Assembly: GCA_903850425.1 (NCBI GenBank)
Contig: CAINLR010000106.1
Location: 62,001-126,000, forward strand
Source: an uncultured Verrucomicrobia subdivision 3 bacterium
Lineage (GTDB): Bacteria; Verrucomicrobiota; Verrucomicrobiia; Limisphaerales; UBA11358
Length of the DNA: 64,000 bases
Direction: 5' to 3'
Position numbers and translations under genes: made by a program. Of this stretch, positions 1 to 64,000 are shown in pieces (position 1 is the first letter of the stretch; each line of letters opens with the position of its first letter). The notes beneath the pieces are model-generated. The model was not told where the DNA came from and did no database searches. It worked only from the letters and a program-made list of their open reading frames with translations.

Positions 1-1177
1 CCTTGAGCAGATTGTCGCGCCCCGACGCGGTGGTCATCGCCGTGACGTAGAGGATTCCCACGATGGCCATCGTCGGCATGAACTTGTCCAACCACGGCTG
101 CCTTGTTGCCAGCGCGTGATACACCGTGCCGATGACAAACGCGCTCGATAGAAATCCGACCAGCGCAATCGCCGTCAGCGCGCCGTCAGTAAAATGCGCC
201 GGCATGAATTTCCAGCCGCCGAACACCAAGAACAGCAGCCACGCGGAGGTAACCGCAGCAATGGCGTAAATAATTTTCTGTCCGAGCGGCAAAGTCGGGC
301 CGGCGTCTCGCCTGTCCAGCGAACGCGACAGCTTGAGCGGTTCAGTCTCGTCGGCTTCGCCCAGCCGGGCAGGCAAAACGCCGGCCCGACTTTCTGTTTG
401 TTTCAAATAATCATGAATCAGCGCCGCACCGATCGGCACCAGGACGATCTTGATGATCTCCACCATCAACTTGAAGAAGCTCACCTCGACCATCGTGCCA
501 GCGAGCAATTTCATCCACAGCGGCGTCATCAGCGGCGCGATCATCGTCGTCACGGCCGTGACCGTGACCGAAAGCGCGAGATTGGATTTGGCCATGTAGG
601 CCATGACGTTGGAGGCGAGTCCGCTCGAACAGGAACCGATGAGGATGACGCCGGCGGCGATCTCGGGTGGGAAGCCGAATATTTTTGTCAGTGCCAAGCC
701 GACCAGCGGCATCACCGAAAAATGGCAGAGGATGCCCACGAACACACCGCGCGGCGCTTTGGCCACGCCCGCAAAATCGCGCAGGCTCATCTGCGTGCCC
801 ATGCCAAACATCACCATCTGGATGGCGATGAGCATCACCCATTTGTTCCGCATGTCGAAATCGCCGACGTGCAGAAACTGCGCCGGATAAAGCATCGCCG
901 CCGTCACCACCGCGATGATCCACGCGGTGAACTGGTAGCCGCGAAACCGTTTGGAGAAACGCAGGCTGATGGCCAAGCTGACCGTGCCAAGGACCGCGGC
1001 CGGCGGCCAGATGGCAGGATGGTTCAGCAGCCATGCCGGAGTCATTATTGCCAGCATCAGCAGGATCATACCCAACTCAAATTTTGCCAGCGGATACATT
1101 GGATTCAGTTCAAAGCCACCGAGTGTGCCTCTCAGCCGGGGCTTTTTCGGGCCAGATACTGATATGGCTGCCCGCAT
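1..1177 (-). CDS. Bile acid:sodium symporter family transporter (3' end beyond the window)
   Basis: The minus strand is open from about 1177 to the window edge, so the C-terminus is missing. The translation is a multi-spanning membrane protein with BASS-family features: 'GTQMSLRDF' in the middle, then 'GSCSSGLASNVMAY' and 'TAVTTMIAPLMTP', the two segments that resemble the family's conserved crossing helices. Substrates are normally bile acids or other organic anions with Na+; the substrate here cannot be told. The first ATG is at 1177; an ATG at 1099 (MYPLAKFELG) sits closer to the first membrane helix and is an equally possible start. A hydrophilic stretch of about 35 codons (291-393) interrupts the membrane part and is formed by a DNA palindrome (listed separately). 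Confidence 0.8.
   Translation of the reverse strand, partial: MRAAISVSGPKKPRLRGTLGGFELNPMYPLAKFELGMILLMLAIMTPAWLLNHPAIWPPAAVLGTVSLAISLRFSKRFRGYQFTAWIIAVVTAAMLYPAQFLHVGDFDMRNKWVMLIAIQMVMFGMGTQMSLRDFAGVAKAPRGVFVGILCHFSVMPLVGLALTKIFGFPPEIAAGVILIGSCSSGLASNVMAYMAKSNLALSVTVTAVTTMIAPLMTPLWMKLLAGTMVEVSFFKLMVEIIKIVLVPIGAALIHDYLKQTESRAGVLPARLGEADETEPLKLSRSLDRRDAGPTLPLGQKIIYAIAAVTSAWLLFLVFGGWKFMPAHFTDGALTAIALVGFLSSAFVIGTVYHALATRQPWLDKFMPTMAIVGILYVTAMTTASGRDNLLK
291..393. repeat. Palindromic element inserted inside the symporter gene
   Basis: The outer arms 291-314 and 370-393 are inverted copies, 22 of 24 bases matching, beginning AAAGTCGGGCCGGCG. The roughly 55-base interior does not pair as well. The reading frame of the transporter passes through the element without a stop and gives a charged, Pro/Arg/Glu-rich peptide that does not look like membrane protein sequence. 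It resembles a mobile palindrome tolerated in a loop. Confidence 0.7.
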
Positions 1178-1285
1178 GAAGCAATCGGAAGTTGGCAGGG
1201 ACTCATAGCACCGCTGCGACCGCACCTACCCCGGAGCACGGCTGGGGCGCAGACCTGCCGCGCTCCGCCCCGGGCTTTCTCAGCG

Positions 1286-1322
1286 GTTATTTCTTCGTGT
1301 CCTTCGTTTCCATTCGTGGTTC
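1286..1322. repeat. Single arm of the 'GTGTCC-ATTCGTGG' dispersed repeat
   Basis: A stretch just before the Hsp70 gene (CTTCGTGTCCTTCGTTTCC, then ATTCGTGGTTC) resembles one arm of the inverted repeats at 6231-6374 and 27295-27404. No opposite arm is seen nearby, so it may be a decayed copy or a chance match. It falls in the 5' leader of the downstream gene. Confidence 0.35.
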
Positions 1323-1336
1323 AATCTGCGCCGCAC

Positions 1337-3271
1337 ATGAGCAAAATTGTCGGCATTGATCTCGGCACCACAAATTCCCTCGTGGCCACGGTGGATTCAG
1401 GCATCCCGCTCGTCATCGCGGATGCGAACGGCCAGCGCCTCACGCCGTCCGTCGTGCATTTTGCGGCGGCTAACACCCAAGCGGTGGTGGGGCATGAGGC
1501 GAATCGCATCCGGCTTTTGAAACCGGCCGAAACCGTTTATTCCGTGAAGCGTTTCATGGGCCGGCGCGGCGCGGATATTTCGCAGGAGGAAATGCTCGTG
1601 ACCTATCCCGTCACCGCCGACAACGCGGGCGCGGTCACCATTCCCATTCACGGCCGCAACTATTCGCCCGAAGAAATCTCCGCCGAGGTTTTGAAAAAAC
1701 TGAAACGCGACGCGGAAATTTATTTTGGCGAGGCCGTCACGCGCGCCGTCATCACCGTGCCCGCCTATTTCAACGATGCCCAGCGCAACGCCACCAAGCG
1801 CGCGGGCGAACTCGCCGGCTTCACCGTCGAACGCATCGTCAACGAACCCACGGCCGCCGCGCTCGCCTACGGTTTGGACAAGCTCAAGGAGATGGCGAAA
1901 ATTGCGGTTTACGACCTGGGCGGCGGCACGTTTGATCTTTCCATTTTGGAACTGAACGCCGGCGTTTTCCAGGTGCTATCCACCAACGGCAACACGCGGC
2001 TCGGCGGCGATGATCTGGACAAGCGGCTCGTGGATTTTCTGGTAGCAACCATCGCCGCCCGCAGCGGGCTGGATTTGAGCTCTGATATTGATAATTTCAA
2101 ATCGCCAAACCTGCCCGTGCTTTCCCGTATTCGCGAGGCGGCCGAGTCGGCAAAAATCAAACTCTCGACCGAAGCCGAAGTGGAAATCGCGCTGCCGTTT
2201 CTCACGCCGGATTTTTCTTTCAGCTACAAGCTCACGCGCGCGGAACTAGAACATCTGACGCGCGACATCATCGGCCGCACGCGGGCGCATTGCCTGCGCG
2301 CCCTGGCAGACGCGAAGCTGGAAGCCAAGGATTTGGATCAGATCATTCTGGTTGGCGGTCAGACGCGAATGCCGTTGGTGCGAAAATTTGTCGGCGAACT
2401 GTTTGGCTGCGCCGAATTCGAGGAAACCCGCGGCAGCCTGCGCCTCGGCACGGATTTTCACAAGGCGGGCGGACCGCAGTTGAACACCTCGCAAAATCCC
2501 GACGAAGCCGTGGCGCTCGGCGCGGCGATTCAGGCGGAGATTCTTTCGGGCGGTTTCAAAAATGTTTTGCTGTTGGATGTCACGCCGTTGTCGCTTGGCT
2601 TGGAGACGTTCGGCGGGCTGATGAATGTTCTGATTCCGCGCAATTCCACCATTCCACTCAAGGCGGGCGAGCTGTTCACGACGGCGATGGATTTCCAGCG
2701 CGACATGCTCATCCACGTCTTGCAGGGCGAGCGTGAGCGGGCGAAAGACAATTGGAGCCTCGGCAAATTCACCCTGGAATTTGAGCCGGCCCCGCGCGGC
2801 GTCCCCCGCGTGGGCGTGCAATTTGAGATTGATGCGAACGGTATTCTGCATGTCCTCGCGCGCGACACCAAAACCGGACGTGAAAAAGTCGTGGCGATGA
2901 AATCCGCCGTGGACGTGGACGACGCGGCGGTGCAACAAATGGTCGAGGAATCCGTCGAGCACGCGTTCGACGACCTGGCGGCTCGCCGCTGGATCGAGGC
3001 GAAGCTGAAGGCGAATGAAACGCTGACCGCGACGCGCAAGGCGCTGGCCGATGTTGGCGGCGAAATTGAGGCTGACTACCGTCAGAAAATTGAAGCGGCC
3101 GCGCGCGCGGTGGAATCGGCGCTCGCAACAGAAAGCGCCGGCGGATTGGGCGATTTGAAAAATCTACAGGCAACTGTCGGCGCGCTGGATGAAGCCACCA
3201 AGCCGCTGGCGGACTTTCTCATGGACCAGGCGATGGAGGCGCTGCTGCGGAAACGCGGCCTGCTTCAGTGA
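1337..3271 (+). CDS. Hsp70-family chaperone, HscA-like
   Basis: A 644-residue Hsp70. The nucleotide-binding domain carries 'IDLGTTNS' (residues 6-13), 'VYDLGGGTFD' near 190 and 'ILVGGQTRMP' near 337. The substrate-binding domain follows from about 395 ('LLLDVTPLSLGLETFGG', 'HVLQGERE'), then a helical lid. The wording of the beta domain ('QGERE...SLGKF') is closer to HscA, the iron-sulfur cluster assembly chaperone, than to DnaK, and there is no acidic EEVD-like tail. No isc genes are nearby, so the specific role is uncertain. An in-frame GTG at 1316 exists, but ATG 1337 starts directly at the conserved 'MSKIVGIDLG' and is preferred. Confidence 0.88.
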   Translation: MSKIVGIDLGTTNSLVATVDSGIPLVIADANGQRLTPSVVHFAAANTQAVVGHEANRIRLLKPAETVYSVKRFMGRRGADISQEEMLVTYPVTADNAGAVTIPIHGRNYSPEEISAEVLKKLKRDAEIYFGEAVTRAVITVPAYFNDAQRNATKRAGELAGFTVERIVNEPTAAALAYGLDKLKEMAKIAVYDLGGGTFDLSILELNAGVFQVLSTNGNTRLGGDDLDKRLVDFLVATIAARSGLDLSSDIDNFKSPNLPVLSRIREAAESAKIKLSTEAEVEIALPFLTPDFSFSYKLTRAELEHLTRDIIGRTRAHCLRALADAKLEAKDLDQIILVGGQTRMPLVRKFVGELFGCAEFEETRGSLRLGTDFHKAGGPQLNTSQNPDEAVALGAAIQAEILSGGFKNVLLLDVTPLSLGLETFGGLMNVLIPRNSTIPLKAGELFTTAMDFQRDMLIHVLQGERERAKDNWSLGKFTLEFEPAPRGVPRVGVQFEIDANGILHVLARDTKTGREKVVAMKSAVDVDDAAVQQMVEESVEHAFDDLAARRWIEAKLKANETLTATRKALADVGGEIEADYRQKIEAAARAVESALATESAGGLGDLKNLQATVGALDEATKPLADFLMDQAMEALLRKRGLLQ

Positions 3272-3399
3272 GGCGGCATTGGGAGCCGGTTGAAAAAACA
3301 AATAAGTGCGCCCACGGTCAGCACCATCAGCGTCCCAAAAAGGATGGTGAAGAACTGGACCTGTTTCTGATGCGGCGAAGGTTTGCGTTTTTGTCCCAC
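3265..3399 (-). CDS. Small single-span membrane protein (44 aa), unknown function
   Basis: A short minus-strand frame starts at GTG 3399, with a stop codon five codons upstream, and ends inside the last codons of the chaperone gene (7-nt tail-to-tail overlap). It encodes a basic, Gln-rich N-terminus (GQKRKPSPHQKQ), one hydrophobic helix (FFTILFGTLMVLTVGALICFF) and a short polar tail. The charge-then-helix pattern is what one expects of a real inner-membrane microprotein. No clear ribosome binding site is visible, so the call is tentative. Confidence 0.4.
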   Translation of the reverse strand: MGQKRKPSPHQKQVQFFTILFGTLMVLTVGALICFFNRLPMPPH

Positions 3400-3443
3400 G
3401 CCGACAAATTATTGCCTGTCCGCCCAATCGGCAACTGATTTTT

Positions 3444-4166
3444 TTAACGCGTCAGCCAGGTCAGCAGCGGCGCGACGGCCAACGCGGGCAGATAATTGGC
3501 CAGTTCCACGCGGCGCACTTCAAAAATGACCAGCGCCATGGCGCCAACGATGAGGCCGGCGGCGGCGTTGACGGACTCGGTCAGCGCGTGCGCCGCCAGC
3601 CACGGCAGCACACCGACGTGAACCGCCAGCGTCAGCCCCGTCAGAAAGAGATAAACCGAAAAGGCAGCCAGCGCGGCCGGCCACCGGAAAATTTGCGTGA
3701 AACTCACCGTCGCCAGCGCATCCATGACCGCCTTCAGCGCGAGCAGTTGATAGTAGTCAGACAATCCGTCCGTCACCGCGCCGATCAGCCCGAGCGGCGC
3801 GGCGCAGAATAAAATGCTGCCGGTTACAAACCCGTCGGCCGGCTGGCCGGGTGGATTTTTTTGCGCGGCGGCCAGCCGGTTGGCCGCGTGGCGGCCCAGC
3901 CGGTTGGAAAACTTTTGCAGGGCGAGCATTTTCCCCAGCCAGTTGCCCAGCACCACGGCCAGGCTGGCGATTAAAATCTGTTTCACGCCGGGCAGAAAAC
4001 CCCCGTTCAGGTTTTCCCAGACGAGCCGCAGTCCGAACAAGACCGTGAAAGCCCCGAGGCCGGAGCGGAAAAATACCTGCACGCGCAGCGACAGGGGTTT
4101 TCGCCAAGCCAGCCCAAACAAGGCCCCGAGCAGAATGCCAGTGGCGTTAATGAATGCGCCGATCAC
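3444..4166 (-). CDS. DUF554 family membrane protein
   Basis: A 240-residue polytopic protein beginning 'MIGAFINATGILLGALFG', the usual start of the DUF554 family. Later segments 'GLRLVWENLNGG' and 'LILFCAAPLGLIGAVTDGL'-like wording (FVTGSILFCAAPLG) also fit. Members are putative inner-membrane transporters with about seven helices and no agreed substrate. The family's glycine-rich helices are intact and length is normal. It is transcribed divergently from the MFS gene; the two starts are 150 bases apart, so a shared regulatory region is likely there. Confidence 0.85.
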   Translation of the reverse strand: MIGAFINATGILLGALFGLAWRKPLSLRVQVFFRSGLGAFTVLFGLRLVWENLNGGFLPGVKQILIASLAVVLGNWLGKMLALQKFSNRLGRHAANRLAAAQKNPPGQPADGFVTGSILFCAAPLGLIGAVTDGLSDYYQLLALKAVMDALATVSFTQIFRWPAALAAFSVYLFLTGLTLAVHVGVLPWLAAHALTESVNAAAGLIVGAMALVIFEVRRVELANYLPALAVAPLLTWLTR

Positions 4167-4315
4167 GCGCCGATTGTGTCGCGGTTCGGCCGCAAAGGAA
4201 ACGAAGAAAAGTTTTCCCTTTGCCGGGCCGGCACTTTAGATTTCCGCGTGCCCAATCAAGGTTTGCGATTTCCCTGGCGGTAATTTTTTCAGCCAGCGCG
4301 TTGGAAGCACAATTT

Positions 4316-6205
4316 ATGTCCGAAACAAAACTCCGCAGCGCGTGGTGCTGGGTGCCGAGCCTGTATTTTTCGCAGGGCATTCCCTACGTCATCGTGATGA
4401 CGATGTCGGTGGTGATGTATAAACGCCTCGGCCTCTCGAACACCGACATCGCGCTCTACACGAGCTGGCTGTATCTGCCGTGGGTCATCAAGCCGCTATG
4501 GAGCCCGTTCGTGGACATCACGCGCACGAAGCGGTTTTGGGTGGTGCTGATGCAATTCCTCGTCTCCTTCGGACTGGCGCTCGTGGCGTTTTCCATCCAG
4601 GGCAGCGCGTTTTTCAAATGGTCGCTGTTCCTGTTTTGGATCATGGCCTTCGCCTCCGCCACGCACGACATCGCGGCGGATGGCTTCTACATGTTGAGCA
4701 TGTCCAAGCACGAACAGGCGTGGTGGGTTGGGCTGAGGAGCACCTTTTACCGCACGGCGATGATCGTCGGCAGCGGCCTGCTCGTGGTGCTGGCGGGTGT
4801 TCTGGAAAGCAAGAACGGCCTGCCGCCGGTGGCAATTTCCGTGTCGGCAAAAACGGACGCCGCTCTCGTTTCCGACTGGGATCCGGCGGCAGTGAAAATT
4901 TCGGAACAGCCCGGCGAACTCCGCGTGCTCACGCAACCCAGTTCCCTCGACATCGCGGTGGCCGAACGCAGCGCGCCGGAAGCGAAGATGGTCATCGAAC
5001 AGGCCAAGTCGTGGAACGTGCAACACGGCTTTGTGGCCGACGAGCAACCGGCGGCGAAACCGGCGGACGACAAAAACCATTCCTGGTGGGCAAAAATGAT
5101 TTCGGTGCCGCTGCGGAATTTTCTCACCGCCCATTTTCCCAAGCCGGAGAAAACCAAGGCCGCGGCCGCGACGGCCGGAAATTTTGGCGTGATTTATTTC
5201 GCGCTGTCGCAGCCGCCGGCGGCGGGCAAGGAAGTTGCGGTCAATTTTGCCCGCCAGCCGCACGGCATTGAATACGTCGGCTTTGGCAAGGGTGACAAGG
5301 GGTTCCGGTTGATGGAAGGCGAACATTTTGTCTTCAACGCCACGAACTGGAACCAGCCGGCGATGGCCGTCATCCAGCTCGACCCAAAATTAAAAAAGGA
5401 CGCGGCGGTCGTTTTTCTGACAAGTTCGGGCAACATTCCGCTCGCGTGGAGCATCACGCTGTTCGTTGTGGCTGGCCTATTTCTCGCGTTCAGTTGCTGG
5501 CACAGCGTCATACTGCCGCGTCCGCCCGGCGACGGCCCGGTGGTGACGCACAAAAGCCTGACGGGAGAATTTTTCGCCACGCTGGGCTCGTTTTTTCAGA
5601 AGCCGGGAATCTTTTTTGCCCTGGCTTTTATCCTCTTTTACCGCTTCGACGAGGCGCAGTTGTCCAAAGTCATTTCGCCCTTCCTGCTCGACAGCCGCGC
5701 CGCCGGCGGCCTCGGCCTCGCCACGAGCCAGGTGGGGTTGGTTTATGGCACGTTTGGGATTTTAGCGCTGACGTGCGGCGGCCTGCTCGGGGGTTTTTCA
5801 GCGGCAAAATATGGTTTGAAAAAGATGCTGCCCATCATGATCGGCTCGATGTATCTGCCCAAGCTGGCGTTTATCTTTCTTGCCTTCACGCAGCCGGAAA
5901 ACTTCCTCGTCACCGGCGGCGCGGTGGCGGTGGAGCAATTCGGCTACGGCTTTGGCTTCACCGCCTTCATGCTTTACATGCTTTATTTTGCGGACGGCCC
6001 GCACAAGACGGCGCACTACGCCATCTGCACCGGCTTCATGGCGCTGGGCATGATGCTGCCCGGCATGTGGAGCGGTTGGGTGGCGGACCTCGTGGGCTAC
6101 AAACACTTTTTCGTATGGGTTATTTGTTCGGCGCTGCCCGGCCTGGTGCTCGCGCTGCAACTGAAGATTGATCCGCAGTTCGGCAAGAAATCCAACGCCC
6201 ATTGA
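4316..6205 (+). CDS. MFS transporter, AmpG-like, with large extracytoplasmic insert
   Basis: A 629-residue major facilitator. The N-terminal half has 'SLYFSQGIPYVIVMTMSVVMYKR' spread over the first helix region and 'LPWVIKPLWSPFVD', a signature seen in AmpG-type carriers, which move muropeptides or other sugars. Residues ~163-375 form a hydrophilic insert between membrane helices, after which helices resume at 'IPLAWSITLFVVAGLF'. Typical AmpG-like proteins are 400-500 residues, so the insert is an addition. ATG 4316 follows a GGAAG ribosome site and matches the conserved N-terminus; the longer frame from 4154 is not credible. A carbohydrate or peptidoglycan fragment substrate is inferred. Confidence 0.8.
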   Translation: MSETKLRSAWCWVPSLYFSQGIPYVIVMTMSVVMYKRLGLSNTDIALYTSWLYLPWVIKPLWSPFVDITRTKRFWVVLMQFLVSFGLALVAFSIQGSAFFKWSLFLFWIMAFASATHDIAADGFYMLSMSKHEQAWWVGLRSTFYRTAMIVGSGLLVVLAGVLESKNGLPPVAISVSAKTDAALVSDWDPAAVKISEQPGELRVLTQPSSLDIAVAERSAPEAKMVIEQAKSWNVQHGFVADEQPAAKPADDKNHSWWAKMISVPLRNFLTAHFPKPEKTKAAAATAGNFGVIYFALSQPPAAGKEVAVNFARQPHGIEYVGFGKGDKGFRLMEGEHFVFNATNWNQPAMAVIQLDPKLKKDAAVVFLTSSGNIPLAWSITLFVVAGLFLAFSCWHSVILPRPPGDGPVVTHKSLTGEFFATLGSFFQKPGIFFALAFILFYRFDEAQLSKVISPFLLDSRAAGGLGLATSQVGLVYGTFGILALTCGGLLGGFSAAKYGLKKMLPIMIGSMYLPKLAFIFLAFTQPENFLVTGGAVAVEQFGYGFGFTAFMLYMLYFADGPHKTAHYAICTGFMALGMMLPGMWSGWVADLVGYKHFFVWVICSALPGLVLALQLKIDPQFGKKSNAH

Positions 6206-6230
6206 GACCTTGGCCGGCACGCGGTAAAGC

Positions 6231-6374
6231 AACCACGGATGGACACAAATGGACACGGATTCGGAAAAACGCGGAGGCGCAGAGAACGCGGAGCGGCGCA
6301 AAGATTTTTCCTCTGTGCTTCTCTGCGCCCTCTGCGTTTTTGCGTTTATTTTTTATTCGTGTCCATCCGTGTTT
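6231..6374. repeat. Dispersed inverted repeat between MFS and sulfatase-like genes
   Basis: The outer arms read AACCACGGATGGACACAAA at the left and, reversed, CGTGTCCATCCGTGTT at the right. Nested inside are a second pair of arms, ACGCGGAGGCGCAGAG and CTCTGCGCCCTCTGCG. The whole unit folds as one long hairpin. Related units sit at 13136-13220 and 27295-27404. It fills most of the 6206-6474 gap, in which no gene is seen. Confidence 0.75.
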
Positions 6375-6474
6375 AAGCCGTCTGGCGGTGGCTTCGGGCC
6401 GGCTTAAGTGGTGCATTTTCCTGCAAATATAAATTGCTTTGAACGCGTCCGCTTTTCCAGAATCCAAGTTCACA

Positions 6475-7686
6475 ATGAAATCATACCGTTCAATTTTCCT
6501 GCTGGCCGGGCTGGTGCAAGGTGCCCTCGCTGCGCAGGCAGACCTCGCGTCCATCATCGCCGACGCCCAAGCCCAGACGGTGCCGTCGCGCCGCGCGAGC
6601 ATCATCTTCATCCAATGCCACGGCTTGGGCTTCGGCGACCTGAGTTGCTACGGTCAGACTAATTACCAGACGCCCAACCTCGACCGGCTCGCCGCCGAAG
6701 GCATGCGCTTCACGAGTTACCACGCCGGCAGCACGGACTTTGCCGCCGCGCAGGCGGCGTTGATGACGGGCAAAAGCTCGTCCACCAGCGAGACGCTCGC
6801 GCCAGGGGGAATCACCGTCGCGCAACAGCTTCAGCAGGCCGGCTACGGCACTGGCCTGATTGGCGAATGGCGGCTCGGGGCCACGCCGTGGACGCAAGGC
6901 TTCGATGAATTCGCCGGTTTTATCCAGCCCGAGGAAGGCCGCAATTATTTTGCCGATTACCTCTGGCGTTACGCGCCGGAAAGCATCCTGAATGAGACCA
7001 ACCATCACATGGAAACCTATGTCGGCAAGGAGATGCTTTTTCCCAATGTCGGTGGCAAGAAAGGTCAGTATCTGCCGGACTTCTTTGCCACCATGACGGT
7101 GAATTTCGTCCGCACCCACCAGCCCGACCAGTTCAATAATTACCGCCCGTTTTTTCTGTTCGTGAGCCTGCCCGCGCCGCGCTCCAGCACCTCCCTGGCC
7201 GATGATTTTCCGGTGCCGACCGACGCGCCGTTCACGGGTGAAAATTGGCCGCAAGCCGCGAAAAACCGCGCCGCCCTCATCACCCGGCTCGACAACGGCA
7301 TCGGGCGGCTGTTCGAGGAACTGCAAAAACTGCAACTGACCAACAACGTCGCCATTTTCTTCACCAGCGCCTGCGGCTCGGAAAAATTCCATGACGCCCG
7401 GCTGAATTTCATGCGGGCTGACGACGAAGTTTCCCAAGGCCAGCCGCGCGTGCCGATGATGGTGCGCTGGCCGGGGACAGTGCCCGCCGGACGCGTCAGC
7501 AGCCTGCCGTGGGGAGCGCGAGATTTCGGTCCGACCGCCGTGAAGATCGCGTCGGCGAAACCGCCAGCCAGCTTCACCGGGATTTCCATTTTGCCAATGC
7601 TTCGTGGCGAACCTGATACCAACTCGCCCGTGCTGCGTGCCGACCATCGGCTGGATCTGGATCCTAAAGCCCCCCAAGGCCAATAA
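6475..7686 (+). CDS. Catalytically degenerate sulfatase-fold protein, exported
   Basis: A 403-residue protein with a signal peptide (MKSYRSIFLLAGLVQGALA) and the recognisable layout of a formylglycine sulfatase. However, each catalytic block is altered. The N-terminal metal pair normally reading D-D-x-G is C48-H49 in 'FIQCHGLGFGDLSCYG'. The C/S-x-P-x-R site that carries formylglycine is F89-A-A-A-Q93 in 'FAAAQAALMTGK'. The later D-N metal pair is A299-C300 in 'IFFTSACGSE'. The surrounding fold residues are kept and the frame is intact, so this appears to be a maintained non-enzyme rather than debris. A binding or scaffold role is inference. ATG 6475 is chosen because the signal peptide begins there. 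Confidence 0.82.
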   Translation: MKSYRSIFLLAGLVQGALAAQADLASIIADAQAQTVPSRRASIIFIQCHGLGFGDLSCYGQTNYQTPNLDRLAAEGMRFTSYHAGSTDFAAAQAALMTGKSSSTSETLAPGGITVAQQLQQAGYGTGLIGEWRLGATPWTQGFDEFAGFIQPEEGRNYFADYLWRYAPESILNETNHHMETYVGKEMLFPNVGGKKGQYLPDFFATMTVNFVRTHQPDQFNNYRPFFLFVSLPAPRSSTSLADDFPVPTDAPFTGENWPQAAKNRAALITRLDNGIGRLFEELQKLQLTNNVAIFFTSACGSEKFHDARLNFMRADDEVSQGQPRVPMMVRWPGTVPAGRVSSLPWGARDFGPTAVKIASAKPPASFTGISILPMLRGEPDTNSPVLRADHRLDLDPKAPQGQ

Positions 7687-7690
7687 GCGG

Positions 7691-7867
7691 TTAGTGCACC
7701 GGCGCACTGCTCGGCAGCGGCGCGCTGAAATCGCGCTGCGCCTCCACTCGCTTGACCGCGAAGGTCATCCAAACAATCGCCAGCACAATGGCGAGCACGG
7801 CGGCAGCCGCAGCAAACCACGGCCATTTGTAATTCGGTCGGGGGAGATTGTCGCCGGGTTCATTCAT
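7691..7867 (-). CDS. Small single-span membrane protein (58 aa)
   Basis: Starts at ATG 7867 (MNEPGDNLPRPNYKWPW) and has one long hydrophobic helix (FAAAAAVLAIVLAIVWMTF) followed by a short charged tail ending in a Pro/Ser-rich segment. The frame converges tail to tail with the sulfatase-like gene, four bases apart. Proteins of this shape are common unannotated inner-membrane microproteins. I do not recognise a family and assign no function. Confidence 0.55.
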   Translation of the reverse strand: MNEPGDNLPRPNYKWPWFAAAAAVLAIVLAIVWMTFAVKRVEAQRDFSAPLPSSAPVH

Positions 7868-7985
7868 CGCGTGATGCTCGCACAAATTAGCCGCCTCAGA
7901 AATGGGTTAGACCGAAAAGGTCTAAGGCTGCCGAGCTGCGGTGGTGATGCGGCCCGTTCATGGCTTTGAAGTAATTCGTCCCGCG

Positions 7986-10115
7986 TTATTCATTTCCTTC
8001 AATTCCGATCCCGGAGGGTGGCAGCGGTAAATAAATCCGAAACGTTGTGCCCTGGCCCAGCGTGCTTTCAACTTCAATTCTTCCCCGGTGGGCTTCGACA
8101 ATCATTTTGCTCTGGAACATGCCGATGCCCAGCCCATTTTTCTTCGTGGTCTGAAACGGCCGAAACAGCGAGCGGCTGAGATATTCCTGGCTCATGCCGC
8201 ACCCGTTATCGGTCACGGTGAGCATGACCCAGCCGTTGTTCTGACTGGTGGCGATGTGAACCTGGCCGGATCGCGACACGGCTTCGCGCGCGTTGAAAAT
8301 TAAATTGGTTGCCACTTTGAACATTTGGTCCGCATCAAACTGCACCGGCGGCACCGGCGGCAAATCCTTGGTCAGATTGATCCCGGCGACGTCCTCCCAA
8401 CCGGCCAGCGCTTTGGTGACCAGCTCGTTCAGGTCGCCCGCCACCGGTTTGATTTCCAGTTCGTGGCGGATGGAACTCAGGCGGCTGATCAGGCGGTTGA
8501 TGTGCGCGACGGTTTTGGCCACGCCCCGCAACGCGTCCGCGCGAAAGGCTGGATCGTCAAAATGCACCGGGAGATTTTGCAGCATCAGGTTGAGCGTGTT
8601 CGCCGTGTTTTTCAAATCATGCACAAAAAATGCCGACATGGTTTGAAACGCTTCAAGTTCCTTTGCTTGCAGCAGTTTTTGCGAAAGCCGGGTGTTGAGC
8701 AGGCCGGCCGCAAGCTGATCGCCAATGCATTTGAGCAGATCAAAGTCCTGCCAGGAAAAGGGCAAACCGCCCACGCGATCGCCTAACACCATGCAGCCCA
8801 CGAGTTCGTGGCCGACAATCATCGGCACACAAACACGATGACTGCCTTTCTGGAATTCATCGGGATGGCAGCGCCGCAAGGTTGCGGCCCAGGGAGTTTT
8901 GGATTCGTCAATGTCCACGGGTTCGTTTTGGCTTTGCAGCGCTTTGATCGCATCGGCAACCTCGGCTTTCGGTGGCAGCAGGCTTTCGGCCCGCGCCTCG
9001 GACAGGAAGGTTGAGGCCGCGAACACCAGTTGTTCCTGGTTGTCATCCACCAGCCAGATGGTCACGGACAAGGCTTGGAAAATGTCGGTGACGGATTTGA
9101 CCGCCGCCTGGCAAAGCTCGGTTTGTTTCACGCAGGAGGCGGTGGCTTCGGTGAACTTGCGCCACACCGTGCGGTAATCATAGAGCGGACGTTGAAAGTG
9201 CCGGCTGACAAAACGGCTGGTGTATAACCGCACGCGGTCAGACAACAGCAAAATCGTGAGCGCCACGAGCGCGGCTAAAATAATGAAGGCCTTGGCCGTG
9301 AACGCTTCGTCACCGCCCCAAAGCGTCACCAACTTGGCAAAAACGCCAATGACCAGCAGATAAATTCCCGCCAGCACCACGGTGAGGGAATTTTGCAGCA
9401 CGGAATGCGACGGATAAACATCCATGTCGAAATGGCCGGCGCGGAATAGGGATCGGAAAATCAAAAGGCCCCCCACCAGCAGTGCCCCGGCGTCCACCAC
9501 CAGAAGATTTCGGTCAAAGGCCTGCAATATCAGGGCTTGGGTGCTCGTATAGAAGCGCACGGCAAACAAAACGATCAGCCCCAAAATCATGAACTTGATG
9601 CGCCAGCGCATGGTGCCCACTGAAGCGCGGAAGGTTCGTTCGAGATTCATCGCCACTAGCACCAAGCTTACCAAACACAGCAAGTTCAGAAAAAAGCCCG
9701 GCCAGCCCAAACCCAGCCGCCAATGTCCCGCATGGTTTTGGGACGCACTGACCACGAGATACGAGTTGCAAAAAGTGCCCAGCGCCAGCGGAGCAAAAAG
9801 GAAAACGCCCAGAATCCAACGCCAGCGTTTCAAAAAATCACGCTGATTACCACGGCCATAGCTCAGGCTGAAATACAGCCAGAGGGCCGGAAAACACGAC
9901 ATGGCCGCCAACCTCCAATGCTGCCAGTAAACCACTTCGGGCACCGTTTCGGCCGCCAGCGATAGCCCGTTAAAAAAACTCTCAACCGCCAAGGCCACCA
10001 TGCCCGCGACAAAGGAAAAGGGCACCGCCGAGCGGCGTTCGTTCCAGGCCACAGCGAACGCCAGCGCGCCTCCAAAAATGGCGCTCGCGTAAGCAAGTAA
10101 AGCAGCGGTATTCAT
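7986..10115 (-). CDS. prsK: PrsK-like membrane histidine kinase of the PEP-CTERM/exosortase regulon
   Basis: About 709 residues. The first ~300 form several membrane helices; a GAF-like sensor region follows (roughly 380-530), then a kinase core with the phospho-histidine in 'FFVHDLKNTANTL' (H499). The ATPase boxes are 'NLIFNAREAV', 'VTDNGCGM' and 'GLGIGMFQSK'. The H-D-L-K-N form of the H box and the many-helix N-terminus are typical of PrsK, the sensor that with PrsR controls sigma-54 dependent PEP-CTERM genes. This start begins right at the first helix; a longer frame opens with TTG at 10193, inside a terminator, and is unlikely. The gene next door is a CTERM protein with a sigma-54 promoter. 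PrsR is not in the window. Confidence 0.82.
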   Translation of the reverse strand: MNTAALLAYASAIFGGALAFAVAWNERRSAVPFSFVAGMVALAVESFFNGLSLAAETVPEVVYWQHWRLAAMSCFPALWLYFSLSYGRGNQRDFLKRWRWILGVFLFAPLALGTFCNSYLVVSASQNHAGHWRLGLGWPGFFLNLLCLVSLVLVAMNLERTFRASVGTMRWRIKFMILGLIVLFAVRFYTSTQALILQAFDRNLLVVDAGALLVGGLLIFRSLFRAGHFDMDVYPSHSVLQNSLTVVLAGIYLLVIGVFAKLVTLWGGDEAFTAKAFIILAALVALTILLLSDRVRLYTSRFVSRHFQRPLYDYRTVWRKFTEATASCVKQTELCQAAVKSVTDIFQALSVTIWLVDDNQEQLVFAASTFLSEARAESLLPPKAEVADAIKALQSQNEPVDIDESKTPWAATLRRCHPDEFQKGSHRVCVPMIVGHELVGCMVLGDRVGGLPFSWQDFDLLKCIGDQLAAGLLNTRLSQKLLQAKELEAFQTMSAFFVHDLKNTANTLNLMLQNLPVHFDDPAFRADALRGVAKTVAHINRLISRLSSIRHELEIKPVAGDLNELVTKALAGWEDVAGINLTKDLPPVPPVQFDADQMFKVATNLIFNAREAVSRSGQVHIATSQNNGWVMLTVTDNGCGMSQEYLSRSLFRPFQTTKKNGLGIGMFQSKMIVEAHRGRIEVESTLGQGTTFRIYLPLPPSGIGIEGNE

Positions 10116-10191
10116 CGTCGAGCCCGTAAGCCAAGCACGCACATCATCCCATAAGTCCGTCACCCTGGCACCAAAGAAAACCCATTCGGAC

Positions 10192-10226
10192 AAAAATTAA
10201 GGGCAGGGAAAAATCCCTGCCCTTAA
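10192..10226 (-). terminator. Rho-independent terminator after the CTERM protein gene
   Basis: A perfect 13-bp stem, TTAAGGGCAGGGA paired with TCCCTGCCCTTAA, closes a 4-base loop. On the minus strand it is followed by five T residues (10192-10196). It lies 27 bases after the stop of the CTERM gene and before the kinase start, so the two minus-strand genes are probably separate transcripts. Confidence 0.88.
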
Positions 10227-10252
10227 CTTGAATTTGATTGATGGTCTAAAAT

Positions 10253-10840
10253 TTAAGCCATCAATTTGCGCTTGATGAGCGCCATACCGGAGAGCGCGGC
10301 ACCGAGGAGCAGCACAGTCGTGCCACCATCCGGAACCGAGTGCTGCGAGGCCGAGAACGTAAAGGTCTGGGTTGACGGAACGGAAGCCGGGTCTTGGAAC
10401 GTGATGGCGAAGTCCCAGAGCGTGGCGTCATAGCCAGCCACATGGATCAAACCAGTGCCATAAACGCTGACATAATCGCTGCCGAAAATATTGCCGCGAA
10501 CAAAGGTGGCGTTCTGGAGATCAAAGCTGACCGCCGGTCCAACGGCCGTCCAGAAACCAGTGATCAAGCTAGAAACCGTGAAGTTCCAAGGCGCAACGAA
10601 CGCGACCTGAGTGTTGGCAGGAAGAACGGTGCCGAGGATGCCGCTGGAGGACTGGACAACTGGATTAGCCGTGGTCGCACCAGACCAACCGGTGACGGTG
10701 GTCGCCGTGGCCGCCGTGGCACTGTTCAAAGTGGCATTGCCGGCAAAGCCGATGGCCCCGGTGATCGGAATGGCTTGCGTGGATTGAGCCAGAGCCAAGA
10801 TGGCTGCGGCACCGACGATAGTGAGTAATGTGTTCTTCAT
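10253..10840 (-). CDS. VPDSG-type CTERM sorting-signal protein, exported
   Basis: A 195-residue protein with an N-terminal signal peptide (MKNTLLTIVGAAAILALAQS, cut near A-I-P). The small, Ala/Thr-rich passenger domain has no family I recognise. The C-terminus is a tripartite sorting signal: 'VPDGGTTVLLLG', a hydrophobic helix, then K-R-K. VPDSG-CTERM is the Verrucomicrobia variant of PEP-CTERM, cleaved by an exosortase-type protease after Tat/Sec export. A sigma-54 promoter precedes it and a strong terminator follows, so it is a single-gene transcription unit, likely answering to the PrsK kinase encoded downstream. The exosortase is not in this window. Confidence 0.87.
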   Translation of the reverse strand: MKNTLLTIVGAAAILALAQSTQAIPITGAIGFAGNATLNSATAATATTVTGWSGATTANPVVQSSSGILGTVLPANTQVAFVAPWNFTVSSLITGFWTAVGPAVSFDLQNATFVRGNIFGSDYVSVYGTGLIHVAGYDATLWDFAITFQDPASVPSTQTFTFSASQHSVPDGGTTVLLLGAALSGMALIKRKLMA

Positions 10841-10884
10841 ATTCTGTAGCTGGTTATTGTTTGGTTACAACTGAAGTAGATTAA

Positions 10885-10899
10885 GCAAAGCCAGTGCCA
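10885..10899 (-). promoter_or_regulatory. Sigma-54 (-24/-12) promoter of the CTERM gene
   Basis: Reading the minus strand, TTGGCAC-TGGCT-TTGCT matches the sigma-54 consensus (TGGCAC, five bases, TTGC). The GG and GC dinucleotides are spaced exactly as required, twelve bases from the second G to the C. Transcription would begin near 10873, leaving a leader of about 33 bases before the ATG at 10840. PEP-CTERM genes are known to be driven by sigma-54 with the PrsK/PrsR pair, which agrees with the neighbouring kinase. Confidence 0.8.
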
Positions 10900-10900
10900 A

Positions 10901-11209
10901 CCCGGCCAAACCAACAAAAACATTCACAAGCAGCTTTTTTACAGTTACTTACAAAATACTTCATCCACCTCCACTGAACGCCAACCCAAGCTAAAGTGTA
11001 AGCCGTTCCGACAACTCCCGCTACTTTGGCCCACAATAATATCGTAACACGTTTGTGATCAGCACTATACATTGTTATTGGGCTGCGTAATCAGTTCTGA
11101 CAGGTCCCCAGACCAATACTTGAGAATTCCGCTTTGCTCAGCTATGTAATTGAATACCAATGCTTTAAACAAATTGCGAAGCCTGATCCAGTTGTCCAAA
11201 ATGAGGCGA
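10901..11209. other. Intergenic region, probably regulatory
   Basis: About 310 bases without a convincing gene between the sigma-54 promoter and the CPXCG gene. The base composition is visibly AT-richer than the flanking genes. A sigma-54 activator binding site (for example for PrsR) would be expected in this upstream part, but I cannot pick out a repeated operator with confidence. Confidence 0.45.
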
Positions 11210-11389
11210 TCAGCCCGAAGATACATCCAGACTCAAGACCTCGCCGGGTTGACATTCGACCGTGACTTCGAATGGACGGCAGCAAACTTCGCAATCCGTC
11301 GTCAAGCGCTGGTTCGCCACGCTGGTGTCAATGGCCACCTCGGACGCTTGACCGCAAAAGGGACATAAAATGGATTCGTAAACTTCCAT
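11210..11389 (-). CDS. CPXCG motif-containing cysteine-rich protein
   Basis: A 59-residue protein with two paired-cysteine sites, 'LCPFCG' near the N-terminus and 'DCEVCCRPF' in the middle. It matches the small CPXCG-motif family, whose members presumably bind one zinc ion and whose function is not established. The length is normal. ATG 11389 is preferred over 11395 because the family starts just ahead of the first CPxCG. Confidence 0.85.
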   Translation of the reverse strand: MEVYESILCPFCGQASEVAIDTSVANQRLTTDCEVCCRPFEVTVECQPGEVLSLDVSSG

Positions 11390-11569
11390 GCACACATTCT
11401 AACGGCGCAATTGATGGGCTGCGAGCTTTCAAAACGGATTGGGCGGCGGTCCAGAATTGCCGATGGCCCAGACCACCCAATACTTGCAACGTAATCAGTG
11501 CAATTTGGTTTTGGGATTTGCCACCTTGGCCGGATTCAGAGATAGTAGCGCTCCGTTTTACGGCCATTT

Positions 11570-13132
11570 ATGAAACCCCAAGTCGAAATCTACGACACGA
11601 CCCTGCGCGACGGTTCGCAGGGCGAAGGCATCAACTTTTCGGTGGCGGACAAAATCCGCATTGCCGAAAAGCTCGATGCTTTTGGCGTGCATTACATTGA
11701 AGGCGGCTGGCCGGGCAGCAATCCCAAGGACATCGAGTTTTTCGCGCAGGCCAAAAAATTGAAATTCAAAAAGGCCCGGCTCGCCGCGTTTGGCTCGACG
11801 CGGAAGAAAGGCGTGCCGGTGGAACAAGACGATCAGGTGCGGTTGCTGATCGAAGCCGGAACGCCCGTCGTCACGATCTACGGCAAGACCTCGATGTTGC
11901 ATGTCAAAGAAGTTCTGCGCTGCTCGCCTGAGGAAAATCTCGCGATGATCGGCGACACCGTGCGCTATCTGAAGGACCACGGAAAATTTGTCATTTACGA
12001 CGCCGAGCACGCGTTTGACGGTTATAAGCTCAACGCCGAATACGCGCTCGACACCTGGCGCGCAGCGGAAAAAGCGGGCGCAGATTTCGTGGTTTTGTGC
12101 GATACGAATGGCGGTTGTCTGCCACAGGAAATCGCCGCAATCACGAAGACCGCTTTCGGCCAATTGAATTGCAACATCGGCATCCATACGCACGACGATA
12201 TCGGTCTCGGCGTGGCAAACGCGCTGGCCGCGCTGGAAGTCGGCGCGGTGCATGTGCAAGGCACGATCAACGGTTACGGCGAACGCACGGGCAACTGCAA
12301 TTTGACCAGCGTCATTCCCTGCGTCGCGCTGAAGCTGAAGCAAACCTGTGTGCCGGTGCAGTCGCTGGCGAAGCTCAAGGAACTTTCCATGTTCGTGGAT
12401 GAAGTCGCCAACTTGCGTCATAATCCGCGTCTGCCATGGGTGGGTTCGTCCGCCTTTGCGCACAAAGGCGGCGCGCACGTCAACGCCGTGCAGAAGCTCG
12501 CGTCCAGCTATGAGCACATCAATCCCGAGCTCGTCGGCAACGAACGCAACATTCTCATCAGCGATCTCGCGGGCCGCAGCAACATCGTCATCAAAGCGCA
12601 GGAACTCGGTTTCAAGATCACGAACGAAACGCCGGAGTTGCGCCAGATTCTCGACACGATCAAACAGCGCGAGCACGAGGGCTACGAGTTTGAAGCGGCC
12701 GAGGCTTCGATGGCTTTGATCATCCGCAGCATCCTCGACCACAATCCGGCGCTGCTGTTCGACGTGGAGAACTATCACGTCTCCATGCGCCGCGATGCGA
12801 AGCAATCCATCTGCGAGGCGACGGTGCAGGTGCGCGTCGGCAAGAAGCTCCATGACGAAGTGGCGCAAGGCGACGGCCCGGTGAATGCACTGGATTCCGC
12901 CCTCCGCGCCGCGTTGGCCAAATCGTTCCCGAAGCTCAAGCAGGTGACGCTCACGGATTACAAGGTGCGCATCCTCGACGGCGTGGCCGGCACGGCGGCG
13001 AAGACCCGTGTGCTCATCGAATCCAGCGACGGCAAACGCGAATGGGGCACCGTCGGCGTAAGCGAAAACATCATCGAAGCCAGCTTGCAGGCGCTGGTGG
13101 ACTCGATGGAATACGCGCTGCTGAAGAAATAA
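11570..13132 (+). CDS. cimA: (R)-citramalate synthase
   Basis: A 520-residue HMGL-like enzyme that condenses acetyl-CoA with pyruvate to citramalate, feeding the threonine-independent isoleucine pathway. The TIM-barrel domain begins with 'YDTTLRDGSQGEG' and carries the metal ligands in 'GIHTHDDIGLGVANA' and the 'GYGERTGNCNL' motif. A C-terminal LeuA-type regulatory domain follows, from about residue 390. The wording 'DGSQGEGINFS' and length separate it from LeuA isopropylmalate synthase. It is followed by an inverted repeat and then valS, a pairing that fits branched-chain amino acid metabolism though co-transcription is uncertain. Confidence 0.92.
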   Translation: MKPQVEIYDTTLRDGSQGEGINFSVADKIRIAEKLDAFGVHYIEGGWPGSNPKDIEFFAQAKKLKFKKARLAAFGSTRKKGVPVEQDDQVRLLIEAGTPVVTIYGKTSMLHVKEVLRCSPEENLAMIGDTVRYLKDHGKFVIYDAEHAFDGYKLNAEYALDTWRAAEKAGADFVVLCDTNGGCLPQEIAAITKTAFGQLNCNIGIHTHDDIGLGVANALAALEVGAVHVQGTINGYGERTGNCNLTSVIPCVALKLKQTCVPVQSLAKLKELSMFVDEVANLRHNPRLPWVGSSAFAHKGGAHVNAVQKLASSYEHINPELVGNERNILISDLAGRSNIVIKAQELGFKITNETPELRQILDTIKQREHEGYEFEAAEASMALIIRSILDHNPALLFDVENYHVSMRRDAKQSICEATVQVRVGKKLHDEVAQGDGPVNALDSALRAALAKSFPKLKQVTLTDYKVRILDGVAGTAAKTRVLIESSDGKREWGTVGVSENIIEASLQALVDSMEYALLKK

Positions 13133-13135
13133 TCT

Positions 13136-13220
13136 AAGCCACAGATGAAACACAAATTGAACACAGATCAAGAATTAATCTGGATCAAATCTGTGTTTCA
13201 TCTGTGAAAATCTGTGGCTA
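13136..13220. repeat. Dispersed inverted repeat between cimA and valS
   Basis: The arms TAAGCCACAGATGAAACAC and, reversed, GTTTCATCTGTG...TGTGGCTA surround a short AT-rich centre. The layout (a 'CCACAGATG-ACACAGAT' arm facing its complement) parallels the 6231 and 27295 elements with base changes, so I regard it as a diverged member of that family. It fills the 100-base gap and may also act as a terminator-like structure. Confidence 0.7.
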
Positions 13221-13235
13221 AAACCTTTTCCAAAA

Positions 13236-16232
13236 ATGTCTGAAATCTCCAAAGCTTACGAACCGCGGTCCGTCGAGGACAAATGGTATCAATTCTGGCT
13301 CGACGGAAAATTTTTCGTCGCCAACGAACATGCCACCAAGCCGGCGTATTCCATTGTCATTCCGCCGCCGAATGTCACCGGCGTGCTCACGCTCGGGCAC
13401 GTGCTCAACAACACGATCCAGGATATTCTCTGCCGCAAGGCGCGCATGGACGGCAAGGAAGTCCTCTGGCTGCCCGGCACCGATCACGCGGGCATTGCGA
13501 CGCAGACGGTCGTCGAGCGCACGTTGAAAAAATCCGGCGAGATCAAGCATCGCGACGATCTGGGCCGCGAGAAATTTCTGGAACGCGTTTGGGAATGGAA
13601 GGAAAAACACGGCGGCATCATCATCCAGCAGTTGAAAAAGCTCGGCGCGTCGTGCGACTGGACGCGCGAACGGTTCACGATGGATCCGGAATATTCGCGC
13701 TGCGTGCAACGCGTGTTCGTTGACCTCTACAAAAAACGCCTCATCTATCGCGGCAAGCGCATGGTGAACTGGTGTCCCGCGTCGCTCACGGCGTTGTCCG
13801 ACGAGGAAGTGACGATGAAGGAACAGCGCGGCTTCATGTATTATTTCAAGGTTGAAGTTGCTGAAGCGCCGGGAACTTTTTTGACGATTGCGACGACTCG
13901 CCCCGAAACCATTCCCGGCGACTCCGCCGTAGCCGTGAATCCGAAAGACCCGCGTTACGCGCATCTCATCGGCAAGCACGTGCTGCGTCCCCTGCCGGTG
14001 GAATTGCCGCGCGAACAGAAACTCATTCCGATCATTGGCGATGAACATGTGGATTTCGCTTTCGGCACCGGCGTTTTGAAAGTGACGCCTGCGCACGACA
14101 AAGCGGATTTTGAAATTTACGAACGACAGATGCTGGCTTATCACCTCTCTGCGTTTGACGAAAGTTCAAAGACAAACCAAATCGTTGAGCCGCTTAAACC
14201 AATCGAGGTAATTGGTAAAAGTGGAATAATGACTGATAAGGCTGGAAAAGATTTGCAAGGGCTTGATCGTTTCAAGGCGCGCAAAGTGGCCGTGGAAAAG
14301 CTCACCGAACTCGGCGCTCTGGAAAGGGAAGAGCCCTACACGAACAACGTCGGCTTCAGCGAACGCGCCGACGTGCCGATTGAACCGCGCTTGAGCGAGC
14401 AATGGTTTTTAAAATATCCAAGCGTGGAAAAATCCCGGGAGGTGGTGGCGAGGGGCGAGATGAAGTTCCATCCCGAACGCTGGGCGAAAGTTTATGACCA
14501 CTGGATGGATGGCATCAAAGATTGGTGCATCAGTCGCCAACTCTGGTGGGGACACCGAATTCCAGTTTGGTCAAAGAAAACCAAACCTGATTTTTTTCAA
14601 ACTGATATTGCGCCCGTTAATCAAAAATTGAGGTCATCTGTAAATGCGATTTGGTCGCTCAAAGTTGGAAGCTATGATCTTGAAGAAAGAATTGATATCG
14701 AAGAATTCATTCAGAACTCACTGCCGGGTTTAAAAGGTGTTGAAGAATCTTTAGAATTTCGGGTGGTTGGTGATTTTTCAACCGAGCAAGCCGAGTTGTT
14801 GAACCAAAATGGTTTCACCCAAGACCCCGACGTGCTCGACACGTGGTTCAGCTCGTGGCTGTGGCCGTTTGCGACGATGGGCTGGCCGGAGCAAACCGAT
14901 ACGTTGAAAAAATTTTATCCGACCACCGACCTCGTCACCGGGCCGGACATCATCTTCTTCTGGGTCGCGCGCATGATCATGGCTGGCTACGAATACATGG
15001 GCGAGCTGCCGTTCCAGAATGTTTATTTCACCGGCATCATCCGCGACAAGCAGGGGCGCAAGATGTCCAAGAGCCTCGGTAATTCGCCCGATCCGCTCGA
15101 CCTCATCGCGAAGTTCGGCGCGGATGCGTTGCGCTTCGGCGTGATGCGCGCCGCGCCGCTCGGCCAGGATATTTTGTTCGACGAACAGAACGTCGAGCTC
15201 GGCCGCAACTTCTGCAACAAGCTCTGGAACGCCTGTAGGTTCCGACAAATGGTCGGAACGAAGGATGAAGGAAGAAGTATGAAAGATGAAACCGGCGCGG
15301 CTGCCGAAGCTTCATCATTCAACCCTCATACTTCATCCTTTCCCGTTCAGGGCGAGATCGAACCGACGCTGCTCTCCACCGATGACAAATGGATTTTGCT
15401 CAAGCTGGACGCGGCGTTGCGCGAGGTCACCATCGCGCTGAACGAATATAAATTCAGCGATGCGACGGCGGTGCTTTACCGCTTTTTCTGGAGCGAGTAT
15501 TGCGACTGGTATGTGGAGGCGAGCAAGGCCGTGTTCTTCGGCACCGACGCCGCGCGCAAGGCGAACACGCTGGCGGTGATTGATTTTGTGTTGTCGCACA
15601 CGGTGCGGATGTTTCATCCGTTCCTGCCGTTCATCACGGAGGAACTTTGGCACGGCATGGGTTACGCGACCGATATGCCAGACAATCAGGGCGGCAAAAC
15701 GATCATGTTCGCGCCGTGGCCGCTGCCGCTCGACGACGACTTCAAAGGTCATTACGGCCTCGATGATTGCTATCTCGAAATGGGCGACACGAAATACGAT
15801 CTGGTCTCGCAGGGCCGCAATCTTCGTCGCGCCGCGAACATCGGCGCGAGCAAAAAAATAAAATACATCCTCAAGCCCGTGACGTTCATGCCGCCGCACG
15901 AAGTCGAAGTGCTGAAGCTGCTGCTCAACGCCGAAAGCGTCGAGGTGGTGGATAATTATGTCGCCGGCAAAGGCACGCTGACCGTGCGCACCAGCCTTGG
16001 CGAATTGCATCTCCCGACGGAAGGTTTGATTGACGTCGCCGCCGAACAGGCGCGCCTGAACAAAGAGCTGGAAAAGATCGAAGCGGAAATCGCGAAGGTC
16101 GAAGCCAAGCTGGCCAATCCAAGTTTCACCGAAAAAGTTCCCGTGACGGTTTTACAGGAACATCAGCAACGCCTCGCGGAATGGCAGAGCAAACGCGAGC
16201 ATGTGAAAACGGCGTTGGCAGCATTGGGCTGA
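13236..16232 (+). CDS. valS: Valine--tRNA ligase
   Basis: A 998-residue class I synthetase charging tRNA-Val. The HIGH-type signature is in 'PPNVTGVLTLGHVLNN', the editing domain follows, and 'KMSKS' is at residues 609-613. 'DPDVLDTWFSSWLWPF' and the C-terminal coiled coil ('EQARLNKELEKIEAEIAKVEAKL') are characteristic. The protein is somewhat longer than most. A palindrome-encoded insert lies at residues ~668-702. Two AT-richer patches (about 14130-14250 and 14570-14810) read less like the family. The active-site motifs are all present, so the enzyme should be functional. Confidence 0.95.
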   Translation: MSEISKAYEPRSVEDKWYQFWLDGKFFVANEHATKPAYSIVIPPPNVTGVLTLGHVLNNTIQDILCRKARMDGKEVLWLPGTDHAGIATQTVVERTLKKSGEIKHRDDLGREKFLERVWEWKEKHGGIIIQQLKKLGASCDWTRERFTMDPEYSRCVQRVFVDLYKKRLIYRGKRMVNWCPASLTALSDEEVTMKEQRGFMYYFKVEVAEAPGTFLTIATTRPETIPGDSAVAVNPKDPRYAHLIGKHVLRPLPVELPREQKLIPIIGDEHVDFAFGTGVLKVTPAHDKADFEIYERQMLAYHLSAFDESSKTNQIVEPLKPIEVIGKSGIMTDKAGKDLQGLDRFKARKVAVEKLTELGALEREEPYTNNVGFSERADVPIEPRLSEQWFLKYPSVEKSREVVARGEMKFHPERWAKVYDHWMDGIKDWCISRQLWWGHRIPVWSKKTKPDFFQTDIAPVNQKLRSSVNAIWSLKVGSYDLEERIDIEEFIQNSLPGLKGVEESLEFRVVGDFSTEQAELLNQNGFTQDPDVLDTWFSSWLWPFATMGWPEQTDTLKKFYPTTDLVTGPDIIFFWVARMIMAGYEYMGELPFQNVYFTGIIRDKQGRKMSKSLGNSPDPLDLIAKFGADALRFGVMRAAPLGQDILFDEQNVELGRNFCNKLWNACRFRQMVGTKDEGRSMKDETGAAAEASSFNPHTSSFPVQGEIEPTLLSTDDKWILLKLDAALREVTIALNEYKFSDATAVLYRFFWSEYCDWYVEASKAVFFGTDAARKANTLAVIDFVLSHTVRMFHPFLPFITEELWHGMGYATDMPDNQGGKTIMFAPWPLPLDDDFKGHYGLDDCYLEMGDTKYDLVSQGRNLRRAANIGASKKIKYILKPVTFMPPHEVEVLKLLLNAESVEVVDNYVAGKGTLTVRTSLGELHLPTEGLIDVAAEQARLNKELEKIEAEIAKVEAKLANPSFTEKVPVTVLQEHQQRLAEWQSKREHVKTALAALG
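15239..15342. repeat. Palindromic insert within valS
   Basis: A perfect hairpin GTTCCGAC-AAATG-GTCGGAAC is followed by arms GAAGGATGAAG...AAGTATGA and TCATACTTCATCC with some mismatches. The valS frame reads through, giving a Met/Ser/Asp/Glu-rich peptide (around 'MVGTKDEGRSMKDETG') between normal catalytic-domain and anticodon-domain sequence. The DNA resembles intergenic repeat junk, not conserved synthetase sequence. Confidence 0.65.
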
Positions 16233-16695
16233 AGCACGCGCGAGAAATGAAGGCGCGAGCATTAACCGGTTGGTCCTGCTGCAGAAAATCACCGGTCGCG
16301 TCCGCCGATCGAGGTCGGAGTGGTCCGCAAGGCCGATGGGCCGGGTCGCGACTTGGTCTGCCCACACTGCGTTCGCACTGCAGAGGCGGCTCGATGTTTG
16401 GCTCACAAACATTCCGCTGCGCCCAGTGACGGATTAGGCCACCACCCGTTTAAGTCGTAAAACAAACCTTGGAAATAACCGAGGCACTTGAGCCGGACGT
16501 CCTTCCAGTGGCGATCTGGGTTGAGCCGTGTCTCTCCAAGGTTATCCCGATTTCCACTACTCGGGCAGCGATCTGACTTTTTTCGCGGTATCGTCCCGTG
16601 GCTTTCCGCTGGATTTCGCTGTTTCATCGCGCCAAACGGCGTGTCGTGACGACGCGCCCGCTTCGCGACCGTCGCGCTGCGGTTAAACTGAGCGT
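16233..16695. other. Gene-free stretch between valS and the helicase
   Basis: About 460 bases in which both strands have only short frames with no family resemblance or plausible start. It precedes a transposase fragment, so part of it may be decayed insertion-sequence DNA; nothing else stands out. Confidence 0.4.
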
Positions 16696-16851
16696 ATGTT
16701 TCTCAAGCGCCGCACGCGCAAAAAGGACGGCAAGGAACATCGCTCTTGGTCTGTCGCCGAAAGCCGCCGCGGCGGCGGACGCCCAAGATTTAGCTCTCTT
16801 TGCCTGCCATTTTCAGTTAACTTCCATCGGTCGCAGAGACCAAACGCATGA
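16696..16851 (+). pseudogene. Remnant of an IS1634-type transposase N-terminus
   Basis: The first ~25 codons, 'MFLKRRTRKKDGKEHRSW' followed by 'SVAESRR', look like the opening of IS1634-family (IS4 superfamily) transposases. After that the similarity stops, and the frame runs on as unrelated sequence to a stop overlapping the helicase start codon. No inverted terminal repeats or C-terminal catalytic part are visible. It is most likely a truncated relic; the short match means the call is tentative. Confidence 0.45.
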
Positions 16852-18833
16852 GCACCAAACTATTTTCCGAACTCGGCCTATCACCAGAAATCATCAAGGC
16901 CATTGATAAACTCGGCTTCGAGCAGGCTTCGCCAATCCAATCGGCGGCCATTCCGGTGCTCTTGACCGGCAAGGATATTGTCGGCCAATCCATGACTGGT
17001 TCCGGCAAGACTGCCGCCTTCGCGATTCCGGCGATCGAGAAAGTTGTGCCGACCTTGCGGGCGGTGCAGGTGCTGATTCTTTGCCCCACGCGCGAACTCG
17101 CGGTGCAAGTCGCGGAGGAGGTTCACAAGCTCGCCTTCTTCAAACGCGGCATCACCGCGCTGCCGATCTACGGCGGCCAATCTTACGAGCGCCAGTTTCT
17201 CGGCTTGCGCCAGGGCGCGCAGATCGTCATCGGCACGCCGGGTCGCGTGATGGATCACATGCGGCGCGGCACGTTGCGGCTGGATACGATCAAAATGGTC
17301 ATCCTCGACGAAGCCGACGTGATGCTCAACATGGGTTTCCGCGACGACATCGAAACCATTTTGAAAGACGCGCCGAAAGAACGGCAGACGGTTTTCTTCT
17401 CCGCCACGATGCCGCGACCGATCCGCGACCTGATCGAAAAATATTCGCGCGATCCGGCGAGCGTCAAAATCGAACAGAAGGAAATGACCGTGCCGACGGT
17501 CGAACAGATTTATTACGAAGTGGACCGCCGCTACAAAATGGATTTGCTGACGCGGCTGATTGATCTGCACGATCTCAAGCTCGGCATTATTTTTTGCAAC
17601 ACCAAGCGCATGGTGGACGATCTTGTTGATCAGCTCGAAGCGCAGGGCTACATGGCCGACCGTTTGCACGGCGACATGAATCAGGCGCAACGCGATCGCG
17701 TGATGAACAAATTCCGCAAGTCCGGCCTCGAATTTCTCGTGGCCACCGACATCGCCGCGCGCGGCATTGACGTGGACGACGTGCAGGTCGTATTCAACTA
17801 CGACTTGCCATACGACGGCGAAGATTACGTGCATCGTATTGGCCGCACGGGTCGCGCTGGCCGCACGGGTCGCGCCATCACGTTTGTTTCCGGCCGCGAA
17901 TTATTTGCGATCCGCAACATCGAACGCTTCACGAACATGCGCATTCAGCGCGGAAAAATTCCGACGGCGGATGAAGTGCATGAAGCGCGCGCGAGCGTAT
18001 TTCTGGATAAGCTGCGCGCCACCTTGACGGCGGCCGAATTCCAAAAACAGGATCACCTCGTCGAGCGGCTGCTGGAGGAAGGGTTTAACTCCACCGACAT
18101 CGCCTCCGCGCTGATTCACATGCTCAAAGGCGGTGGTGAAGAGGCTGCGGCCAAGCCGGAAACTTCCGCGCCGCCGGCCCGCCAGGAACGTCCGGACTAT
18201 CGCGACAGCCGTCCGCCCGATCGCGGCGAACGTCCGCGTTACGAAGACCGCCGCGAGGAACGTCCGCGCCGGCAGGAGGACCGGCCGATGCGCGACGACC
18301 GCAGTGATCGCGAGCCCAGACGGGCACCGGAAAAATTCACAACGTGGCAGCCGGCCGCATCCCGTCCGGCGAAAATTGTCACCCCGCCGCCCGCCAAACC
18401 GATCGCGCCCGTCGCGCCGGTTGCGCCCGTGATTCAAGCGGCCCCGGAAGTTCAGCCCGTGCCGGAAATGAAGGCGGCAGTGATCGAGACATTTTCCGAC
18501 GCGCAAATTCTCGCGTCGGTGAAGCCCGCGCCGGCCGTCCCCGTCGGGCCGGTGGAAGCGAAATCCGGGCCCAAAGTCAAAGGCGACCGCAAGACGCCGG
18601 CGAACCAGACGCGGCTGCACATCAACATTGGTGAAGAGATGGGCGTCGTGCCGATTGATGTGGTGAACACCATCGCAGGCGTAACCGGGCTGCCCGGCAA
18701 AGTCGTCGGCAAGGTAGATGTGCGCGAGCGGCACCTGTTCGTGGACGTCGCGTCCGAACACGCCAACGGCATTGTCGCCAAACTGAATCGCGCGGAACTC
18801 AAAGGCCATAAACTCAAAGTGAAAACGGCGTGA
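16848..18833 (+). CDS. DEAD-box ATP-dependent RNA helicase with DbpA-type RNA-binding domain
   Basis: A 661-residue helicase. The Q motif is near residue 25 ('FEQASPIQSAAIP'), the Walker A 'SMTGSGKT' near 48, 'LDEADVMLNMGF' near 154, 'FFSATMP' follows, and 'HRIGRTGRAGR' is near 328. After the two RecA lobes comes a long Arg/Glu/Pro-rich disordered linker (about 430-580). A DbpA-type RRM-like domain closes the protein ('RLHINIGEEMGVVP...'). This is the CsdA/DeaD arrangement used in ribosome assembly and mRNA unwinding. The downstream gene overlaps by one base (TGATG), implying translational coupling. Confidence 0.92.
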   Translation: MSTKLFSELGLSPEIIKAIDKLGFEQASPIQSAAIPVLLTGKDIVGQSMTGSGKTAAFAIPAIEKVVPTLRAVQVLILCPTRELAVQVAEEVHKLAFFKRGITALPIYGGQSYERQFLGLRQGAQIVIGTPGRVMDHMRRGTLRLDTIKMVILDEADVMLNMGFRDDIETILKDAPKERQTVFFSATMPRPIRDLIEKYSRDPASVKIEQKEMTVPTVEQIYYEVDRRYKMDLLTRLIDLHDLKLGIIFCNTKRMVDDLVDQLEAQGYMADRLHGDMNQAQRDRVMNKFRKSGLEFLVATDIAARGIDVDDVQVVFNYDLPYDGEDYVHRIGRTGRAGRTGRAITFVSGRELFAIRNIERFTNMRIQRGKIPTADEVHEARASVFLDKLRATLTAAEFQKQDHLVERLLEEGFNSTDIASALIHMLKGGGEEAAAKPETSAPPARQERPDYRDSRPPDRGERPRYEDRREERPRRQEDRPMRDDRSDREPRRAPEKFTTWQPAASRPAKIVTPPPAKPIAPVAPVAPVIQAAPEVQPVPEMKAAVIETFSDAQILASVKPAPAVPVGPVEAKSGPKVKGDRKTPANQTRLHINIGEEMGVVPIDVVNTIAGVTGLPGKVVGKVDVRERHLFVDVASEHANGIVAKLNRAELKGHKLKVKTA

Positions 18834-19216
18834 TGAGTGACGACCTTTCATCCGATCCGGTCGAGCCGATGTTTGAGCAGGCGTTGCAGGCCAAGCTGCT
18901 GTTGATCGGCCGCGAGTCCTTGCTGCGCAGCAAGAGCCACCTGCATTTTGTTTTGATCACCACGGACATCATCGCCAATCATCGCGAGGAAGTGCTCAAG
19001 AATTTCATGCACTATCCCGTCGTGCAGCACTACACGGCGGCGGATTTTGATCGGATGTTCAAGATGAAAGGCGCAAAGGCGGTCGGCTTCGCGAAGTCCG
19101 GCCTCGCCAAATCCATCTATGCCGCGCTGAAACCGTATCGCATCAACGAGCCGCTGCATCCCTCCAAAAAACCGGAAGCACCGCCAGCCTCGCCGAGCGC
19201 GCCCGCAGCGGCGTGA
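18833..19216 (+). CDS. Possible L7Ae/YlxQ-like RNA-binding protein coupled to the helicase
   Basis: A 127-residue protein starting at the A of the helicase stop codon (one-base overlap). Its core 'AKLLLIGRESLLRS', 'LHFVLITTDIIANHREEVLKNF' and 'AKAVGFAKSGLAKSIYAAL' follows the alpha-beta-alpha order and spacing of L7Ae-type kink-turn-binding proteins (YlxQ-like), including the 'LVLITTD-ANHREEV' strand-helix. The C-terminal 20 residues are Pro/Ala-rich. This fold assignment is by eye and not certain. Pairing with an RNA helicase suggests a ribosome- or RNA-related role. Confidence 0.6.
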   Translation: MSDDLSSDPVEPMFEQALQAKLLLIGRESLLRSKSHLHFVLITTDIIANHREEVLKNFMHYPVVQHYTAADFDRMFKMKGAKAVGFAKSGLAKSIYAALKPYRINEPLHPSKKPEAPPASPSAPAAA

Positions 19217-19458
19217 GTTTGGGAAGGGTTCTCAAACTGCAGTCTGGGCCGGAAATCTGATTGGCTCCCCAGGCGATTGGCCACGGTGGTTCAGCCTCAC
19301 ACGACGGCAGCCTCGATTGCCGCAATCCCATTCACGTCCCAAGAGCCCGCTGCGCGGGCCGCCAGCGGCGCCGTGCGACGCTGGCCACCGGACTGGAGCC
19401 GGCCCGGTGATGAACTTTGGACTTTAGACTTGGGCCGTGGGACTTTAGCCTTCGCGCG

Positions 19459-21024
19459 ATGTCGAAAATGTTGAAAGCCTCCGGCGCGATGGCCGCCGCC
19501 ACGCTCACCAGCCGCGTGCTGGGCATGGTGCGCGAAATGGTCTATTACCACTTCATGGGCATCGGCTGGGTCAACGATGCGTTTCAATACGCTTTCACCA
19601 TTCCGAATCTGTTCCGCCGCCTGCTCGGCGAAGGCGCGCTGACGGCGGCCTTCATTCCCATTTTCAAGGAGAAGGAAAAAAAACACGGCGAAGTGGAAAT
19701 GTGGCGCGCGGCCAACGCCGTGATTTCTGGTTTGCTCATCGCCGCCAGCGTCATCATCGCCGTGGTGATGATTGGAATTTCCATTGCGCTGGACGTGCAT
19801 CAATTCAGCGAAAGCCGGGAACTCACCCTGCGGCTGCTGCGTGTGATGTTTCCCTACATGCTGCTCGTCTGCCTCACGGCGGCCATGATGGGCATGCTCA
19901 ATGCCCGCGGACACTTTTTCATCCCCGCGATGGGCGCGACCATGCTCAACGTGGTGATGATCGCCTCGGTCTTTTTTCTCGCGCCGCACATGGGCAGCGA
20001 ACTGCCACAGCAAGTGTTTGCGCTGGCCATCGGCGTGCTGGTCGCGGGCGTGGCGCAGGCGGCGTTTCAACTGCCGACGCTTTGGCGCGATGGCTTCCGC
20101 TACCACTGGGTCTCGCCGTGGAAAAATGAAACCGTGCAGCGCGTGGTGCGCCAGATGATTCCCGGCACCATCGGCGTGGCGGCATTTCAGATCAACGTCG
20201 CGCTGGTGCAAGGCGTGGGCTTGTTTGCCGGCGCGGGCATCGTCTCGTCCTTCAATGGCGCGGTGCGGCTGATGGAATTGCCGCAGGGCATGTTCGGCAT
20301 CTCGCTGGCGACGTTTCTGCTGCCCACGTTGTCCAGCCTGGCGACGGATAAAAATTATCCCGAATTCCGCGCCACGCTCCGCCACGGCCTCGCCTCGCTG
20401 ATTTTTTTGAATCTCATCGCGTCCGTTCTGCTGGTCGTGCTGGCGGAACCGATTGTGCGGCTGCTGTTCGAGCACGGCGACAAGTTCACCGCCGTCTCGA
20501 CCCGGCGGGTGTCGTTCGCGCTCATGTGTCTCGCGCCAGGCCTCGCGGCGTTTTCCACCGTCAACATCCTGGCACGCGCCTTTTACGCGCTCGGCGACAC
20601 CAAGACGCCGATGAAAATCAGCATCGTCTGCCTGACGATCAACTTCACCACTGCCTGCATTTTGATGCTGCCGCTGCGCGAAGGCGGACCCGGCATTGCC
20701 AACACTTGCACGTCACTCATCAACGTCGGGCTGCTCATTTTTGCGTTGCGGAAAAAACTAAAAACCTTGGAGATGGCCGCGTTGCGCGCCACGCTGCGCC
20801 CCCTGGTGCTAAATACTATCCTGGCGGGCGTCATCGCGTGGTGCGGGTGGAATTATTGGGAGCGAAATTTCGGCCACGGCTCCATCGCGCTGAAGCTCGG
20901 CGCGGTGTTTGTGCCGGCGGGCGTCGCCGGCGGCGTTTACTGGCTGACCGCGCTGGCGTGCAACATTCCGGCGGCAAAGGAAATGACCGCGTTCGCCCTG
21001 GCAAAATTCAAACGCCTCAAATAG
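19459..21024 (+). CDS. murJ: Lipid II flippase MurJ (MviN)
   Basis: A 521-residue polytopic membrane protein that flips the peptidoglycan precursor lipid II to the periplasm. 'MSKMLKASGAMAAATLTSR' opens it and the conserved 'FRRLLGEGALTAAFIPIF' follows. Later 'RAFYALGDTKTPMKIS' is the usual MurJ signature. About 14 hydrophobic helices can be counted. ATG 19459 starts just before the conserved N-terminus; an ATG 42 bases earlier lies in repeat-like 'GACTTTAG' sequence and is not used. The 240-base gap before it has no gene. The 3' end overlaps ispE tail to tail by 8 bases. Confidence 0.93.
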   Translation: MSKMLKASGAMAAATLTSRVLGMVREMVYYHFMGIGWVNDAFQYAFTIPNLFRRLLGEGALTAAFIPIFKEKEKKHGEVEMWRAANAVISGLLIAASVIIAVVMIGISIALDVHQFSESRELTLRLLRVMFPYMLLVCLTAAMMGMLNARGHFFIPAMGATMLNVVMIASVFFLAPHMGSELPQQVFALAIGVLVAGVAQAAFQLPTLWRDGFRYHWVSPWKNETVQRVVRQMIPGTIGVAAFQINVALVQGVGLFAGAGIVSSFNGAVRLMELPQGMFGISLATFLLPTLSSLATDKNYPEFRATLRHGLASLIFLNLIASVLLVVLAEPIVRLLFEHGDKFTAVSTRRVSFALMCLAPGLAAFSTVNILARAFYALGDTKTPMKISIVCLTINFTTACILMLPLREGGPGIANTCTSLINVGLLIFALRKKLKTLEMAALRATLRPLVLNTILAGVIAWCGWNYWERNFGHGSIALKLGAVFVPAGVAGGVYWLTALACNIPAAKEMTAFALAKFKRLK

Positions 21025-21889
21025 CCACGGCCGCCGTCCAGCAGTTTTGCCCAAACTTGGATTTGAATTTTTCCACGAGCGCTTGCGCCGCCGCCAGATT
21101 TTCCGCGATGGCAAACGTGGTGGAGCCGCTGCCGGACATCAGCGCGGCCAGCGCCCCGTGTTCGCGCAAGAATTCCTGGTAGAGCGCCAGCACGGGGAAT
21201 TTATCCAGCGCGGGCGCTTCGAGCGAATTGTAAAATTCCGCCGCCGCCATCTTCAAATCACTCGTTTGCAGAAGCGAAACCAGTTTTTGCGCCCGGCCTG
21301 GGTGGCCGTTCAGGGCGGCGGGAAAACGCGCGAGGTTCTGGTAAGCCCACGGGGTGGCAATGCCAAAGCCGGGATGGATCAGGAAAAACGCCTTGCCGCG
21401 CAGCGCTGCAAAATTTTCCAGTGTTTCAACCTGCTCGCCGCGGCCGACAGCGAGTCCCGGCCTGCCATACAAAAAAAAGGGAATATCCGAGCCCAGCGCG
21501 GCGGCCAGGGCATCGAGCTTCGCCAGCGTCAGCGGCTGGCCGAAGAGTTCATTCAGCGCCAGCAGCGTCGTGGCCGCGTTGCCGCTGCCGCCGCCGAGTC
21601 CGGCCGCGAGCGGAATTTTTTTCTCGAGATGGATTTTTACGCCGTCGGAGATTTTTGCCGCCGCGCGAAAATTCGTGGCCGCGCGAAAGACCAGATTGCG
21701 CGCATCGGTCGGCAGAAAGGCATGGCTGCAAGAAAGCTGCACCCCGTTGCCACCAGGCTCAAAAGCCAGTTCGTCGCACACATTCACCGGCTGCATCACG
21801 GTCTCGAGTTCGTGAAAGCCATCGGCGCGTTTGCCGAGGATGTTCAGCAACAGGTTGACTTTGCAGGGCGATGATTTTTCCAGGCGCAT
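21017..21889 (-). CDS. ispE: 4-diphosphocytidyl-2-C-methyl-D-erythritol kinase
   Basis: A 290-residue GHMP kinase phosphorylating CDP-ME in the non-mevalonate isoprenoid pathway. The N-terminus 'SPCKVNLLLNILGKRADGFHE' and the ATP-binding glycine loop 'PLAAGLGGGSGNAATT' are diagnostic, and the C-terminal 'ALMSGSGSTTFAI' completes the GHMP set. Length is normal. It is the last gene of the minus-strand block and is preceded by its own terminator-bounded neighbour, so it probably has a separate promoter. Confidence 0.93.
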   Translation of the reverse strand: MRLEKSSPCKVNLLLNILGKRADGFHELETVMQPVNVCDELAFEPGGNGVQLSCSHAFLPTDARNLVFRAATNFRAAAKISDGVKIHLEKKIPLAAGLGGGSGNAATTLLALNELFGQPLTLAKLDALAAALGSDIPFFLYGRPGLAVGRGEQVETLENFAALRGKAFFLIHPGFGIATPWAYQNLARFPAALNGHPGRAQKLVSLLQTSDLKMAAAEFYNSLEAPALDKFPVLALYQEFLREHGALAALMSGSGSTTFAIAENLAAAQALVEKFKSKFGQNCWTAAVAI

Positions 21890-21896
21890 GATTCAG

Positions 21897-21932
21897 GAAA
21901 TAAAAACGCGCCAACAAAATTTGTTGGCGCGT
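21897..21932 (-). terminator. Rho-independent terminator after the TIGR04073-like gene
   Basis: ACGCGCCAACAAA pairs with TTTGTTGGCGCGT (21906-21932). On the minus strand the hairpin is followed by a T-rich run (TTTTTATTT). It lies 22 bases past the lipoprotein stop codon and separates that gene from ispE. Confidence 0.82.
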
Positions 21933-21953
21933 GGTGCTAAAATGGTTTCACGC

Positions 21954-22388
21954 TCAGTTGTCGAACACTTTAAAGCGGCTGCCGGGAATGAAAGGCGCGA
22001 TGTCGCCGCCGCTGAAGCCGGTGTAGGTGTCGGTGTCGAACATCGGGCTGGCAATCAGGCCGGGCTTGTAGCTTTCCGGGCCGACGGGGTCGGGCGCGAA
22101 GCTCTTCGTGCAAATCGGATCGTAAGACGGAATGGGAAAGGTGACGACTTCGTAAACGCCCAGACCGAAGCGCGCGAGCGAACGATGCAGCCCATGCACG
22201 GCACCGTAGCCGCGGTAGCCGGGGCGGCCCATCACGGAATTCTCTTCAATGGACTTGCGCATTTCGCCCAGGCGGACGATTTCGTAAGTGTTGCTCAAGC
22301 CGCGGCCGAGCTTCTGGTCGGGGCCGGCACAGCCTGAGGCAAACAACGCGGTCAGCACGGCGGCAAGGGGTAAAATGATTTTACGCAT
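21954..22388 (-). CDS. Exosortase-system-associated lipoprotein, TIGR04073-like
   Basis: A 144-residue protein with a lipobox signal peptide (MRKIILPLAAVLTALFASGC). Right after the cysteine comes 'QKLGRGLSNTYEIVRLGEMRKSIEENSV', abbreviated here as the KLGRG-L-N...E-x-x-K-S pattern of the TIGR04073 family, then 'HGLHRSLARFGLGVYEVVTFPIP'. That family is found in genomes encoding exosortase/CTERM sorting; its molecular role is unknown. It follows tatC with a 67-base gap and has its own terminator. This is the second of several exosortase-linked loci in the window. Confidence 0.82.
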   Translation of the reverse strand: MRKIILPLAAVLTALFASGCAGPDQKLGRGLSNTYEIVRLGEMRKSIEENSVMGRPGYRGYGAVHGLHRSLARFGLGVYEVVTFPIPSYDPICTKSFAPDPVGPESYKPGLIASPMFDTDTYTGFSGGDIAPFIPGSRFKVFDN

Positions 22389-22455
22389 ACGATGTTCAGA
22401 TTTGTGAGGGGAATTTACGCCGATTAATCGGGTTGTAAAGCGCGTTTTCTGACCG

Positions 22456-23547
22456 TCACGACAGAAGTTTATGTTGGATCAACGGCCAGCCATAGTGCCA
22501 GCCCGCCCAAATCAAGCCGATAACCGCCAGGAGAATGGCCAGCCCCAGCCACAGCCGGCGCCGCGCCAGACTGCGATCGGGTTGATCCCAATACCACGCG
22601 ATCCAAACAGTCAACTCGTAAAGAAACTGCAGCGGAACAAACATCAGTAGTTGGGTCACAACTTCCGGCGTCGTGAGCACCGCGCCAAGAAAAAGATTGA
22701 TGACGATCATGTAGCGGCGGGCCTTGGCCAACGTCTGGTAGCTCAGGACACCGATTTTCACGAGCGTCAAAATCACCACCGGCAGTTCAAAACCCAGGCC
22801 CATGCCCAGCATGAAACGGCAGACGAAGCTGATGTATTCCTCGGCACGCCATTGCGACGCGCCCAAGCCCAGCCAGTTGGAATATTTCTGCGAAGCCGCC
22901 AGCGCTACCGGCATCAGCGCGAAATAGCAAAAGCACACGCCAATCAAAAACAGGCCGCCGCCGATGAAGAGCGCGCGGAAAACATATTTCTGCTCGTGCA
23001 TTTTCAGCGCGGGAAAAACAAACGAAATGATGAAGTAGAAAATAAACGGCGCAGCCAGCACCAATCCGCCGTAGAACGCTACCTGGATCGCCACAAAAAA
23101 ACCGCCCGCCGGACTCAAGTTGACCAGGTCAATCTGCATCCGCTGCGCCTCGTCCGCGATGTTTGGATCGGGATTCACGCGCCAGCCGAGCACTTGATTG
23201 GTGCCGAGCCGCAGCGGTTCCACCGTCACGGCGACGAAACGGTTGGTGCCGAGGTCCAGGGCGTTTTCCTGTTCGGCGGAGAGTTGAAAATGGCCCAGCC
23301 GGTTGGTGCCGAAGCTGATGGTGACGACCTGATTTGTTCCCGGATAACTGACCGTGGCCTGGCTCAACGGCCACTTGATGATGGCCATGACGTAGTTCGC
23401 GCCGATCAGGCAAACGAGCATCGCCAGCGCCAGCGAAACGCTGAGCTTCACCAAAACCCAGCGAAAATCTTCGAGGTGTTCGAGAAAAGATTTTACCGGG
23501 CCGCCGTCGTCATCCTCGGGCGGCGGTTCTGAATCAAGATCGGCCAT
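22456..23547 (-). CDS. tatC: Sec-independent translocase subunit TatC, with enlarged first periplasmic loop
   Basis: A 363-residue TatC. The signature 'KSFLEHLEDFRWVLVK' opens it; 'YGGLVLAAPFIFYFIISFVFPAL' and 'FELPVVILTLVKIGVLS' are the conserved mid and later helices. TatC recognises twin-arginine signals. It is about 100 residues longer than E. coli TatC. Much of the excess lies in a Gly-Thr-Asn-rich loop between the first and second helix (roughly residues 60-150) containing four GTN-Q/R motifs. The rest is a C-terminal extension with an extra helix. It follows tatA by 29 bases in one operon. Confidence 0.93.
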   Translation of the reverse strand: MADLDSEPPPEDDDGGPVKSFLEHLEDFRWVLVKLSVSLALAMLVCLIGANYVMAIIKWPLSQATVSYPGTNQVVTISFGTNRLGHFQLSAEQENALDLGTNRFVAVTVEPLRLGTNQVLGWRVNPDPNIADEAQRMQIDLVNLSPAGGFFVAIQVAFYGGLVLAAPFIFYFIISFVFPALKMHEQKYVFRALFIGGGLFLIGVCFCYFALMPVALAASQKYSNWLGLGASQWRAEEYISFVCRFMLGMGLGFELPVVILTLVKIGVLSYQTLAKARRYMIVINLFLGAVLTTPEVVTQLLMFVPLQFLYELTVWIAWYWDQPDRSLARRRLWLGLAILLAVIGLIWAGWHYGWPLIQHKLLS

Positions 23548-23576
23548 GAATAAACTGCGGCGGGAAACTCAGGCCC

Positions 23577-23855
23577 TCAGATCACTTTGGTCTCCGGCAG
23601 ATGCGGCTGGGACGAGGACTGCGCGGTCGTGTTGGCGGGCGGAAGCTTTTGGGATGGCGTCACCGTGGAAGACGTGTCGGCATTTTGGATTTCATCCGTC
23701 ACTTCCTTCGTGGCTTTCTTGAATTCCTTGATGCCGCTGCCCAAGCCCTTGGCCAGCTCGGGAATTTTCTTGGCACCAAACAAAATCAACACCACGGCGA
23801 GAATCAGAACTACTTCCATTCCGCCGAGACCAAAAGCTGCAAACATCGCGTTCAT
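23577..23855 (-). CDS. tatA: Sec-independent translocase subunit TatA/E
   Basis: A 92-residue protein with the TatA pattern: a short periplasmic N-terminus, a single helix ('[22 protein letters not shown]'), the [14 protein letters not shown] hinge and amphipathic helix, then a polar Ser/Thr/Gln tail. It polymerises to make the Tat pore. It leads a two-gene tatA-tatC operon; no tatB is seen nearby, as in many Tat systems with a bifunctional TatA. Confidence 0.93.
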
Positions 23856-23916
23856 AATATTGTCTTTACTGAATGCAGCCTACGCCCGGATGCGGTTTTA
23901 GTAAAGCGGCAAAAAC

Positions 23917-24064
23917 GGGGAGCGCGCCCGCCCCGGGCGCTGTTTTCCGCGCCCTTGCGGAAAATACGGGCGCGACGACAGGTTTCAAGCGTCCGTGTCA
24001 GCGTCCCGCCCAGGAAGCTGGCCGCGAGGCGCGGCCAGCCACGCCCGGGACGGGCGTGCTCCCC
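23917..24064. repeat. ~148-bp GC-rich palindromic element, copy 1
   Basis: Outer arms: GGGGAGCGCGCCCGCCCC at the left, and GGGACGGGCGTGCTCCCC at the right. Internal hairpins: TTTTCCGCGCC-CTTG-CGGAAAA and GCTGGCCGCGAGGCGCGGCCAGC, written here as nested arms GCTGGCCGC/GCGGCCAGC. The same order of parts appears, reverse-complemented, at 44160-44307. It occupies most of the tatA-pal gap. Confidence 0.82.
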
Positions 24065-24096
24065 AACTTTCAGTCACGACCCGAGCGGCGGGGGAA

Positions 24097-24126
24097 ATAA
24101 AAAAGGCCGCGTTCGCACGCAGCCTT
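24097..24126 (-). terminator. Terminator after pal (end of the tol-pal operon)
   Basis: The minus strand reads AAGGCTGCGT-GCGA-ACGCGGCCTT with one wobble pair, then a run of T residues (TTTTTTATTT). It lies 23 bases downstream of the pal stop codon and closes the tolQ-R-A-B-pal operon. Confidence 0.82.
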
Positions 24127-24149
24127 GATGATTAAAATGATTTTGGAGC

Positions 24150-24767
24150 TTACACGCCCGCTTTGGGATGGAGCAGGATGAATTCGCCGCGACGGTTCTT
24201 GGTCCAAGCAGCGTCGTCGTGAGCGGGATCAGCCGGCTTGTCTTTGCCGTAGCTGATGGTTTTGACGCGCAACGAGTCAACCCCGGCTTTCTGCAAGGCC
24301 TCGCGCAACGCCAGCGCGCGGCGTTCGCCGAGCGAGCGGTTATACTCTTCCGTCCCGCGCTCATCGCAATGGCCTTCAATGAGCAACTTTGCGTTCATGT
24401 CGGAAGCCAACGCCTGAGCGACGCTGGCAATGTTCGCCTGTTCGTTGTTCTGCACGGTAGAACTGTCGAACTTGAAATGAACCGTATGGGCCGCGAGCGC
24501 CGCGCGGTCTTGATCGTATTTTGTCAGGTCAATCTCCGCCGTCGGATAGGTTCCAGGCGGTTGCACCTTCTCGGTGGCGATTGGCAGAGGCTCGGTCGTA
24601 ATCGGCTGCATGGACGTCACCGTTTCCGGTTGCTTTTCACCTTGAATCGGCGGCGGCTTTTGACCATACAACTGCGTGATTTTGGTCGGCCCGTGTTTGC
24701 AGCCGGTGGTGGCCAGCGTCGCGGCGAGCGCGAGCACCAGCGGCAGAACTAATTGATTCATTTTCAT
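24150..24767 (-). CDS. pal: Peptidoglycan-associated lipoprotein Pal
   Basis: A ~205-residue outer-membrane lipoprotein. The signal peptide with a lipobox ends 'LAATLATTGC'. A Pro-rich linker follows. The OmpA-like domain binds peptidoglycan ('VHFKFDSSTV', 'LIEGHCDERGTEEYNRSLGERRA', where D and R contact diaminopimelate). Pal anchors the outer membrane and is the partner of TolB. It is the last gene of the tol operon, ended by a strong hairpin. Start ATG 24767 is chosen over upstream codons because the signal peptide begins there; 24761 is an alternative. Confidence 0.93.
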   Translation of the reverse strand: MKMNQLVLPLVLALAATLATTGCKHGPTKITQLYGQKPPPIQGEKQPETVTSMQPITTEPLPIATEKVQPPGTYPTAEIDLTKYDQDRAALAAHTVHFKFDSSTVQNNEQANIASVAQALASDMNAKLLIEGHCDERGTEEYNRSLGERRALALREALQKAGVDSLRVKTISYGKDKPADPAHDDAAWTKNRRGEFILLHPKAGV

Positions 24768-24820
24768 ATATTCGTTTGTGTTAAAAGTTGCGGTTAAAAA
24801 TTGTGTGACGACCTGGAAAA

Positions 24821-26002
24821 TTATTTCGCCCAAGCAGGCTGGGAATTACTCCCGTTCGCTCGGAGACAATCCTTGTATTGTTTGGTGAATACGTCAAGCA
24901 CAGATAGCACTTGACGATGCCCGATCTCATGGTTGAAAACCAGCGTCCGCGAGTTCGGCGCCCACGACGGATTCTGCCCCGCCACGAGCACGACCGGCGG
25001 CACCGTGCCGTCCGCCGACATCACGCAGATGTCAAAATCGCCCGCCTGCCGCGTGAACGCGATCCACTTGCCGTCCGGCGACCAGTCCGGCTCCGTCGGG
25101 TTCGAGACGCCCGCCGTGTTGAGCGTCTGAATTTTCCCGCCGTTCACGGAAACCTTGGCGAGACGACGACGTTCGGCAATTTTCGTGGCGAAGCAAATCC
25201 ACTGCCCATCGTTCGACCAAGTCGGCGAGGAATCTTCCAGACCAGTCGTGAGCCGTTTCAAATTGGAGCCGTCCGCGTTGCAAACCCAGACGTTCGGGCT
25301 ACCGCTCTTGCTCAAAATCATCGCCACCTTCGAGCCGTCCGGCGACACGGCCGCGCTGGTGTTCAAGCCGGAATAACCCGCGATCACGCGCCGCTGACCG
25401 CTCGACAGGCTGTGGAAAAAAATGTCCGGATTGCCGCGCGCGTAGCTGGTGTAGTAAACCGCCAGCTTGCCCGGCACCCACGACGGCTTCGCCACAATGG
25501 CGCTGTCGGTGGTGACGGCCTGCGCGCCGTGGCCGTCGAAGTCCGCGACATAAATTTCGCCATTGCCACTGGGGGCTTGCGACTTGAAGGCGATCTTCGT
25601 CTGGCCGATGCCCTTCTTATTTTGAATCGCCGCCACGATGTCGTCCGCAAACGCATGGGCCTGCCGCCGCACGCTCGCGCCGTTGTAGCTGCGCGACAAC
25701 ATGACCTTTTTGGCCAGCCGGTCCATCACGCGGCCCGAGACATCGCCCGCGCTGCTGCCGCTGATTTGATACTGCGCCGCGTCCGGCGCGACGAAGTTGA
25801 AGCCTTGAACAAAGAGATCAAATTTCAAAACCTCCGCCGCCTCGCCGGAAATGCCTTCGAGCGAAATAAGCACGGGCTTCTGGCCAAATTGCTCGGTGTC
25901 TTTCGTGATGGGGGGAAGCACCACATCCTGCGCGCGGGTTGTGCCGAGCATTGCGACGGCGACGAGGCCGATAGTTAGAAAGTTGAGAGTTAATTTTTTC
26001 AT
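24821..26002 (-). CDS. tolB: Tol-Pal system beta-propeller protein TolB
   Basis: A 393-residue periplasmic protein with an export signal (MKKLTLNFLTIGLVAVAMLG). An N-terminal domain of about 150 residues is followed by TolB-type propeller blades marked by 'GSKVAMILSKSGSPNVW', 'SPTWSNDGQWICF' and 'EPDWSPDGKWIAFT'. TolB links Pal and the inner-membrane Tol complex during division. The start ATG overlaps the tolA stop by four bases (ATGA), so the genes are translationally coupled. Confidence 0.92.
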   Translation of the reverse strand: MKKLTLNFLTIGLVAVAMLGTTRAQDVVLPPITKDTEQFGQKPVLISLEGISGEAAEVLKFDLFVQGFNFVAPDAAQYQISGSSAGDVSGRVMDRLAKKVMLSRSYNGASVRRQAHAFADDIVAAIQNKKGIGQTKIAFKSQAPSGNGEIYVADFDGHGAQAVTTDSAIVAKPSWVPGKLAVYYTSYARGNPDIFFHSLSSGQRRVIAGYSGLNTSAAVSPDGSKVAMILSKSGSPNVWVCNADGSNLKRLTTGLEDSSPTWSNDGQWICFATKIAERRRLAKVSVNGGKIQTLNTAGVSNPTEPDWSPDGKWIAFTRQAGDFDICVMSADGTVPPVVLVAGQNPSWAPNSRTLVFNHEIGHRQVLSVLDVFTKQYKDCLRANGSNSQPAWAK

Positions 26003-26871
26003 CCGTTCATCCGTTTCGATTTGAGGTTAAAGGTGAGAATAAATGTTTTTTCTGGTTCTTTCGCGCCGTCCGGAAACGGCCCGATGAAGGTCACGCGCTC
26101 CAGCCCGCGCTCCACACTGCGGTCCACGCTGGCGTCGCCCGACCGCGTCACCACGCGCGCGGAAATCACCCGGCCATCGCGGGCAATGACCACTTTGACA
26201 CTCACATCGGCATCGTCGCTGGACGTGTCGTCCGGCGGAATCCACGCCGCTTCATACTTGGTGCGGACGGCAGACGCGTAGCTGGCATAGGACACGCTGC
26301 TGGCGCCTTGCATTTCAATCGTCGTCGCGGTGGAGGCATTCTCTTTGATGGAGCTAATCGCACTCTTAAATAATTTCGCGTTTCGATCCCGCACACGCTG
26401 ATCGGCCTTTGCCTGCTCCCGCGCCTCGGCCTCACTATTATCCGGCTTCACCACCGGCGCTTTGCGGACAATTGGCGTGAGGTTGATTTCGACCTTGTGT
26501 GGCTCGGGTTTCTTCTTCGGCGGCTTGACCACTGGTTCCAGATCATCCGGCTTGAGATTCTCCGGCGGCTTTTCGGGTTCAGGCTCGGGAATTTTCACCG
26601 GTTCCGGTTTCACGATGGGCTTGGGTGGTTCCGGCGGCGGTGGAGTGACTTCCGGTTTCACCTGCGGCGGCATGGGCGGCGGCGGTTTCGCGTCTTTCAC
26701 GCCGCTGCTCATGGCTTCGTTGATCAAAACGTCGGGAATGATCTCCAGAATCTGCGCATCATCCGGCGGCGGTTTGGCCGAAAAGAAACCTGGGCCGACC
26801 AGCAAAATCACAATCAATAACAGGTGAAAACCCGCCGTGACGAAGAGACATTTTTTTTGCAGGCGGTTCAT
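25999..26871 (-). CDS. tolA: TolA/TonB-like energy-transducing protein
   Basis: About 290 residues: one N-terminal helix ('CLFVTAGFHLLLIVILLVG'), a long Pro/Lys/Glu-rich periplasmic stalk ('PPPPEPPKPIVKPEPVK'), a helical segment, and a C-terminal TonB/TolA-like domain ('VSVKVVIARDGRVISARVV'). By position between tolR and tolB it acts as TolA, transmitting force from TolQR to the outer membrane. The stalk is proline-rich as in TonB rather than the alanine-rich helix of enterobacterial TolA. ATG 26871 overlaps the tolR stop by four bases. Confidence 0.85.
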   Translation of the reverse strand: MNRLQKKCLFVTAGFHLLLIVILLVGPGFFSAKPPPDDAQILEIIPDVLINEAMSSGVKDAKPPPPMPPQVKPEVTPPPPEPPKPIVKPEPVKIPEPEPEKPPENLKPDDLEPVVKPPKKKPEPHKVEINLTPIVRKAPVVKPDNSEAEAREQAKADQRVRDRNAKLFKSAISSIKENASTATTIEMQGASSVSYASYASAVRTKYEAAWIPPDDTSSDDADVSVKVVIARDGRVISARVVTRSGDASVDRSVERGLERVTFIGPFPDGAKEPEKTFILTFNLKSKRMNG

Positions 26872-27284
26872 CGGTTGGGCGTCGGGTCGGTGCGGAAGGA
26901 GAGCTTGATGCTGTTTTTCTGGCAAATATCCAGCAGCGCCGCAAAAAGCTCATAACGACTGTCTTTGTCCATGCGGATATACAGGACCAGATTTGGATTC
27001 GCCCGCGATTCCCGAACGAGTTGCGAGACAATCTGCGGCAACGCCATTTGCCGGGACTCGAACTTGTAGTAGCCGGTGCTGGAAATTTCCACTGTGCGAA
27101 TGTCCGATTTGATCAGCGGTTTATCCGGCTTGCCCCCGCGCGGCAGTTTCAACTCGATGCTCTGCGTCAACAGCGGCGTGGTGATGATGAAAATGATCAG
27201 CAGCACGAACGCCAAATCCAGCAGCGGAGTGATGTTGATGTCACTCAACGTCACCAGCGAATTGCGTTGGGAAAACCGGCGCAT
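26868..27284 (-). CDS. tolR: Biopolymer transport protein TolR/ExbD
   Basis: A 138-residue protein with a single N-terminal membrane helix whose 'INITPLLDLAFVLLIIFIIT' contains the essential proton-path aspartate (D in PLLDLAF). The periplasmic domain follows ('VEISSTGYYKFESRQM', 'LYIRMDKDSRYEL'). Part of the TolQR motor. ATG 27284 begins the conserved region; a longer frame from 27350 runs into the repeat at 27295-27404 and is rejected. Overlaps tolA by four bases. Confidence 0.92.
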   Translation of the reverse strand: MRRFSQRNSLVTLSDINITPLLDLAFVLLIIFIITTPLLTQSIELKLPRGGKPDKPLIKSDIRTVEISSTGYYKFESRQMALPQIVSQLVRESRANPNLVLYIRMDKDSRYELFAALLDICQKNSIKLSFRTDPTPNR

Positions 27285-27294
27285 AAATCTATTC

Positions 27295-27404
27295 AACCAC
27301 GGATGGACACGGATGGACACGGATGGTTTCAAAGCGGTTGGCAACACCACTGCGAAGATCCGCGCCGGCTGTTAATCTGTGTTTATCTGGGTGCATCCGT
27401 GGTT
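27295..27404. repeat. Dispersed inverted repeat inside the tol operon
   Basis: The arms AACCACGGATGGACACGG and GCATCCGTGGTT lie at the two ends, with GGATGGACACGG repeated in tandem in the left arm. It fills the 120-base gap between tolQ and tolR, which are directly coupled or nearly so in most genomes. The element probably forms a hairpin in the operon transcript. Confidence 0.75.
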
Positions 27405-28136
27405 TCATTCTTCGGCGAGAAATTCCGTCTCCATTTTGGAGACCAGTTCCTGTGCAAAATTGTCCAGTTCGACCGTGAACGCGCGCAGATTGTGGACCAG
27501 CCAGTTGTAGCCGAACATCGAGGGAATCGCCACCAGCAGGCCGGCTACCGTCGTCACCAGCGCGCCGGAAACGCCCGGGGCCATCGACGCCAGCGTCGCG
27601 CCCTGCGGTGATTGGGCGATGCCCGCGAACGTGCTCATCACGCCCCAGACGGTGCCGAGCAGCCCCATGAACGGCGCCCCGCTCACCGCGATCGCCAGCA
27701 AGATCAGGCCGGATTCCAGCTTGAGCGATTCCTTGGCCACCACATTTTCAATGGCGCGCTTGATGTGTTCCATGTTCTTGAGACTGATATGCTGCTTGGC
27801 GCGTTCACCCGTCGGCCCGCGCAGCCGCGCATCGAGCTGCACGCAGCCGGCCTGATACACGGCGTAGAGCGGGCAGCCGTCCACCTGCAATTTACGGTCG
27901 AACATTTCCAGCACGGTTTTCTGCGCCGTAAACTCGTCGCCAAAAAAGGAATTCAATTTCCGCGCCCGCCGCATCTGGATGACTTTGAAAATCATCATCC
28001 ACCAGACGGCGATCGAAGAAATAAACAGCAGAACGATGATGACCAAGGCTTCCGGGCGCGCATGGTTCAAAACGTAAAGCATTTCCACCGGTTTATCGGT
28101 GGCCGCTGCGATGAGTGCAAAAGGTAACCCGCTCAT
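27405..28136 (-). CDS. tolQ: TolQ/ExbB proton-channel protein
   Basis: A 243-residue membrane protein, first gene of the tol operon. A first helix ('ALVIIVLLFISSIAVWWMMI'), a long cytoplasmic loop, then two helices 'GLILLAIAVSGAPFMGLLGTVWGVMSTF' and 'GALVTTVAGLLVAIPSMFGYN' carry the conserved channel residues (GLLGTVWG, T in VTTVAGL). With TolR it uses the proton gradient to power outer-membrane constriction. It is divergent from the TPR/TMTC-like gene across a 170-base region that should hold both promoters. Confidence 0.93.
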   Translation of the reverse strand: MSGLPFALIAAATDKPVEMLYVLNHARPEALVIIVLLFISSIAVWWMMIFKVIQMRRARKLNSFFGDEFTAQKTVLEMFDRKLQVDGCPLYAVYQAGCVQLDARLRGPTGERAKQHISLKNMEHIKRAIENVVAKESLKLESGLILLAIAVSGAPFMGLLGTVWGVMSTFAGIAQSPQGATLASMAPGVSGALVTTVAGLLVAIPSMFGYNWLVHNLRAFTVELDNFAQELVSKMETEFLAEE

Positions 28137-28305
28137 AATAATAAAAAACTTGGTGGTGAGGAACCGATTTTAGGCCAAGTAACGGCGTCCGAGCATTTGT
28201 CCGTCGCGGAGATTATCATTGGCGGCGGCGAAAATTGCAAAAACTTTTTGCATCAAAGATTAATCCCCTTTGCCCGGCCCGCAAAATCGCTTAATAATCT
28301 GCCCG

Positions 28306-30300
28306 ATGTCTCGCCCGCGCCTCATCACGCTGCTGCTTGCGCTCGCCACGCTGGTGGTGTTTCTGCCCGTCGGCTCGCACTCGTTTGTGAACTTCGATGA
28401 CACCGACTACGTCACCGAAAATCCCTTTGTCAAAAACGGTCTCACCGGGACGGATCTCCGCTGGGCGTTCACCGCGTTTCATGCCGGCAACTGGCATCCG
28501 CTCACCTGGATCTCGCACATGGCCGACTGCCAGTTTTTCGGCCCGAACGCCGGCGCGCACCACTTCGTCAACGTCCTCTGGCACGCGGCCAATGTGGCGC
28601 TGCTCTTCACCCTGCTGTCGCGGCTGACGGGGAAGATCTGGCCGTGCGCCGTCATCGCCGCGCTCTTCGCGTGGCATCCGCTGCACGTCGAATCCGTGGC
28701 GTGGATCGCCGAACGCAAAGATGTGCTGAGCACGTTTTTCGCGCTGCTCACGCTGCTGGCCTACACGCGCTACGCGCAAATGGTGACGGGTGGCGGCGGC
28801 GCCGCGTCCCGCGTCCCGCGTCCCGCGTCACTTTATTTTTGGCTCGCCGTTTTACTGTTTGCCCTCGGCCTAATGGCCAAACCGATGCTGGTCACGCTGC
28901 CGTTTGTGCTGCTGCTGCTGGATTATTGGCCGCTGGGGCGGGTGGCGAATGGCCGGTGGCAGGCAGCGGATGCGGCGCGCCTGGCCCTGGAAAAATGGCC
29001 GTTGTTTCTGCTCACGGCGGTTTCCTGCGTCGTCACCTTTCTCGCGCAGAAACAAGGCGAGGCGGTCAGCTCGCTCGCCAAAGTTCCCCTGCTCTATCGC
29101 CTCGAAAACGCTCCCGTCGCCGCCACGAATTATCTGCTGAATTTCTTCTGGCCCGCCGACCTCTGCGCGATTTATCCGATGCCGGTCCAGTTTTCCGCGT
29201 TCCGGGTGGCCGCGTCCGTGGCGTTGCTAGTTGTGATTTCCGCCGCCGCGTGGCGTTGGCGTCAGTCCAAGCCATATTTGCTCATGGGCTGGCTGTGGTT
29301 TCTTGGCACGCTCGTGCCCGTCATCGGGTTGGTGCAAGTCGGTGGCCAGGCCATGGCCGATCGCTATACTTACATCCCTTCCATCGGCTTTTTTATCGCC
29401 GTCGTGTTTTTGCTCGCTGACTTGGCCGCCCGCCTGCAGACGCCGAACGTGATCGCCGCCGGTTTGGCCGCCGTGGTCCTAACGGGCTGCGTGCTCGCGA
29501 CGGAATATCAACTGCAATTCTGGCGTGACAGCGAAACGCTGTTCCGCCGCGCCCTGGCCGTGACGCGCAACAACGACATCGCGCTGGTGAATCTCGGCGT
29601 CGCCCTCGATGTGCAAGGCCGGTTTGAGGAAGCCCTCGTCATTTATCGTCAGGCCGCCCAACTCCAATCCGGGCGCTACCAGCTTCACAACAACCTCGCC
29701 AACATCCTCGGCCAACTGGGCCGCCATGCCGAATCGCTGGCGGAATATCGCGAAGCCCTGCGGCTGCGGCCCGGCGACGCCTACCTGCATAATGCCGCCG
29801 GCAGCGAACGCGCCGCCTTGGGACAAGTTGACGAAGCCGCGAAGGAATTTTCCGAAGCCGAACGGCTCGATCCCCATTACGGCCAACCGCATGTCGAGAC
29901 GGCAAAACTCCTATTCCAACTGGGCCGCGACCCCGAAGCCGTGAACGAACTCAATGTTGCCGCCCGTCTGGAACCCGGCAATTTTCAAATTCTCGCCACC
30001 GCCGCGCACTACCTCGCCGCCAATGAAAATGCCGCCGCGCGCGACGGCCAGTCCGCCCTGGCGCTGGCCATCCAAGCCAATGACCTGAGCGGCCGCGTCC
30101 AGCCGATGGTTTTTGATGTGCTCGGCATGGCCTGCGCCGAGACCGGCGATTTCGCCAACGCCCAAGTCTGTGCGCAAAACGCCCTCCACCTCGCCACCGC
30201 CGCGCAGTTGAAAAGCACCAACCAGATCCGACAGCGGCTCGAACTTTACCAACAGCACCAGCCGTGGCGCGAATCGTTCCGCGCGACCAAGGCACCTTGA
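28306..30300 (+). CDS. TMTC-like membrane protein with C-terminal TPR repeats
   Basis: 664 residues. The N-terminal part is a polytopic GT-C-like segment with 'NFDDTDYVTENPFV' (the acidic pair expected in the first periplasmic loop) and 'FALFAWHPLHVESVAWIAERKD'-type wording (written here as AWHPLHVESVAWIAERKDV), a hallmark of TMTC/protein O-mannosyltransferase relatives. From about 430 a TPR array follows ('ALVNLGVALDVQGRFEEALV'). It may add sugars to secreted proteins, but no substrate is known. Residues near 166 include a 4x7-bp simple repeat. ATG 28306 begins at the first helix. Confidence 0.82.
   Translation: MSRPRLITLLLALATLVVFLPVGSHSFVNFDDTDYVTENPFVKNGLTGTDLRWAFTAFHAGNWHPLTWISHMADCQFFGPNAGAHHFVNVLWHAANVALLFTLLSRLTGKIWPCAVIAALFAWHPLHVESVAWIAERKDVLSTFFALLTLLAYTRYAQMVTGGGGAASRVPRPASLYFWLAVLLFALGLMAKPMLVTLPFVLLLLDYWPLGRVANGRWQAADAARLALEKWPLFLLTAVSCVVTFLAQKQGEAVSSLAKVPLLYRLENAPVAATNYLLNFFWPADLCAIYPMPVQFSAFRVAASVALLVVISAAAWRWRQSKPYLLMGWLWFLGTLVPVIGLVQVGGQAMADRYTYIPSIGFFIAVVFLLADLAARLQTPNVIAAGLAAVVLTGCVLATEYQLQFWRDSETLFRRALAVTRNNDIALVNLGVALDVQGRFEEALVIYRQAAQLQSGRYQLHNNLANILGQLGRHAESLAEYREALRLRPGDAYLHNAAGSERAALGQVDEAAKEFSEAERLDPHYGQPHVETAKLLFQLGRDPEAVNELNVAARLEPGNFQILATAAHYLAANENAAARDGQSALALAIQANDLSGRVQPMVFDVLGMACAETGDFANAQVCAQNALHLATAAQLKSTNQIRQRLELYQQHQPWRESFRATKAP
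28802..28829. repeat. Four perfect copies of the 7-bp unit CCGCGTC inside a gene
   Basis: The unit is tandemly repeated without mismatch. In frame it gives the peptide Ala-Ser-Arg-Val-Pro-Arg-Pro-Ala-Ser in a loop between membrane helices. Slippage by one unit would shift the reading frame, so copy number could switch the gene off. Confidence 0.7.
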
Positions 30301-30441
30301 AACGGGGCGCAACCGGACCCCGGTGTTCATTGTTTGTCCATCGGGCATCCCGTCGAAGTGGCAGCGTGCGACCTCCAAGGCCAAGCGCTCAGCTAACCCC
30401 GGTGGGTTTCAAAATACGCCTGCTCGCGGGCCACCGGCGGA

Positions 30442-32757
30442 TTATTCCTGCGGATAAACCAGGATGCGGTCGTGGACGAGGACGATGAGATCATTCTTCT
30501 TGTCGCCGGTCACATCGGCCACGGCGCATTCGCGCGGTTCCGGCAGGGCGTTTTGAGCGCCGCGGAAAGTGTGCTGCTCAAATACGCGCCAGCGGTCGCC
30601 GGGCACCAGCTTGCGCTGCGCGTCGAAGAACACGAGATCTATATAATTCCGCGCCGTCTCCATGAAGACGAGTTGCTTGCGGCCACTGCCGGTGAGGTCG
30701 CCGGCGATCATGTCATTCAAGTAGCCGTCCTTGATGGTGGTGTCGTATTCGTCGAGCTTGGTCAGCTCCCAGGTTTCGCCGGTGAGCGACTGCCAGGCGA
30801 CGCCGTTCTGCCCGGTGAAGGCCACGCTGGCGGTGCCGCCGAATTTCACCGTCTGCACAGTGGCAAACGCGGCGACGGGCAGCGCCACGTTGCGCGTCAC
30901 CTGCCACACGCCGTTCGTGTCGCGTTCGCTCAAGGTCAATTGCTTGTGTTCCGCATCCAGCAGAAAGAGCGCGGGCACGGCCTTGGTGCCATTGGCCACG
31001 GCGGTCGCGCCGATGATGCGCGAGTCACTGGCCGCGCCGTTGATCTGATCCTTCACGCGGAAAATCCAGTTGGGCGCGTTGGTGGAACCGGTGGCCTTGG
31101 TGCCCGGCTCGAGCACGACGGCGCGGACGAAATTTTTCTGCGGCAGCAACAACTCCGGCTTGCCATCGCCATCCACATCCGCCGCCGCCAGCCACGGCTG
31201 TTCCAGCGCGCCGCCCGGCGGGTCCACGTCTTTCTCGTCAAACGTGCCGTCGGGCTTTTGCAGCAGCACCTTGATTTTTTCGTAGGGAATGAGCGCCACC
31301 AAATCCGCGAGCCCGTCCTGATCTACATCCTGCACGGTGAGCGAAGTGGGATTGGATTTGAAACTATCGCTCAATTTTTGCGTCTTGGATTTGCCGTCCG
31401 CCGTGCGCGTCATCAGCGAACGCACGCCGTCCTTATCCACGATGATCGCCAGCGCGGGCTTCGCGCCGGCCTTGAACGCGCCGACCGCCATCACCAGCGG
31501 CTTGCCGTCCAGCGGCAGCAGCGTGGGAAACGGCAGCCGGCCGTTTGCGTCAAACTGCGTGACGCCCACGGCATTTTCATCGCGGCTCAACAAAAAGATT
31601 TCCGGATGGCCGTCATGGTTCCAATCCGACACGGCGATCTGGGTGACGCCGGCGAGCGAGGGGAATTTTTTCGGCGAGGCCAGGGTGCCGTCCGCTGCCT
31701 GCAAATAAACGGAGAGCTGGCCGCTTTCAGGTTCGGCCACGAGCAAATCGGCGCGACCGTCGCCATCCACGTCCGCCCACAAAACGCCACGCTGCGCGGA
31801 GTCGGTTTTGTTCAGCGGCAGAATTTGGAACTGGCCGCTCTTGAATGCGCCCGCCAGCGCCTCGGCCGGTTTGCGCGTGAACTGCGACACTTCCGCGCGC
31901 CCCGTGGCGGCGACGATGGACAGGACATAATTGGTTTTGCCGCCGAGCAGATTGTCCACCCAATACGAACGCACGGACTGCGTTTTGAAAAAAATTTCCG
32001 GACCGAGCTGGCCGCCGGCATTTTGCAGGCGGAAGCGAAACGGCGTCAGGCTGTCAAAATCCACGAACAGCAGATCATTCCGGCCATCGCCATCCACGTC
32101 CACAATTTGAATGGCCTTGGCCGTGCCCGAGTAAGGAATTTTCTGCGGCTCGCCAAACGTGTGGTCGGCGGATTGCGCGAGGAAATGCACCGCGCCGTTG
32201 TCGCCGAGCAACGCGATGTCCGGCAGGCCATCGCCATTCAGATCGCCGACGGAGAGAGCATTGGCGTCGAGCCGGCCGTCGTCAATATGCCAGCGCTTGG
32301 GTTCGCTCCAGCCATTGGTGCCGCGATTATAGAGGACGATCAAATCCTTCGCGTCGCCGAAATAAACGAGATCGGGTTTGCCATCGCCATTCAAATCCGT
32401 AACCGCCAGCGCTGCGATGCGTTCGTCGGACGGAATGGAATCCACGCGAAAACGAGCGTCGGGTGGAAGTTCATTAATTTCCAATTTGCGCGCGGGCTTG
32501 GCATCCGCGCGATTGGTCTTGCCGGTGAGATTGTAGAGCAGATTGATTTTCGCGCGGAGATTGTTGACCACGATGAGGTCGTTCAAGCCGTCGCCATCAA
32601 TGTCCGCCACGTGCAGTTGCGTGATCTGCTGGTCCACGGGATACACTTCCTTGCCGCTGAAACCGAATCCGTTCGTGACGGCGGCCGCCGGCGCGGGCCG
32701 CACAAAAAAAGCCGTCACCATCAGGGCGCCGAGGAAAAATTTTACGTTGCGCAACAT
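30442..32757 (-). CDS. Exported FG-GAP/VCBS repeat protein
   Basis: A 771-residue protein with a signal peptide (MLRNVKFFLGALMVTAFFV, cut near PAPAAA). It is built of repeated beta-propeller units, each carrying a calcium-binding D-x-D/N-x-D-G loop: 'VADIDGDGLNDL', 'VTDLNGDGKPDL', 'VGDLNGDGLPDI', 'IVDVDGDGRNDL', 'WADVDGDGRADL', 'VQDVDQDGLADL', 'AADVDGDGKPEL' and 'VADVTGDKKNDL'. Such proteins are integrin-like or surface-binding; the ligand is unknown. ATG 32757 starts at the signal peptide, so the longer frame is not used. No catalytic domain is recognised. Confidence 0.82.
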   Translation of the reverse strand: MLRNVKFFLGALMVTAFFVRPAPAAAVTNGFGFSGKEVYPVDQQITQLHVADIDGDGLNDLIVVNNLRAKINLLYNLTGKTNRADAKPARKLEINELPPDARFRVDSIPSDERIAALAVTDLNGDGKPDLVYFGDAKDLIVLYNRGTNGWSEPKRWHIDDGRLDANALSVGDLNGDGLPDIALLGDNGAVHFLAQSADHTFGEPQKIPYSGTAKAIQIVDVDGDGRNDLLFVDFDSLTPFRFRLQNAGGQLGPEIFFKTQSVRSYWVDNLLGGKTNYVLSIVAATGRAEVSQFTRKPAEALAGAFKSGQFQILPLNKTDSAQRGVLWADVDGDGRADLLVAEPESGQLSVYLQAADGTLASPKKFPSLAGVTQIAVSDWNHDGHPEIFLLSRDENAVGVTQFDANGRLPFPTLLPLDGKPLVMAVGAFKAGAKPALAIIVDKDGVRSLMTRTADGKSKTQKLSDSFKSNPTSLTVQDVDQDGLADLVALIPYEKIKVLLQKPDGTFDEKDVDPPGGALEQPWLAAADVDGDGKPELLLPQKNFVRAVVLEPGTKATGSTNAPNWIFRVKDQINGAASDSRIIGATAVANGTKAVPALFLLDAEHKQLTLSERDTNGVWQVTRNVALPVAAFATVQTVKFGGTASVAFTGQNGVAWQSLTGETWELTKLDEYDTTIKDGYLNDMIAGDLTGSGRKQLVFMETARNYIDLVFFDAQRKLVPGDRWRVFEQHTFRGAQNALPEPRECAVADVTGDKKNDLIVLVHDRILVYPQE

Positions 32758-32926
32758 CCGCGCAAACTGCCAGCGGGTGGGGCGAATGGCGAGTTTTATT
32801 CGCCGCGAGAAAACGTCAAAACCCCCGATCAAGTCGCGGTGACGGGCACCGTGAGCCGGCCCCGGTTGATTTCGCCGGGCTTGCCGAGCACAACCGCCTT
32901 TTGCTAGGCTGTGTTTCTGGTAGAGA

Positions 32927-33316
32927 ATGAAAGTGACCGCGAAGGAAAATATGGACCGGGAAATGATCAACACTGCGCGCAAGGTTCAAGTGCTGCAACG
33001 CATTCGCGCCGCCATTGGCCGGGGCGAACGCCCCACGATGCGGTCGCTCGGGTTGCGTGAGCCGGAGATCAAAGCTCTGGTGGACGAGGAACTGTTTGAA
33101 TTTTCCTATTCCGCCAGCGATCCCAAGTGGGAGGACTGCCGGATTGAACGGCTTTACCCCAAGGGACTGGCCTTGATTCCCAGCGCCGACGTCACTCCGA
33201 ATTATTCCAGCCTCCGAAGCGACCGCGCCTTGCCGCACGCCTTCTGGTATGTTTTGGTGCTCGTCGCGGTGGCGGGGTTGGGCTGGTATCTGATCCAGCA
33301 TTTTGCCCGCGGATAA
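32927..33316 (+). CDS. C-tail-anchored membrane protein, unknown function
   Basis: A 129-residue protein: a charged helical N-terminal part ('DREMINTARKVQVLQRIRAAIG'), a central soluble region, and one C-terminal helix ('AFWYVLVLVAVAGLGWYLIQHF') close to the end. This topology suggests a cytoplasmic domain tethered to the inner membrane. No family is recognised. It is divergent from the FG-GAP gene and 21 bases tail to tail with yjbQ. The start could also be the Met at codon 9. Confidence 0.6.
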   Translation: MKVTAKENMDREMINTARKVQVLQRIRAAIGRGERPTMRSLGLREPEIKALVDEELFEFSYSASDPKWEDCRIERLYPKGLALIPSADVTPNYSSLRSDRALPHAFWYVLVLVAVAGLGWYLIQHFARG

Positions 33317-33337
33317 TCAAGCCGTGGCAAAGCAAAA

Positions 33338-33793
33338 TCATTCGCCAATGAAATGCAGCGCCACGCGGCGGGTATGCGGCCGCGTGCGATGCTCCCACAA
33401 ATAAAGCCCCTGCCACGTTCCCAAGGCGAGACGTCCATTTTGAACGGGGATTGAAAGGTTCACCGCGGTCAGCGCCGTGCGGATGTGCGCGGCCATGTCA
33501 TCGTCGCCCTCGGCGGTGTGGACGAACAGCGGATCGCCATCGCGCACGAGCCGCGCGAAAAAAGCGTCGAGATCGCGCCGCACGCCCGGGTCGGCATTTT
33601 CCTGGATTAACAGCGAAGCAGAGGTGTGCCGCAGATGCAACGTGAGCAGGCCGTCGCGGAATTTATTTTCGGCGATCCACTGTTCGACTTCGTCGGTAAA
33701 CTCATAAAGCCCACGCTGGCGCGTGGCGAGCACGAGTTCGCGAAACGACTGGCGGAACAGCGAGGGTGGCACGGGTTGGGGCATGGGATGCAT
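33338..33793 (-). CDS. YjbQ/UPF0047 family protein
   Basis: A 151-residue single-domain protein. 'LLTLHLRHTSASLLIQENADPGVRRDL' and 'TALTAVNLSIPVQNGRLALGTWQGLYLWEHRTRP' contain the conserved HTSASL, ENADP, LGTWQG and EHR blocks of the UPF0047 family (quoted separately: HTSASLLIQENADP; GTWQGLYLWEHR). E. coli YjbQ has weak thiamine-phosphate synthase activity in vitro, but the cellular role is not settled. Length and motifs are normal. Confidence 0.92.
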   Translation of the reverse strand: MHPMPQPVPPSLFRQSFRELVLATRQRGLYEFTDEVEQWIAENKFRDGLLTLHLRHTSASLLIQENADPGVRRDLDAFFARLVRDGDPLFVHTAEGDDDMAAHIRTALTAVNLSIPVQNGRLALGTWQGLYLWEHRTRPHTRRVALHFIGE

Positions 33794-33873
33794 TGATTAG
33801 TGGATAAAACGGCACCAAATCAGTTGCGACGAGTTGCCCAATCATCCATTCAGCCAAACAGCCACCCGCCTGG

Positions 33874-35676
33874 TTACGGGCTGACGGCGGCACCCTGGTC
33901 GGCGAGCATTTTTTCCAGATCCGGATTGTGCGGCTGGCCGGCGTCGAGCGCCTTTTGATAATGCCAGCGGGCGAGCTGCGGCAGTGGCGGCGTCTGGTTG
34001 AGATAGATCACGGCGAGATTGTTGTGTGCCGGCGCGTAGGTGCCGTCAATCTCGAGCGCCTTGCGCAGCGCGGTTTCAGCCTGGACGCGCAGGCCCTTGT
34101 GACCGAGGGTGACGCCCAGGTAATTCTGGATTTCCGGGTTTTGCGGATCAATCTTCACCGCGCGGCTCAACACCTCGAGCGCGTCGTCGTATTTTTCCTG
34201 GCGGAATTTCAGGTAGCCCAGCGTGGACAGATTGTAGGCGTCGTCCGGACTCTGGTTGACGGCGGTCTGGATGTGTTGCTCCGCCTCGGCGAGCTTGCCC
34301 TGCTGCAATTCAATGGTGGCGAGGTTCGCCAGCACCAGGCCGTTGTTCTGGTTGCGGTCCAAAATTTTCTGGTAGTCCGCTTCCGCCGCATCAAATTCGT
34401 GGTTGGTAAAATGGCGCTGGGCCGAGGCCACCAGCTCGGTGCTGCCGGCGGGCATTTCGCGGAGGGGTTTTTTGTCGGTGACGGGCTTGGCGGGCGTTGG
34501 CGCGGCCTGCCGGAACAGCGCGAGTTCGGCCGCCGAGTAGGGCACGGCCTTGGCTTCATCCACCGCGATGCGCGCCTGCAACGCCTTCACCTGATCGTTC
34601 AGCGCGGTGATCTGCGCCGCTTCGGCGGCGGCATTGTTGCCCCGGGAAATTCGCTTGTCCGCCACCGCGAGTTTCGCCAGCAAGGCATCGCGTTCCGCCG
34701 TCAGCTTGCGCAGGCGTTTCCCGAAATCATCGGCGGCGACTTTGGCGTCATCGGTCAATTGCCGGACCTGTTTTTGCAGCGCGGTTTTTTCCTGCGTCAC
34801 GGTGCGGACGGCGACGGTGAGCGTGGCAATCTGCGTGCGGGCATCCGCCAGTTCGGTGGTCAATTTTTCCACGATGGGCGCGTTGGTGGCGATCGCGCGG
34901 AAGGAATCGAGCTGCAATTTCAATTTTTCATTCGCCGAGCGCAACGTGGCCAGCGTGGTGGCGTCCGACGCGGGCGCCTTGGAAAAACTTTGCTGCAACG
35001 CGGCCATTTCCGCCGCCAGTTTTTCGGCCCGCTGATGTTCGGTGGAATATTTTTGAACGTAATCAATCAACTGGTCCGGGCCGGGCGTGGGGGCGGTGGC
35101 CAGGGCCGGAATGCTAGTGCGGCTGGCTTTCAGCAGATCATTATCCTTCATCAACCAGCGAATCTGCTCCCGCGCCTGCTTGAGTTCGGTGGCGTCAATC
35201 GCCGCTGGCTGCGCAGCGAGCGCCTCCTTGAGCTTGGCCTGCAGGGTCCGGTTCTCGAACTGCGCGGATTGCACCTGGGCTTGCAGCCGGTCCAACTGCG
35301 CCTGTAGCTTGGCCTCTGGCTCCGTGGCAACATTCGTCGCGGGGACCGCCACAGTGGGCGCGGTCACGGTGGGCACGACCGCCTCGGGTGCGCTGGATCG
35401 GGGTTTGAGTTCGGAGATTTTTGCCTCCAGATAATTCAGCCGAAACGCGATGATGCTCGCATTCCAGTCGGGGAAGCGTTTTTGCAGTTGTTCCAATTGA
35501 CCTTTCGCCTCGACATATGTGGCGAGCGCGTCCGACGGCTCACCGGCGCTCAGGAGGCTGTCCCCCTGCTGGATGAGACTGTAAATGGAGATGTATTTTT
35601 CGTCCGCCCCCGATTGCGCACGAGCGGACGTGAGCAAGCAGGTCATGATCATGGCGACGGCCAGAAACAATTTCAT
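33874..35676 (-). CDS. Exported coiled-coil/TPR protein
   Basis: 600 residues with a signal peptide (MKLFLAVAMIMTCLLTSARAQ). After a short TPR-like helix pair comes a long heptad-rich coiled coil (about 130-430, e.g. 'LQAQLDRLQAQVQSAQFENRTL'). A TPR array follows ('AQRHFTNHEFDAAEADYQKI', 'NLSTLGYLKFRQEKYDDALE'). A periplasmic scaffold or envelope partner is inferred from layout; I cannot name a family. Its start is divergent from the HNH gene with 127 bases between. Confidence 0.8.
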   Translation of the reverse strand: MKLFLAVAMIMTCLLTSARAQSGADEKYISIYSLIQQGDSLLSAGEPSDALATYVEAKGQLEQLQKRFPDWNASIIAFRLNYLEAKISELKPRSSAPEAVVPTVTAPTVAVPATNVATEPEAKLQAQLDRLQAQVQSAQFENRTLQAKLKEALAAQPAAIDATELKQAREQIRWLMKDNDLLKASRTSIPALATAPTPGPDQLIDYVQKYSTEHQRAEKLAAEMAALQQSFSKAPASDATTLATLRSANEKLKLQLDSFRAIATNAPIVEKLTTELADARTQIATLTVAVRTVTQEKTALQKQVRQLTDDAKVAADDFGKRLRKLTAERDALLAKLAVADKRISRGNNAAAEAAQITALNDQVKALQARIAVDEAKAVPYSAAELALFRQAAPTPAKPVTDKKPLREMPAGSTELVASAQRHFTNHEFDAAEADYQKILDRNQNNGLVLANLATIELQQGKLAEAEQHIQTAVNQSPDDAYNLSTLGYLKFRQEKYDDALEVLSRAVKIDPQNPEIQNYLGVTLGHKGLRVQAETALRKALEIDGTYAPAHNNLAVIYLNQTPPLPQLARWHYQKALDAGQPHNPDLEKMLADQGAAVSP

Positions 35677-35803
35677 CCGCCTACGATGCCAGAGCGGAAA
35701 AAATTTGGCAACCATCCTGCGCGGCGGCCAGACGGTCCACGGACAAAAATTGACCTGCGCGACGGGAACTGATATTTTGCCGGCGTTCGTCCTAGGAGTT
35801 CTT

Positions 35804-36427
35804 ATGAGTTCGGCACTTAACCAACACGTTCTGGTGTTGAACCGGCTGTGGCAGGCGGTGAACGTCTGCACCGCACGCCGGGCCCTCACCCTGCTGTTTC
35901 AAGGCCAGGCCCAAGTCGTCGCCAACGCCGAGGACGGCTCCTTCCACACGTTTGATTTTCAGCAATGGCGCGATATTTCGGCCAGCGCGCCGTTGGAGGA
36001 GTCCGTTCACAGCATCTCCTTCCGCATCCGCGTGCCGAAAATCATCCTGCTCTTCCTGTATGACCGGCTGCCGAAAAAAGAAGTGAAGTTCACCCGGCAC
36101 AACATTTTTGAGCGCGACAAAAACACCTGCCAGTATTGCGACGAAGTGTTTGACCGGAACGATTTGAACCTCGACCACGTCATCCCGCGCGACCGGGGCG
36201 GTCCGACCTCGTGGGAGAACATTGTCTGCTCGTGCATCGCCTGCAACACCCGCAAGGCCAATCGCACGCCCAGCGAAGCCGGGATGCGCCTCATGCGCAA
36301 ACCCAAGCGCCCGAAATGGCGACCGTTCGTGCAGATCACTTTCAGCCTGCAAAAGCACGACAGTTGGCGGCATTTCATTGATCTGGCCTACTGGAACGTG
36401 GAACTCGGCGAAGACCTCGCGCCGTAG
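35804..36427 (+). CDS. HNH endonuclease domain protein
   Basis: A 207-residue protein with a C-terminal HNH/treble-clef domain: 'CQYCDEVFDRNDLNLDHVIP' gives the C-x-x-C pair and catalytic His, and 'CSCIACNTRK' gives the second pair and Asn. The N-terminal half ('VLVLNRLWQAVNVCTARRAL') is typical of the stand-alone HNH proteins found chromosomally in many bacteria. DNA is the presumed substrate. ATG 35804 follows an AGGAG ribosome site. There is no methylase or intein nearby, so it is not an obvious restriction or intron enzyme. Confidence 0.88.
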   Translation: MSSALNQHVLVLNRLWQAVNVCTARRALTLLFQGQAQVVANAEDGSFHTFDFQQWRDISASAPLEESVHSISFRIRVPKIILLFLYDRLPKKEVKFTRHNIFERDKNTCQYCDEVFDRNDLNLDHVIPRDRGGPTSWENIVCSCIACNTRKANRTPSEAGMRLMRKPKRPKWRPFVQITFSLQKHDSWRHFIDLAYWNVELGEDLAP

Positions 36428-36500
36428 GCTGGCGCAAGGCCGGATCAGCCCGCCGGGCCTCTGAAAATGGCGAATACCTCCGAAGAATTCTCCAGCACCG

Positions 36501-36531
36501 TAGTGCCACGGGCCGGACGCCCGTGCCACTA
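36501..36531. terminator. Hairpin between converging HNH and methyltransferase genes
   Basis: TAGTGCCACGGGC faces GCCCGTGCCACTA around a 5-base loop, with one C-C mismatch. It overlaps the stop codon of the minus-strand gene. It could end transcription from both sides but lacks a T-run, so it may equally be a REP-like palindrome. Confidence 0.5.
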
Positions 36532-37656
36532 TGATTTGGTTGCGGCTCGGCCGCGCTTGGACTGGACCAGCACCCGGAAGGCTCGCCCCAGGTGTTCGGG
36601 ATGCGTGAGCGTTTGAAACTGGCGCGTGCGGCTGGCGTTCCATTCGGCGAAGGATTTGTCCGCCACGGCGGTTTGCAGGATGCGGGTCAGGAATTGCGGC
36701 TGCGTCGAAAAACTTTCCGTCGTCAATCCGGCGACTTCACCCGCGTTTTGAATGGCGGAAAAATTAACGTGCGCGGTCAAATCCTGCCGGCCGATGTTGG
36801 CCAGCAGATCGTCGCTGATGTGATGGCGGTGATACGCGCGCAAAGTTCCGCGCGGGCGGCCCGGCGAAATAACGTCGTCAGCGGTGTAGCCGTAATCAAT
36901 TGCCAGCAGCTTGCCCGACGGTAAAATGCCGGCGGCTTCGCGCCACCAATTTTCTGCGGCGGGCGAGGCTTCGAAGGTGTAGTTATCGGGCAGCACGCGC
37001 GCCAACTCCGGCGGACAAAGCTGCTGGAGGCTGGCTGCTGGAGACGGGATTCGACTCCAGCAAAAACTTTCGCCTTCGACGGTGACGCCCCACTCGAACC
37101 ACGTTTTCCGGGCGGCGTCCCAACCGTAGCGGTGGACGGGCAGGGCGTCGAGCAGCTCGTTGCTGAAAAAAATTCCGGCCGAGGATGCGGGCGGCATGAG
37201 GCGTGACAGGCTTTCAAAATCGGCGGCCCAGCGCACCTGTGGCGCGAAGGGTTCCAGCGTTTTCTGCTGCCACGCCTGCCGGTGCGCGGAAGGTTCCAGG
37301 ATGAGGTATTCGAGCCGGGCAAACAGTTCCGGGCGGTGCGCTTGCAGCCACCGCAAAATGTCGGCTGCCAGTTTGCCGTCATGCGCCCCGGCCTCGATGA
37401 TCTTTAATTTTTCACTTTTAATTTTGAATTGGTTTAAGTCTTCCAGCCACTGACCGAATTGAAAGGCGAGCAGTTGGCCGAACAGTTCCCCGGTGCTGAC
37501 GCTGGTGATGAAGTCGCCAGCGCGGCCCACGTTGTCTTTATTCGTTTCATAGTAGCCAGTTTCAGGACAGTAGAGGGCGAGTTCCATGAAGCGCGCAAAG
37601 GGGATAATGCGATTGTTGGCAATTTCTTCGCGGATTATTTCAGCGGGCATTTTCAT
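36529..37656 (-). CDS. MidA/NDUFAF7-like SAM-dependent methyltransferase
   Basis: A 375-residue protein of the DUF185/MidA family. 'MELALYCPETGYYE' opens it, and the SAM-binding region is around 'IIEAGAHDGKLAADIL' and 'GIFFSNELLDALPVHR'. Mitochondrial members methylate an arginine of complex I; the bacterial target is unclear. Just before the SAM motif the segment 'NQFKIKSEKLKII' comes from AT-rich DNA (about 37400-37440) out of keeping with its surroundings, apparently an inserted stretch. It is divergent from pilT by 52 bases. Confidence 0.88.
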   Translation of the reverse strand: MKMPAEIIREEIANNRIIPFARFMELALYCPETGYYETNKDNVGRAGDFITSVSTGELFGQLLAFQFGQWLEDLNQFKIKSEKLKIIEAGAHDGKLAADILRWLQAHRPELFARLEYLILEPSAHRQAWQQKTLEPFAPQVRWAADFESLSRLMPPASSAGIFFSNELLDALPVHRYGWDAARKTWFEWGVTVEGESFCWSRIPSPAASLQQLCPPELARVLPDNYTFEASPAAENWWREAAGILPSGKLLAIDYGYTADDVISPGRPRGTLRAYHRHHISDDLLANIGRQDLTAHVNFSAIQNAGEVAGLTTESFSTQPQFLTRILQTAVADKSFAEWNASRTRQFQTLTHPEHLGRAFRVLVQSKRGRAATKS

Positions 37657-37708
37657 TGCTTGCAGAGCGGCGGGGCATTGTTTAGTGTCGCCTCACTGGT
37701 CAGGATTT

Positions 37709-38806
37709 ATGGCTAAAATTGACGCGTTTTTCAACTTGATGTTCGAGCAGAAGGCTTCGGACCTTCACATGGCCTCGGGCAATCCGCCGATGATGCGCAT
37801 TCACGGCGAGTTGCAGCGCGTGGATTATCCGCCGCTGGAAAGCGACGTGCTCAAGGCCATGCTCTACGAAATCGCGCCGGATTACAAAATCAAACAGTTC
37901 GAGGAAACAGGCGACGTGGATTTTGGCTACGAAATCCCGAACATCTCGCGCTTCCGCGTCAATTTTTTCAACCAGAAAAACGGTGTCTCGGCGGTGTTCC
38001 GCCAGATTCCCAGCCGCGTGTTGTCGTTCGAGGATTTTGAAAAGCTCGAAGCCCCGCTGCCGGCGGTGTTCAAGAAATTTGCGATGCTGCATCGCGGGCT
38101 GGTGGTCGTAACCGGGCCGACGGGCTCCGGCAAATCCACGACGCTGGCGGCCATCGTGGATTACTGCAACCGCAACCGCAAAGATCATATCATCACCATT
38201 GAGGATCCGATCGAGTTCGTGCACGAAAGCAAGAACTGCCTGGTGAACCATCGCGAAGTGGGCGTGCATACCAAGTCCTTTGCGGCGGCGTTGCGCGGCG
38301 CCTTGCGCGAAGATCCGGATATCATTCTCGTCGGTGAAATGCGCGACTTGGAAACCATCGAGCTCGCGATCACGGCGGCAGCCACGGGTCACTTGGTCTT
38401 CGGCACGTTGCACACGCAGAGCGCGGCCAAGACGGTGGATCGTATCATTGACGTGTTTCCGGCAGACCAGCAGAACAAGATTCGCCAGACGCTTTCCGAA
38501 GCCTTGAAAGGCGTGGTGGCCCAGACGCTGTTCAAACGCTCGGACAAGAAAGGCCGCGTGGCCGCGTTCGAAGTGCTCGTGTTCAACACGGCCATTGCCA
38601 ACCTCGTGCGCGAAGGCAAGACGCACCAGATTCAAGGCATGATCCAAGTCGGCAAAAAATTCGGCAACCAGCAACTCGACGATCACATCATGGAACATGT
38701 CCGCATGAAACGCGTCACGCCGGAAGATGCTTACGATAAATCGCTCGACAAGAAAAAATTCCGCACCCTGCTCGCGCATCCGCCCGATGACGACGAGACC
38801 ATGTAA
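37709..38806 (+). CDS. pilT: Type IV pilus retraction ATPase PilT
   Basis: A 365-residue AAA-like secretion ATPase that depolymerises type IV pili for twitching. The N-terminus is 'AKIDAFFNLMFEQKASDLHMASG' (the 'SDLH' motif). Walker A is 'GPTGSGKST', the Asp box follows in 'IITIEDPIEFVHE', Walker B is 'DIILVGEMRD', and the His box is 'GHLVFGTLHTQSAAKT'. These match PilT rather than the PilB extension ATPase. A BgATTTATG-like start with CAGGA upstream supports ATG 37709. The next gene, a paralogue, follows two bases after the stop. Confidence 0.93.
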   Translation: MAKIDAFFNLMFEQKASDLHMASGNPPMMRIHGELQRVDYPPLESDVLKAMLYEIAPDYKIKQFEETGDVDFGYEIPNISRFRVNFFNQKNGVSAVFRQIPSRVLSFEDFEKLEAPLPAVFKKFAMLHRGLVVVTGPTGSGKSTTLAAIVDYCNRNRKDHIITIEDPIEFVHESKNCLVNHREVGVHTKSFAAALRGALREDPDIILVGEMRDLETIELAITAAATGHLVFGTLHTQSAAKTVDRIIDVFPADQQNKIRQTLSEALKGVVAQTLFKRSDKKGRVAAFEVLVFNTAIANLVREGKTHQIQGMIQVGKKFGNQQLDDHIMEHVRMKRVTPEDAYDKSLDKKKFRTLLAHPPDDDETM

Positions 38807-38808
38807 TT

Positions 38809-40005
38809 ATGCGCCGCCCCGAGCTTGATCAGATTCTGTCCACGATGCTGGCTTCCCAACCGGAAGTATCCGACCTGCTGTTCACCGCCGACCGGCCGGC
38901 GCAGGTCGAGGCCTACGGTGAACTCAAGCCCGTGACGCTGGATCCGCCCATCGAAAAACTGACCCCGTTCCAGATTGAGACCATCGCGTTGAACATCATT
39001 GGCGACAATCTGTGGCAGATCGAAGATCTGCTGCGCCACGGTTCGTGCGACGGCTCCTATGCCTTGTCGGATCAGGCGCGTTTCCGCGTGAATGTGTTTT
39101 CGCAGCGGGGGAATTATTCCATCGTGATGCGCCAGTTGAGCACGCAGATTCCGAATCTGGAGAACTTGAAGTTTCCGGAAATCCTGAAGCAGTTGCCCCG
39201 CGAAAAAACCGGCCTGGTGCTGGTCACCGGCGCGACTGGCTCCGGCAAATCCACCACGCTCGCGGCCATCCTGAACGAGATCAACCGCAACAAATCCGTC
39301 CACATTGTGACGCTGGAAGATCCGGTGGAATTTCTGCACCGGCATCAGAAGGCGACGTTCAACCAGCGCGAACTGGGCATTGATTTCGACTCGTATGCCA
39401 ACGGCCTGCGCGCGGCGTTGCGGCAGGCCCCCAAGGTGATTCTCGTCGGCGAAATGCGCGACCGTGAAACCGTGAAAATCGCCTTGAGCGCGGCGGAAAC
39501 CGGCCACCTCGTTTTGAGCACGCTGCACACGGTCAACGCCGGCGAAACGATCAATCGTATTCTCGGCATGTTCGAAGCGGAGGAACAGGAGCAGTTGCGC
39601 ACGCGGCTGTCGGATTCCCTCCGCTGGGTGGTGAGCCAGCGGCTCGCGCCCAAGATCGGCGGGGGCCGGCACGCCCTGCTCGAAATCATGGGTTCCAACA
39701 TGCGCATCCAGGAAACCATCCGGCTCGGCGAGAGCGAGGGGAAGAGTTTTTACGAGATCATTGACGCGAGCTACACCTTCGGCTGGCGCACCTTTGATCA
39801 AGCCTGTCTGGAAGCCTTTGACCAGGGCGTCATCACGGAAGATACCGCGATGCTTTACTGCACCAAGCGCAGCGTGGTTTCCCGCAGCGTGGATAACATC
39901 AAGAAAGGCCGCGGCGAAGTGACTTCCAGCCTCACCTCGCTCCGCATGAAAGCCGGCGGCAAAGGCGGCGAAGCGGACGCCGCCGCCACCCTTAAATTCA
40001 AATGA
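38809..40005 (+). CDS. PilT/PilU-type ATPase paralogue
   Basis: 398 residues with the same architecture as pilT: Walker A 'GATGSGKST', 'IVTLEDPVEFLH', Walker B 'VILVGEMRDRETVKIAL' and 'GHLVLSTLHTVNAGETINR'. The N-terminal domain diverges from PilT, and the C-terminus carries a Gly/Ala-rich tail. Such second copies (PilU and relatives) support retraction force. It overlaps the next gene by four bases (ATGA). Confidence 0.9.
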   Translation: MRRPELDQILSTMLASQPEVSDLLFTADRPAQVEAYGELKPVTLDPPIEKLTPFQIETIALNIIGDNLWQIEDLLRHGSCDGSYALSDQARFRVNVFSQRGNYSIVMRQLSTQIPNLENLKFPEILKQLPREKTGLVLVTGATGSGKSTTLAAILNEINRNKSVHIVTLEDPVEFLHRHQKATFNQRELGIDFDSYANGLRAALRQAPKVILVGEMRDRETVKIALSAAETGHLVLSTLHTVNAGETINRILGMFEAEEQEQLRTRLSDSLRWVVSQRLAPKIGGGRHALLEIMGSNMRIQETIRLGESEGKSFYEIIDASYTFGWRTFDQACLEAFDQGVITEDTAMLYCTKRSVVSRSVDNIKKGRGEVTSSLTSLRMKAGGKGGEADAAATLKFK

Positions 40006-40475
40006 ACCCGGATTTTGATTTCGTCGGCAGCGAAGACAAGCCAGCCTTGATTGCGTTCTCCACGCCGGAATGGCTGCACGAGGCCAAGACCGCACTGGAG
40101 GAACTCGGCTACAAGGTGCATACCGCCGCCACACACAGCGATTTTCTGATGCGGTTCAGTCAGGTGCGGTATCAGGTCGTGATCGTGGAGGAACTGTTTG
40201 GCGCGAACATTCCCGCCGAAAACATCACCCTCAAATCGCTCCAGGCCATGCCCACCGGCCAGCGCCGCCACGCGACGGTCATTTTGATCGGCAAAGATTT
40301 CCAGACTTTCACCCCGATGGAAGCCTTTAAAAACAGCGTGCACGCCGTCATCAACAGCTCGGAACTGTTCTTGCTGAAGCAACTCGTGGAAAAAGCCGTG
40401 GCTGACAACAATGCTTTTCTGTCGAGTTTCCGCGACGTGCAAAACCGCATCGCCGCCAGCGGCAATCGCGCCTGA
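40002..40475 (+). CDS. Degenerate receiver-domain protein linked to the pilT operon
   Basis: 157 residues with a receiver-like order of strands and helices ('ALIAFSTPEWLHEAKTALEEL', 'YQVVIVEELFGANIP', 'ATVILIGKDF'). The phospho-acceptor position that should be Asp is E63 in 'VVIVEEL', and the N-terminal acidic pair is F19-S20. So it is probably not phosphorylated in the usual way (pseudo-receiver). It is co-translated with the PilU-type gene and may regulate the retraction motor. The fold assignment is by eye. Confidence 0.62.
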   Translation: MNPDFDFVGSEDKPALIAFSTPEWLHEAKTALEELGYKVHTAATHSDFLMRFSQVRYQVVIVEELFGANIPAENITLKSLQAMPTGQRRHATVILIGKDFQTFTPMEAFKNSVHAVINSSELFLLKQLVEKAVADNNAFLSSFRDVQNRIAASGNRA

Positions 40476-40791
40476 AATTGATTTTGCACACCCCGGACGA
40501 GGGGCAGCCGCCGCAAACATCAGAGCGGGTCAAACCCGAATTCCGAAACAGACTCACGCGCAGTCCGCTCAGGCCGCAAAGGAAATGCTTGCAAATGCGG
40601 AGTGGGAAATGCCGGCGCGACGGCGGAGGAGATGCTTTAGTTTTCCAGGCTTGAGCGGCGGGTAGGATGAGTTAAAATGAAACGCAGGAACGAATGAACG
40701 GTCGCGGTTCCAAAGCCCTTGGGCGGAAGCCTGCGGGTGTATGAGCCCGCCTGAACATTTGAGCGTTCAATAAAATCAACCTGTTTTACCC
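40476..40791. other. Gap before hisC; no gene, possible leader structure
   Basis: About 315 bases with no credible frame. Close to hisC, near 40723-40755, GCGGG and CCCGC can pair around TGTATGAG, with more complementarity outside. It may be an attenuator or just a repeat, and I see no peptide rich in histidine. The rest holds nothing recognisable. Confidence 0.35.
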
Positions 40792-41955
40792 ATGTCTAAT
40801 CAGCCATTCACCCTCCGCCACCCGCAATTGTTGATCCGCCCCCTCGTCCACGACCTGCACGCCTATGTGCCGGGCGAGCAGCCGAAGATCAAAGGGTTGA
40901 TCAAGCTCAACACCAACGAGAATCCGTATCCGCCGTCGCCGCGCGTGCTGGCGGCGGTCGCGGCGGCGGTGGATGGGCGGCTGCGGCTGTATCCCAACCC
41001 CACGAGCCAGGCGTTGCGCGAAAAACTCGCCAAGCTGCATGGCTGCCAGCCGGAGAACATCATCGTCGGCAACGGCTCGGATGAATTGCTCGCGCTGGCG
41101 GTGCGGGCGTTCGTGGAACCGAGCAAGGGGTTGAACGCCATTTTCGGCAAGCAGGCTTTTCGGATCCGGACCATCGTCCAGTATTTCACGCCGAGTTATT
41201 CGCTGTATCCGGTGCTGGCGGACATTCACGGCGCGGCGCAGAATGCGGTCCCGCTCGAACTGGATTTCAGCCTGCCCAGTCTCGCCGAACTGAAACGCCG
41301 CCGGCAATGGGATTTCGGCGCCGCGCTGTCGCTGGTCACCACGCCGAACGCGCCGAGCGGGCGCGGTTATCAAACGGCTGAACTGGAACGCCTGTGTCGC
41401 GCCCAGAAGGGCGTGGTGGTGCTGGATGAAGCCTATGCGGATTTCGCGGCGGAGAACGCGCTCAAGCTGGCGCTGGAATTTCCCCATGTGCTCGTGGCGC
41501 GGACGTTTTCAAAGGCGTATTCGCTGTGCTTCCAGCGCGTCGGTTATTTTGTCGGCCCTCCCGCGCTGATCGCCGCGCTGGACAAAATCCGTGACAGTTA
41601 CAACGTGAACGGCCTTGGCCAGATTGCCGCTGTGGCGACCCTGGAGGATTTGAAATATTACGAAGCGAACTTCAAAAAAATCATCGCGACGCGCGCCTGG
41701 CTGACCGCCGCGTTGACCGAACTCGGCTTCCGCGTGCTGCCAAGCCAGGCAAATTTTATTCTGGCGCACCCGCCGTTGTTGCCGGCGCAGGCGTGGTTGC
41801 AGAAACTGCGCGCCAAAAAAATCCTCGTGCGCTGGTTCAGCGCGATGGCGGTGCAGGACTATTTGCGCATCACCATCGGCACGCCGGACGAAGCGGCGGC
41901 GCTGGTCAACGCGGCGCGGGAAATTCTGGCGCAACCCGGACTGCCGACAGCGTGA
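40792..41955 (+). CDS. hisC: Histidinol-phosphate aminotransferase
   Basis: A 387-residue class II aminotransferase of histidine synthesis. 'IKLNTNENPYPPSP' and 'LRLYPNPTSQALREKLA' are the HisC N-terminal motifs; the PLP lysine is K241 in 'TFSKAYS'. Between 'RAFVEP' (to 110) and 'YFTPSYSLYPV' (from 131) there are about 14 residues more than usual ('GLNAIFGKQAFRIR'), apparently an insert at a surface turn. No other his gene is in the window, so it may serve another aromatic or amino acid route. Confidence 0.9.
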   Translation: MSNQPFTLRHPQLLIRPLVHDLHAYVPGEQPKIKGLIKLNTNENPYPPSPRVLAAVAAAVDGRLRLYPNPTSQALREKLAKLHGCQPENIIVGNGSDELLALAVRAFVEPSKGLNAIFGKQAFRIRTIVQYFTPSYSLYPVLADIHGAAQNAVPLELDFSLPSLAELKRRRQWDFGAALSLVTTPNAPSGRGYQTAELERLCRAQKGVVVLDEAYADFAAENALKLALEFPHVLVARTFSKAYSLCFQRVGYFVGPPALIAALDKIRDSYNVNGLGQIAAVATLEDLKYYEANFKKIIATRAWLTAALTELGFRVLPSQANFILAHPPLLPAQAWLQKLRAKKILVRWFSAMAVQDYLRITIGTPDEAAALVNAAREILAQPGLPTA

Positions 41956-42030
41956 GCCTTAAACCGCGCGGCGGGCATTCGCGCTCGCGTTTCACCTTTC
42001 CTTAAACGCCAATTGTGCTAAAAAGCCCAT

Positions 42031-42846
42031 GTGTATCTGGAGTTTTATGGATTAAAGGTCGCGCCGTTCGACATCACGCCGAACCCGCGCTTCCTTTTTC
42101 ATAGCACCAAACATCGCGAGGCGTTCAACCATCTCCTCTACGGCATCCGCGAGCGCAAAGGCTTTGTGCAACTCACCGGCGAGGTCGGCGCGGGCAAAAC
42201 CACGTTGTGCCGCGCGTTGCTGGAACAGCTCGACAGCCATTTTTCCACGGCGCTGATTTTGAATCCGGTCTTGAGCGCGAATGAATTGATGAAGGCCATC
42301 GCGACGGAGTTCGGCCTGGACGTCACCGGCAAAGACCGGTTGGAAACGATGGCGACGCTCAATGGCTTTTTGTTGAAGCAAACGGCGGCGGGCAAGGAAA
42401 CGGTTTTGATCGTGGACGAGGCGCAAAATCTGACGGAGGATTTGCTCGAACAGGTGCGGCTGATTTCCAACATCGAGACGGACGACCGGAAGCTGTTGCA
42501 GATTGTGCTGATGGGCCAGCCGGAACTGCGCGACCGCCTGAACAGTCCGCGCTTGAAGCAGCTCCGCCAGCGCATCACCGTGCGGTATCATTTGAACGCG
42601 TTGACGCGCGTAGAGGTCGCCCAATATATTCAACATCGGCTGGCGCTGGCGGGTTCCAACGGCGTGCCGGCCTTCACCGGACCGGCGGTCTGGCGCGTGT
42701 TCGGTTACAGCCAGGGCGTGCCGCGGCTGGTCAATGCGGTTTGCGACAAGGCGCTGCTCGCCGGCTTTGTGGAGCGCAGTTATCAGGTCAATTACCGGAT
42801 GGTCGGCCGCGCCATCCGCGAACTGGAAGGAAATATTCACGCATGA
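42031..42846 (+). CDS. ExeA/XrtA-system-type AAA ATPase
   Basis: 271 residues starting with GTG ('MYLEFYGLKVAPFDITPNPR'). This N-terminus and the following 'GFVQLTGEVGAGKTT' Walker A and 'TVLIVDEAQNL' Walker B are shared by the ExeA type II secretion ATPase and the XrtA/PEP-CTERM-associated ATPase (TIGR03015-like). It would act in peptidoglycan-linked assembly of the secretion or surface-polymer machinery. The next gene overlaps its stop by four bases. GTG is chosen because the homologous N-terminus begins exactly there. Confidence 0.85.
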   Translation: MYLEFYGLKVAPFDITPNPRFLFHSTKHREAFNHLLYGIRERKGFVQLTGEVGAGKTTLCRALLEQLDSHFSTALILNPVLSANELMKAIATEFGLDVTGKDRLETMATLNGFLLKQTAAGKETVLIVDEAQNLTEDLLEQVRLISNIETDDRKLLQIVLMGQPELRDRLNSPRLKQLRQRITVRYHLNALTRVEVAQYIQHRLALAGSNGVPAFTGPAVWRVFGYSQGVPRLVNAVCDKALLAGFVERSYQVNYRMVGRAIRELEGNIHA

Positions 42847-43325
42847 GCTTAATCAACGATGCCCTGAAACGCGCCAAGCAGGCTCCGCCCCGCAACGCGC
42901 CGAATTCGCTGCCGCCGCTCCAGCCGGTGGCCGAGGAATCGTCCTGGCTCCCGCCCTGGCTGATTCCGGCAGTGATCATCCTGTTGATTTTCGCCGCGAT
43001 CTTCTTCATCGGCTGGTCGGTGGCCCACCACTCCGTCCGCAGCATCGTGGCCACTCCCGACCCGGCCACAACGCAGGACGTCGTGTCCGTGCCGGTGCCA
43101 GTCGTCGTGCCGCCGCCGGAACCGGTGGTGCCGGTGGATCTGCCGGATCTGCCCCGGTTGCAGGGAATTTTTTATTCGCCCACCTCCCCCAGCGCGATCG
43201 TGGACGGCAAGACCATCCGCCCCGGCGATAAATTCCAGCAGTATCGGGTGAAGGAGATCACGAAATACACCGTGACGCTCCTCGCGCCCGACGGCAAGGC
43301 CATCAAACTCGGGATGAGCAACTGA
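42843..43325 (+). CDS. GspB-like single-span membrane protein
   Basis: 160 residues starting 'MSLINDALKRAKQAPP', the N-terminal signature of GspB/ExeB-type proteins that partner the ExeA ATPase. One helix ('LIPAVIILLIFAAIFFIGW'), a Pro/Val-rich linker and a small C-terminal beta domain ('LQGIFYSPTSPSAIVDG', 'YRVKEITKYTVTLLAPDG') follow, as in GspB/PilP-like proteins. ATGA overlap with the ATPase gene supports a functional pair. Confidence 0.82.
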   Translation: MSLINDALKRAKQAPPRNAPNSLPPLQPVAEESSWLPPWLIPAVIILLIFAAIFFIGWSVAHHSVRSIVATPDPATTQDVVSVPVPVVVPPPEPVVPVDLPDLPRLQGIFYSPTSPSAIVDGKTIRPGDKFQQYRVKEITKYTVTLLAPDGKAIKLGMSN

Positions 43326-43328
43326 CCC

Positions 43329-44021
43329 ATGCGTCAATTACTTTCCCGTTCTCCCCTCACGGCGCGCGTGGCGCCGTTCGTCATCTTCCTGTTGCTCACC
43401 GCCGCCCAAGGGAATTTCGGCCCCGCCTCTGCCTATTGGTTTTACTTCGCCAAAACGCTCGTTGGCCTGTGGCTGCTTATTGAAATCCGCCCGCTCGTCG
43501 CCGAAATGCGCTGGGCGTTCAGTTGGGAGGCGGTGTTGGTGGGCGTCGGCGTGTTTGCGGTTTGGGTTGGCCTCAACGGCGATTGGACCACGCAAACTTC
43601 GCTGTGGGTGAAGCTGGGAATTTCATCTCCGCCCAAAACCCCGGCGGTCGCGTGGAATCCCAACGATCATTTCAGCCCCGCCCTGGCGTGGTTTTTTGTG
43701 GTCGTGCGGATCCTCGGTTCCACCCTGATCGTGCCGCCGCTGGAGGAAGTCTTCTATCGCTCATTTTTGTATCGCTACATCGCCAAACCAGATTTCATGT
43801 CCGTGCCATTGAATAAATTCCTGCCCGTGCCGTTTCTGGCCACGGCGGCGGTGTTTGGCTTTTCCCATAACGAATGGCTGGCGGGCATTCTCTGCGGCGC
43901 GGCCTATCAATGGCTGGTGCTGCGGAAGAACCGCTTGGGCGATGCGATGACAGCGCACGCCATCACGAATTTTCTGCTGGGCGTCTGGGTGGTCTGGAAG
44001 GGCGCGTGGAACTTTTGGTAA
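43329..44021 (+). CDS. CAAX prenyl protease-related protein, TIGR03008-like
   Basis: A 230-residue multi-spanning protein of the CPBP/Abi family. The first metal/catalytic motif is 'PPLEEVFYRSFLYRY' (E-E-x-x-x-R), and the second block is 'FGFSHNEWLAG' (F-x-x-x-H). This arrangement and the size fit the 'CAAX prenyl protease-related' family found in exosortase/PEP-CTERM genomes. It begins three bases after the GspB-like stop, so all three genes form one operon. Proteolytic trimming of sorted proteins is a plausible but unproven role. Confidence 0.82.
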   Translation: MRQLLSRSPLTARVAPFVIFLLLTAAQGNFGPASAYWFYFAKTLVGLWLLIEIRPLVAEMRWAFSWEAVLVGVGVFAVWVGLNGDWTTQTSLWVKLGISSPPKTPAVAWNPNDHFSPALAWFFVVVRILGSTLIVPPLEEVFYRSFLYRYIAKPDFMSVPLNKFLPVPFLATAAVFGFSHNEWLAGILCGAAYQWLVLRKNRLGDAMTAHAITNFLLGVWVVWKGAWNFW

Positions 44022-44159
44022 GACGGTTCGGAAAAAATCCAAGTTCCAAGCACTAAGCTAAGCGCCAACCGCTTTCCGTCTCCCGGCCCAAAACAAAACG
44101 TCCGCACCTTGGCGGGCACGGACGGTGACCCAACGGCTTGGAACCCGCACTCCGAAGCT

Positions 44160-44307
44160 GGGGAGCACGCCCGCCCCGGGCGTCGCTGGTCGCGCCCTCG
44201 CGGCCAGTTGGTGGCGCGTGACGTTGCCACGAACCCTCGGAACATTTCTGTGCGCGCGGGTTTTTCGCGCGGGCGCGAAAAACTGCGCCCGAGGCGGGCG
44301 CGCTCCC
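44160..44307. repeat. ~148-bp GC-rich palindromic element, copy 2 (inverted)
   Basis: Reverse-complement reading gives the same order of parts as copy 1 at 23917-24064: the GGGAGCGCGCCCGCC arm, a TTTTTCGCGCCC...GCGCGAAAAA hairpin, a CTGGCCGCGAGG segment, then the GGGCGGGCGTGCTCCCC arm. Interior bases differ in places but the spacing is alike. It occupies half of the 44022-44334 gap; no gene is seen in the rest. Confidence 0.82.
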
Positions 44308-44334
44308 GTTGCCACTTCGGAGTTCGGGTTGAAC

Positions 44335-44706
44335 TTACTTGGGCGTGACCGGTTTCGCTTTGCGGGGCGAACGCTTGATCTCGCTGGCGCGCGTGCCGCC
44401 GACCTTGTCATACTCCGCCGAATCCGGTCCCAGCAATCCCTTCACCGCGCTGCGGAACCGGGTGGCCACGTCGTTGCTGGCCTTGGCCGAGTCGTCCCGG
44501 TCATCGCGCTGGCCGGTGAGCACCCGCTCGGTATCCTTCACCGCCTTGTTGTTCGCGGCCAGCGTATCGCGCAACGCCTGCGCGTCCGCGAGGGCGACTT
44601 GTTTTTCCGTGGGCTTGCCGAGCTTGATTTCCGGGTGGTCTTTCCACACCCCAAGGCAATCGTCCATTTCCTTCAAGACCTCATCTGTATTGAGCACTGT
44701 TGCCAT
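44335..44706 (-). CDS. Conserved-looking hydrophilic protein, unknown function
   Basis: A 123-residue, strongly charged, largely helical protein ('MATVLNTDEVLKEMDDCLGVW', 'LADAQALRDTLAANNKAVKDTERVL') with a basic tail ('SEIKRSPRKAKPVTPK'). A GGAG ribosome site lies seven bases before ATG 44706, which supports it as real. I recall similar proteins of unknown function in related bacteria, but no role can be assigned. The basic C-terminus could bind nucleic acid; this is speculative. Confidence 0.7.
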   Translation of the reverse strand: MATVLNTDEVLKEMDDCLGVWKDHPEIKLGKPTEKQVALADAQALRDTLAANNKAVKDTERVLTGQRDDRDDSAKASNDVATRFRSAVKGLLGPDSAEYDKVGGTRASEIKRSPRKAKPVTPK

Positions 44707-44884
44707 AATTTACTCCATTATCCGCCCGGCCCTTGCTGGCAAAGAACCAAGCCAATGGTTTAGGGAATGGCCTTGCACGACCTTTCCGCCAGCAGCCCGA
44801 TCATTATTCCACCTCACCCGCTTGTCAAAATAAATATTTATACTCTAGGTAAAAATCAGTAAGCCGTGGTAATCGCCTACATTA

Positions 44885-45212
44885 ACCGGGAAACGTGTTT
44901 TCACGTTCGGGGAGTGCATTCTTAGGGTCGGGGAGCGCGTCCCTACGTCCGGGGACCACGTCCCTACGTCCGGGGAGCGCGTCCTTACGTTCGGGGAGTG
45001 CGTTCTTACGTTCGGGGAGCGCGTTCTTACGTTCGGGGAGTGCGTTCTTACGTTCGGGGAGTGCGTTCTTACGTTCGGGGAGCGCGTTCCTACGTTCGGG
45101 GAACGGACTCTTTGGTTCGGGGAGTGCGTTACCCGATCCGGGGAATGGACTCCCCGCTTCGGGGAGCGCGTTTTCAAGACCGGGGAACGCGCTTACTCGT
45201 TCGGGGAACACA
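44885..45212. repeat. 21-bp tandem repeat array, ~15 copies
   Basis: The unit reads TTCGGGGAGTGCGTTCTTACG. The central five copies (about 44991-45095) are nearly identical; the edge copies diverge. Being 7 x 3 bases, it is open in several frames on both strands and would encode a heptad such as S-P-N-V-R-T-H on the minus strand. No convincing start or ribosome site accompanies these frames. It sits between the hydrophilic-protein gene and tolC-like gene. Confidence 0.85.
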
Positions 45213-45250
45213 CGCTGGCACTGTGAGTGCGGCAGCTTTGCTGAAAATAG

Positions 45251-45339
45251 CCCAGCACTTGAGTGCTGGGACTTCCGCCATCTAAATTCCCCAGTCCCGG
45301 CAGGGACGGCAGACCCCTTCTTTCGTCCCTGCCGGGACT
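45251..45339. repeat. Two strong hairpins in the 44707-45537 gap
   Basis: CCCAGCACT-TG-AGTGCTGGG (45251-45270) and a 16-bp perfect stem AGTCCCGGCAGGGACG / CGTCCCTGCCGGGACT (45293-45308 and 45324-45339). The second is followed by GTTTGGTTTTT and could terminate plus-strand transcripts; they also look like REP-type palindromes. The rest of the gap has no gene. Confidence 0.65.
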
Positions 45340-45537
45340 CGTTTGGTTTTTCGGCCGCCTTACCCAGTCATAAATGACCGGGCTATGGTCACCGCCCGCT
45401 TTCCTGGCGCTGCGGCAATCACGGATTTGTCCACGCTTTAGCCTTAACGAGGCAGAAGACTGTTAATGCCAAGGCTCCAAGCCGCCAAGACGCTGGGACA
45501 TGGGGCGGCTTTGGCCGCAACCTTGAAGGTGGACCCG

Positions 45538-47001
45538 TTATTTCACGCTCACATCCAGATTGCGGCGTTTCAGTGTGGTGCCTTCCTGCTGGGCGAGATT
45601 GGAAATAGCCTCGTTGTAATTGGCCAGGGAACGGATTTCCTGCGAACGGGCGGCGGTCAGATTGTTCTGCAATTGCAGCACCGTGAACGTGGTGCTCTTG
45701 CCGACGTTGTATTTTTTCTGCTCGGCATCCAGCGCGGCTTCGGCAAACACGCGCGCCTGCTTGGTGGCGTCCACGCTTTCCCAGGCGGATTGCACGGCCT
45801 TCACCGCGTTGTCAATCTGCACCATGATCGTTTGTTCGAGTTGCTTCAGCCGGAGCAGATCCTGTTTCTCGGTGGTCTGGTCGGCTTTGTAGCTGTTCCG
45901 CGGCCCGAGATTGCCCAGCGGAATGGAGAGGGTGGCGCCATAACTGGCGAAGGGCCGGTTGGCCGTGGCATATTGGCCGAACGTATCGTCGTAACCAACG
46001 CCGCCGCCGTTGTAACCGTAGCTGCCGGTGAGGTCGAGCTGCGGAAAAAGCTGGTTGCGGTCATAGCGCAACTGGATGCCCTGCTGTTCCAACGTCAACT
46101 TGGCCTGCAACAACTCCGGGCGCAGCGCCATGCCTTGGCTCCAGCTATCCTGCAAATCCAAAAACTGCCGCACGGCTTCCAGTGTGGCGGCCGGCTGCAA
46201 ATCGGTGTCGTGCCACTGCAAATAGGCGTCCGTGATCAGATTCTTCAGCGCATTCTGACTCTTCGCCAGATTGAATTGCGCGGCGATGAGATTCGCGCGG
46301 CTGGACGCGACCTGGGATTCATCCTGCTGCACATCCAGCGGCGCAATGCTGCCGACCTGCACGCGCTGTTTATCCTGGCTTAACTGCGTCTGGGCCAGGT
46401 TCAGCGCATTTTGCTCGACCTCCACGCTTTCCCGCGCATAGATCAGTTCGTAAAACGCGAATTCCACCGCCGCGACCGTGGTGATGAGCTGCAGGCGCAA
46501 TGCCTGTTCGGATTGCCGGAGCTGGTTCTTACGCGCGCTGATGCTCAGCCGGGTGCCATCTATCCAGAAATCTTTCAGTAACGGCTGGGTGACTTTAACC
46601 CCGATCTGGCCGCCGGTGCCTTCGGGTTGGGGCACGTAGCCGCTCTTGACGCCCCCGAACAAATCGTAAGTGGTGCCCAGCGGCAGGGTCCCGCTCAACC
46701 CCGAGTTGAAGTTATTATTATCGGAAAATGGCACGCCGTTGGTGCCAAAGTAAATGCCGCCGGCTTCACTGTGGCTGTGGGTTGCGGACAGACTGAAGGT
46801 CGGATCGTAGCCGGCATAGGCCGCGTGTAAATTGAGCAGCGATTTCGCCGGTTCGTAACGCTCCACCTGCACGTCGAAGTTGTGCTTGAGCGCCTCGGCG
46901 ATGCAATCCGCCAGCGACAACGCGCGCGTGGGGGCGTTGGTCTGCGCGACCGCCGCCGCCAGCGAGGCGGAAAAAATCAAACCGATGGCAATGCGTTTCA
47001 T
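45538..47001 (-). CDS. TolC-family outer membrane efflux protein
   Basis: 487 residues with a signal peptide (MKRIAIGLIFSASLAAAVAQ). Two repeats of the helical-barrel fold are seen, with conserved 'LSLADCIAEALKHNFDV' near the N-terminus and 'NQLFPQLDLTGSYGYNG' and 'PLGNLGPRNSYKAD' in the second half. It would form the outer-membrane exit duct of a tripartite pump or type I secretion system, but no inner-membrane partner is adjacent. ATG 47001 is chosen for the signal peptide. It lies 46 bases downstream of tig. Confidence 0.88.
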   Translation of the reverse strand: MKRIAIGLIFSASLAAAVAQTNAPTRALSLADCIAEALKHNFDVQVERYEPAKSLLNLHAAYAGYDPTFSLSATHSHSEAGGIYFGTNGVPFSDNNNFNSGLSGTLPLGTTYDLFGGVKSGYVPQPEGTGGQIGVKVTQPLLKDFWIDGTRLSISARKNQLRQSEQALRLQLITTVAAVEFAFYELIYARESVEVEQNALNLAQTQLSQDKQRVQVGSIAPLDVQQDESQVASSRANLIAAQFNLAKSQNALKNLITDAYLQWHDTDLQPAATLEAVRQFLDLQDSWSQGMALRPELLQAKLTLEQQGIQLRYDRNQLFPQLDLTGSYGYNGGGVGYDDTFGQYATANRPFASYGATLSIPLGNLGPRNSYKADQTTEKQDLLRLKQLEQTIMVQIDNAVKAVQSAWESVDATKQARVFAEAALDAEQKKYNVGKSTTFTVLQLQNNLTAARSQEIRSLANYNEAISNLAQQEGTTLKRRNLDVSVK

Positions 47002-47047
47002 AAACCAGCCAGACGCCGCCTGCCCGCGCAAGGTAACCAGTTGGTTA

Positions 47048-48355
47048 CTAAGCCGGAGCGGTTTCCGTGATGACGGCGCTCGCTTCGAGCAGCGTGAAGA
47101 CCTTTTCGTGCAGCAATTGCTCGAAAATTTCATTCACCCCGTTCCGCTTTTGCAAATCCTGCACGAACTTTTCCAGCGGGATTTGATACATCGCCGCCAG
47201 TTGTTGCGCGCGTTGCAGCGCTTCTTCCTGCGTCACCGAAATTTTTTCCTGCTCCGCGATGCGCTGCACGAGGAACGCCAGCTTCACCCGCTCCTTGGCA
47301 TTCTGCGCGGCAATCGAATAGATCTCGTCCTTCTGCGACTCGATCAAATCGCGGCCCACGCCGCGTTTTGTGTTTTCGCGCACCAGGTCATACACCACGT
47401 TGCGCGTTTCGTTGGCGACCGCCGATTCCGGCAGGTCAAAATTCACCCGGCCGAGCAGGCCCTTCACCACCTGGCCGCGCACCGATTTCATCTGCGAATG
47501 TTTCAGCTCGTTTTCCAGATCGGTGCGAACGCCCGCCTTCAGCTTCGCGAGATCCTCGGCGCCAAAACCCTTGGCCAGGGCATCGTCCACCGGCGGCAAC
47601 ACTTTTTCCTTCACCTCGACGACCTCGACTTCATAGACGCCCTTTTTACCGACCAGTTCTTTCGTGACGAAATCCGCCGGGAAATCCACTGTCACCGTGC
47701 GTTTGTCGCCGGCCTTGGTGCCGATGAGCTGTTCGCCAAAACCGGGAATGAAGGAGCCGGGTTTCAGTTCCACCCAGAAATTAGTCTGCTCCGTCAGCCC
47801 CTTCGCCGTCGGCGCGAGCGTGGTGAGCGGCTGGCCATCCACGGTGCCGGTGTAGTTCACCACCGCCACGTCGTCGGCTTTCGCCTCGCGCGCTGCGGTT
47901 TCAAACTTCGCCTGCTGGCCGCGCAGCAGATCAATCGCGCGGTCCACATCGGCGTCGGTCACGGATTTGAGTTCGCGCACGGCGGGCAGCTTGGTGTAAT
48001 CCGGCAGCTCAAATTCGGGCGCGGTTTCAATCGTCGCGGCGAACTGCAAATCCAGGCCGCGGCCAAATTGAATCTCCTCGATGTCGGGATAGCCGACCGC
48101 CTGAATTTTTTTCTCTTCGAGCGCCTTGCGGTAATTGTCGCCGATGAGTTTCTTTTTGGCTTCCTCCTTGATTTCCGCCTCGTATTTCTTCACGACCATG
48201 GCGCGCGGCGCCTTGCCGGGACGAAAACCCGGCAGCGAGGCCTGCTTTTGGATGTCCTTCGTGATGGCGTCAAAGATTTCGTCCACGGACTTCGCGTCCA
48301 CTTCCACCCGCACAAGTTTTTTGCACGGAGCCAGATTTTCAACGGTGATATTCAC
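47048..48355 (-). CDS. tig: Trigger factor (ribosome-associated chaperone)
   Basis: 435 residues. The ribosome-binding signature is 'LPGFRPGKAPRAMV' near residue 42. A PPIase (FKBP-like) domain around 150-240 ('DDVAVVNYTGTVDGQPL') and a long helical C-terminal domain follow. Trigger factor binds nascent chains at the exit tunnel. The start is GTG 48355, as no in-frame ATG lies upstream before a stop. The usual clpP-clpX neighbours are absent; TolC follows instead. Confidence 0.93.
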   Translation of the reverse strand: MNITVENLAPCKKLVRVEVDAKSVDEIFDAITKDIQKQASLPGFRPGKAPRAMVVKKYEAEIKEEAKKKLIGDNYRKALEEKKIQAVGYPDIEEIQFGRGLDLQFAATIETAPEFELPDYTKLPAVRELKSVTDADVDRAIDLLRGQQAKFETAAREAKADDVAVVNYTGTVDGQPLTTLAPTAKGLTEQTNFWVELKPGSFIPGFGEQLIGTKAGDKRTVTVDFPADFVTKELVGKKGVYEVEVVEVKEKVLPPVDDALAKGFGAEDLAKLKAGVRTDLENELKHSQMKSVRGQVVKGLLGRVNFDLPESAVANETRNVVYDLVRENTKRGVGRDLIESQKDEIYSIAAQNAKERVKLAFLVQRIAEQEKISVTQEEALQRAQQLAAMYQIPLEKFVQDLQKRNGVNEIFEQLLHEKVFTLLEASAVITETAPA

Positions 48356-48539
48356 AATAAATGTCTCGGTTAACGAGCCGCGCAGGATAACTGACCCGCG
48401 CCGATTGCGTCAACGGTTTTGATGGCGCGGCTCTGGGTTAACTTTCCCGGGAAAACCGCTCCGGCCAAAAACCGTGGGTGTTGCCTGCGGTTTGGCGGGC
48501 GGGAACTTCGGGGTAACGGGGGCAAAGCTGCGAAGAAAC

Positions 48540-48614
48540 TGGAGCCAGTTGTCGGGCTTGAACCGACGACCTGCTCATTACGAATGAGCTGCTCTACCAC
48601 TGAGCTAAACTGGC
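48540..48614 (-). tRNA. tRNA-Thr, anticodon CGT
   Basis: 75 bases on the minus strand. The acceptor stem GCCAGTT/AACTGGC, D-arm 'GCTCAGTGGTAGAGC', anticodon stem-loop GCTCA-TTCGTAA-TGAGC (anticodon CGT at loop positions 3-5), T-arm with GGTTCAA and an encoded CCA end are all present. It reads ACG threonine codons. The discriminator base is T, where most tRNA-Thr have A. Confidence 0.93.
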
Positions 48615-48986
48615 ACCGGATGGAATACTGTCAGTTCCGTTGTCGCCCGTCAAGTTTACCGGCAAACTTGACGGCGATCGGCGGCGGGGACGGCAGCGAA
48701 GCGCAGGCCCCAGAAAGCCGCCAAGCGCCATTGCTCCGCAGTTGACATTGTTGGCGCGCGGCGCCAAGCGGTGCTGAAGCACACGCCGTCCAAACGCTGG
48801 CGCGAAGTTCGGGGCGGTGCGGTCAACGCGCAGCGTCGGGACTGCGCGCGATTTATCGCCGCTTCTTCCGGCCGCGCCCGCCACCGCCCTGCCGCCAGAA
48901 TCCCGGTCGAATATTCTCCCGCTTCGGTTCCCCGGTTGAAAACGAAATGCAATCACTCTGCAAGTTCGCAAACTTCTTGCGTGAAA
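48615..48986. other. Gap upstream of tRNA-Thr; one hairpin, no gene
   Basis: A perfect hairpin CGTCAAGTTT-ACCGGC-AAACTTGACG lies at 48648-48673, close to the tRNA start. The other ~310 bases are GC-rich with short frames only. Nothing recognisable is encoded, though the sequence has the look of degraded repeat DNA. Confidence 0.4.
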
Positions 48987-49208
48987 TCACCATCCCCACC
49001 AATCGAGCAGCCTGCGCCACAACGGGTCGCCCCAGTAACCAACGGCAAAAGCAAACACCAGCGCAATCGCAACGGTGCAACCGATGAAAGCCAGGCGACT
49101 GTCAAAAAGCCCCCAACAAATCCATGCGCCCCAAATGCCGCCGACAACCAAGCCGCAGCAAAAGTGCGTCCAGAAATGCCGGCCTTGCATGTAATCATCG
49201 CCTTTCAT
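48987..49208 (-). CDS. Small two-span membrane protein (73 aa)
   Basis: Starts at ATG 49208 ('MKGDDYMQGRHFWTHFCCG') and contains two hydrophobic helices, 'LVVGGIWGAWICWGLF' and 'AFIGCTVAIALVFAFAVGYWG', ending in an aromatic, basic tail ('LWRRLLDWWGW'). The pattern of Trp and Gly at the helix ends looks like a selected membrane protein. I believe similar small proteins occur in related bacteria; no function is known. The next Met (codon 7) is an alternative start. Confidence 0.6.
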   Translation of the reverse strand: MKGDDYMQGRHFWTHFCCGLVVGGIWGAWICWGLFDSRLAFIGCTVAIALVFAFAVGYWGDPLWRRLLDWWGW

Positions 49209-49336
49209 GTGACTTGCCTTCGCCGCCTCCCCAAAGGCTTTTATCGGCGCGCAACTGCGCTTCCGGCAACCCAATCCTCTGGTGGCCGAGTTAATGACAT
49301 GCCTTTATTAAGTTGATTTCAACTGAACACCAACGA

Positions 49337-50074
49337 TTACTCATCTACAACTTCAGTTGGCTCGAAAACAATGTTTGTCAATCCAAGGCTACGAACAGCA
49401 TCAACAAATCGTTCTGTAACTTGAATGTAATTTGAGCGGATGCGCATTCTAAATAAATCGAGGTCCTCGGGTATCGAACTCATTTTGATGAGGTCCGGTT
49501 CAATAAACGCGCTGATACCAGAAGAATCACATGCCGGACAATTTGGACGCTTGCGCTTAATGCACCTTTCTGACAACAGCGCATGTGCCTCGGTTTGGAT
49601 TTCCAAATGTTCAAATGGCTTTTTACCTCGTGCTTTAATCTCCGGTTTAACAGTCGCTGGCATTTTAATTCCAGCCGCAAGCAGGTTTCTTAAGGCCTCA
49701 GGATGGATAAACACGGTCGTGGAATAATCCCAAGTAAAATCACCATGCTGACCGGAGGTCGTGCCACACATGGGGCCAAGTTGTGTGCCTGGCGGAACGG
49801 GAAGGTCTCGAGATAGAAGACGCTTGATTTGATCGCGCAGATTAATGAACTCTTCTATATTCACAACCGCTCTCGTTTTTTTAAATCTAAATCTATTTGC
49901 GTTCGGCAATACTGAACAATCCAAAGAAGGATAGGTAATTGCGGAATCTCCCCATCTGTCCCCACAAATATTGCAATTAACCATCGGGACTTCCCATTTA
50001 TGTTTAAGCGCGAAATCATATTTGCGATCCGACGCCCAGCCTTTTCGGTCTTCTTTGATTCTAAATAATTTCAT
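49337..50074 (-). CDS. SitI6-like double-CXXCG immunity protein
   Basis: 245 residues with two C-x-x-C zinc sites, 'NCNICGDRWGDSAITYPSLD' (near 34-37) and 'NCPACDSSG' (near 180). Between them 'VPPGTQLGPMCG' and, at the C-terminus, 'DLDLFRM...TERFVDAVRSLGL' follow the layout of the myxobacterial Gmx_para_CXXCG/SitI6 family. SitI proteins protect against lipoprotein contact-dependent toxins (SitA) in Myxococcus. No SitA-like toxin is seen on either side here, so it appears orphaned. The gene is visibly AT-richer than its neighbours, suggesting recent transfer. Confidence 0.8.
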   Translation of the reverse strand: MKLFRIKEDRKGWASDRKYDFALKHKWEVPMVNCNICGDRWGDSAITYPSLDCSVLPNANRFRFKKTRAVVNIEEFINLRDQIKRLLSRDLPVPPGTQLGPMCGTTSGQHGDFTWDYSTTVFIHPEALRNLLAAGIKMPATVKPEIKARGKKPFEHLEIQTEAHALLSERCIKRKRPNCPACDSSGISAFIEPDLIKMSSIPEDLDLFRMRIRSNYIQVTERFVDAVRSLGLTNIVFEPTEVVDE

Positions 50075-50199
50075 GAGGAAGTTTTGAGCCGGGAATTAAT
50101 TACCTCTGCTTCAGCAGCTCGGATTATTTGCCGAGATGCCCGGCAACTGAGGGCGGGTGCGACTACAAACAGGTCCATAGGCTCGAAGCAGCCCAGCCA

Positions 50200-51525
50200 T
50201 CACTTCGCCTGAATCCGAATCGTATGCGTCACCGGCACGAGCGCGGCGGCGACGGCGTTGGCCAGCGGTTGGCGGGCTTTCTCGGTCAAGTCGGCTGTGG
50301 CGTTGGCGTCCGCCTTGCCTTCGGGGCCGTGGAACAGGTCCTTGATCTGGCGCGTCTCGTATTTCTGCTGCTCGGCCACCGCAGCATCTACTTTGGCAAA
50401 CGCGGCGGAAAACGGATTCACCGCAAAATCTTCCGCGAGATTCACGCCGGCGGCGAGTTGCGCGGCGGAGTAGTCGCGCGTCGCGTCGCCCCACGTCACG
50501 GCGTAGTTTTCCGCCGTGCCGCCGGTGACGACGAGTTTCAGCCGGTTCAAGTCGGCGTTGAACGGCACCAGCGTCATGCCGGAGCGGAGGGAATTATCTT
50601 TGTCCAACGGCCCGGTGGCACAGAACGGATAGCGCGTGCTCGTGATCGTGAGGGCGTTGTTGGCGAAACTGTCCACGGTGTGACCGGTGCTCGCGGTGGC
50701 TTTGCCCGCGCCGAGATCCACCGTGAACGTGCCGAGGTCGCCGTCGAGTCCCATCGCCTTGAGATAGGCATAGGCCATGACGAGGTGGCCGGCCCAATCG
50801 GGATGCACGCCGTCCTTGCCGGACACCGCGTAATCGGGGCCGAATTTCTGATGCGCGGCGAACCCGGTGGTCAGCATCGGCCAGAACACGTCGGCAAAAT
50901 TAATTTGCTCCTGCGCGGCGATTTCGATGTCAAGGTTGCGGAACTGGCAGAGGTTCAAATTCAAATCTTCCACGGCCGCCTTCTGGTCGCCGACCCAGCT
51001 CGGGACTTTGCCGACGCAGCCTGCCGAACCCAACACCACGCGCGCACCGCTGGCTTTCAAGGAGCGCGCCACGGCGGAATAATTGGCGCGATACCATTGG
51101 CCGTTTTGCTCGTCGTAGGCGCGATACTTATGATCATTCATGCCGTAGCAGAGCGTGGCGATGGTGGGCTGGAAGCGCAGGCAGTCATTGGTCATGCGAT
51201 GCAGAAAACCTTCGGCGGTCTCGCCGCTCCAGCCGAACTGGCGCGTGGTGATCTTGAGTTCAGGCACGCAGACGGTGAGGTAGGTCTGGATGAGGCGGGA
51301 ATACATCCGCTGCTCGGTGATCGAGTCGCCGATAATCGCGAGGCGGTCGCCGGGGTGAAGCAGCAAACCGGCGGGCGCGGGAGCTTTCACCGGCGCGAAT
51401 TTGGCAAAGAAAGGGTCACTGGGTTTGGCTTCGAGAATTTCCGCGCGCAAGTTCGCCGTGCCGGCGGCGAGGAGAATCATTGCGACCAAGGTGGAGTGAC
51501 GACGCCAGAGAGATAAGTGCTTCAT
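50200..51525 (-). CDS. SGNH/GDSL-type hydrolase, exported
   Basis: 441 residues with a signal peptide ending near 'AAGTANLRAE'. The SGNH blocks are 'LAIIGDSITEQ' (catalytic Ser), 'FGWSGETAEG' (block II Gly), 'TLCYGMND' (block III Asn) and 'DGVHPDWAGH' (Asp/His). A second, smaller domain of unknown type follows to the C-terminus. Likely substrates are acetyl or other ester groups on polysaccharides. Start ATG 51525 is at the signal peptide; the longer frame from 51732 crosses repeat DNA and is rejected. Confidence 0.87.
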   Translation of the reverse strand: MKHLSLWRRHSTLVAMILLAAGTANLRAEILEAKPSDPFFAKFAPVKAPAPAGLLLHPGDRLAIIGDSITEQRMYSRLIQTYLTVCVPELKITTRQFGWSGETAEGFLHRMTNDCLRFQPTIATLCYGMNDHKYRAYDEQNGQWYRANYSAVARSLKASGARVVLGSAGCVGKVPSWVGDQKAAVEDLNLNLCQFRNLDIEIAAQEQINFADVFWPMLTTGFAAHQKFGPDYAVSGKDGVHPDWAGHLVMAYAYLKAMGLDGDLGTFTVDLGAGKATASTGHTVDSFANNALTITSTRYPFCATGPLDKDNSLRSGMTLVPFNADLNRLKLVVTGGTAENYAVTWGDATRDYSAAQLAAGVNLAEDFAVNPFSAAFAKVDAAVAEQQKYETRQIKDLFHGPEGKADANATADLTEKARQPLANAVAAALVPVTHTIRIQAK

Positions 51526-51896
51526 GCTGGGATTCTGAACCAGCGCGGGAAGGCGCGTCAAGCTGCGAGCGGCGCGGGCTGTTTCTCCGGGCGCAGTTCG
51601 CTTGCCGGCAACCTCGCATTCGCCCCGGGCTGAAGCGGTAGATGCAGGCCGTCCGGCTTCGTGCCGTTTCAACGGCTTGGTGACCGCGGGCGGTGGAAAA
51701 CGGTTGAAACCGTTTCGGTTTTCTCCGCGCACGATGCACCCGGCTGAAGCCGGGCGCTAATGAGAAAACTGGCCTTGCAAGAAAGTGCGCGACGCACTGT
51801 TTTTCTCCCGGGTGAAGGCGAACCGCCAGAACTAGGCCCACCGCTGAACCAGATATAATTTGAGCCGGGTAAAAACTTTATTATATTGCCACCCTG
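51526..51896. repeat. Gap with several REP-like short palindromes
   Basis: No gene is seen. Three short hairpins lie in the second half: CCGTTTCAACGG (about 51664-51675), AAACGG-TTGAAA-CCGTTT (51698-51715) and CCCGGC-TGAA-GCCGGG (51739-51754). The last is followed by GCGCTAATGAG. The alternation of 'GGTTGAAACC' and 'GGCTGAAGCC' suggests variants of one small repeat. The promoter of the following giant gene should be here as well. Confidence 0.6.
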
Positions 51897-54800
51897 ATGA
51901 AAAAACTCCTACTGGCCGGTTTACTGGCAACGCTCGGAATCAGCGCAGTGCTTGGCTGGCGGGCGTGGCACGATGTGCGCGCCGAAGTTTCCGGCGGCAC
52001 CGCCAGTGGGGCGGCAGCGGCAAACGCCGCCACGCATGGGGCTGCCAGCGCGGCTGGGGATGCGAGCCGCCGCCAGTCGAAGTCCAGCGCGACGGCCACG
52101 ACCGCGAGCGGGCCGAAGCGCGCGTGGGATTATCATTATTTTGCCAGCCTGTCGAATGCTGCGCCCGGGGTCCCGATCCAGTTTGAATTGACGGCGGGGA
52201 AATTGGCCGCCGGCACCATCCGGCACACGGAGCGCACCAACGGCGAGTTGACTTACTTGTCGGGCGAGCTGACGCAGCCGGAGTCGGGCCGGTTCTTTTT
52301 CCAGAAGCAGGCGTTGCCGGGAAAACAGGGCGACTATGCCGGCGTGGTGGAATTTCCCGCCAGCAAGACGGCCTGGCGGATTGAGCCGACCGGCCCGGGC
52401 GGAAAATCAGAACTGGTGGAGCGCCGCCTGGATGAAGTGATTTGCCTCGCCATGCCAGCGATTGATCCGGCGCTGGCGGACACGAACACGCCGGAGGAAA
52501 TGCCGCCGCTGCGACCCGATCAGGTCACCGATTACATTCCCGCTTACAACAACGGCATCATTTCGCTGCAGAGTCTGCCGGGCGCGACGGGCGTGCTTTA
52601 CATTGATTATCGTGGCGGCTACACGCCGACTTGGGGCGGCATCACATACGACAAGCCGGTGGTTACCAGCGCGCAAATCAAGGATGTGTGGAAGCGCGTG
52701 GCGGAGGATTACATGCCATTCACCATCAACGTCACGACCGACATCCGAGTTTATCAGGCCGCGCCGGAGAGCAGCCGACAGCGCTGCATTTGCACGCCGA
52801 CCACCACCGCAGCACCAGGCGCTGGCGGCGTCTCGTATCTCCAATCATGGAACTGGACTGGCGATACGCCGAACTGGTCGTTCTACAGCACTGGCAAGGC
52901 CGCTGCAGAAGTCATCGCGCACGAATGTGGCCATTGCCTGTGGTTGAGCCATGAGACCACGGACATCAATGGCGTCCACACCGAGTATTTTACCGGCCAG
53001 GGCAGCGGCGTGACGGGTTGGTGTCCGATCATGGGCGCCGGCTATTACCAGAATGTGACCACTTGGGCCAAGGGCGAATATCAATACGCCGGCAACCTGG
53101 AAGACCAGTTGAATCTCATCACCACGAAGAACAACAACGTGGCCTACCGCGCGGACGACACCGGCGCGACGCTAGCCACGGCGCGTTACCTGGAGGTTTA
53201 TTCCAACAACGCTGCCTTCGCAGAGGGCGTCATGGAGACGGCGGGCGACACGGATGCGTTTCGCTTCACCACAGCGGGCGGCGCGATTTCGCTGACGGCC
53301 AGCCCGGTCGCGACGAACGACTGGGCCGACCTCGCCATCATGGCCACGCTCGCGGATGCCACGGACACGATTATCGCGAGTAACAATCCGCAAAACGTGC
53401 TGACCGCGAGCATTGCGACCAACCTGCCGGCGGGCACTTATACTTTCCGCGTCACGGGCGCGGGCCGCAATGATCCGCTGACCAATGGCTTCTCTAATTA
53501 TTCGAGCCTGGGCTACTACTCGATCACTGGTTCCGTCGCCGCCGCGACGCAGACGACGCGGTTCACGATTGCGGAAAATTCCACGAACGGCTTGGTCGTC
53601 GGCACGATTTCCGCCACGAACCTCGGCGTGGACGCGCTGAATTATTTCATCGTTTCTGGCGACACCTCAAATACGTTTGCCCTCGACAACAACGGCGCGC
53701 TGACCGTGACCAATGCCGCGACGCTGGACTACGAGGCGCTCGCGCGCAACACGCAGTTGGCCGTGCAGTTTGAAATGTTCGTCAACATCACCAACACGGT
53801 GAATCCCGCGTTGACCGAATTGAACCGCCGCGTGGTGGTGCAGGTCACGAACGTGAATGAAGCGCCGTTCGTCACCGGTTTCACTAACACACTCGTCGCC
53901 CACACGCAGCCCGGCACGGTGGTGGGCACGGTGCAAACTTCCGATCCCGATGCCTACACGGTGCTGACACTTTCGATTCTCGCCGGCAACAGCAACGCGA
54001 TGTTCACGCTGGACAACGCCACCGGCAATCTGCTCGTGGCGGGTGATCTCGATTCGGCGGTGCAAAGTGTTTACAATCTCGCGATCCAAGTCGCTGACAA
54101 CGGCACGCCAGCGTTGAAAGCCACGAACTTTATTCAAGTCACCATCATCACGAACAGCTCGCCGTTTCGTCCCGGCACGATCAGCTACGCGATTTATGAC
54201 AACATCGGCAGCGGCGTTTTTATCAGCAACATGACGACCAATTCACGTTTCCCCACCGACCCAACTTCGGAGCGTCAAGTCACCACCGCTGCCGGCGACA
54301 CCAACCGCGCGGACAGTTTCGGCGCGGTGCAGCGCGGCTATTTGATTCCGCCGGTTTCGGGCAATTATTATTTCTTCATCGCGACTGACGACAACGGCGA
54401 GTTGTGGATGAGCACCACCACCAACCCCGCCAGCATGACGCTCATCGCCAACATCAACGGCAGCAGCGCCTACGTTGACACGCCCGGCCAGTGGAACAAA
54501 TATGCCAGCCAAAAATCCGCCGCGCGCACGCTGGTTGCGGGCCAGGCTTACTATCTCGAAGCGCGGCAAAAAGAAGGCGGCGGCGGCGACAGTCTTGTGG
54601 TCGGCTGGTCCGGGCCGGCCACCGGCAACCAAACGAACGTGATTTCCGGCCTTTATCTCGCGCCGTATTTGATGAATTACGTTCCGCATCTCACCGGCTT
54701 CACCAACACCGTTCATCGCGATGCCATCACCGGCGCGCGGATCGGCCAGATGACGGTGACGGATGTGAACACGAACGACGGCCACACTTATTCCATCATC

Positions 54801-57647
54801 GCCGGAAACAGCGCGGGCATTTTTGGCGTGGGCAGCAACGGCTGGATTTACGTCGCCAGCGACACGGCGCTCACTTCCAGCGCCACGACGAATTTCACAT
54901 TGAGCGTTCGCACCACCGACAGCGGATCGCCTGCGTTGTCCGGCACGAACACTGTTGTGCTGACACGCATCGAGCCAGGTGTCATCACCAGCACGCTGCC
55001 GCAGCGCGAAATGTTCAACAACCTCGGCAGCGGCACGCTCGTCAGCGACTTGACCAACAACGTCCGGTTCCCTGGCGCGCCCGATTCGCTGGTGGCCTTG
55101 ACCAATTTCGCCGCGCCGGCAAACGTGGCGGACAACTACGGTTCGCGCATCCGCGCGTTGCTGGTGCCGTCGGTGACCGGCGACTATCAATTTTTCATCG
55201 CGTCGGATGACAGCAGCCAGTTGAAATTCAGTCGCGACACAAATGCGGCCAACGCCACGATCATCGCGTCCGTGTCCGGCTACACGAGCCAGAACGTGTG
55301 GAACACTTACACGTCGCAGACCTCGGCAGTCATCACCAATCTCATCGTCGGCCAGCGTTACTACATCGAAGCGCTCCAGAAGGAAGGCGGCGGCGGCGAT
55401 CACGTCAGCGTCGCGTGGCTCGTGCCCGGCAGCGGCGCGACCAACATCATTCCCGGCGCGAATCTGCTGCCGGTGGATTTGAATTATCCGCCGCAGTTCG
55501 GCGCGCAGTCGTTCGCGGTGATGCAGAATTCCGCCAACGGAAAAATTGTTGGCAGCGTCATCGCCGCCGACAGTGCGCTCGACGCGCTCACCTTCAAAAT
55601 CCTCAACGGAAACACCAACGGCACGTTTGCGCTCGATCCGGGCACGGGCCTGTTGACGGTATCGAACAACACGCTGCTCGCCGGCGGTCCGGGGACAAGT
55701 TTTAATCTGACCGTCGCGGTGCAGGATTCCGGCTACGGCGGTTTGTATCCGCTGCGCGCCAGCACGAACTCGGTTTTCGTCAGTGTCGCCAGCACCAACG
55801 GCCTCGTGTGGGACGCCAGCACCAATTTTGTCGGCGCGCAGGACGGCAACGGCAACTGGGGTGCCGCGCCGACCAACTGGTGGAACGGTTTCACGAATTC
55901 CATCTGGACCAATAATCTCGTCGCCTTTTTCGGCGCGGGCACGGCGACGAATTGCACGGTGACGATCATCAACGATGTGACGCCGGCGGGAATTGTTTTC
56001 AACCCGAACAACGGCGGCACTTACACTCTCGCCAGCAGCGGCGTGGGGCTGAATTTTTCCGGCTTGCCGGTGATTACGGCCAACGCCGACGCCGCTATTT
56101 CCGCCGTCATCAAAGGTTCCGGCTACGTTAAAAACGGCCCCGGCACGCTGCTCGTGAGCGGCAGCAACGTCAGCATTGGCGGCGCAACCGTCAATGCCGG
56201 CACGCTCAAGCTCACCAATTCCACAGTCACATTCGGCACTGGCCCCGTCACCAATAATGCCGCGATTGAATGGAACACCGCCTTGGGGAGCCGCAGCATC
56301 GGCAGCATCAATTCGTTTGCGGGCGCGGGCTTGTTCCTCAAATCCGGCGCGAATAATTTGCAATTGCAGGGTGCCGGTATTTCCACTTTCAACGGCACCG
56401 TGCGCGTGGCCGGCGGACAACTTATTTTGGACACCGCCACCGGTTTCGAGGACGGCGCACCGAATTTGGATTTGACCGGCGGCGACTTGGTGCTCGGCAA
56501 CGCGTTCGACAATGGCACCGCCACGTTCGGCAATTTGAGCGGCACCGGCCAGGTGCGCGTGGATTTCGGAAACACCACGGTCACGCGCACGCTCTCGCTG
56601 AATCAAAACAGCAACACGATTTACTCCGGCGTGCTGGGCTATAACGCGGCGCAAAGCCGGGCGATGAATTTAATCAAGAATGGCGCGGGCACGCTGACGC
56701 TGACCGGCACCAATGTTTTCACGGGCACCACCACCATCAGCAACGGCACGCTGCTCGTCAACGGCGTGCTCACCACCAACTCAACCAGCACTGTCACCGT
56801 TGCGCTCAACGCCACGCTCGGCGGCAACGGCCTCGTCAACGGCGCAACAACCGTGCAAGACGGCGGCACACTCGCTCCCGGCAACGGCGGCATCGGCCAA
56901 CTCACGATCAGCAACAATGTGGCCATGTCCGGCAGCAGCCAGACGGTCATGGAATTGAGCAAGAACGGCGGCGTGCTGACGAACGACCAGCTTTTCGTTT
57001 CGGGAATTTTGACGCTAGGCGGAACGCTCGTCGTGACCAACATCGGCACGAATGCGCTCGTGGTTGGCGACAGTTTCCAATTGTTCAACGCCGCGACGAA
57101 TGCCGGTGCTTTCTCGAGTTTCAATCTGCCCGCGTTGCCGATTGGCTGGCACTGGACGACAAATTCACTCGCGGCCAACGGGATTTTGGCCGTGGCTTGG
57201 GACACGTTCACGCTCACTTACGCGGCGGGCACCAACGGCACGCTCGCCGGCAGCGCGACGCAAGTTGTCAATTATGCCGCCAGCGGCACAGCGGTGACCG
57301 CGTTGCCCAACAGCGGCTTCGCCTTCACGAATTGGAGCGACGGCCTGACCGCCAACCCGCGCACGGACGCGAACGTGACCAGCAACCTCACCGTCACCGC
57401 CAATTTTGTGATGCTCGCGCCGCCCGTGATCACGAACTTGAACCTGACAGCCGGCCAGACCGCTTTCACTTTGAGCGGCACGGGCGCGGCCAATCAAGTT
57501 TACATGCTTTTGTCAGCCACAAATCTTCCGCCGCTGGTTTGGACTCCGGTGGCGACCAATACAGCCGACACCAACGGCGTGTTCATTTTCAGCGACCTGG
57601 ACACGACCAATTACAACCAGCGTTTTTATCGTGTGATGAGTTATTGA
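51897..57647 (+). CDS. Giant exported metzincin-type protease with PA14, cadherin and autotransporter-associated repeats
   Basis: 1916 residues. Signal peptide 'KKLLLAGLLATLGISAVLGW'. The zinc site is 'IAHECGHCLWLSHE' (H342, H346, H352; the usual mid-motif Gly is Trp) and the Met-turn is 'CPIMGAGYYQ' (M379), so the catalytic domain ends about 415. Next are a PPC-like domain (~420-550), cadherin-like repeats, a PA14-like domain (~760-930), a cadherin repeat, a second PA14-like domain (~1027-1198), another cadherin repeat, then a 'GTGTLTL-TGTNVFTG' autotransporter-associated region (~1400-1670) and an InlB-like repeat (~1771-1838). A C-terminal module ends 'QRFYRVMSY'. No CTERM signal is present. 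Secreted polymer degradation or adhesion is inferred. Confidence 0.85.
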   Translation: MKKLLLAGLLATLGISAVLGWRAWHDVRAEVSGGTASGAAAANAATHGAASAAGDASRRQSKSSATATTASGPKRAWDYHYFASLSNAAPGVPIQFELTAGKLAAGTIRHTERTNGELTYLSGELTQPESGRFFFQKQALPGKQGDYAGVVEFPASKTAWRIEPTGPGGKSELVERRLDEVICLAMPAIDPALADTNTPEEMPPLRPDQVTDYIPAYNNGIISLQSLPGATGVLYIDYRGGYTPTWGGITYDKPVVTSAQIKDVWKRVAEDYMPFTINVTTDIRVYQAAPESSRQRCICTPTTTAAPGAGGVSYLQSWNWTGDTPNWSFYSTGKAAAEVIAHECGHCLWLSHETTDINGVHTEYFTGQGSGVTGWCPIMGAGYYQNVTTWAKGEYQYAGNLEDQLNLITTKNNNVAYRADDTGATLATARYLEVYSNNAAFAEGVMETAGDTDAFRFTTAGGAISLTASPVATNDWADLAIMATLADATDTIIASNNPQNVLTASIATNLPAGTYTFRVTGAGRNDPLTNGFSNYSSLGYYSITGSVAAATQTTRFTIAENSTNGLVVGTISATNLGVDALNYFIVSGDTSNTFALDNNGALTVTNAATLDYEALARNTQLAVQFEMFVNITNTVNPALTELNRRVVVQVTNVNEAPFVTGFTNTLVAHTQPGTVVGTVQTSDPDAYTVLTLSILAGNSNAMFTLDNATGNLLVAGDLDSAVQSVYNLAIQVADNGTPALKATNFIQVTIITNSSPFRPGTISYAIYDNIGSGVFISNMTTNSRFPTDPTSERQVTTAAGDTNRADSFGAVQRGYLIPPVSGNYYFFIATDDNGELWMSTTTNPASMTLIANINGSSAYVDTPGQWNKYASQKSAARTLVAGQAYYLEARQKEGGGGDSLVVGWSGPATGNQTNVISGLYLAPYLMNYVPHLTGFTNTVHRDAITGARIGQMTVTDVNTNDGHTYSIIAGNSAGIFGVGSNGWIYVASDTALTSSATTNFTLSVRTTDSGSPALSGTNTVVLTRIEPGVITSTLPQREMFNNLGSGTLVSDLTNNVRFPGAPDSLVALTNFAAPANVADNYGSRIRALLVPSVTGDYQFFIASDDSSQLKFSRDTNAANATIIASVSGYTSQNVWNTYTSQTSAVITNLIVGQRYYIEALQKEGGGGDHVSVAWLVPGSGATNIIPGANLLPVDLNYPPQFGAQSFAVMQNSANGKIVGSVIAADSALDALTFKILNGNTNGTFALDPGTGLLTVSNNTLLAGGPGTSFNLTVAVQDSGYGGLYPLRASTNSVFVSVASTNGLVWDASTNFVGAQDGNGNWGAAPTNWWNGFTNSIWTNNLVAFFGAGTATNCTVTIINDVTPAGIVFNPNNGGTYTLASSGVGLNFSGLPVITANADAAISAVIKGSGYVKNGPGTLLVSGSNVSIGGATVNAGTLKLTNSTVTFGTGPVTNNAAIEWNTALGSRSIGSINSFAGAGLFLKSGANNLQLQGAGISTFNGTVRVAGGQLILDTATGFEDGAPNLDLTGGDLVLGNAFDNGTATFGNLSGTGQVRVDFGNTTVTRTLSLNQNSNTIYSGVLGYNAAQSRAMNLIKNGAGTLTLTGTNVFTGTTTISNGTLLVNGVLTTNSTSTVTVALNATLGGNGLVNGATTVQDGGTLAPGNGGIGQLTISNNVAMSGSSQTVMELSKNGGVLTNDQLFVSGILTLGGTLVVTNIGTNALVVGDSFQLFNAATNAGAFSSFNLPALPIGWHWTTNSLAANGILAVAWDTFTLTYAAGTNGTLAGSATQVVNYAASGTAVTALPNSGFAFTNWSDGLTANPRTDANVTSNLTVTANFVMLAPPVITNLNLTAGQTAFTLSGTGAANQVYMLLSATNLPPLVWTPVATNTADTNGVFIFSDLDTTNYNQRFYRVMSY

Positions 57648-58012
57648 GCACCGGCCAACCCGCCGTCCACAATCGTTACGGGACGGGCCAGTGACTGGTC
57701 CCACGGCGGTTGGCCGAAGCCGACTGCGGAATTCCGGCGCATGGCGCTGTGGCCACTTTATGCCACAAGACTGGCCGGCGGATTTCGGCTATAAGCTCAT
57801 CCATTGGAAGCCCAGCCTCACATTTCAGCGCCAGCGGAATGTTCTATGAACGGCCTTGCTCTGCCGACAGATGGCTGACGGTGCCAGCCTTAAGAAAATG
57901 GCTTGTGCGCTAAAAGCCTGTGCGCTAAGAATTAGACGGTCACCCCCTAAACCCCAAAAGAGTCAAAAAACAAACAAACCTAACCCCAAGTTGTTTCAAC
58001 CGAAAAACACCT
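57648..58012. terminator. Gap with a long hairpin after the protease gene
   Basis: CGGCCAACCCGCCGT and ACGGCGGTTGGCCG (about 57657-57713) pair with one bulge. Between them lies a smaller stem, CCAGT-G-ACTGG, flanked by GGGAC/GTCCC. It is a likely terminator or REP-like structure. The remaining bases to the next ATG hold no gene; an A-rich leader precedes it. Confidence 0.5.
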
Positions 58013-61000
58013 ATGAAATCAAGACTGATACCCATGTTGCTGGCCCTGGCCAGTGCAAGTCTGGCGCGCGCCGACTTCAACCCTGTGCCCTTGACTCAAG
58101 GCAGCTTCACCGCCGATGTCATCGTTGAAAAGAACGCCGAGCGATCAGTCAGCGACTATACCACGCTGACCATGGACGGCGGCACCAATAACAATGCCTG
58201 GGTATGGATGGAACAGGGCCTCGATCCCGATCGCCCGCAGGTGGGTTTGCCCAAGGCCGGAACCACTTTTGTTGCCGTGCAGGAAGCGAACCACACCTTC
58301 CAAATGCCGCCTACCTATACGGGCAATAACGCGGTGGTCCTGACCACCAACGGTATTCCGGATGCCACGCTGACGATTAGCTCGCCGGTGGCGGCCGCGG
58401 CCATTTCGATTCTCAACGCCGGTGGCGGCGGTTCGACCATTGACTACACGATCAATTATCAAGGTGGCGGCACCCAAGCGGGCCAGTTGTCGGTGTTTGA
58501 CTGGCACAATCTCACGCCGGCGAACTACGCGTGGGTCTGTAATGGCCGCTTCAATACGGACAACGGCCAGACCGGCGAGACGTGGACCGGCAAGCCGCGC
58601 ATGTTTTATAGTGATATTTCGCTCACGGACACGGTGAATCCCGTGGTTAGTATTGTATTTCACACCGCCAGCACGAGCCGGGTGGTGATTTTTGGCGTCA
58701 GCACCTCTACAGATAGTATCACGTATTCACCAGTGACGATCGGCGGTTTTAACCGCGACGTGGTGGTGGAATCCTCCGCGCCGCTGACCGGAAGTTTGTA
58801 TAAATGCAATGTCATCATGGATAGCGGCACCACAAACCTAGCGGGTGACACTTGGTATGAAATGGGATTTAATACCGGAGCGCCAACCACCGGCCTGCCT
58901 TTGCACGGCACAAACGTCTCAGGTGGCACGCCACTGCACACGTTCACCATGCCTCCGAGCTACACCGCCAATGATGTGCTATATGTGGCGAACATCACCG
59001 GTTTTACTACCGGAACTTTGACCCTCACTACGCCGTCGGCTTATACCAATTTGTCTTTTTTGGCCTCGGCCGGCAATGGCCCGCTGGTTGCCAATGTTGT
59101 GGTGCATCACCAAGACACCAGCACGGAGTCATTCAGTGTCAGCGTGCTCGACTGGTTTAACGCTGCGACCGCCTTCTATGTGTGCAACGGACGTTTTAAC
59201 CCAAACACCCTGAGTTTGGACAATGTCAACGGTGGGGCCGTGAAGTTGTGGAACAACGATATCGCCCTCGGCAATATCACCAGTCCGGTGACCAGTATTG
59301 ATTTCAACTACACCTCCGGCGGGCGTGCTTCGTTTTTTGCCGTGGCCGGTCAAGCAACGCCGGGCGGAACTTTTTCACCAGTTGCCGTAACTGGCTTTAA
59401 TGCTGACGCCGTAATTGAGGCCAGCGTGTCCCGCTACCGGCATACGTTTTACTCCGCCGTCAATGCCTCGATGGATGGGGGCACCAACAAGAATGGCAAC
59501 ACCTGGTATGAAAGGGGCTACTACCATTATGCGACCAACTCGGGTCTGCCGGCGGCGGGTTCGATTATTGATAGCTTGGCGCAACCAGATCATCATTACC
59601 AAATGCCGGCCAGCTACGCGGCCAATAACTGCATTTTTGTGGATCCCGCGCATCCGACTGCCAATCTCACTATTGCCAGTCCGCAGACCTATTCGGCCAT
59701 TTCCTTTTTGAGCGCCACCGCCAACGGCAACGTCACCAATCAAGCCATCATGCAATACGCGGATGGCACTTCAGAGACGAACACATTCGTTTCCCGGGAT
59801 TGGTTCAACAATACGCCGGTCGCATTCTATGCCAATGGCCGGGTGAACTTGGACACGGGCACGATTAATTCCGACCCTGGCCGGGCTGCGGCTCCCTCAA
59901 ATCCCCGTTTCTACGAAGCGCAATTTGCACTTGGCAACACGGGCAGCGCGGTCACCAACGTGGTCTTGACCTACTTGAACCCCACGACCTCCACTGGCCG
60001 CGGCTATATCTTCGCCGTCAGCGCGACCGCTGGTGCCGTCCCGCCGATCATCGCCTCCGTCTCGGTGACGCCCAACGCTGCATTGTTCTATGAAGGTTCC
60101 AACGTGGTCTTTAACGCCATCATCACCGGCGGCACCGCGCCGATCACCTTCCAATGGCAGAAAGGCACTAATGGCATTTACGCCAACCTGTCCAACGGCG
60201 GCAGAATCGCCGGCGTCACGACCACGAACATGACCATCGCCAATGCCGTCTCGACTGACTCGGGCGACTACCGGATGGTGGCTTCCAATGTCACCGGCCC
60301 GGTCAACAGCGGCATTGTCACGCTAGGTCGCATGCTCTCCACGTTGCAGGATGTGACGGCGCCCGGCGATTCGATTTCGATCATCTCGGGAACCACTGGA
60401 GCCGCGGCTGAGGTGGTAACTGCGGCCATTGATAATAAGATCCAAAAGTATTTGAACTTTAGCACCAGCGGCGGCGCTCCATTCGTTGGTCCGGTGGGCT
60501 TCACGATCAGGCCGGCGATGGGGAATACCATCGTGAGCGCGCTGCGCATCTATACTGCAAATGATACTGAGGCTCGCGATCCGGCGGATTATGTCTTGGA
60601 AGGATCTCTGGATGGTTCCACCTTCACGCCGATCGCCTCTGGCGCGCTCGCGCTGCCGGCCACGAGAAATACGGTGGTGACTGACGTGATTAATCCGTTG
60701 ACTCATAACATGCAGGAAGTGCGTTTTGTCAACACCGTCGGCTACACCTATTACCGGGTGAGCTTCAATAATGTCAAAGACACCGCCAACGCCAACAGCA
60801 TGCAGATCGGTGAGTTTGAACTGCTGGGCGTGTTGAATCCCACCCCGCCGCCGATCTTCACCGTTTCGCCGACGGACATTACCGCGAACGAAGGCACGAC
60901 GGCGACCTTTACCTCGCTGGCCGTGGGTCCGGCCCCGTTGACTTACCAATGGTATGATGTGACGGCGGGCGATCCCGGCACGTTGCTCGTGGGCAAGACC

Positions 61001-62236
61001 AATCCCAATCTACAATTGTCCTCGGTTACGCTGGCCCAAAGCGGCAGCTACTATCGGGTGGTGGCCACCGACCCGTATGGCTCGGTTACCAATCCGTCGC
61101 CAGCTTTGCCCGGGGCGATGCTCACGGTCAACACCGGCCCGGTCTCCTTTGATCAGGACCTCGCGGCTGAATTCCAGTTCTATGCGGGCCGCACCGAGTC
61201 GCTGTCGGTGGTGGTGACTGGCAGTTCACCGGTTTATCAATGGCAATCCAACGGCGTGAACGTAGTGGATGGTGGCCGGATTTCCGGGGCCAAGAGCAAC
61301 GTGCTCACCATTGCCAACCTCCAGTTGGCAGATACCGCCACCTATCAAGTCATTACCTCCAACCTGATCAGCGGTCCGCTGACGAGCGTGGCCGCATCGG
61401 TGTATGTCACCGCCGTGCCCACCTTCCACACGAACGGCGTCGGCTGGCAGTTGGTCGCTGGCGGCGGCGGCGGCTATTCCTTCAGCGGCGAAAACGTGCT
61501 CTCGCTGACGGATTCGACCGGCGAGTCCCGCGCGGCGTGGTTTAAGACGCCCATGAACATTGATGGTTTCAAGGCCTCCCTGGTCTATCAGGATACCTCC
61601 ATCGGTGGTGCGGATGGGTTTGCCTTCGTCATGCAAAACTCGGCTCAGGGCACAAATGCCTTGGGCGGTAGCGGTGGCGCCTTGGCCTATGGTGGCATCG
61701 GCAACAGCGCCGCCGTGCTGTTCAACATCTACAATGCGTCGGGCGTCGCGTTCAGCACGGGCGGAAATGGCGGAAGCTATACCCCCACCGCGCCCGTGGA
61801 TCTGGCCGGTGGCGATCCCATTCGGATTGACCTCTATTACTCAGGCTCCGTCTTGACGGTGACCATGAGCAACACGGTTACTGCCAGCACCTACACCACC
61901 AACGTGGCGGTGGGTAGTTTGGCTTCCGCTGTGGGCACGAATGTCGCCTTCGTCGGCATCACGGCCGCCACCGGTGGTGTCAGCGCGAATCAACAAGTGA
62001 GCAACTTCCAATATATTCCGCTGCCGAAGCTCGCGGCGCAAAATAGTGGCGGCTCCGTGAAACTGGCGTGGCCAGCCTCCGTTGGCGGTTATGGCGTGCA
62101 ATCCAATCCCGACCTGAACACGTCCGTGTGGTCGGCGGTGGGCGCAGCCATCAATCAGGTCGGCGGCCAGAATGAAGCGACGGTTTCGCCCACGAACGCG
62201 GCCGCGTTTTACCGGCTCGTGTTGCCGACTCCCTGA
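58013..62236 (+). CDS. Giant exported protein: three copies of an unknown ~215-residue module, Ig-like and lectin-like domains
   Basis: 1407 residues with a signal peptide (MKSRLIPMLLALASASLARA). Modules begin near residues 21, 236 and 451; each opens with a 'F-x-P-V-x-x-x-G-F-N-x-D' strand, has 'WYE-x-G' and 'GLP', then 'H-x-F-x-MP-x-Y', and ends with a 'DWFN...NGR...NPRFY' block. Ig-like domains follow at about 676-771, 946-1040 and 1043-1135, with a discoidin-like segment (778-940). An L-type-lectin-like domain ('GGADGFAFVMQNSAQGTNA') covers ~1136-1336, and the C-terminus ends 'AAFYRLVLPTP'. No catalytic residues are evident; glycan binding is a reasonable guess. A strong terminator follows. 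Confidence 0.78.
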   Translation: MKSRLIPMLLALASASLARADFNPVPLTQGSFTADVIVEKNAERSVSDYTTLTMDGGTNNNAWVWMEQGLDPDRPQVGLPKAGTTFVAVQEANHTFQMPPTYTGNNAVVLTTNGIPDATLTISSPVAAAAISILNAGGGGSTIDYTINYQGGGTQAGQLSVFDWHNLTPANYAWVCNGRFNTDNGQTGETWTGKPRMFYSDISLTDTVNPVVSIVFHTASTSRVVIFGVSTSTDSITYSPVTIGGFNRDVVVESSAPLTGSLYKCNVIMDSGTTNLAGDTWYEMGFNTGAPTTGLPLHGTNVSGGTPLHTFTMPPSYTANDVLYVANITGFTTGTLTLTTPSAYTNLSFLASAGNGPLVANVVVHHQDTSTESFSVSVLDWFNAATAFYVCNGRFNPNTLSLDNVNGGAVKLWNNDIALGNITSPVTSIDFNYTSGGRASFFAVAGQATPGGTFSPVAVTGFNADAVIEASVSRYRHTFYSAVNASMDGGTNKNGNTWYERGYYHYATNSGLPAAGSIIDSLAQPDHHYQMPASYAANNCIFVDPAHPTANLTIASPQTYSAISFLSATANGNVTNQAIMQYADGTSETNTFVSRDWFNNTPVAFYANGRVNLDTGTINSDPGRAAAPSNPRFYEAQFALGNTGSAVTNVVLTYLNPTTSTGRGYIFAVSATAGAVPPIIASVSVTPNAALFYEGSNVVFNAIITGGTAPITFQWQKGTNGIYANLSNGGRIAGVTTTNMTIANAVSTDSGDYRMVASNVTGPVNSGIVTLGRMLSTLQDVTAPGDSISIISGTTGAAAEVVTAAIDNKIQKYLNFSTSGGAPFVGPVGFTIRPAMGNTIVSALRIYTANDTEARDPADYVLEGSLDGSTFTPIASGALALPATRNTVVTDVINPLTHNMQEVRFVNTVGYTYYRVSFNNVKDTANANSMQIGEFELLGVLNPTPPPIFTVSPTDITANEGTTATFTSLAVGPAPLTYQWYDVTAGDPGTLLVGKTNPNLQLSSVTLAQSGSYYRVVATDPYGSVTNPSPALPGAMLTVNTGPVSFDQDLAAEFQFYAGRTESLSVVVTGSSPVYQWQSNGVNVVDGGRISGAKSNVLTIANLQLADTATYQVITSNLISGPLTSVAASVYVTAVPTFHTNGVGWQLVAGGGGGYSFSGENVLSLTDSTGESRAAWFKTPMNIDGFKASLVYQDTSIGGADGFAFVMQNSAQGTNALGGSGGALAYGGIGNSAAVLFNIYNASGVAFSTGGNGGSYTPTAPVDLAGGDPIRIDLYYSGSVLTVTMSNTVTASTYTTNVAVGSLASAVGTNVAFVGITAATGGVSANQQVSNFQYIPLPKLAAQNSGGSVKLAWPASVGGYGVQSNPDLNTSVWSAVGAAINQVGGQNEATVSPTNAAAFYRLVLPTP

Positions 62237-62301
62237 GTCAATCCCATCCCATGCGGAGTTGACTAAGCATGTCGGATGGGGTTTGAACTAAAGCTGGTCA
62301 C

Positions 62302-62335
62302 AACAGGCCGGGGAAATTCCCCGGCCTGTTTCTTT
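62302..62335 (+). terminator. Rho-independent terminator after the modular protein
   Basis: AACAGGCCGGGGAA pairs with TTCCCCGGCCTGTT and is followed by TCTTT. It lies 66 bases past the stop codon. The rest of the gap up to 62544 contains no gene, only a short GC-rich stretch and a possible promoter for the next gene. Confidence 0.88.
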
Positions 62336-62544
62336 GATCAATTACTTTTAAGCCATTTACCAATGACAACCAGTAGAGTGTTCGCCCGCCCCCCGCAACC
62401 AGCCGGCGGCCACCTTCGCCCGCACGCGGGAGAAGATCTCGATGAAGGAGCGCTCGGGCAATGCGAGGTTCATGGGCAGGGATGGGGCGATGGACCGGCC
62501 GAGCCTTCCACGGTTTCGCTTAGCGAATAGGTGTGAGTCATGCC

Positions 62545-64000
62545 ATGAAAATTAACTTAGTCCTGAAACTTTCCCTGGTGAGTTACGCCGCGCTGCTGAC
62601 TGGTTTGGTGCCGCGCAGTTCCGCCGCGAACCTGACTCCGGTTAGCGTCACGGGTTTCAACTGGGATGTGGTCGTGGAGAACACCTCGGCCGGTCCACCC
62701 TATGCCACGGCTGCCGAATTGAATCCCGGCGAGGGCACCGCGTTTTATCAGAGCGGACTCGCGGGCAAGAGTTATGGACTGCCGGTCACCGGCAGCTTCA
62801 CTAGCGCGGTGGGCGATGGCACCGTCTTTCAACTGCAACCCTATACTTCCAAGAACGCGCTTGTGTTGAGCAGCGGCACGGGAGTGAGTGTCGGCACGCT
62901 GACGCTGACCGCGCCCGCCCTCTATAACCGCATTGCCATCCTCGCGCATTCGGCCAGCGCCACGGCGACCAGCACGGGCACGCTGACCGTGACGTTCAGC
63001 GACAACAGCACGTTCGTCACCAATTACTATGCCCCGGACTGGTTTAATAACAGCGGCTATGCGTTGCAAGGGACTGAGCGCATCAACTTAAACAACGGCG
63101 CGACGCAGGGGGCCACGACGAATCCGCGTTTCTATCAGACCACGATCAATCTTGCGGCCATGCTCGGCGCGGGCAATAAGCCGCTGGCGAGCGTCACTTT
63201 CGGAAAAGCTTCCGCCGCCAATGCCACTGCAGTATTTGCGCTCAGCGGTGAATTACTCAGTCAAGTGCCGGCCGCCATCACGACGCAGCCCGTCAGCACC
63301 ACCGTCACGGAATTTGCCGCCGCCAGTTTCAGCGCCGTCGTGGCGGGCAGTCCCTATCCAGCGTTGCAATGGTATCAAAACGGACTGCCCATTCCGGGCG
63401 CGACCAATTTGAGCTACACCATCGCCGCCGTGGCGGCCACCAACAGCGGCGCGCTGTTCAAGCTCGTGGCCGCCAACGTCGTTAGCAACGTCAATTACAG
63501 CGTCACGAGCAGCGTCGTCACGCTGACCGTCACGCCGGTCAACAAACCCATCGCGGTCACCGGCTACAATCTCGATCTCGTGGTGGAAAGCAACGCCGCC
63601 GGGCCGCCCTTCAACAGCTACGGCACCGAGTTTAATCCGGGCGAAGGCAATTGTTTTTATCAAAGCGGCCTGCCGGGTTACTCGCACGGATTGCCCGCCG
63701 GTCGGAGTTTCGTCAGCGCCTACGATGGCACGCTGTTTCAGTTTCAACCCTACACGAACAACAACGCGCTGGTCTTGAGCGCCGCCACGGGCCTCGCCTC
63801 CGGCACGCTCGTGTTGGTGACGCCGCAGACGTATCAGTCCCTCGCCGTCATCGCCAACTCAGCGAACGGCAACAGCAGCGGCACGGCGAACCTAACATTG
63901 TTATTCAACGACGGCACCAGTTACACCACCACTTACATCGCGCCCGACTGGTTCAACAACACCACGCGCATCGCGTTGCAGGGCGTGGAGCGCATTGTGC
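62545..64000 (+). CDS. Exported protein with the same unknown module (3' end beyond the window)
   Basis: The frame opens at ATG 62545 with a signal peptide ('[20 protein letters not shown]') and stays open to the window edge, at least 485 residues. A first copy of the module found three times in the preceding gene starts near residue 29 ('[21 protein letters not shown]'), with 'GLPVTGSF', '[14 protein letters not shown]' and '[14 protein letters not shown]'. An Ig-like domain follows (~235-325, '[16 protein letters not shown]'). A second copy starts near 328 ('[19 protein letters not shown]'). It is clearly a paralogue of the upstream gene, produced by duplication. Confidence 0.82.

Follow-up and report, generated by a model that had tools for sequence, protein, structure and literature searches.

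A predicted PrsK/PrsR-type sigma-54 circuit for VPDSG-CTERM surface proteins in an uncultured Verrucomicrobium

The regulation of PEP-CTERM proteins by PrsK, PrsR and PrsT, together with a cis element composed of a motif 1 and a motif 2, was described by Haft 2006 (PMC1569441). According to the accessible part of that paper, the element was derived from 13 proteobacterial species, the Proteobacteria being alone in this among the CTERM-bearing species then known, and Verrucomicrobium spinosum was listed without Prs proteins. The spacer between motif 1 and motif 2 is given there with a mean of 62.8 nt and a range of 32-92. For the pepA gene of Aquincola tertiaricarbonis, the available text reports RpoN1 dependence, a -24/-12 element TGGCAC / CTGCTT and a mapped start (PMC9850573). 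A literature search found no published description of VPDSG-CTERM / XrtC regulation.

Here, a 64,000-nucleotide stretch of the genome of an uncultured Verrucomicrobium (the window) was found to hold activator sites and a sigma-54 promoter before the gene of a sorted protein that lies next to prsK; the proteobacterial PEP-CTERM circuit is therefore indicated for a VPDSG version in another phylum. It is very probable that a PrsK/PrsR enhancer-dependent sigma-54 circuit controls VPDSG-CTERM (XrtC-sorted) surface proteins in this bacterium. The features are, in the order of transcription:

11086..11102, minus strand: distal, weaker copy of motif 1, 185 nt 5′ of TTGGCAC, TGTCAGAACTGATTACG
10997..11013, minus strand: proximal predicted activator site of the PrsR type (motif 1), 96 nt 5′ of TTGGCAC, TGTCGGAACGGCTTACA
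10883..10900, minus strand: sigma-54 -24/-12 promoter by sequence match, predicted start 10873, TTGGCACTGGCTTTGCTT
10253..10840, minus strand: VPDSG-CTERM surface protein gene (TIGR03778, PF18205), 195 aa
10192..10226, minus strand: predicted intrinsic terminator between the CTERM gene and prsK (hairpin 10226..10197, T tract 10196..10192)
7986..10115, minus strand: prsK, membrane sensor histidine kinase (TIGR02916), ATG start at 10115

An initial annotation of this DNA had placed a VPDSG-CTERM gene beside a kinase resembling PrsK, and both assignments were borne out by family scores over the cut-offs. The CTERM protein scored 27.8 bits against TIGR03778 (cut-off 22), with the C-terminal signal present, and 32.4 bits against PF18205 (cut-off 25). 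Its 195 residues comprise a signal peptide, a small beta domain, and VPDGG followed by a transmembrane helix and a basic tail. In the AlphaFold model (mean pLDDT 83.3) the beta domain is flanked by N- and C-terminal helices; a Foldseek search with this model gave no match at E<=0.001, and VIA-align gave no confident match, the best Z of 6.6 falling in a range called common in the VIA-align notes. Homologues of the gene occupy the equivalent position in relatives. The kinase, with PF16927 7TM, GAF and HATPase_c domains, scored 391.7 bits against TIGR02916 (cut-off 300); no other protein of this genome passes that threshold, the second best reaching 105 bits. An alternative prsK start, TTG at 10193, is less likely than the ATG because it sits in the T tract of the terminator; the alignment of relatives begins at the ATG.

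Sigma-54 promoters share a GG-N10-GC core with the consensus TGGCAC-N5-TTGCW, the C of the GC being position -12. An exact TGGCAC-N5-TTGC occupies 10899..10885 on the minus strand and ends 45 nt 5′ of the ATG at 10840, just as the initial annotation had described the element, its exact spacing and its distance from the CTERM start codon. From the -12 geometry transcription is predicted to start at 10873, the position also named there. The element scored 16.6 of 17.3, the highest within the upstream region, in a scan of loci from which L040 was left out as the same gene as L022. Among relatives the -24/-12, its position taken as the first T of TTGGCA, lies mostly 53-81 nt 5′ of the ATG. The same annotation had proposed scanning the genome with TGGCAC-N5-TTGC, and this pattern was not enriched: 17 exact sites were present versus 19 for the reversed control, on which count the -24/-12 alone was rejected as a regulon marker. 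It is informative only when paired with an upstream activator motif, and through being conserved at the orthologous position among relatives.

That activator motif had been absent from the initial annotation and was added by the present analysis. The proximal site reads YGTCGG-N5-YTTACA and scored 25.3 bits of 28.7 with a matrix that includes the site itself. The distal copy reached 7.8 bits (background for at least 7 bits, 5e-5 per position), and its pattern TGTCAG-N6-TTACG recurs at 187-188 nt in three relatives (loci L065, L074 and L075). Motif 1 alone gave 5 exact matches in this genome versus 11 for the reversed control; the other four were rejected as sites, all lying within long ORFs with a poor -24/-12 within 200 nt (best 10.2-12.2). 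Only the pair of motif 1 and -24/-12 is informative, neither part alone. A search of the 6.9-Mb genome with the composite pattern returned 2 sites, each before a VPDSG-type gene, and the composite is conserved in relatives. As a 17-nt motif ending [CT]TTACA and located 5′ of a motif 2 (-24/-12) that precedes CTERM genes, the site fits and is probably the "motif 1" of Haft 2006. This identification draws on how long the motif is, how it ends, where it lies, its occasional recurrence and two looser matches before PEP-CTERM genes of Vibrio.

The initial annotation had named a PrsR and rpoN as genes to look for, and both are present. PrsR on contig C141 scored 618.5 bits against TIGR02915 (cut-off 502.6) as the sole gene over the cut-off, and rpoN occurs in single copy (PF04552, 195.9 bits). 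Contig C183 carries XrtC, the exosortase specific to VPDSG signals (TIGR04151, 311.6 bits, cut-off 300) and PrsT, a TPR lipoprotein (TIGR02917, 403 bits, cut-off 312.2), encoded between xrtC and the second target. This target lies directly behind xrtC-prsT, in the exopolysaccharide cluster. The prsK and prsR genes are unlinked here, being on contigs C106 and C141 and neither in tandem nor near each other; they are adjacent in the genomes G018, G022, G023 and G024.

Across 49 congeneric genomes, 19 composite sites were detected in 11 genomes, whereas the reversed pattern gave 3 sites in 3 genomes, and all 19 composites precede a CTERM gene. The composite was present in 11 of the 13 PrsK-positive genomes and in 0 of the 36 others (Fisher p 2.7e-9, uncorrected for kinship), and PrsR in 10 of 13 and 0 of 36 (p 3.5e-8, likewise uncorrected); both values are inflated because the 49 genomes are kin. 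The spacer between motif 1 and -24/-12 is mostly 96-100 nt in the genus, and a count over the 19 sites places 16 at 98-102. Of the 80 PrsK loci taken from named genomes, 37 contained a total of 48 site pairs, and six permuted or reversed motifs gave 0-1 apiece in the same loci. In the 80 loci, 42 of the 47 promoters stand before a CTERM ORF, a contig end truncates 3, and 2 (L175, L210) are not before a CTERM gene. A PrsR-like ORF lies within 65 of the 80 loci. The spacers display helical phasing: for all 61, with related promoters counted, 0 of 2000 jittered sets were equally strong, and for the 31 outside the main cluster, 2 of 2000. The parts, their conservation, co-occurrence and spacing and the specificity of the sites were all obtained by computation.

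One plasmid record matched PrsK, that of Vibrio alfacsensis (27% identity), and served as proteobacterial yardstick. The 113-kb plasmid carries prsK and prsR and gave no match to the strict composite (GTCGG) pattern. Both of its annotated PEP-CTERM genes inspected upstream have TGTC[AG][GA]-N5-TTTACA, 49 and 71 nt 5′ of a -24/-12.

The regulon is a subset of the VPDSG genes. Among the 5 VPDSG candidates of this genome, the exact TGGCAC-N5-TTGC precedes only the window gene; the C183 gene has the variant GGGCAT-N5-TTGC, and the other candidates are without the element. When restricted to genes over the cut-off, the site stands before 2 of 3, the C120 gene being without it. The genus contains 42 VPDSG genes, of which 41 were testable after subtraction of one whose start is at a contig edge (G040 C109). 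About 25-29 of the 41, the G002 gene being one that carries the site, are preceded by it, and for 12 none is in place; a site before the G023 C61 gene was left out of the count, the first ATG of the ORF lying ~370 nt further on. The initial annotation had suggested that the promoter, if it also lay before other VPDSG genes, would define the regulon; this applies to 2 of the 3 genes over the cut-off here and not to the C120 gene. That the PrsK/PrsR/sigma-54 circuit acts on the VPDSG variant, as also proposed there, is supported by the parts, their co-occurrence and the composite specificity, and those of its refuting conditions that computation can address did not go against it; the corrections concern the exact scan pattern and the extent of the regulon. 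The genome also has 15 PEP-CTERM matches, 13 over the PF07589 cut-off. These genes appear to lie outside the regulon, because their -24/-12 scores are weak (best 13.6 of 17.3) and the composite search gave only two VPDSG-type genes.

The mechanism, from the signal and phosphorylation through binding and looping to termination and sorting, is inferred as follows. PrsK (10115..7986) would sense an envelope or exopolysaccharide signal and phosphorylate the PrsR encoded on contig C141, which would bind one or both of the YGTCGG-N5-YTTACA sites, located 96 and 185 nt upstream, and loop to RpoN-RNA polymerase at the -24/-12, with transcription beginning near 10873. The CTERM gene would form a single-gene transcript ending at the hairpin before prsK, and its product would be exported, sorted at VPDGG by XrtC (contig C183) and joined to the cell surface or exopolysaccharide.

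Were the -24/-12 match a chance resemblance and the CTERM gene served by an ordinary housekeeping promoter, the lack of genome-wide enrichment (17 vs 19) would be as expected, but this is hardly credible: the element recurs in 11 genomes at much the same distance from the start codon, accompanied by motif 1 at an almost constant spacing, while the controls stay near zero, and no sigma-70-like match was listed on the minus strand from 7600 to 11600. Somewhat less improbable, and still a poor candidate, is a genuine sigma-54 promoter worked by another NtrC-like enhancer-binding protein, with prsK a neighbour by chance. The genome does encode six further NtrC-like activators that contain receiver and AAA regions (335-414 bits vs TIGR02915), and its prsR is not linked to prsK. 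However, the composite, like PrsR, is confined to PrsK-positive genomes in the genus, and the six activators differ from PrsR in the recognition region. The PrsR-like proteins encoded in the named loci, at least 58% identical and including Acidobacterial and Deltaproteobacterial ones, retain the helix-turn-helix sequence [SI]RPT[LFV]Y there, with a single case of G replacing S. The motif-1-like sites before the two inspected PEP-CTERM genes of the Vibrio plasmid, where the strict pattern is without a match, also argue for PrsR.

The CTERM gene and prsK might instead share one transcript, in which case the circuit would chiefly serve positive autoregulation of the kinase. The two genes are on one strand with a gap of 59 nt (137 nt to the prsK ATG), and their adjacency is kept in relatives. 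Between them, however, lies a strong hairpin followed by a T-rich tail; the region 10252..10170 has an MFE of -31.1 kcal/mol (z -4.8), all 9 loci checked that have the gene pair show a hairpin there, and both-sided changes in the stem retain pairing in 6 aligned sequences. A single-gene CTERM transcript is therefore favoured, and the pepA-prsT pair of Aquincola has the same layout with prsT, in the available text, unaffected by loss of RpoN1 (PMC9850573). The shared transcript is accordingly unlikely, and low-level read-through past the hairpin into prsK may occur.

One Verrucomicrobial genome thus holds the element together with its predicted regulators, the sorter and the predicted targets, and the element is also present in loci titled Acidobacteria. 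VPDSG/XrtC sorting is tied to exopolysaccharide genes. The composite pattern recovers targets nearly without background, which makes a directly testable regulon available for uncultured lineages and provides a sequence rule to name surface proteins without known homologues. A broader reading is offered tentatively, as one that is rather doubtful: a single helically phased enhancer code (YGTCGG-N5-YTTACR plus -24/-12) might mark sorted surface proteins in at least three groups (Verrucomicrobiota, Acidobacteriota and Deltaproteobacteria) with any exosortase class. The Verrucomicrobial prsK-adjacent CTERM protein, kept before a conserved terminator, might then be a dedicated reporter substrate whose sorting state is read by PrsK, so that the circuit would monitor exosortase or exopolysaccharide export.

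The circuit is already known, and what is new is the phylum, the signal class and the longer spacer. With the system of Haft 2006, as far as the accessible text describes it, the present one shares the PrsK, PrsR and PrsT families by NCBIfam equivalog cut-offs, a 17-nt motif ending [CT]TTACA 5′ of a -24/-12, single-gene CTERM units, and the association with exopolysaccharide genes and an exosortase. It differs in belonging to Verrucomicrobiota (plus loci titled Acidobacteria) whereas the described system was from Proteobacteria only, in its VPDSG signal and XrtC, and in a prsK that in this genome has a CTERM gene as neighbour and is not linked to prsR. The spacer of 96 nt is outside the published 32-92; that range is descriptive, from 13 Proteobacteria, and the longer spacer is therefore treated as a variant. 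Aquincola pepA, in the portion of the report available, likewise has a -24/-12, a terminator separating the CTERM gene from the Prs gene that follows and a predicted upstream enhancer, but is a proteobacterial PEP-CTERM gene 5′ of prsT with experimental evidence, whereas the present case is a VPDSG gene 5′ of prsK with a promoter predicted from sequence. For the VPDSG-CTERM / XrtC pair (TIGR03778 / TIGR04151), the signal and XrtC are both over their cut-offs here; the family descriptions cover sorting.

On the minus strand of the window, which covers bases 62001-126000 of contig C106, the locus (from a 6.9-Mb genome in 197 contigs) is composed as follows, where motif 1 is the PrsR-type activator motif YGTCGG-N5-YTTACA.

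11102 to 11086, minus strand: weak distal copy of motif 1, first in transcription order
11013 to 10997, minus strand: strong copy of motif 1, between the distal copy and the -24/-12 element
10900 to 10883, minus strand: -24/-12 element, TTGGCACTGGCTTTGCTT
10840 to 10253, minus strand: VPDSG-CTERM gene, over the cut-offs of TIGR03778 and PF18205
10226 to 10192, minus strand: hairpin with T tract, between the CTERM gene and prsK
10115 to 7986, minus strand: prsK (TIGR02916); an alternative TTG start at 10193 is less likely

SVPDGGTTVLLLGAALSGMALIKRKLMA forms the C terminus of the CTERM product, which scored 27.8 bits against TIGR03778 (cut-off 22) and 32.4 against PF18205 (cut-off 25). The kinase, initially annotated by its resemblance to PrsK, was identified as PrsK by a score of 391.7 bits against TIGR02916 (cut-off 300). 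The distance of 45 nt from the -24/-12 element to the CTERM start codon was confirmed. Sigma-54 promoters have GC at -13/-12, and the start site predicted near 10873 agrees with this usual geometry. Between 10115 and 10190 (minus strand), 3′ of the terminator, the window and its relatives share a short conserved TTTCTTT..TGC followed by TTATG, which may be the promoter of prsK itself.

The genome-wide scan for TGGCAC-N5-TTGC, proposed in the initial annotation as a marker of the regulon, was uninformative; the element alone occurred at 17 sites against 19 for the reversed control, which is no excess. Evidence that the promoter exceeds chance comes from comparison with relatives. The kinase (E <= 1e-60) was present in 13 of the 49 genomes of the genus, a patchy distribution (L063-L075) which suggests that the whole circuit was repeatedly lost or gained. 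Nine of these 13 kinase loci have a VPDSG-type CTERM ORF immediately before the kinase gene, preceded at 57-86 nt by a -24/-12 element; among them are L075, where the ORF start is not ATG, and L074, where the ORF was detected in only one of two scans. No CTERM ORF was found directly upstream of the kinase in L070 and L072, the sequence of L064 (genome G040) starts within the CTERM gene, and the kinase match in L073 is partial. The DNA above the promoter in the relatives had a second block in common, GTCGG-N6-TTACA.

The composite of motif 1 and a good -24/-12 element within 25-150 nt (to the start of TTGGCA) was found as 16 site pairs at 15 promoters in 1.04 Mb of extracted loci, both strands counted and overlaps included. 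A VPDSG/VPDAA-type ORF was present at 13 of these promoters, and the ORFs of L019 and L075 were found in separate scans. Pattern searching of the 49 genomes, the same set as covered at family level, gave 19 composites in 11 genomes; the reversed control matched three times, in 3 genomes. The genome under study had the composite at two places only, the window and contig C183. A CTERM gene was downstream of all 19; the tail was listed for 17 (one of them cut by the contig end), and the genes of G002 and C183 were identified from separate scans. Motif 1 and the GG were 98-102 nt apart in 16 of the 19 composites (the pattern permitted 95-125), and the wider 25-150 nt scan displayed the same cluster with exceptions at 43, 106, 119 and 122 nt.

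All 11 composite-bearing genomes were PrsK-positive, and the PrsK-positive genomes without a strict composite were G023 and G029. PrsR exceeded its cut-off in 10 genomes, every one PrsK-positive; the PrsK-positive genomes with no such match were G002, G029 and G044, where the PrsK matches are partial only. TIGR03778 matches over cut-off including the signal start were detected in 13 of 13 PrsK-positive and 3 of 36 other genomes (G001, G027 and G045), given our choice of matches from model position 1 or 2, without which 21 of 49 genomes are over cut-off. With kinship ignored, the Fisher p values for association with PrsK were 3.5e-8 (PrsR), 2.7e-9 (composite) and 2.1e-9 (VPDSG).

The VPDSG set comprised 42 genes (38 over cut-off and 4 just below), of which 41 were testable. 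The strict composite preceded 18 genes and that of G002 (19 of 41), and 10 more matched with base differences in either motif (softened matrix, score >=15; at a score of 13 the background is 8e-6 per position), for a total of 29. The script-chosen start was unfit in four of these ten (G029 C22, G026 C69:14903, G022 C23:76093 and G023 C137, where the ORF continues beyond the signal), the promoter lying after the start codon or 210-236 nt before it; 25 of 41 are clean cases when these are set aside. Neither the strict nor the softened scan found a site in place at 12 of the 41 genes. Counting relaxed sites, at least one was present in each of the 13 PrsK-positive genomes, and one in G045, which is PrsK-negative by score and 66% complete; the remaining PrsK-negative genomes were scanned with the strict pattern only. 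The possibility that the same promoter precedes other VPDSG genes of the genome was borne out for the C183 gene and not for the C120 gene or the sub-threshold C22 and C126 candidates; the regulon is narrower than all VPDSG genes.

Very small CTERM proteins of 56-69 aa, hardly more than a signal peptide and a sorting signal, were also encountered: L021 (C22:7888 of the studied genome), L156 (G016 C267), L158 (G048 C268), L159 (G048 C17) and L186 (13549). The full composite promoter was present at two of these genes, L156 and L186.

PrsR and rpoN, the regulators to be looked for, were both present, PrsR on C141 (618.5 bits), adjoining an exopolysaccharide-export-type protein below its cut-off, and RpoN as one copy. 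Contig C183 encodes XrtC (311.6; cut-off 300), PrsT (403; cut-off 312.2), a nucleotide-sugar dehydrogenase, glycosyltransferase and flippase-like genes (ORFs read by eye), and an EpsL-like protein that does not reach its cut-off. The second target is on this contig, its composite sitting between prsT and the CTERM gene; the product had no NCBIfam match at E <= 1e-5, and the signal alone scored 24.4 bits (cut-off 22). Beside prsR in L058 (10058-13863), an RsbU-type phosphatase-like ORF with GAF and a single-domain response regulator were seen by eye, together with a WecG-type glycosyltransferase fused to anti-sigma-factor-antagonist domains. The studied genome also contained six exosortase-like matches (L053-L057 and C68:229-942), one over the TIGR02602 cut-off, and 13 PEP-CTERM genes over cut-off, all without the composite; several sorting systems possibly operate there in parallel.

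The hairpin and T tract between the CTERM stop and prsK had a z of -4.8, and a hairpin was found at the same place in all nine loci with the gene pair (-18.3 to -27.2 kcal/mol), each with T-rich sequence behind it, least marked in L075. In an alignment of six sequences, from the window plus five relatives, both sides of several stem pairs had changed with pairing kept (e.g. T-A/C-G, G-C/A-T, G-C/C-G and A-T/G-C), and unpaired cells occurred only at the outer second pair and at the two loop-adjacent pairs. This arrangement fits a predicted single-gene transcript of the CTERM gene.

When the search was widened past the genus to GTDB genomes, a profile of ten PrsK queries gave 121 confirmed stretches, and the best 80 loci were mostly titled as Verrucomicrobial MAGs, with some Acidobacteria/Bryobacterales and Deltaproteobacteria; several are genus-member contigs (L163 = G040, L164 = G048) and not all are independent. 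Composites were detected as 48 site pairs at 47 promoters in 37 of these loci and not found in 43, versus 0-1 for each of six permuted or reversed control motifs. Over all loci, with a spacer of 0-300 nt, the counts were 86 versus 3 (reversed) and 0 (one permuted). A CTERM ORF followed 42 of the 47 promoters and three leave the contig (L214, L220 and one in L222); L210:4414 and L175:3731 (minus) had no CTERM gene despite enough downstream sequence, and possibly represent other PrsR targets or chance. Of the 80 loci, 65 also contain a PrsR-like ORF (>=52% identity, >400 aligned residues). A loose tail pattern placed a CTERM-like ORF immediately before prsK in 18 of 60 loci with >1.2 kb of upstream sequence; its matches in L220 and L231 look false. 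In the Deltaproteobacterial L229, VPEP-type PEP-CTERM genes carried the same motif with spacers of 61 and 95.

A second motif 1 copy accompanied 30 of 61 site entries (L214 counted twice; matrix score >=6, background 1.2e-4 per position). Spacers clustered at ~86, 98, 108 and 119. Over periods of 10.0-11.5, the periodicity of the 61 spacers was matched by 0 of 2000 jittered sets, and that of the 31 outside the main cluster by 2 of 2000, values that are optimistic because related sequences are included. The best period, ~11.25-11.5, is somewhat longer than the B-DNA value of 10.5. Verrucomicrobial, Acidobacterial and Deltaproteobacterial PrsR-like proteins share the recognition region [SI]RPT[LFV]Y (L199 has G for S), which differed in six other activators of the studied genome. 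On a Vibrio plasmid with prsK, prsR, prsT and xrtA, the strict pattern had no matches; two annotated PEP-CTERM genes there have the looser sites TGTCAGTTTATTTTACA and TGTCGATATATTTTACA, 49 and 71 nt before -24/-12 (counted by hand).

No paper was found for 'VPDSG-CTERM' in the literature searched, and 'VPDSG' was absent among the exosortase matches listed. Nor did titles and abstract beginnings of the papers listed reveal the circuit outside Proteobacteria; most subscription literature lay outside this coverage and a prior description is possible. Haft 2006 (PMC1569441) describes, in Proteobacteria only, a 17-nt motif that has TTTACA at its end and is repeated in some cases, at a mean of 62.8 nt (range 32-92) from -24/-12, and gives Verrucomicrobium spinosum 65 PEP-CTERM genes with no PrsK/PrsR/PrsT. 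YGTCGG-N5-YTTACA is likewise 17 nt long with the same end, as compared with that description rather than with the published logo. The layout of a single-gene CTERM transcript resembles Aquincola pepA-prsT, for which PMC9850573 reports a mapped -24/-12 start and RpoN1 loss without effect on prsT. The initial annotation proved right, with the limits given above on the regulon and on the -24/-12 element alone. The best reading is that the known PrsK/PrsR/sigma-54 circuit occurs here in a new phylum and, as initially proposed, is predicted to act on the VPDSG variant; compared with the known circuit, the sorting signal and the exosortase differ and the spacer is longer.
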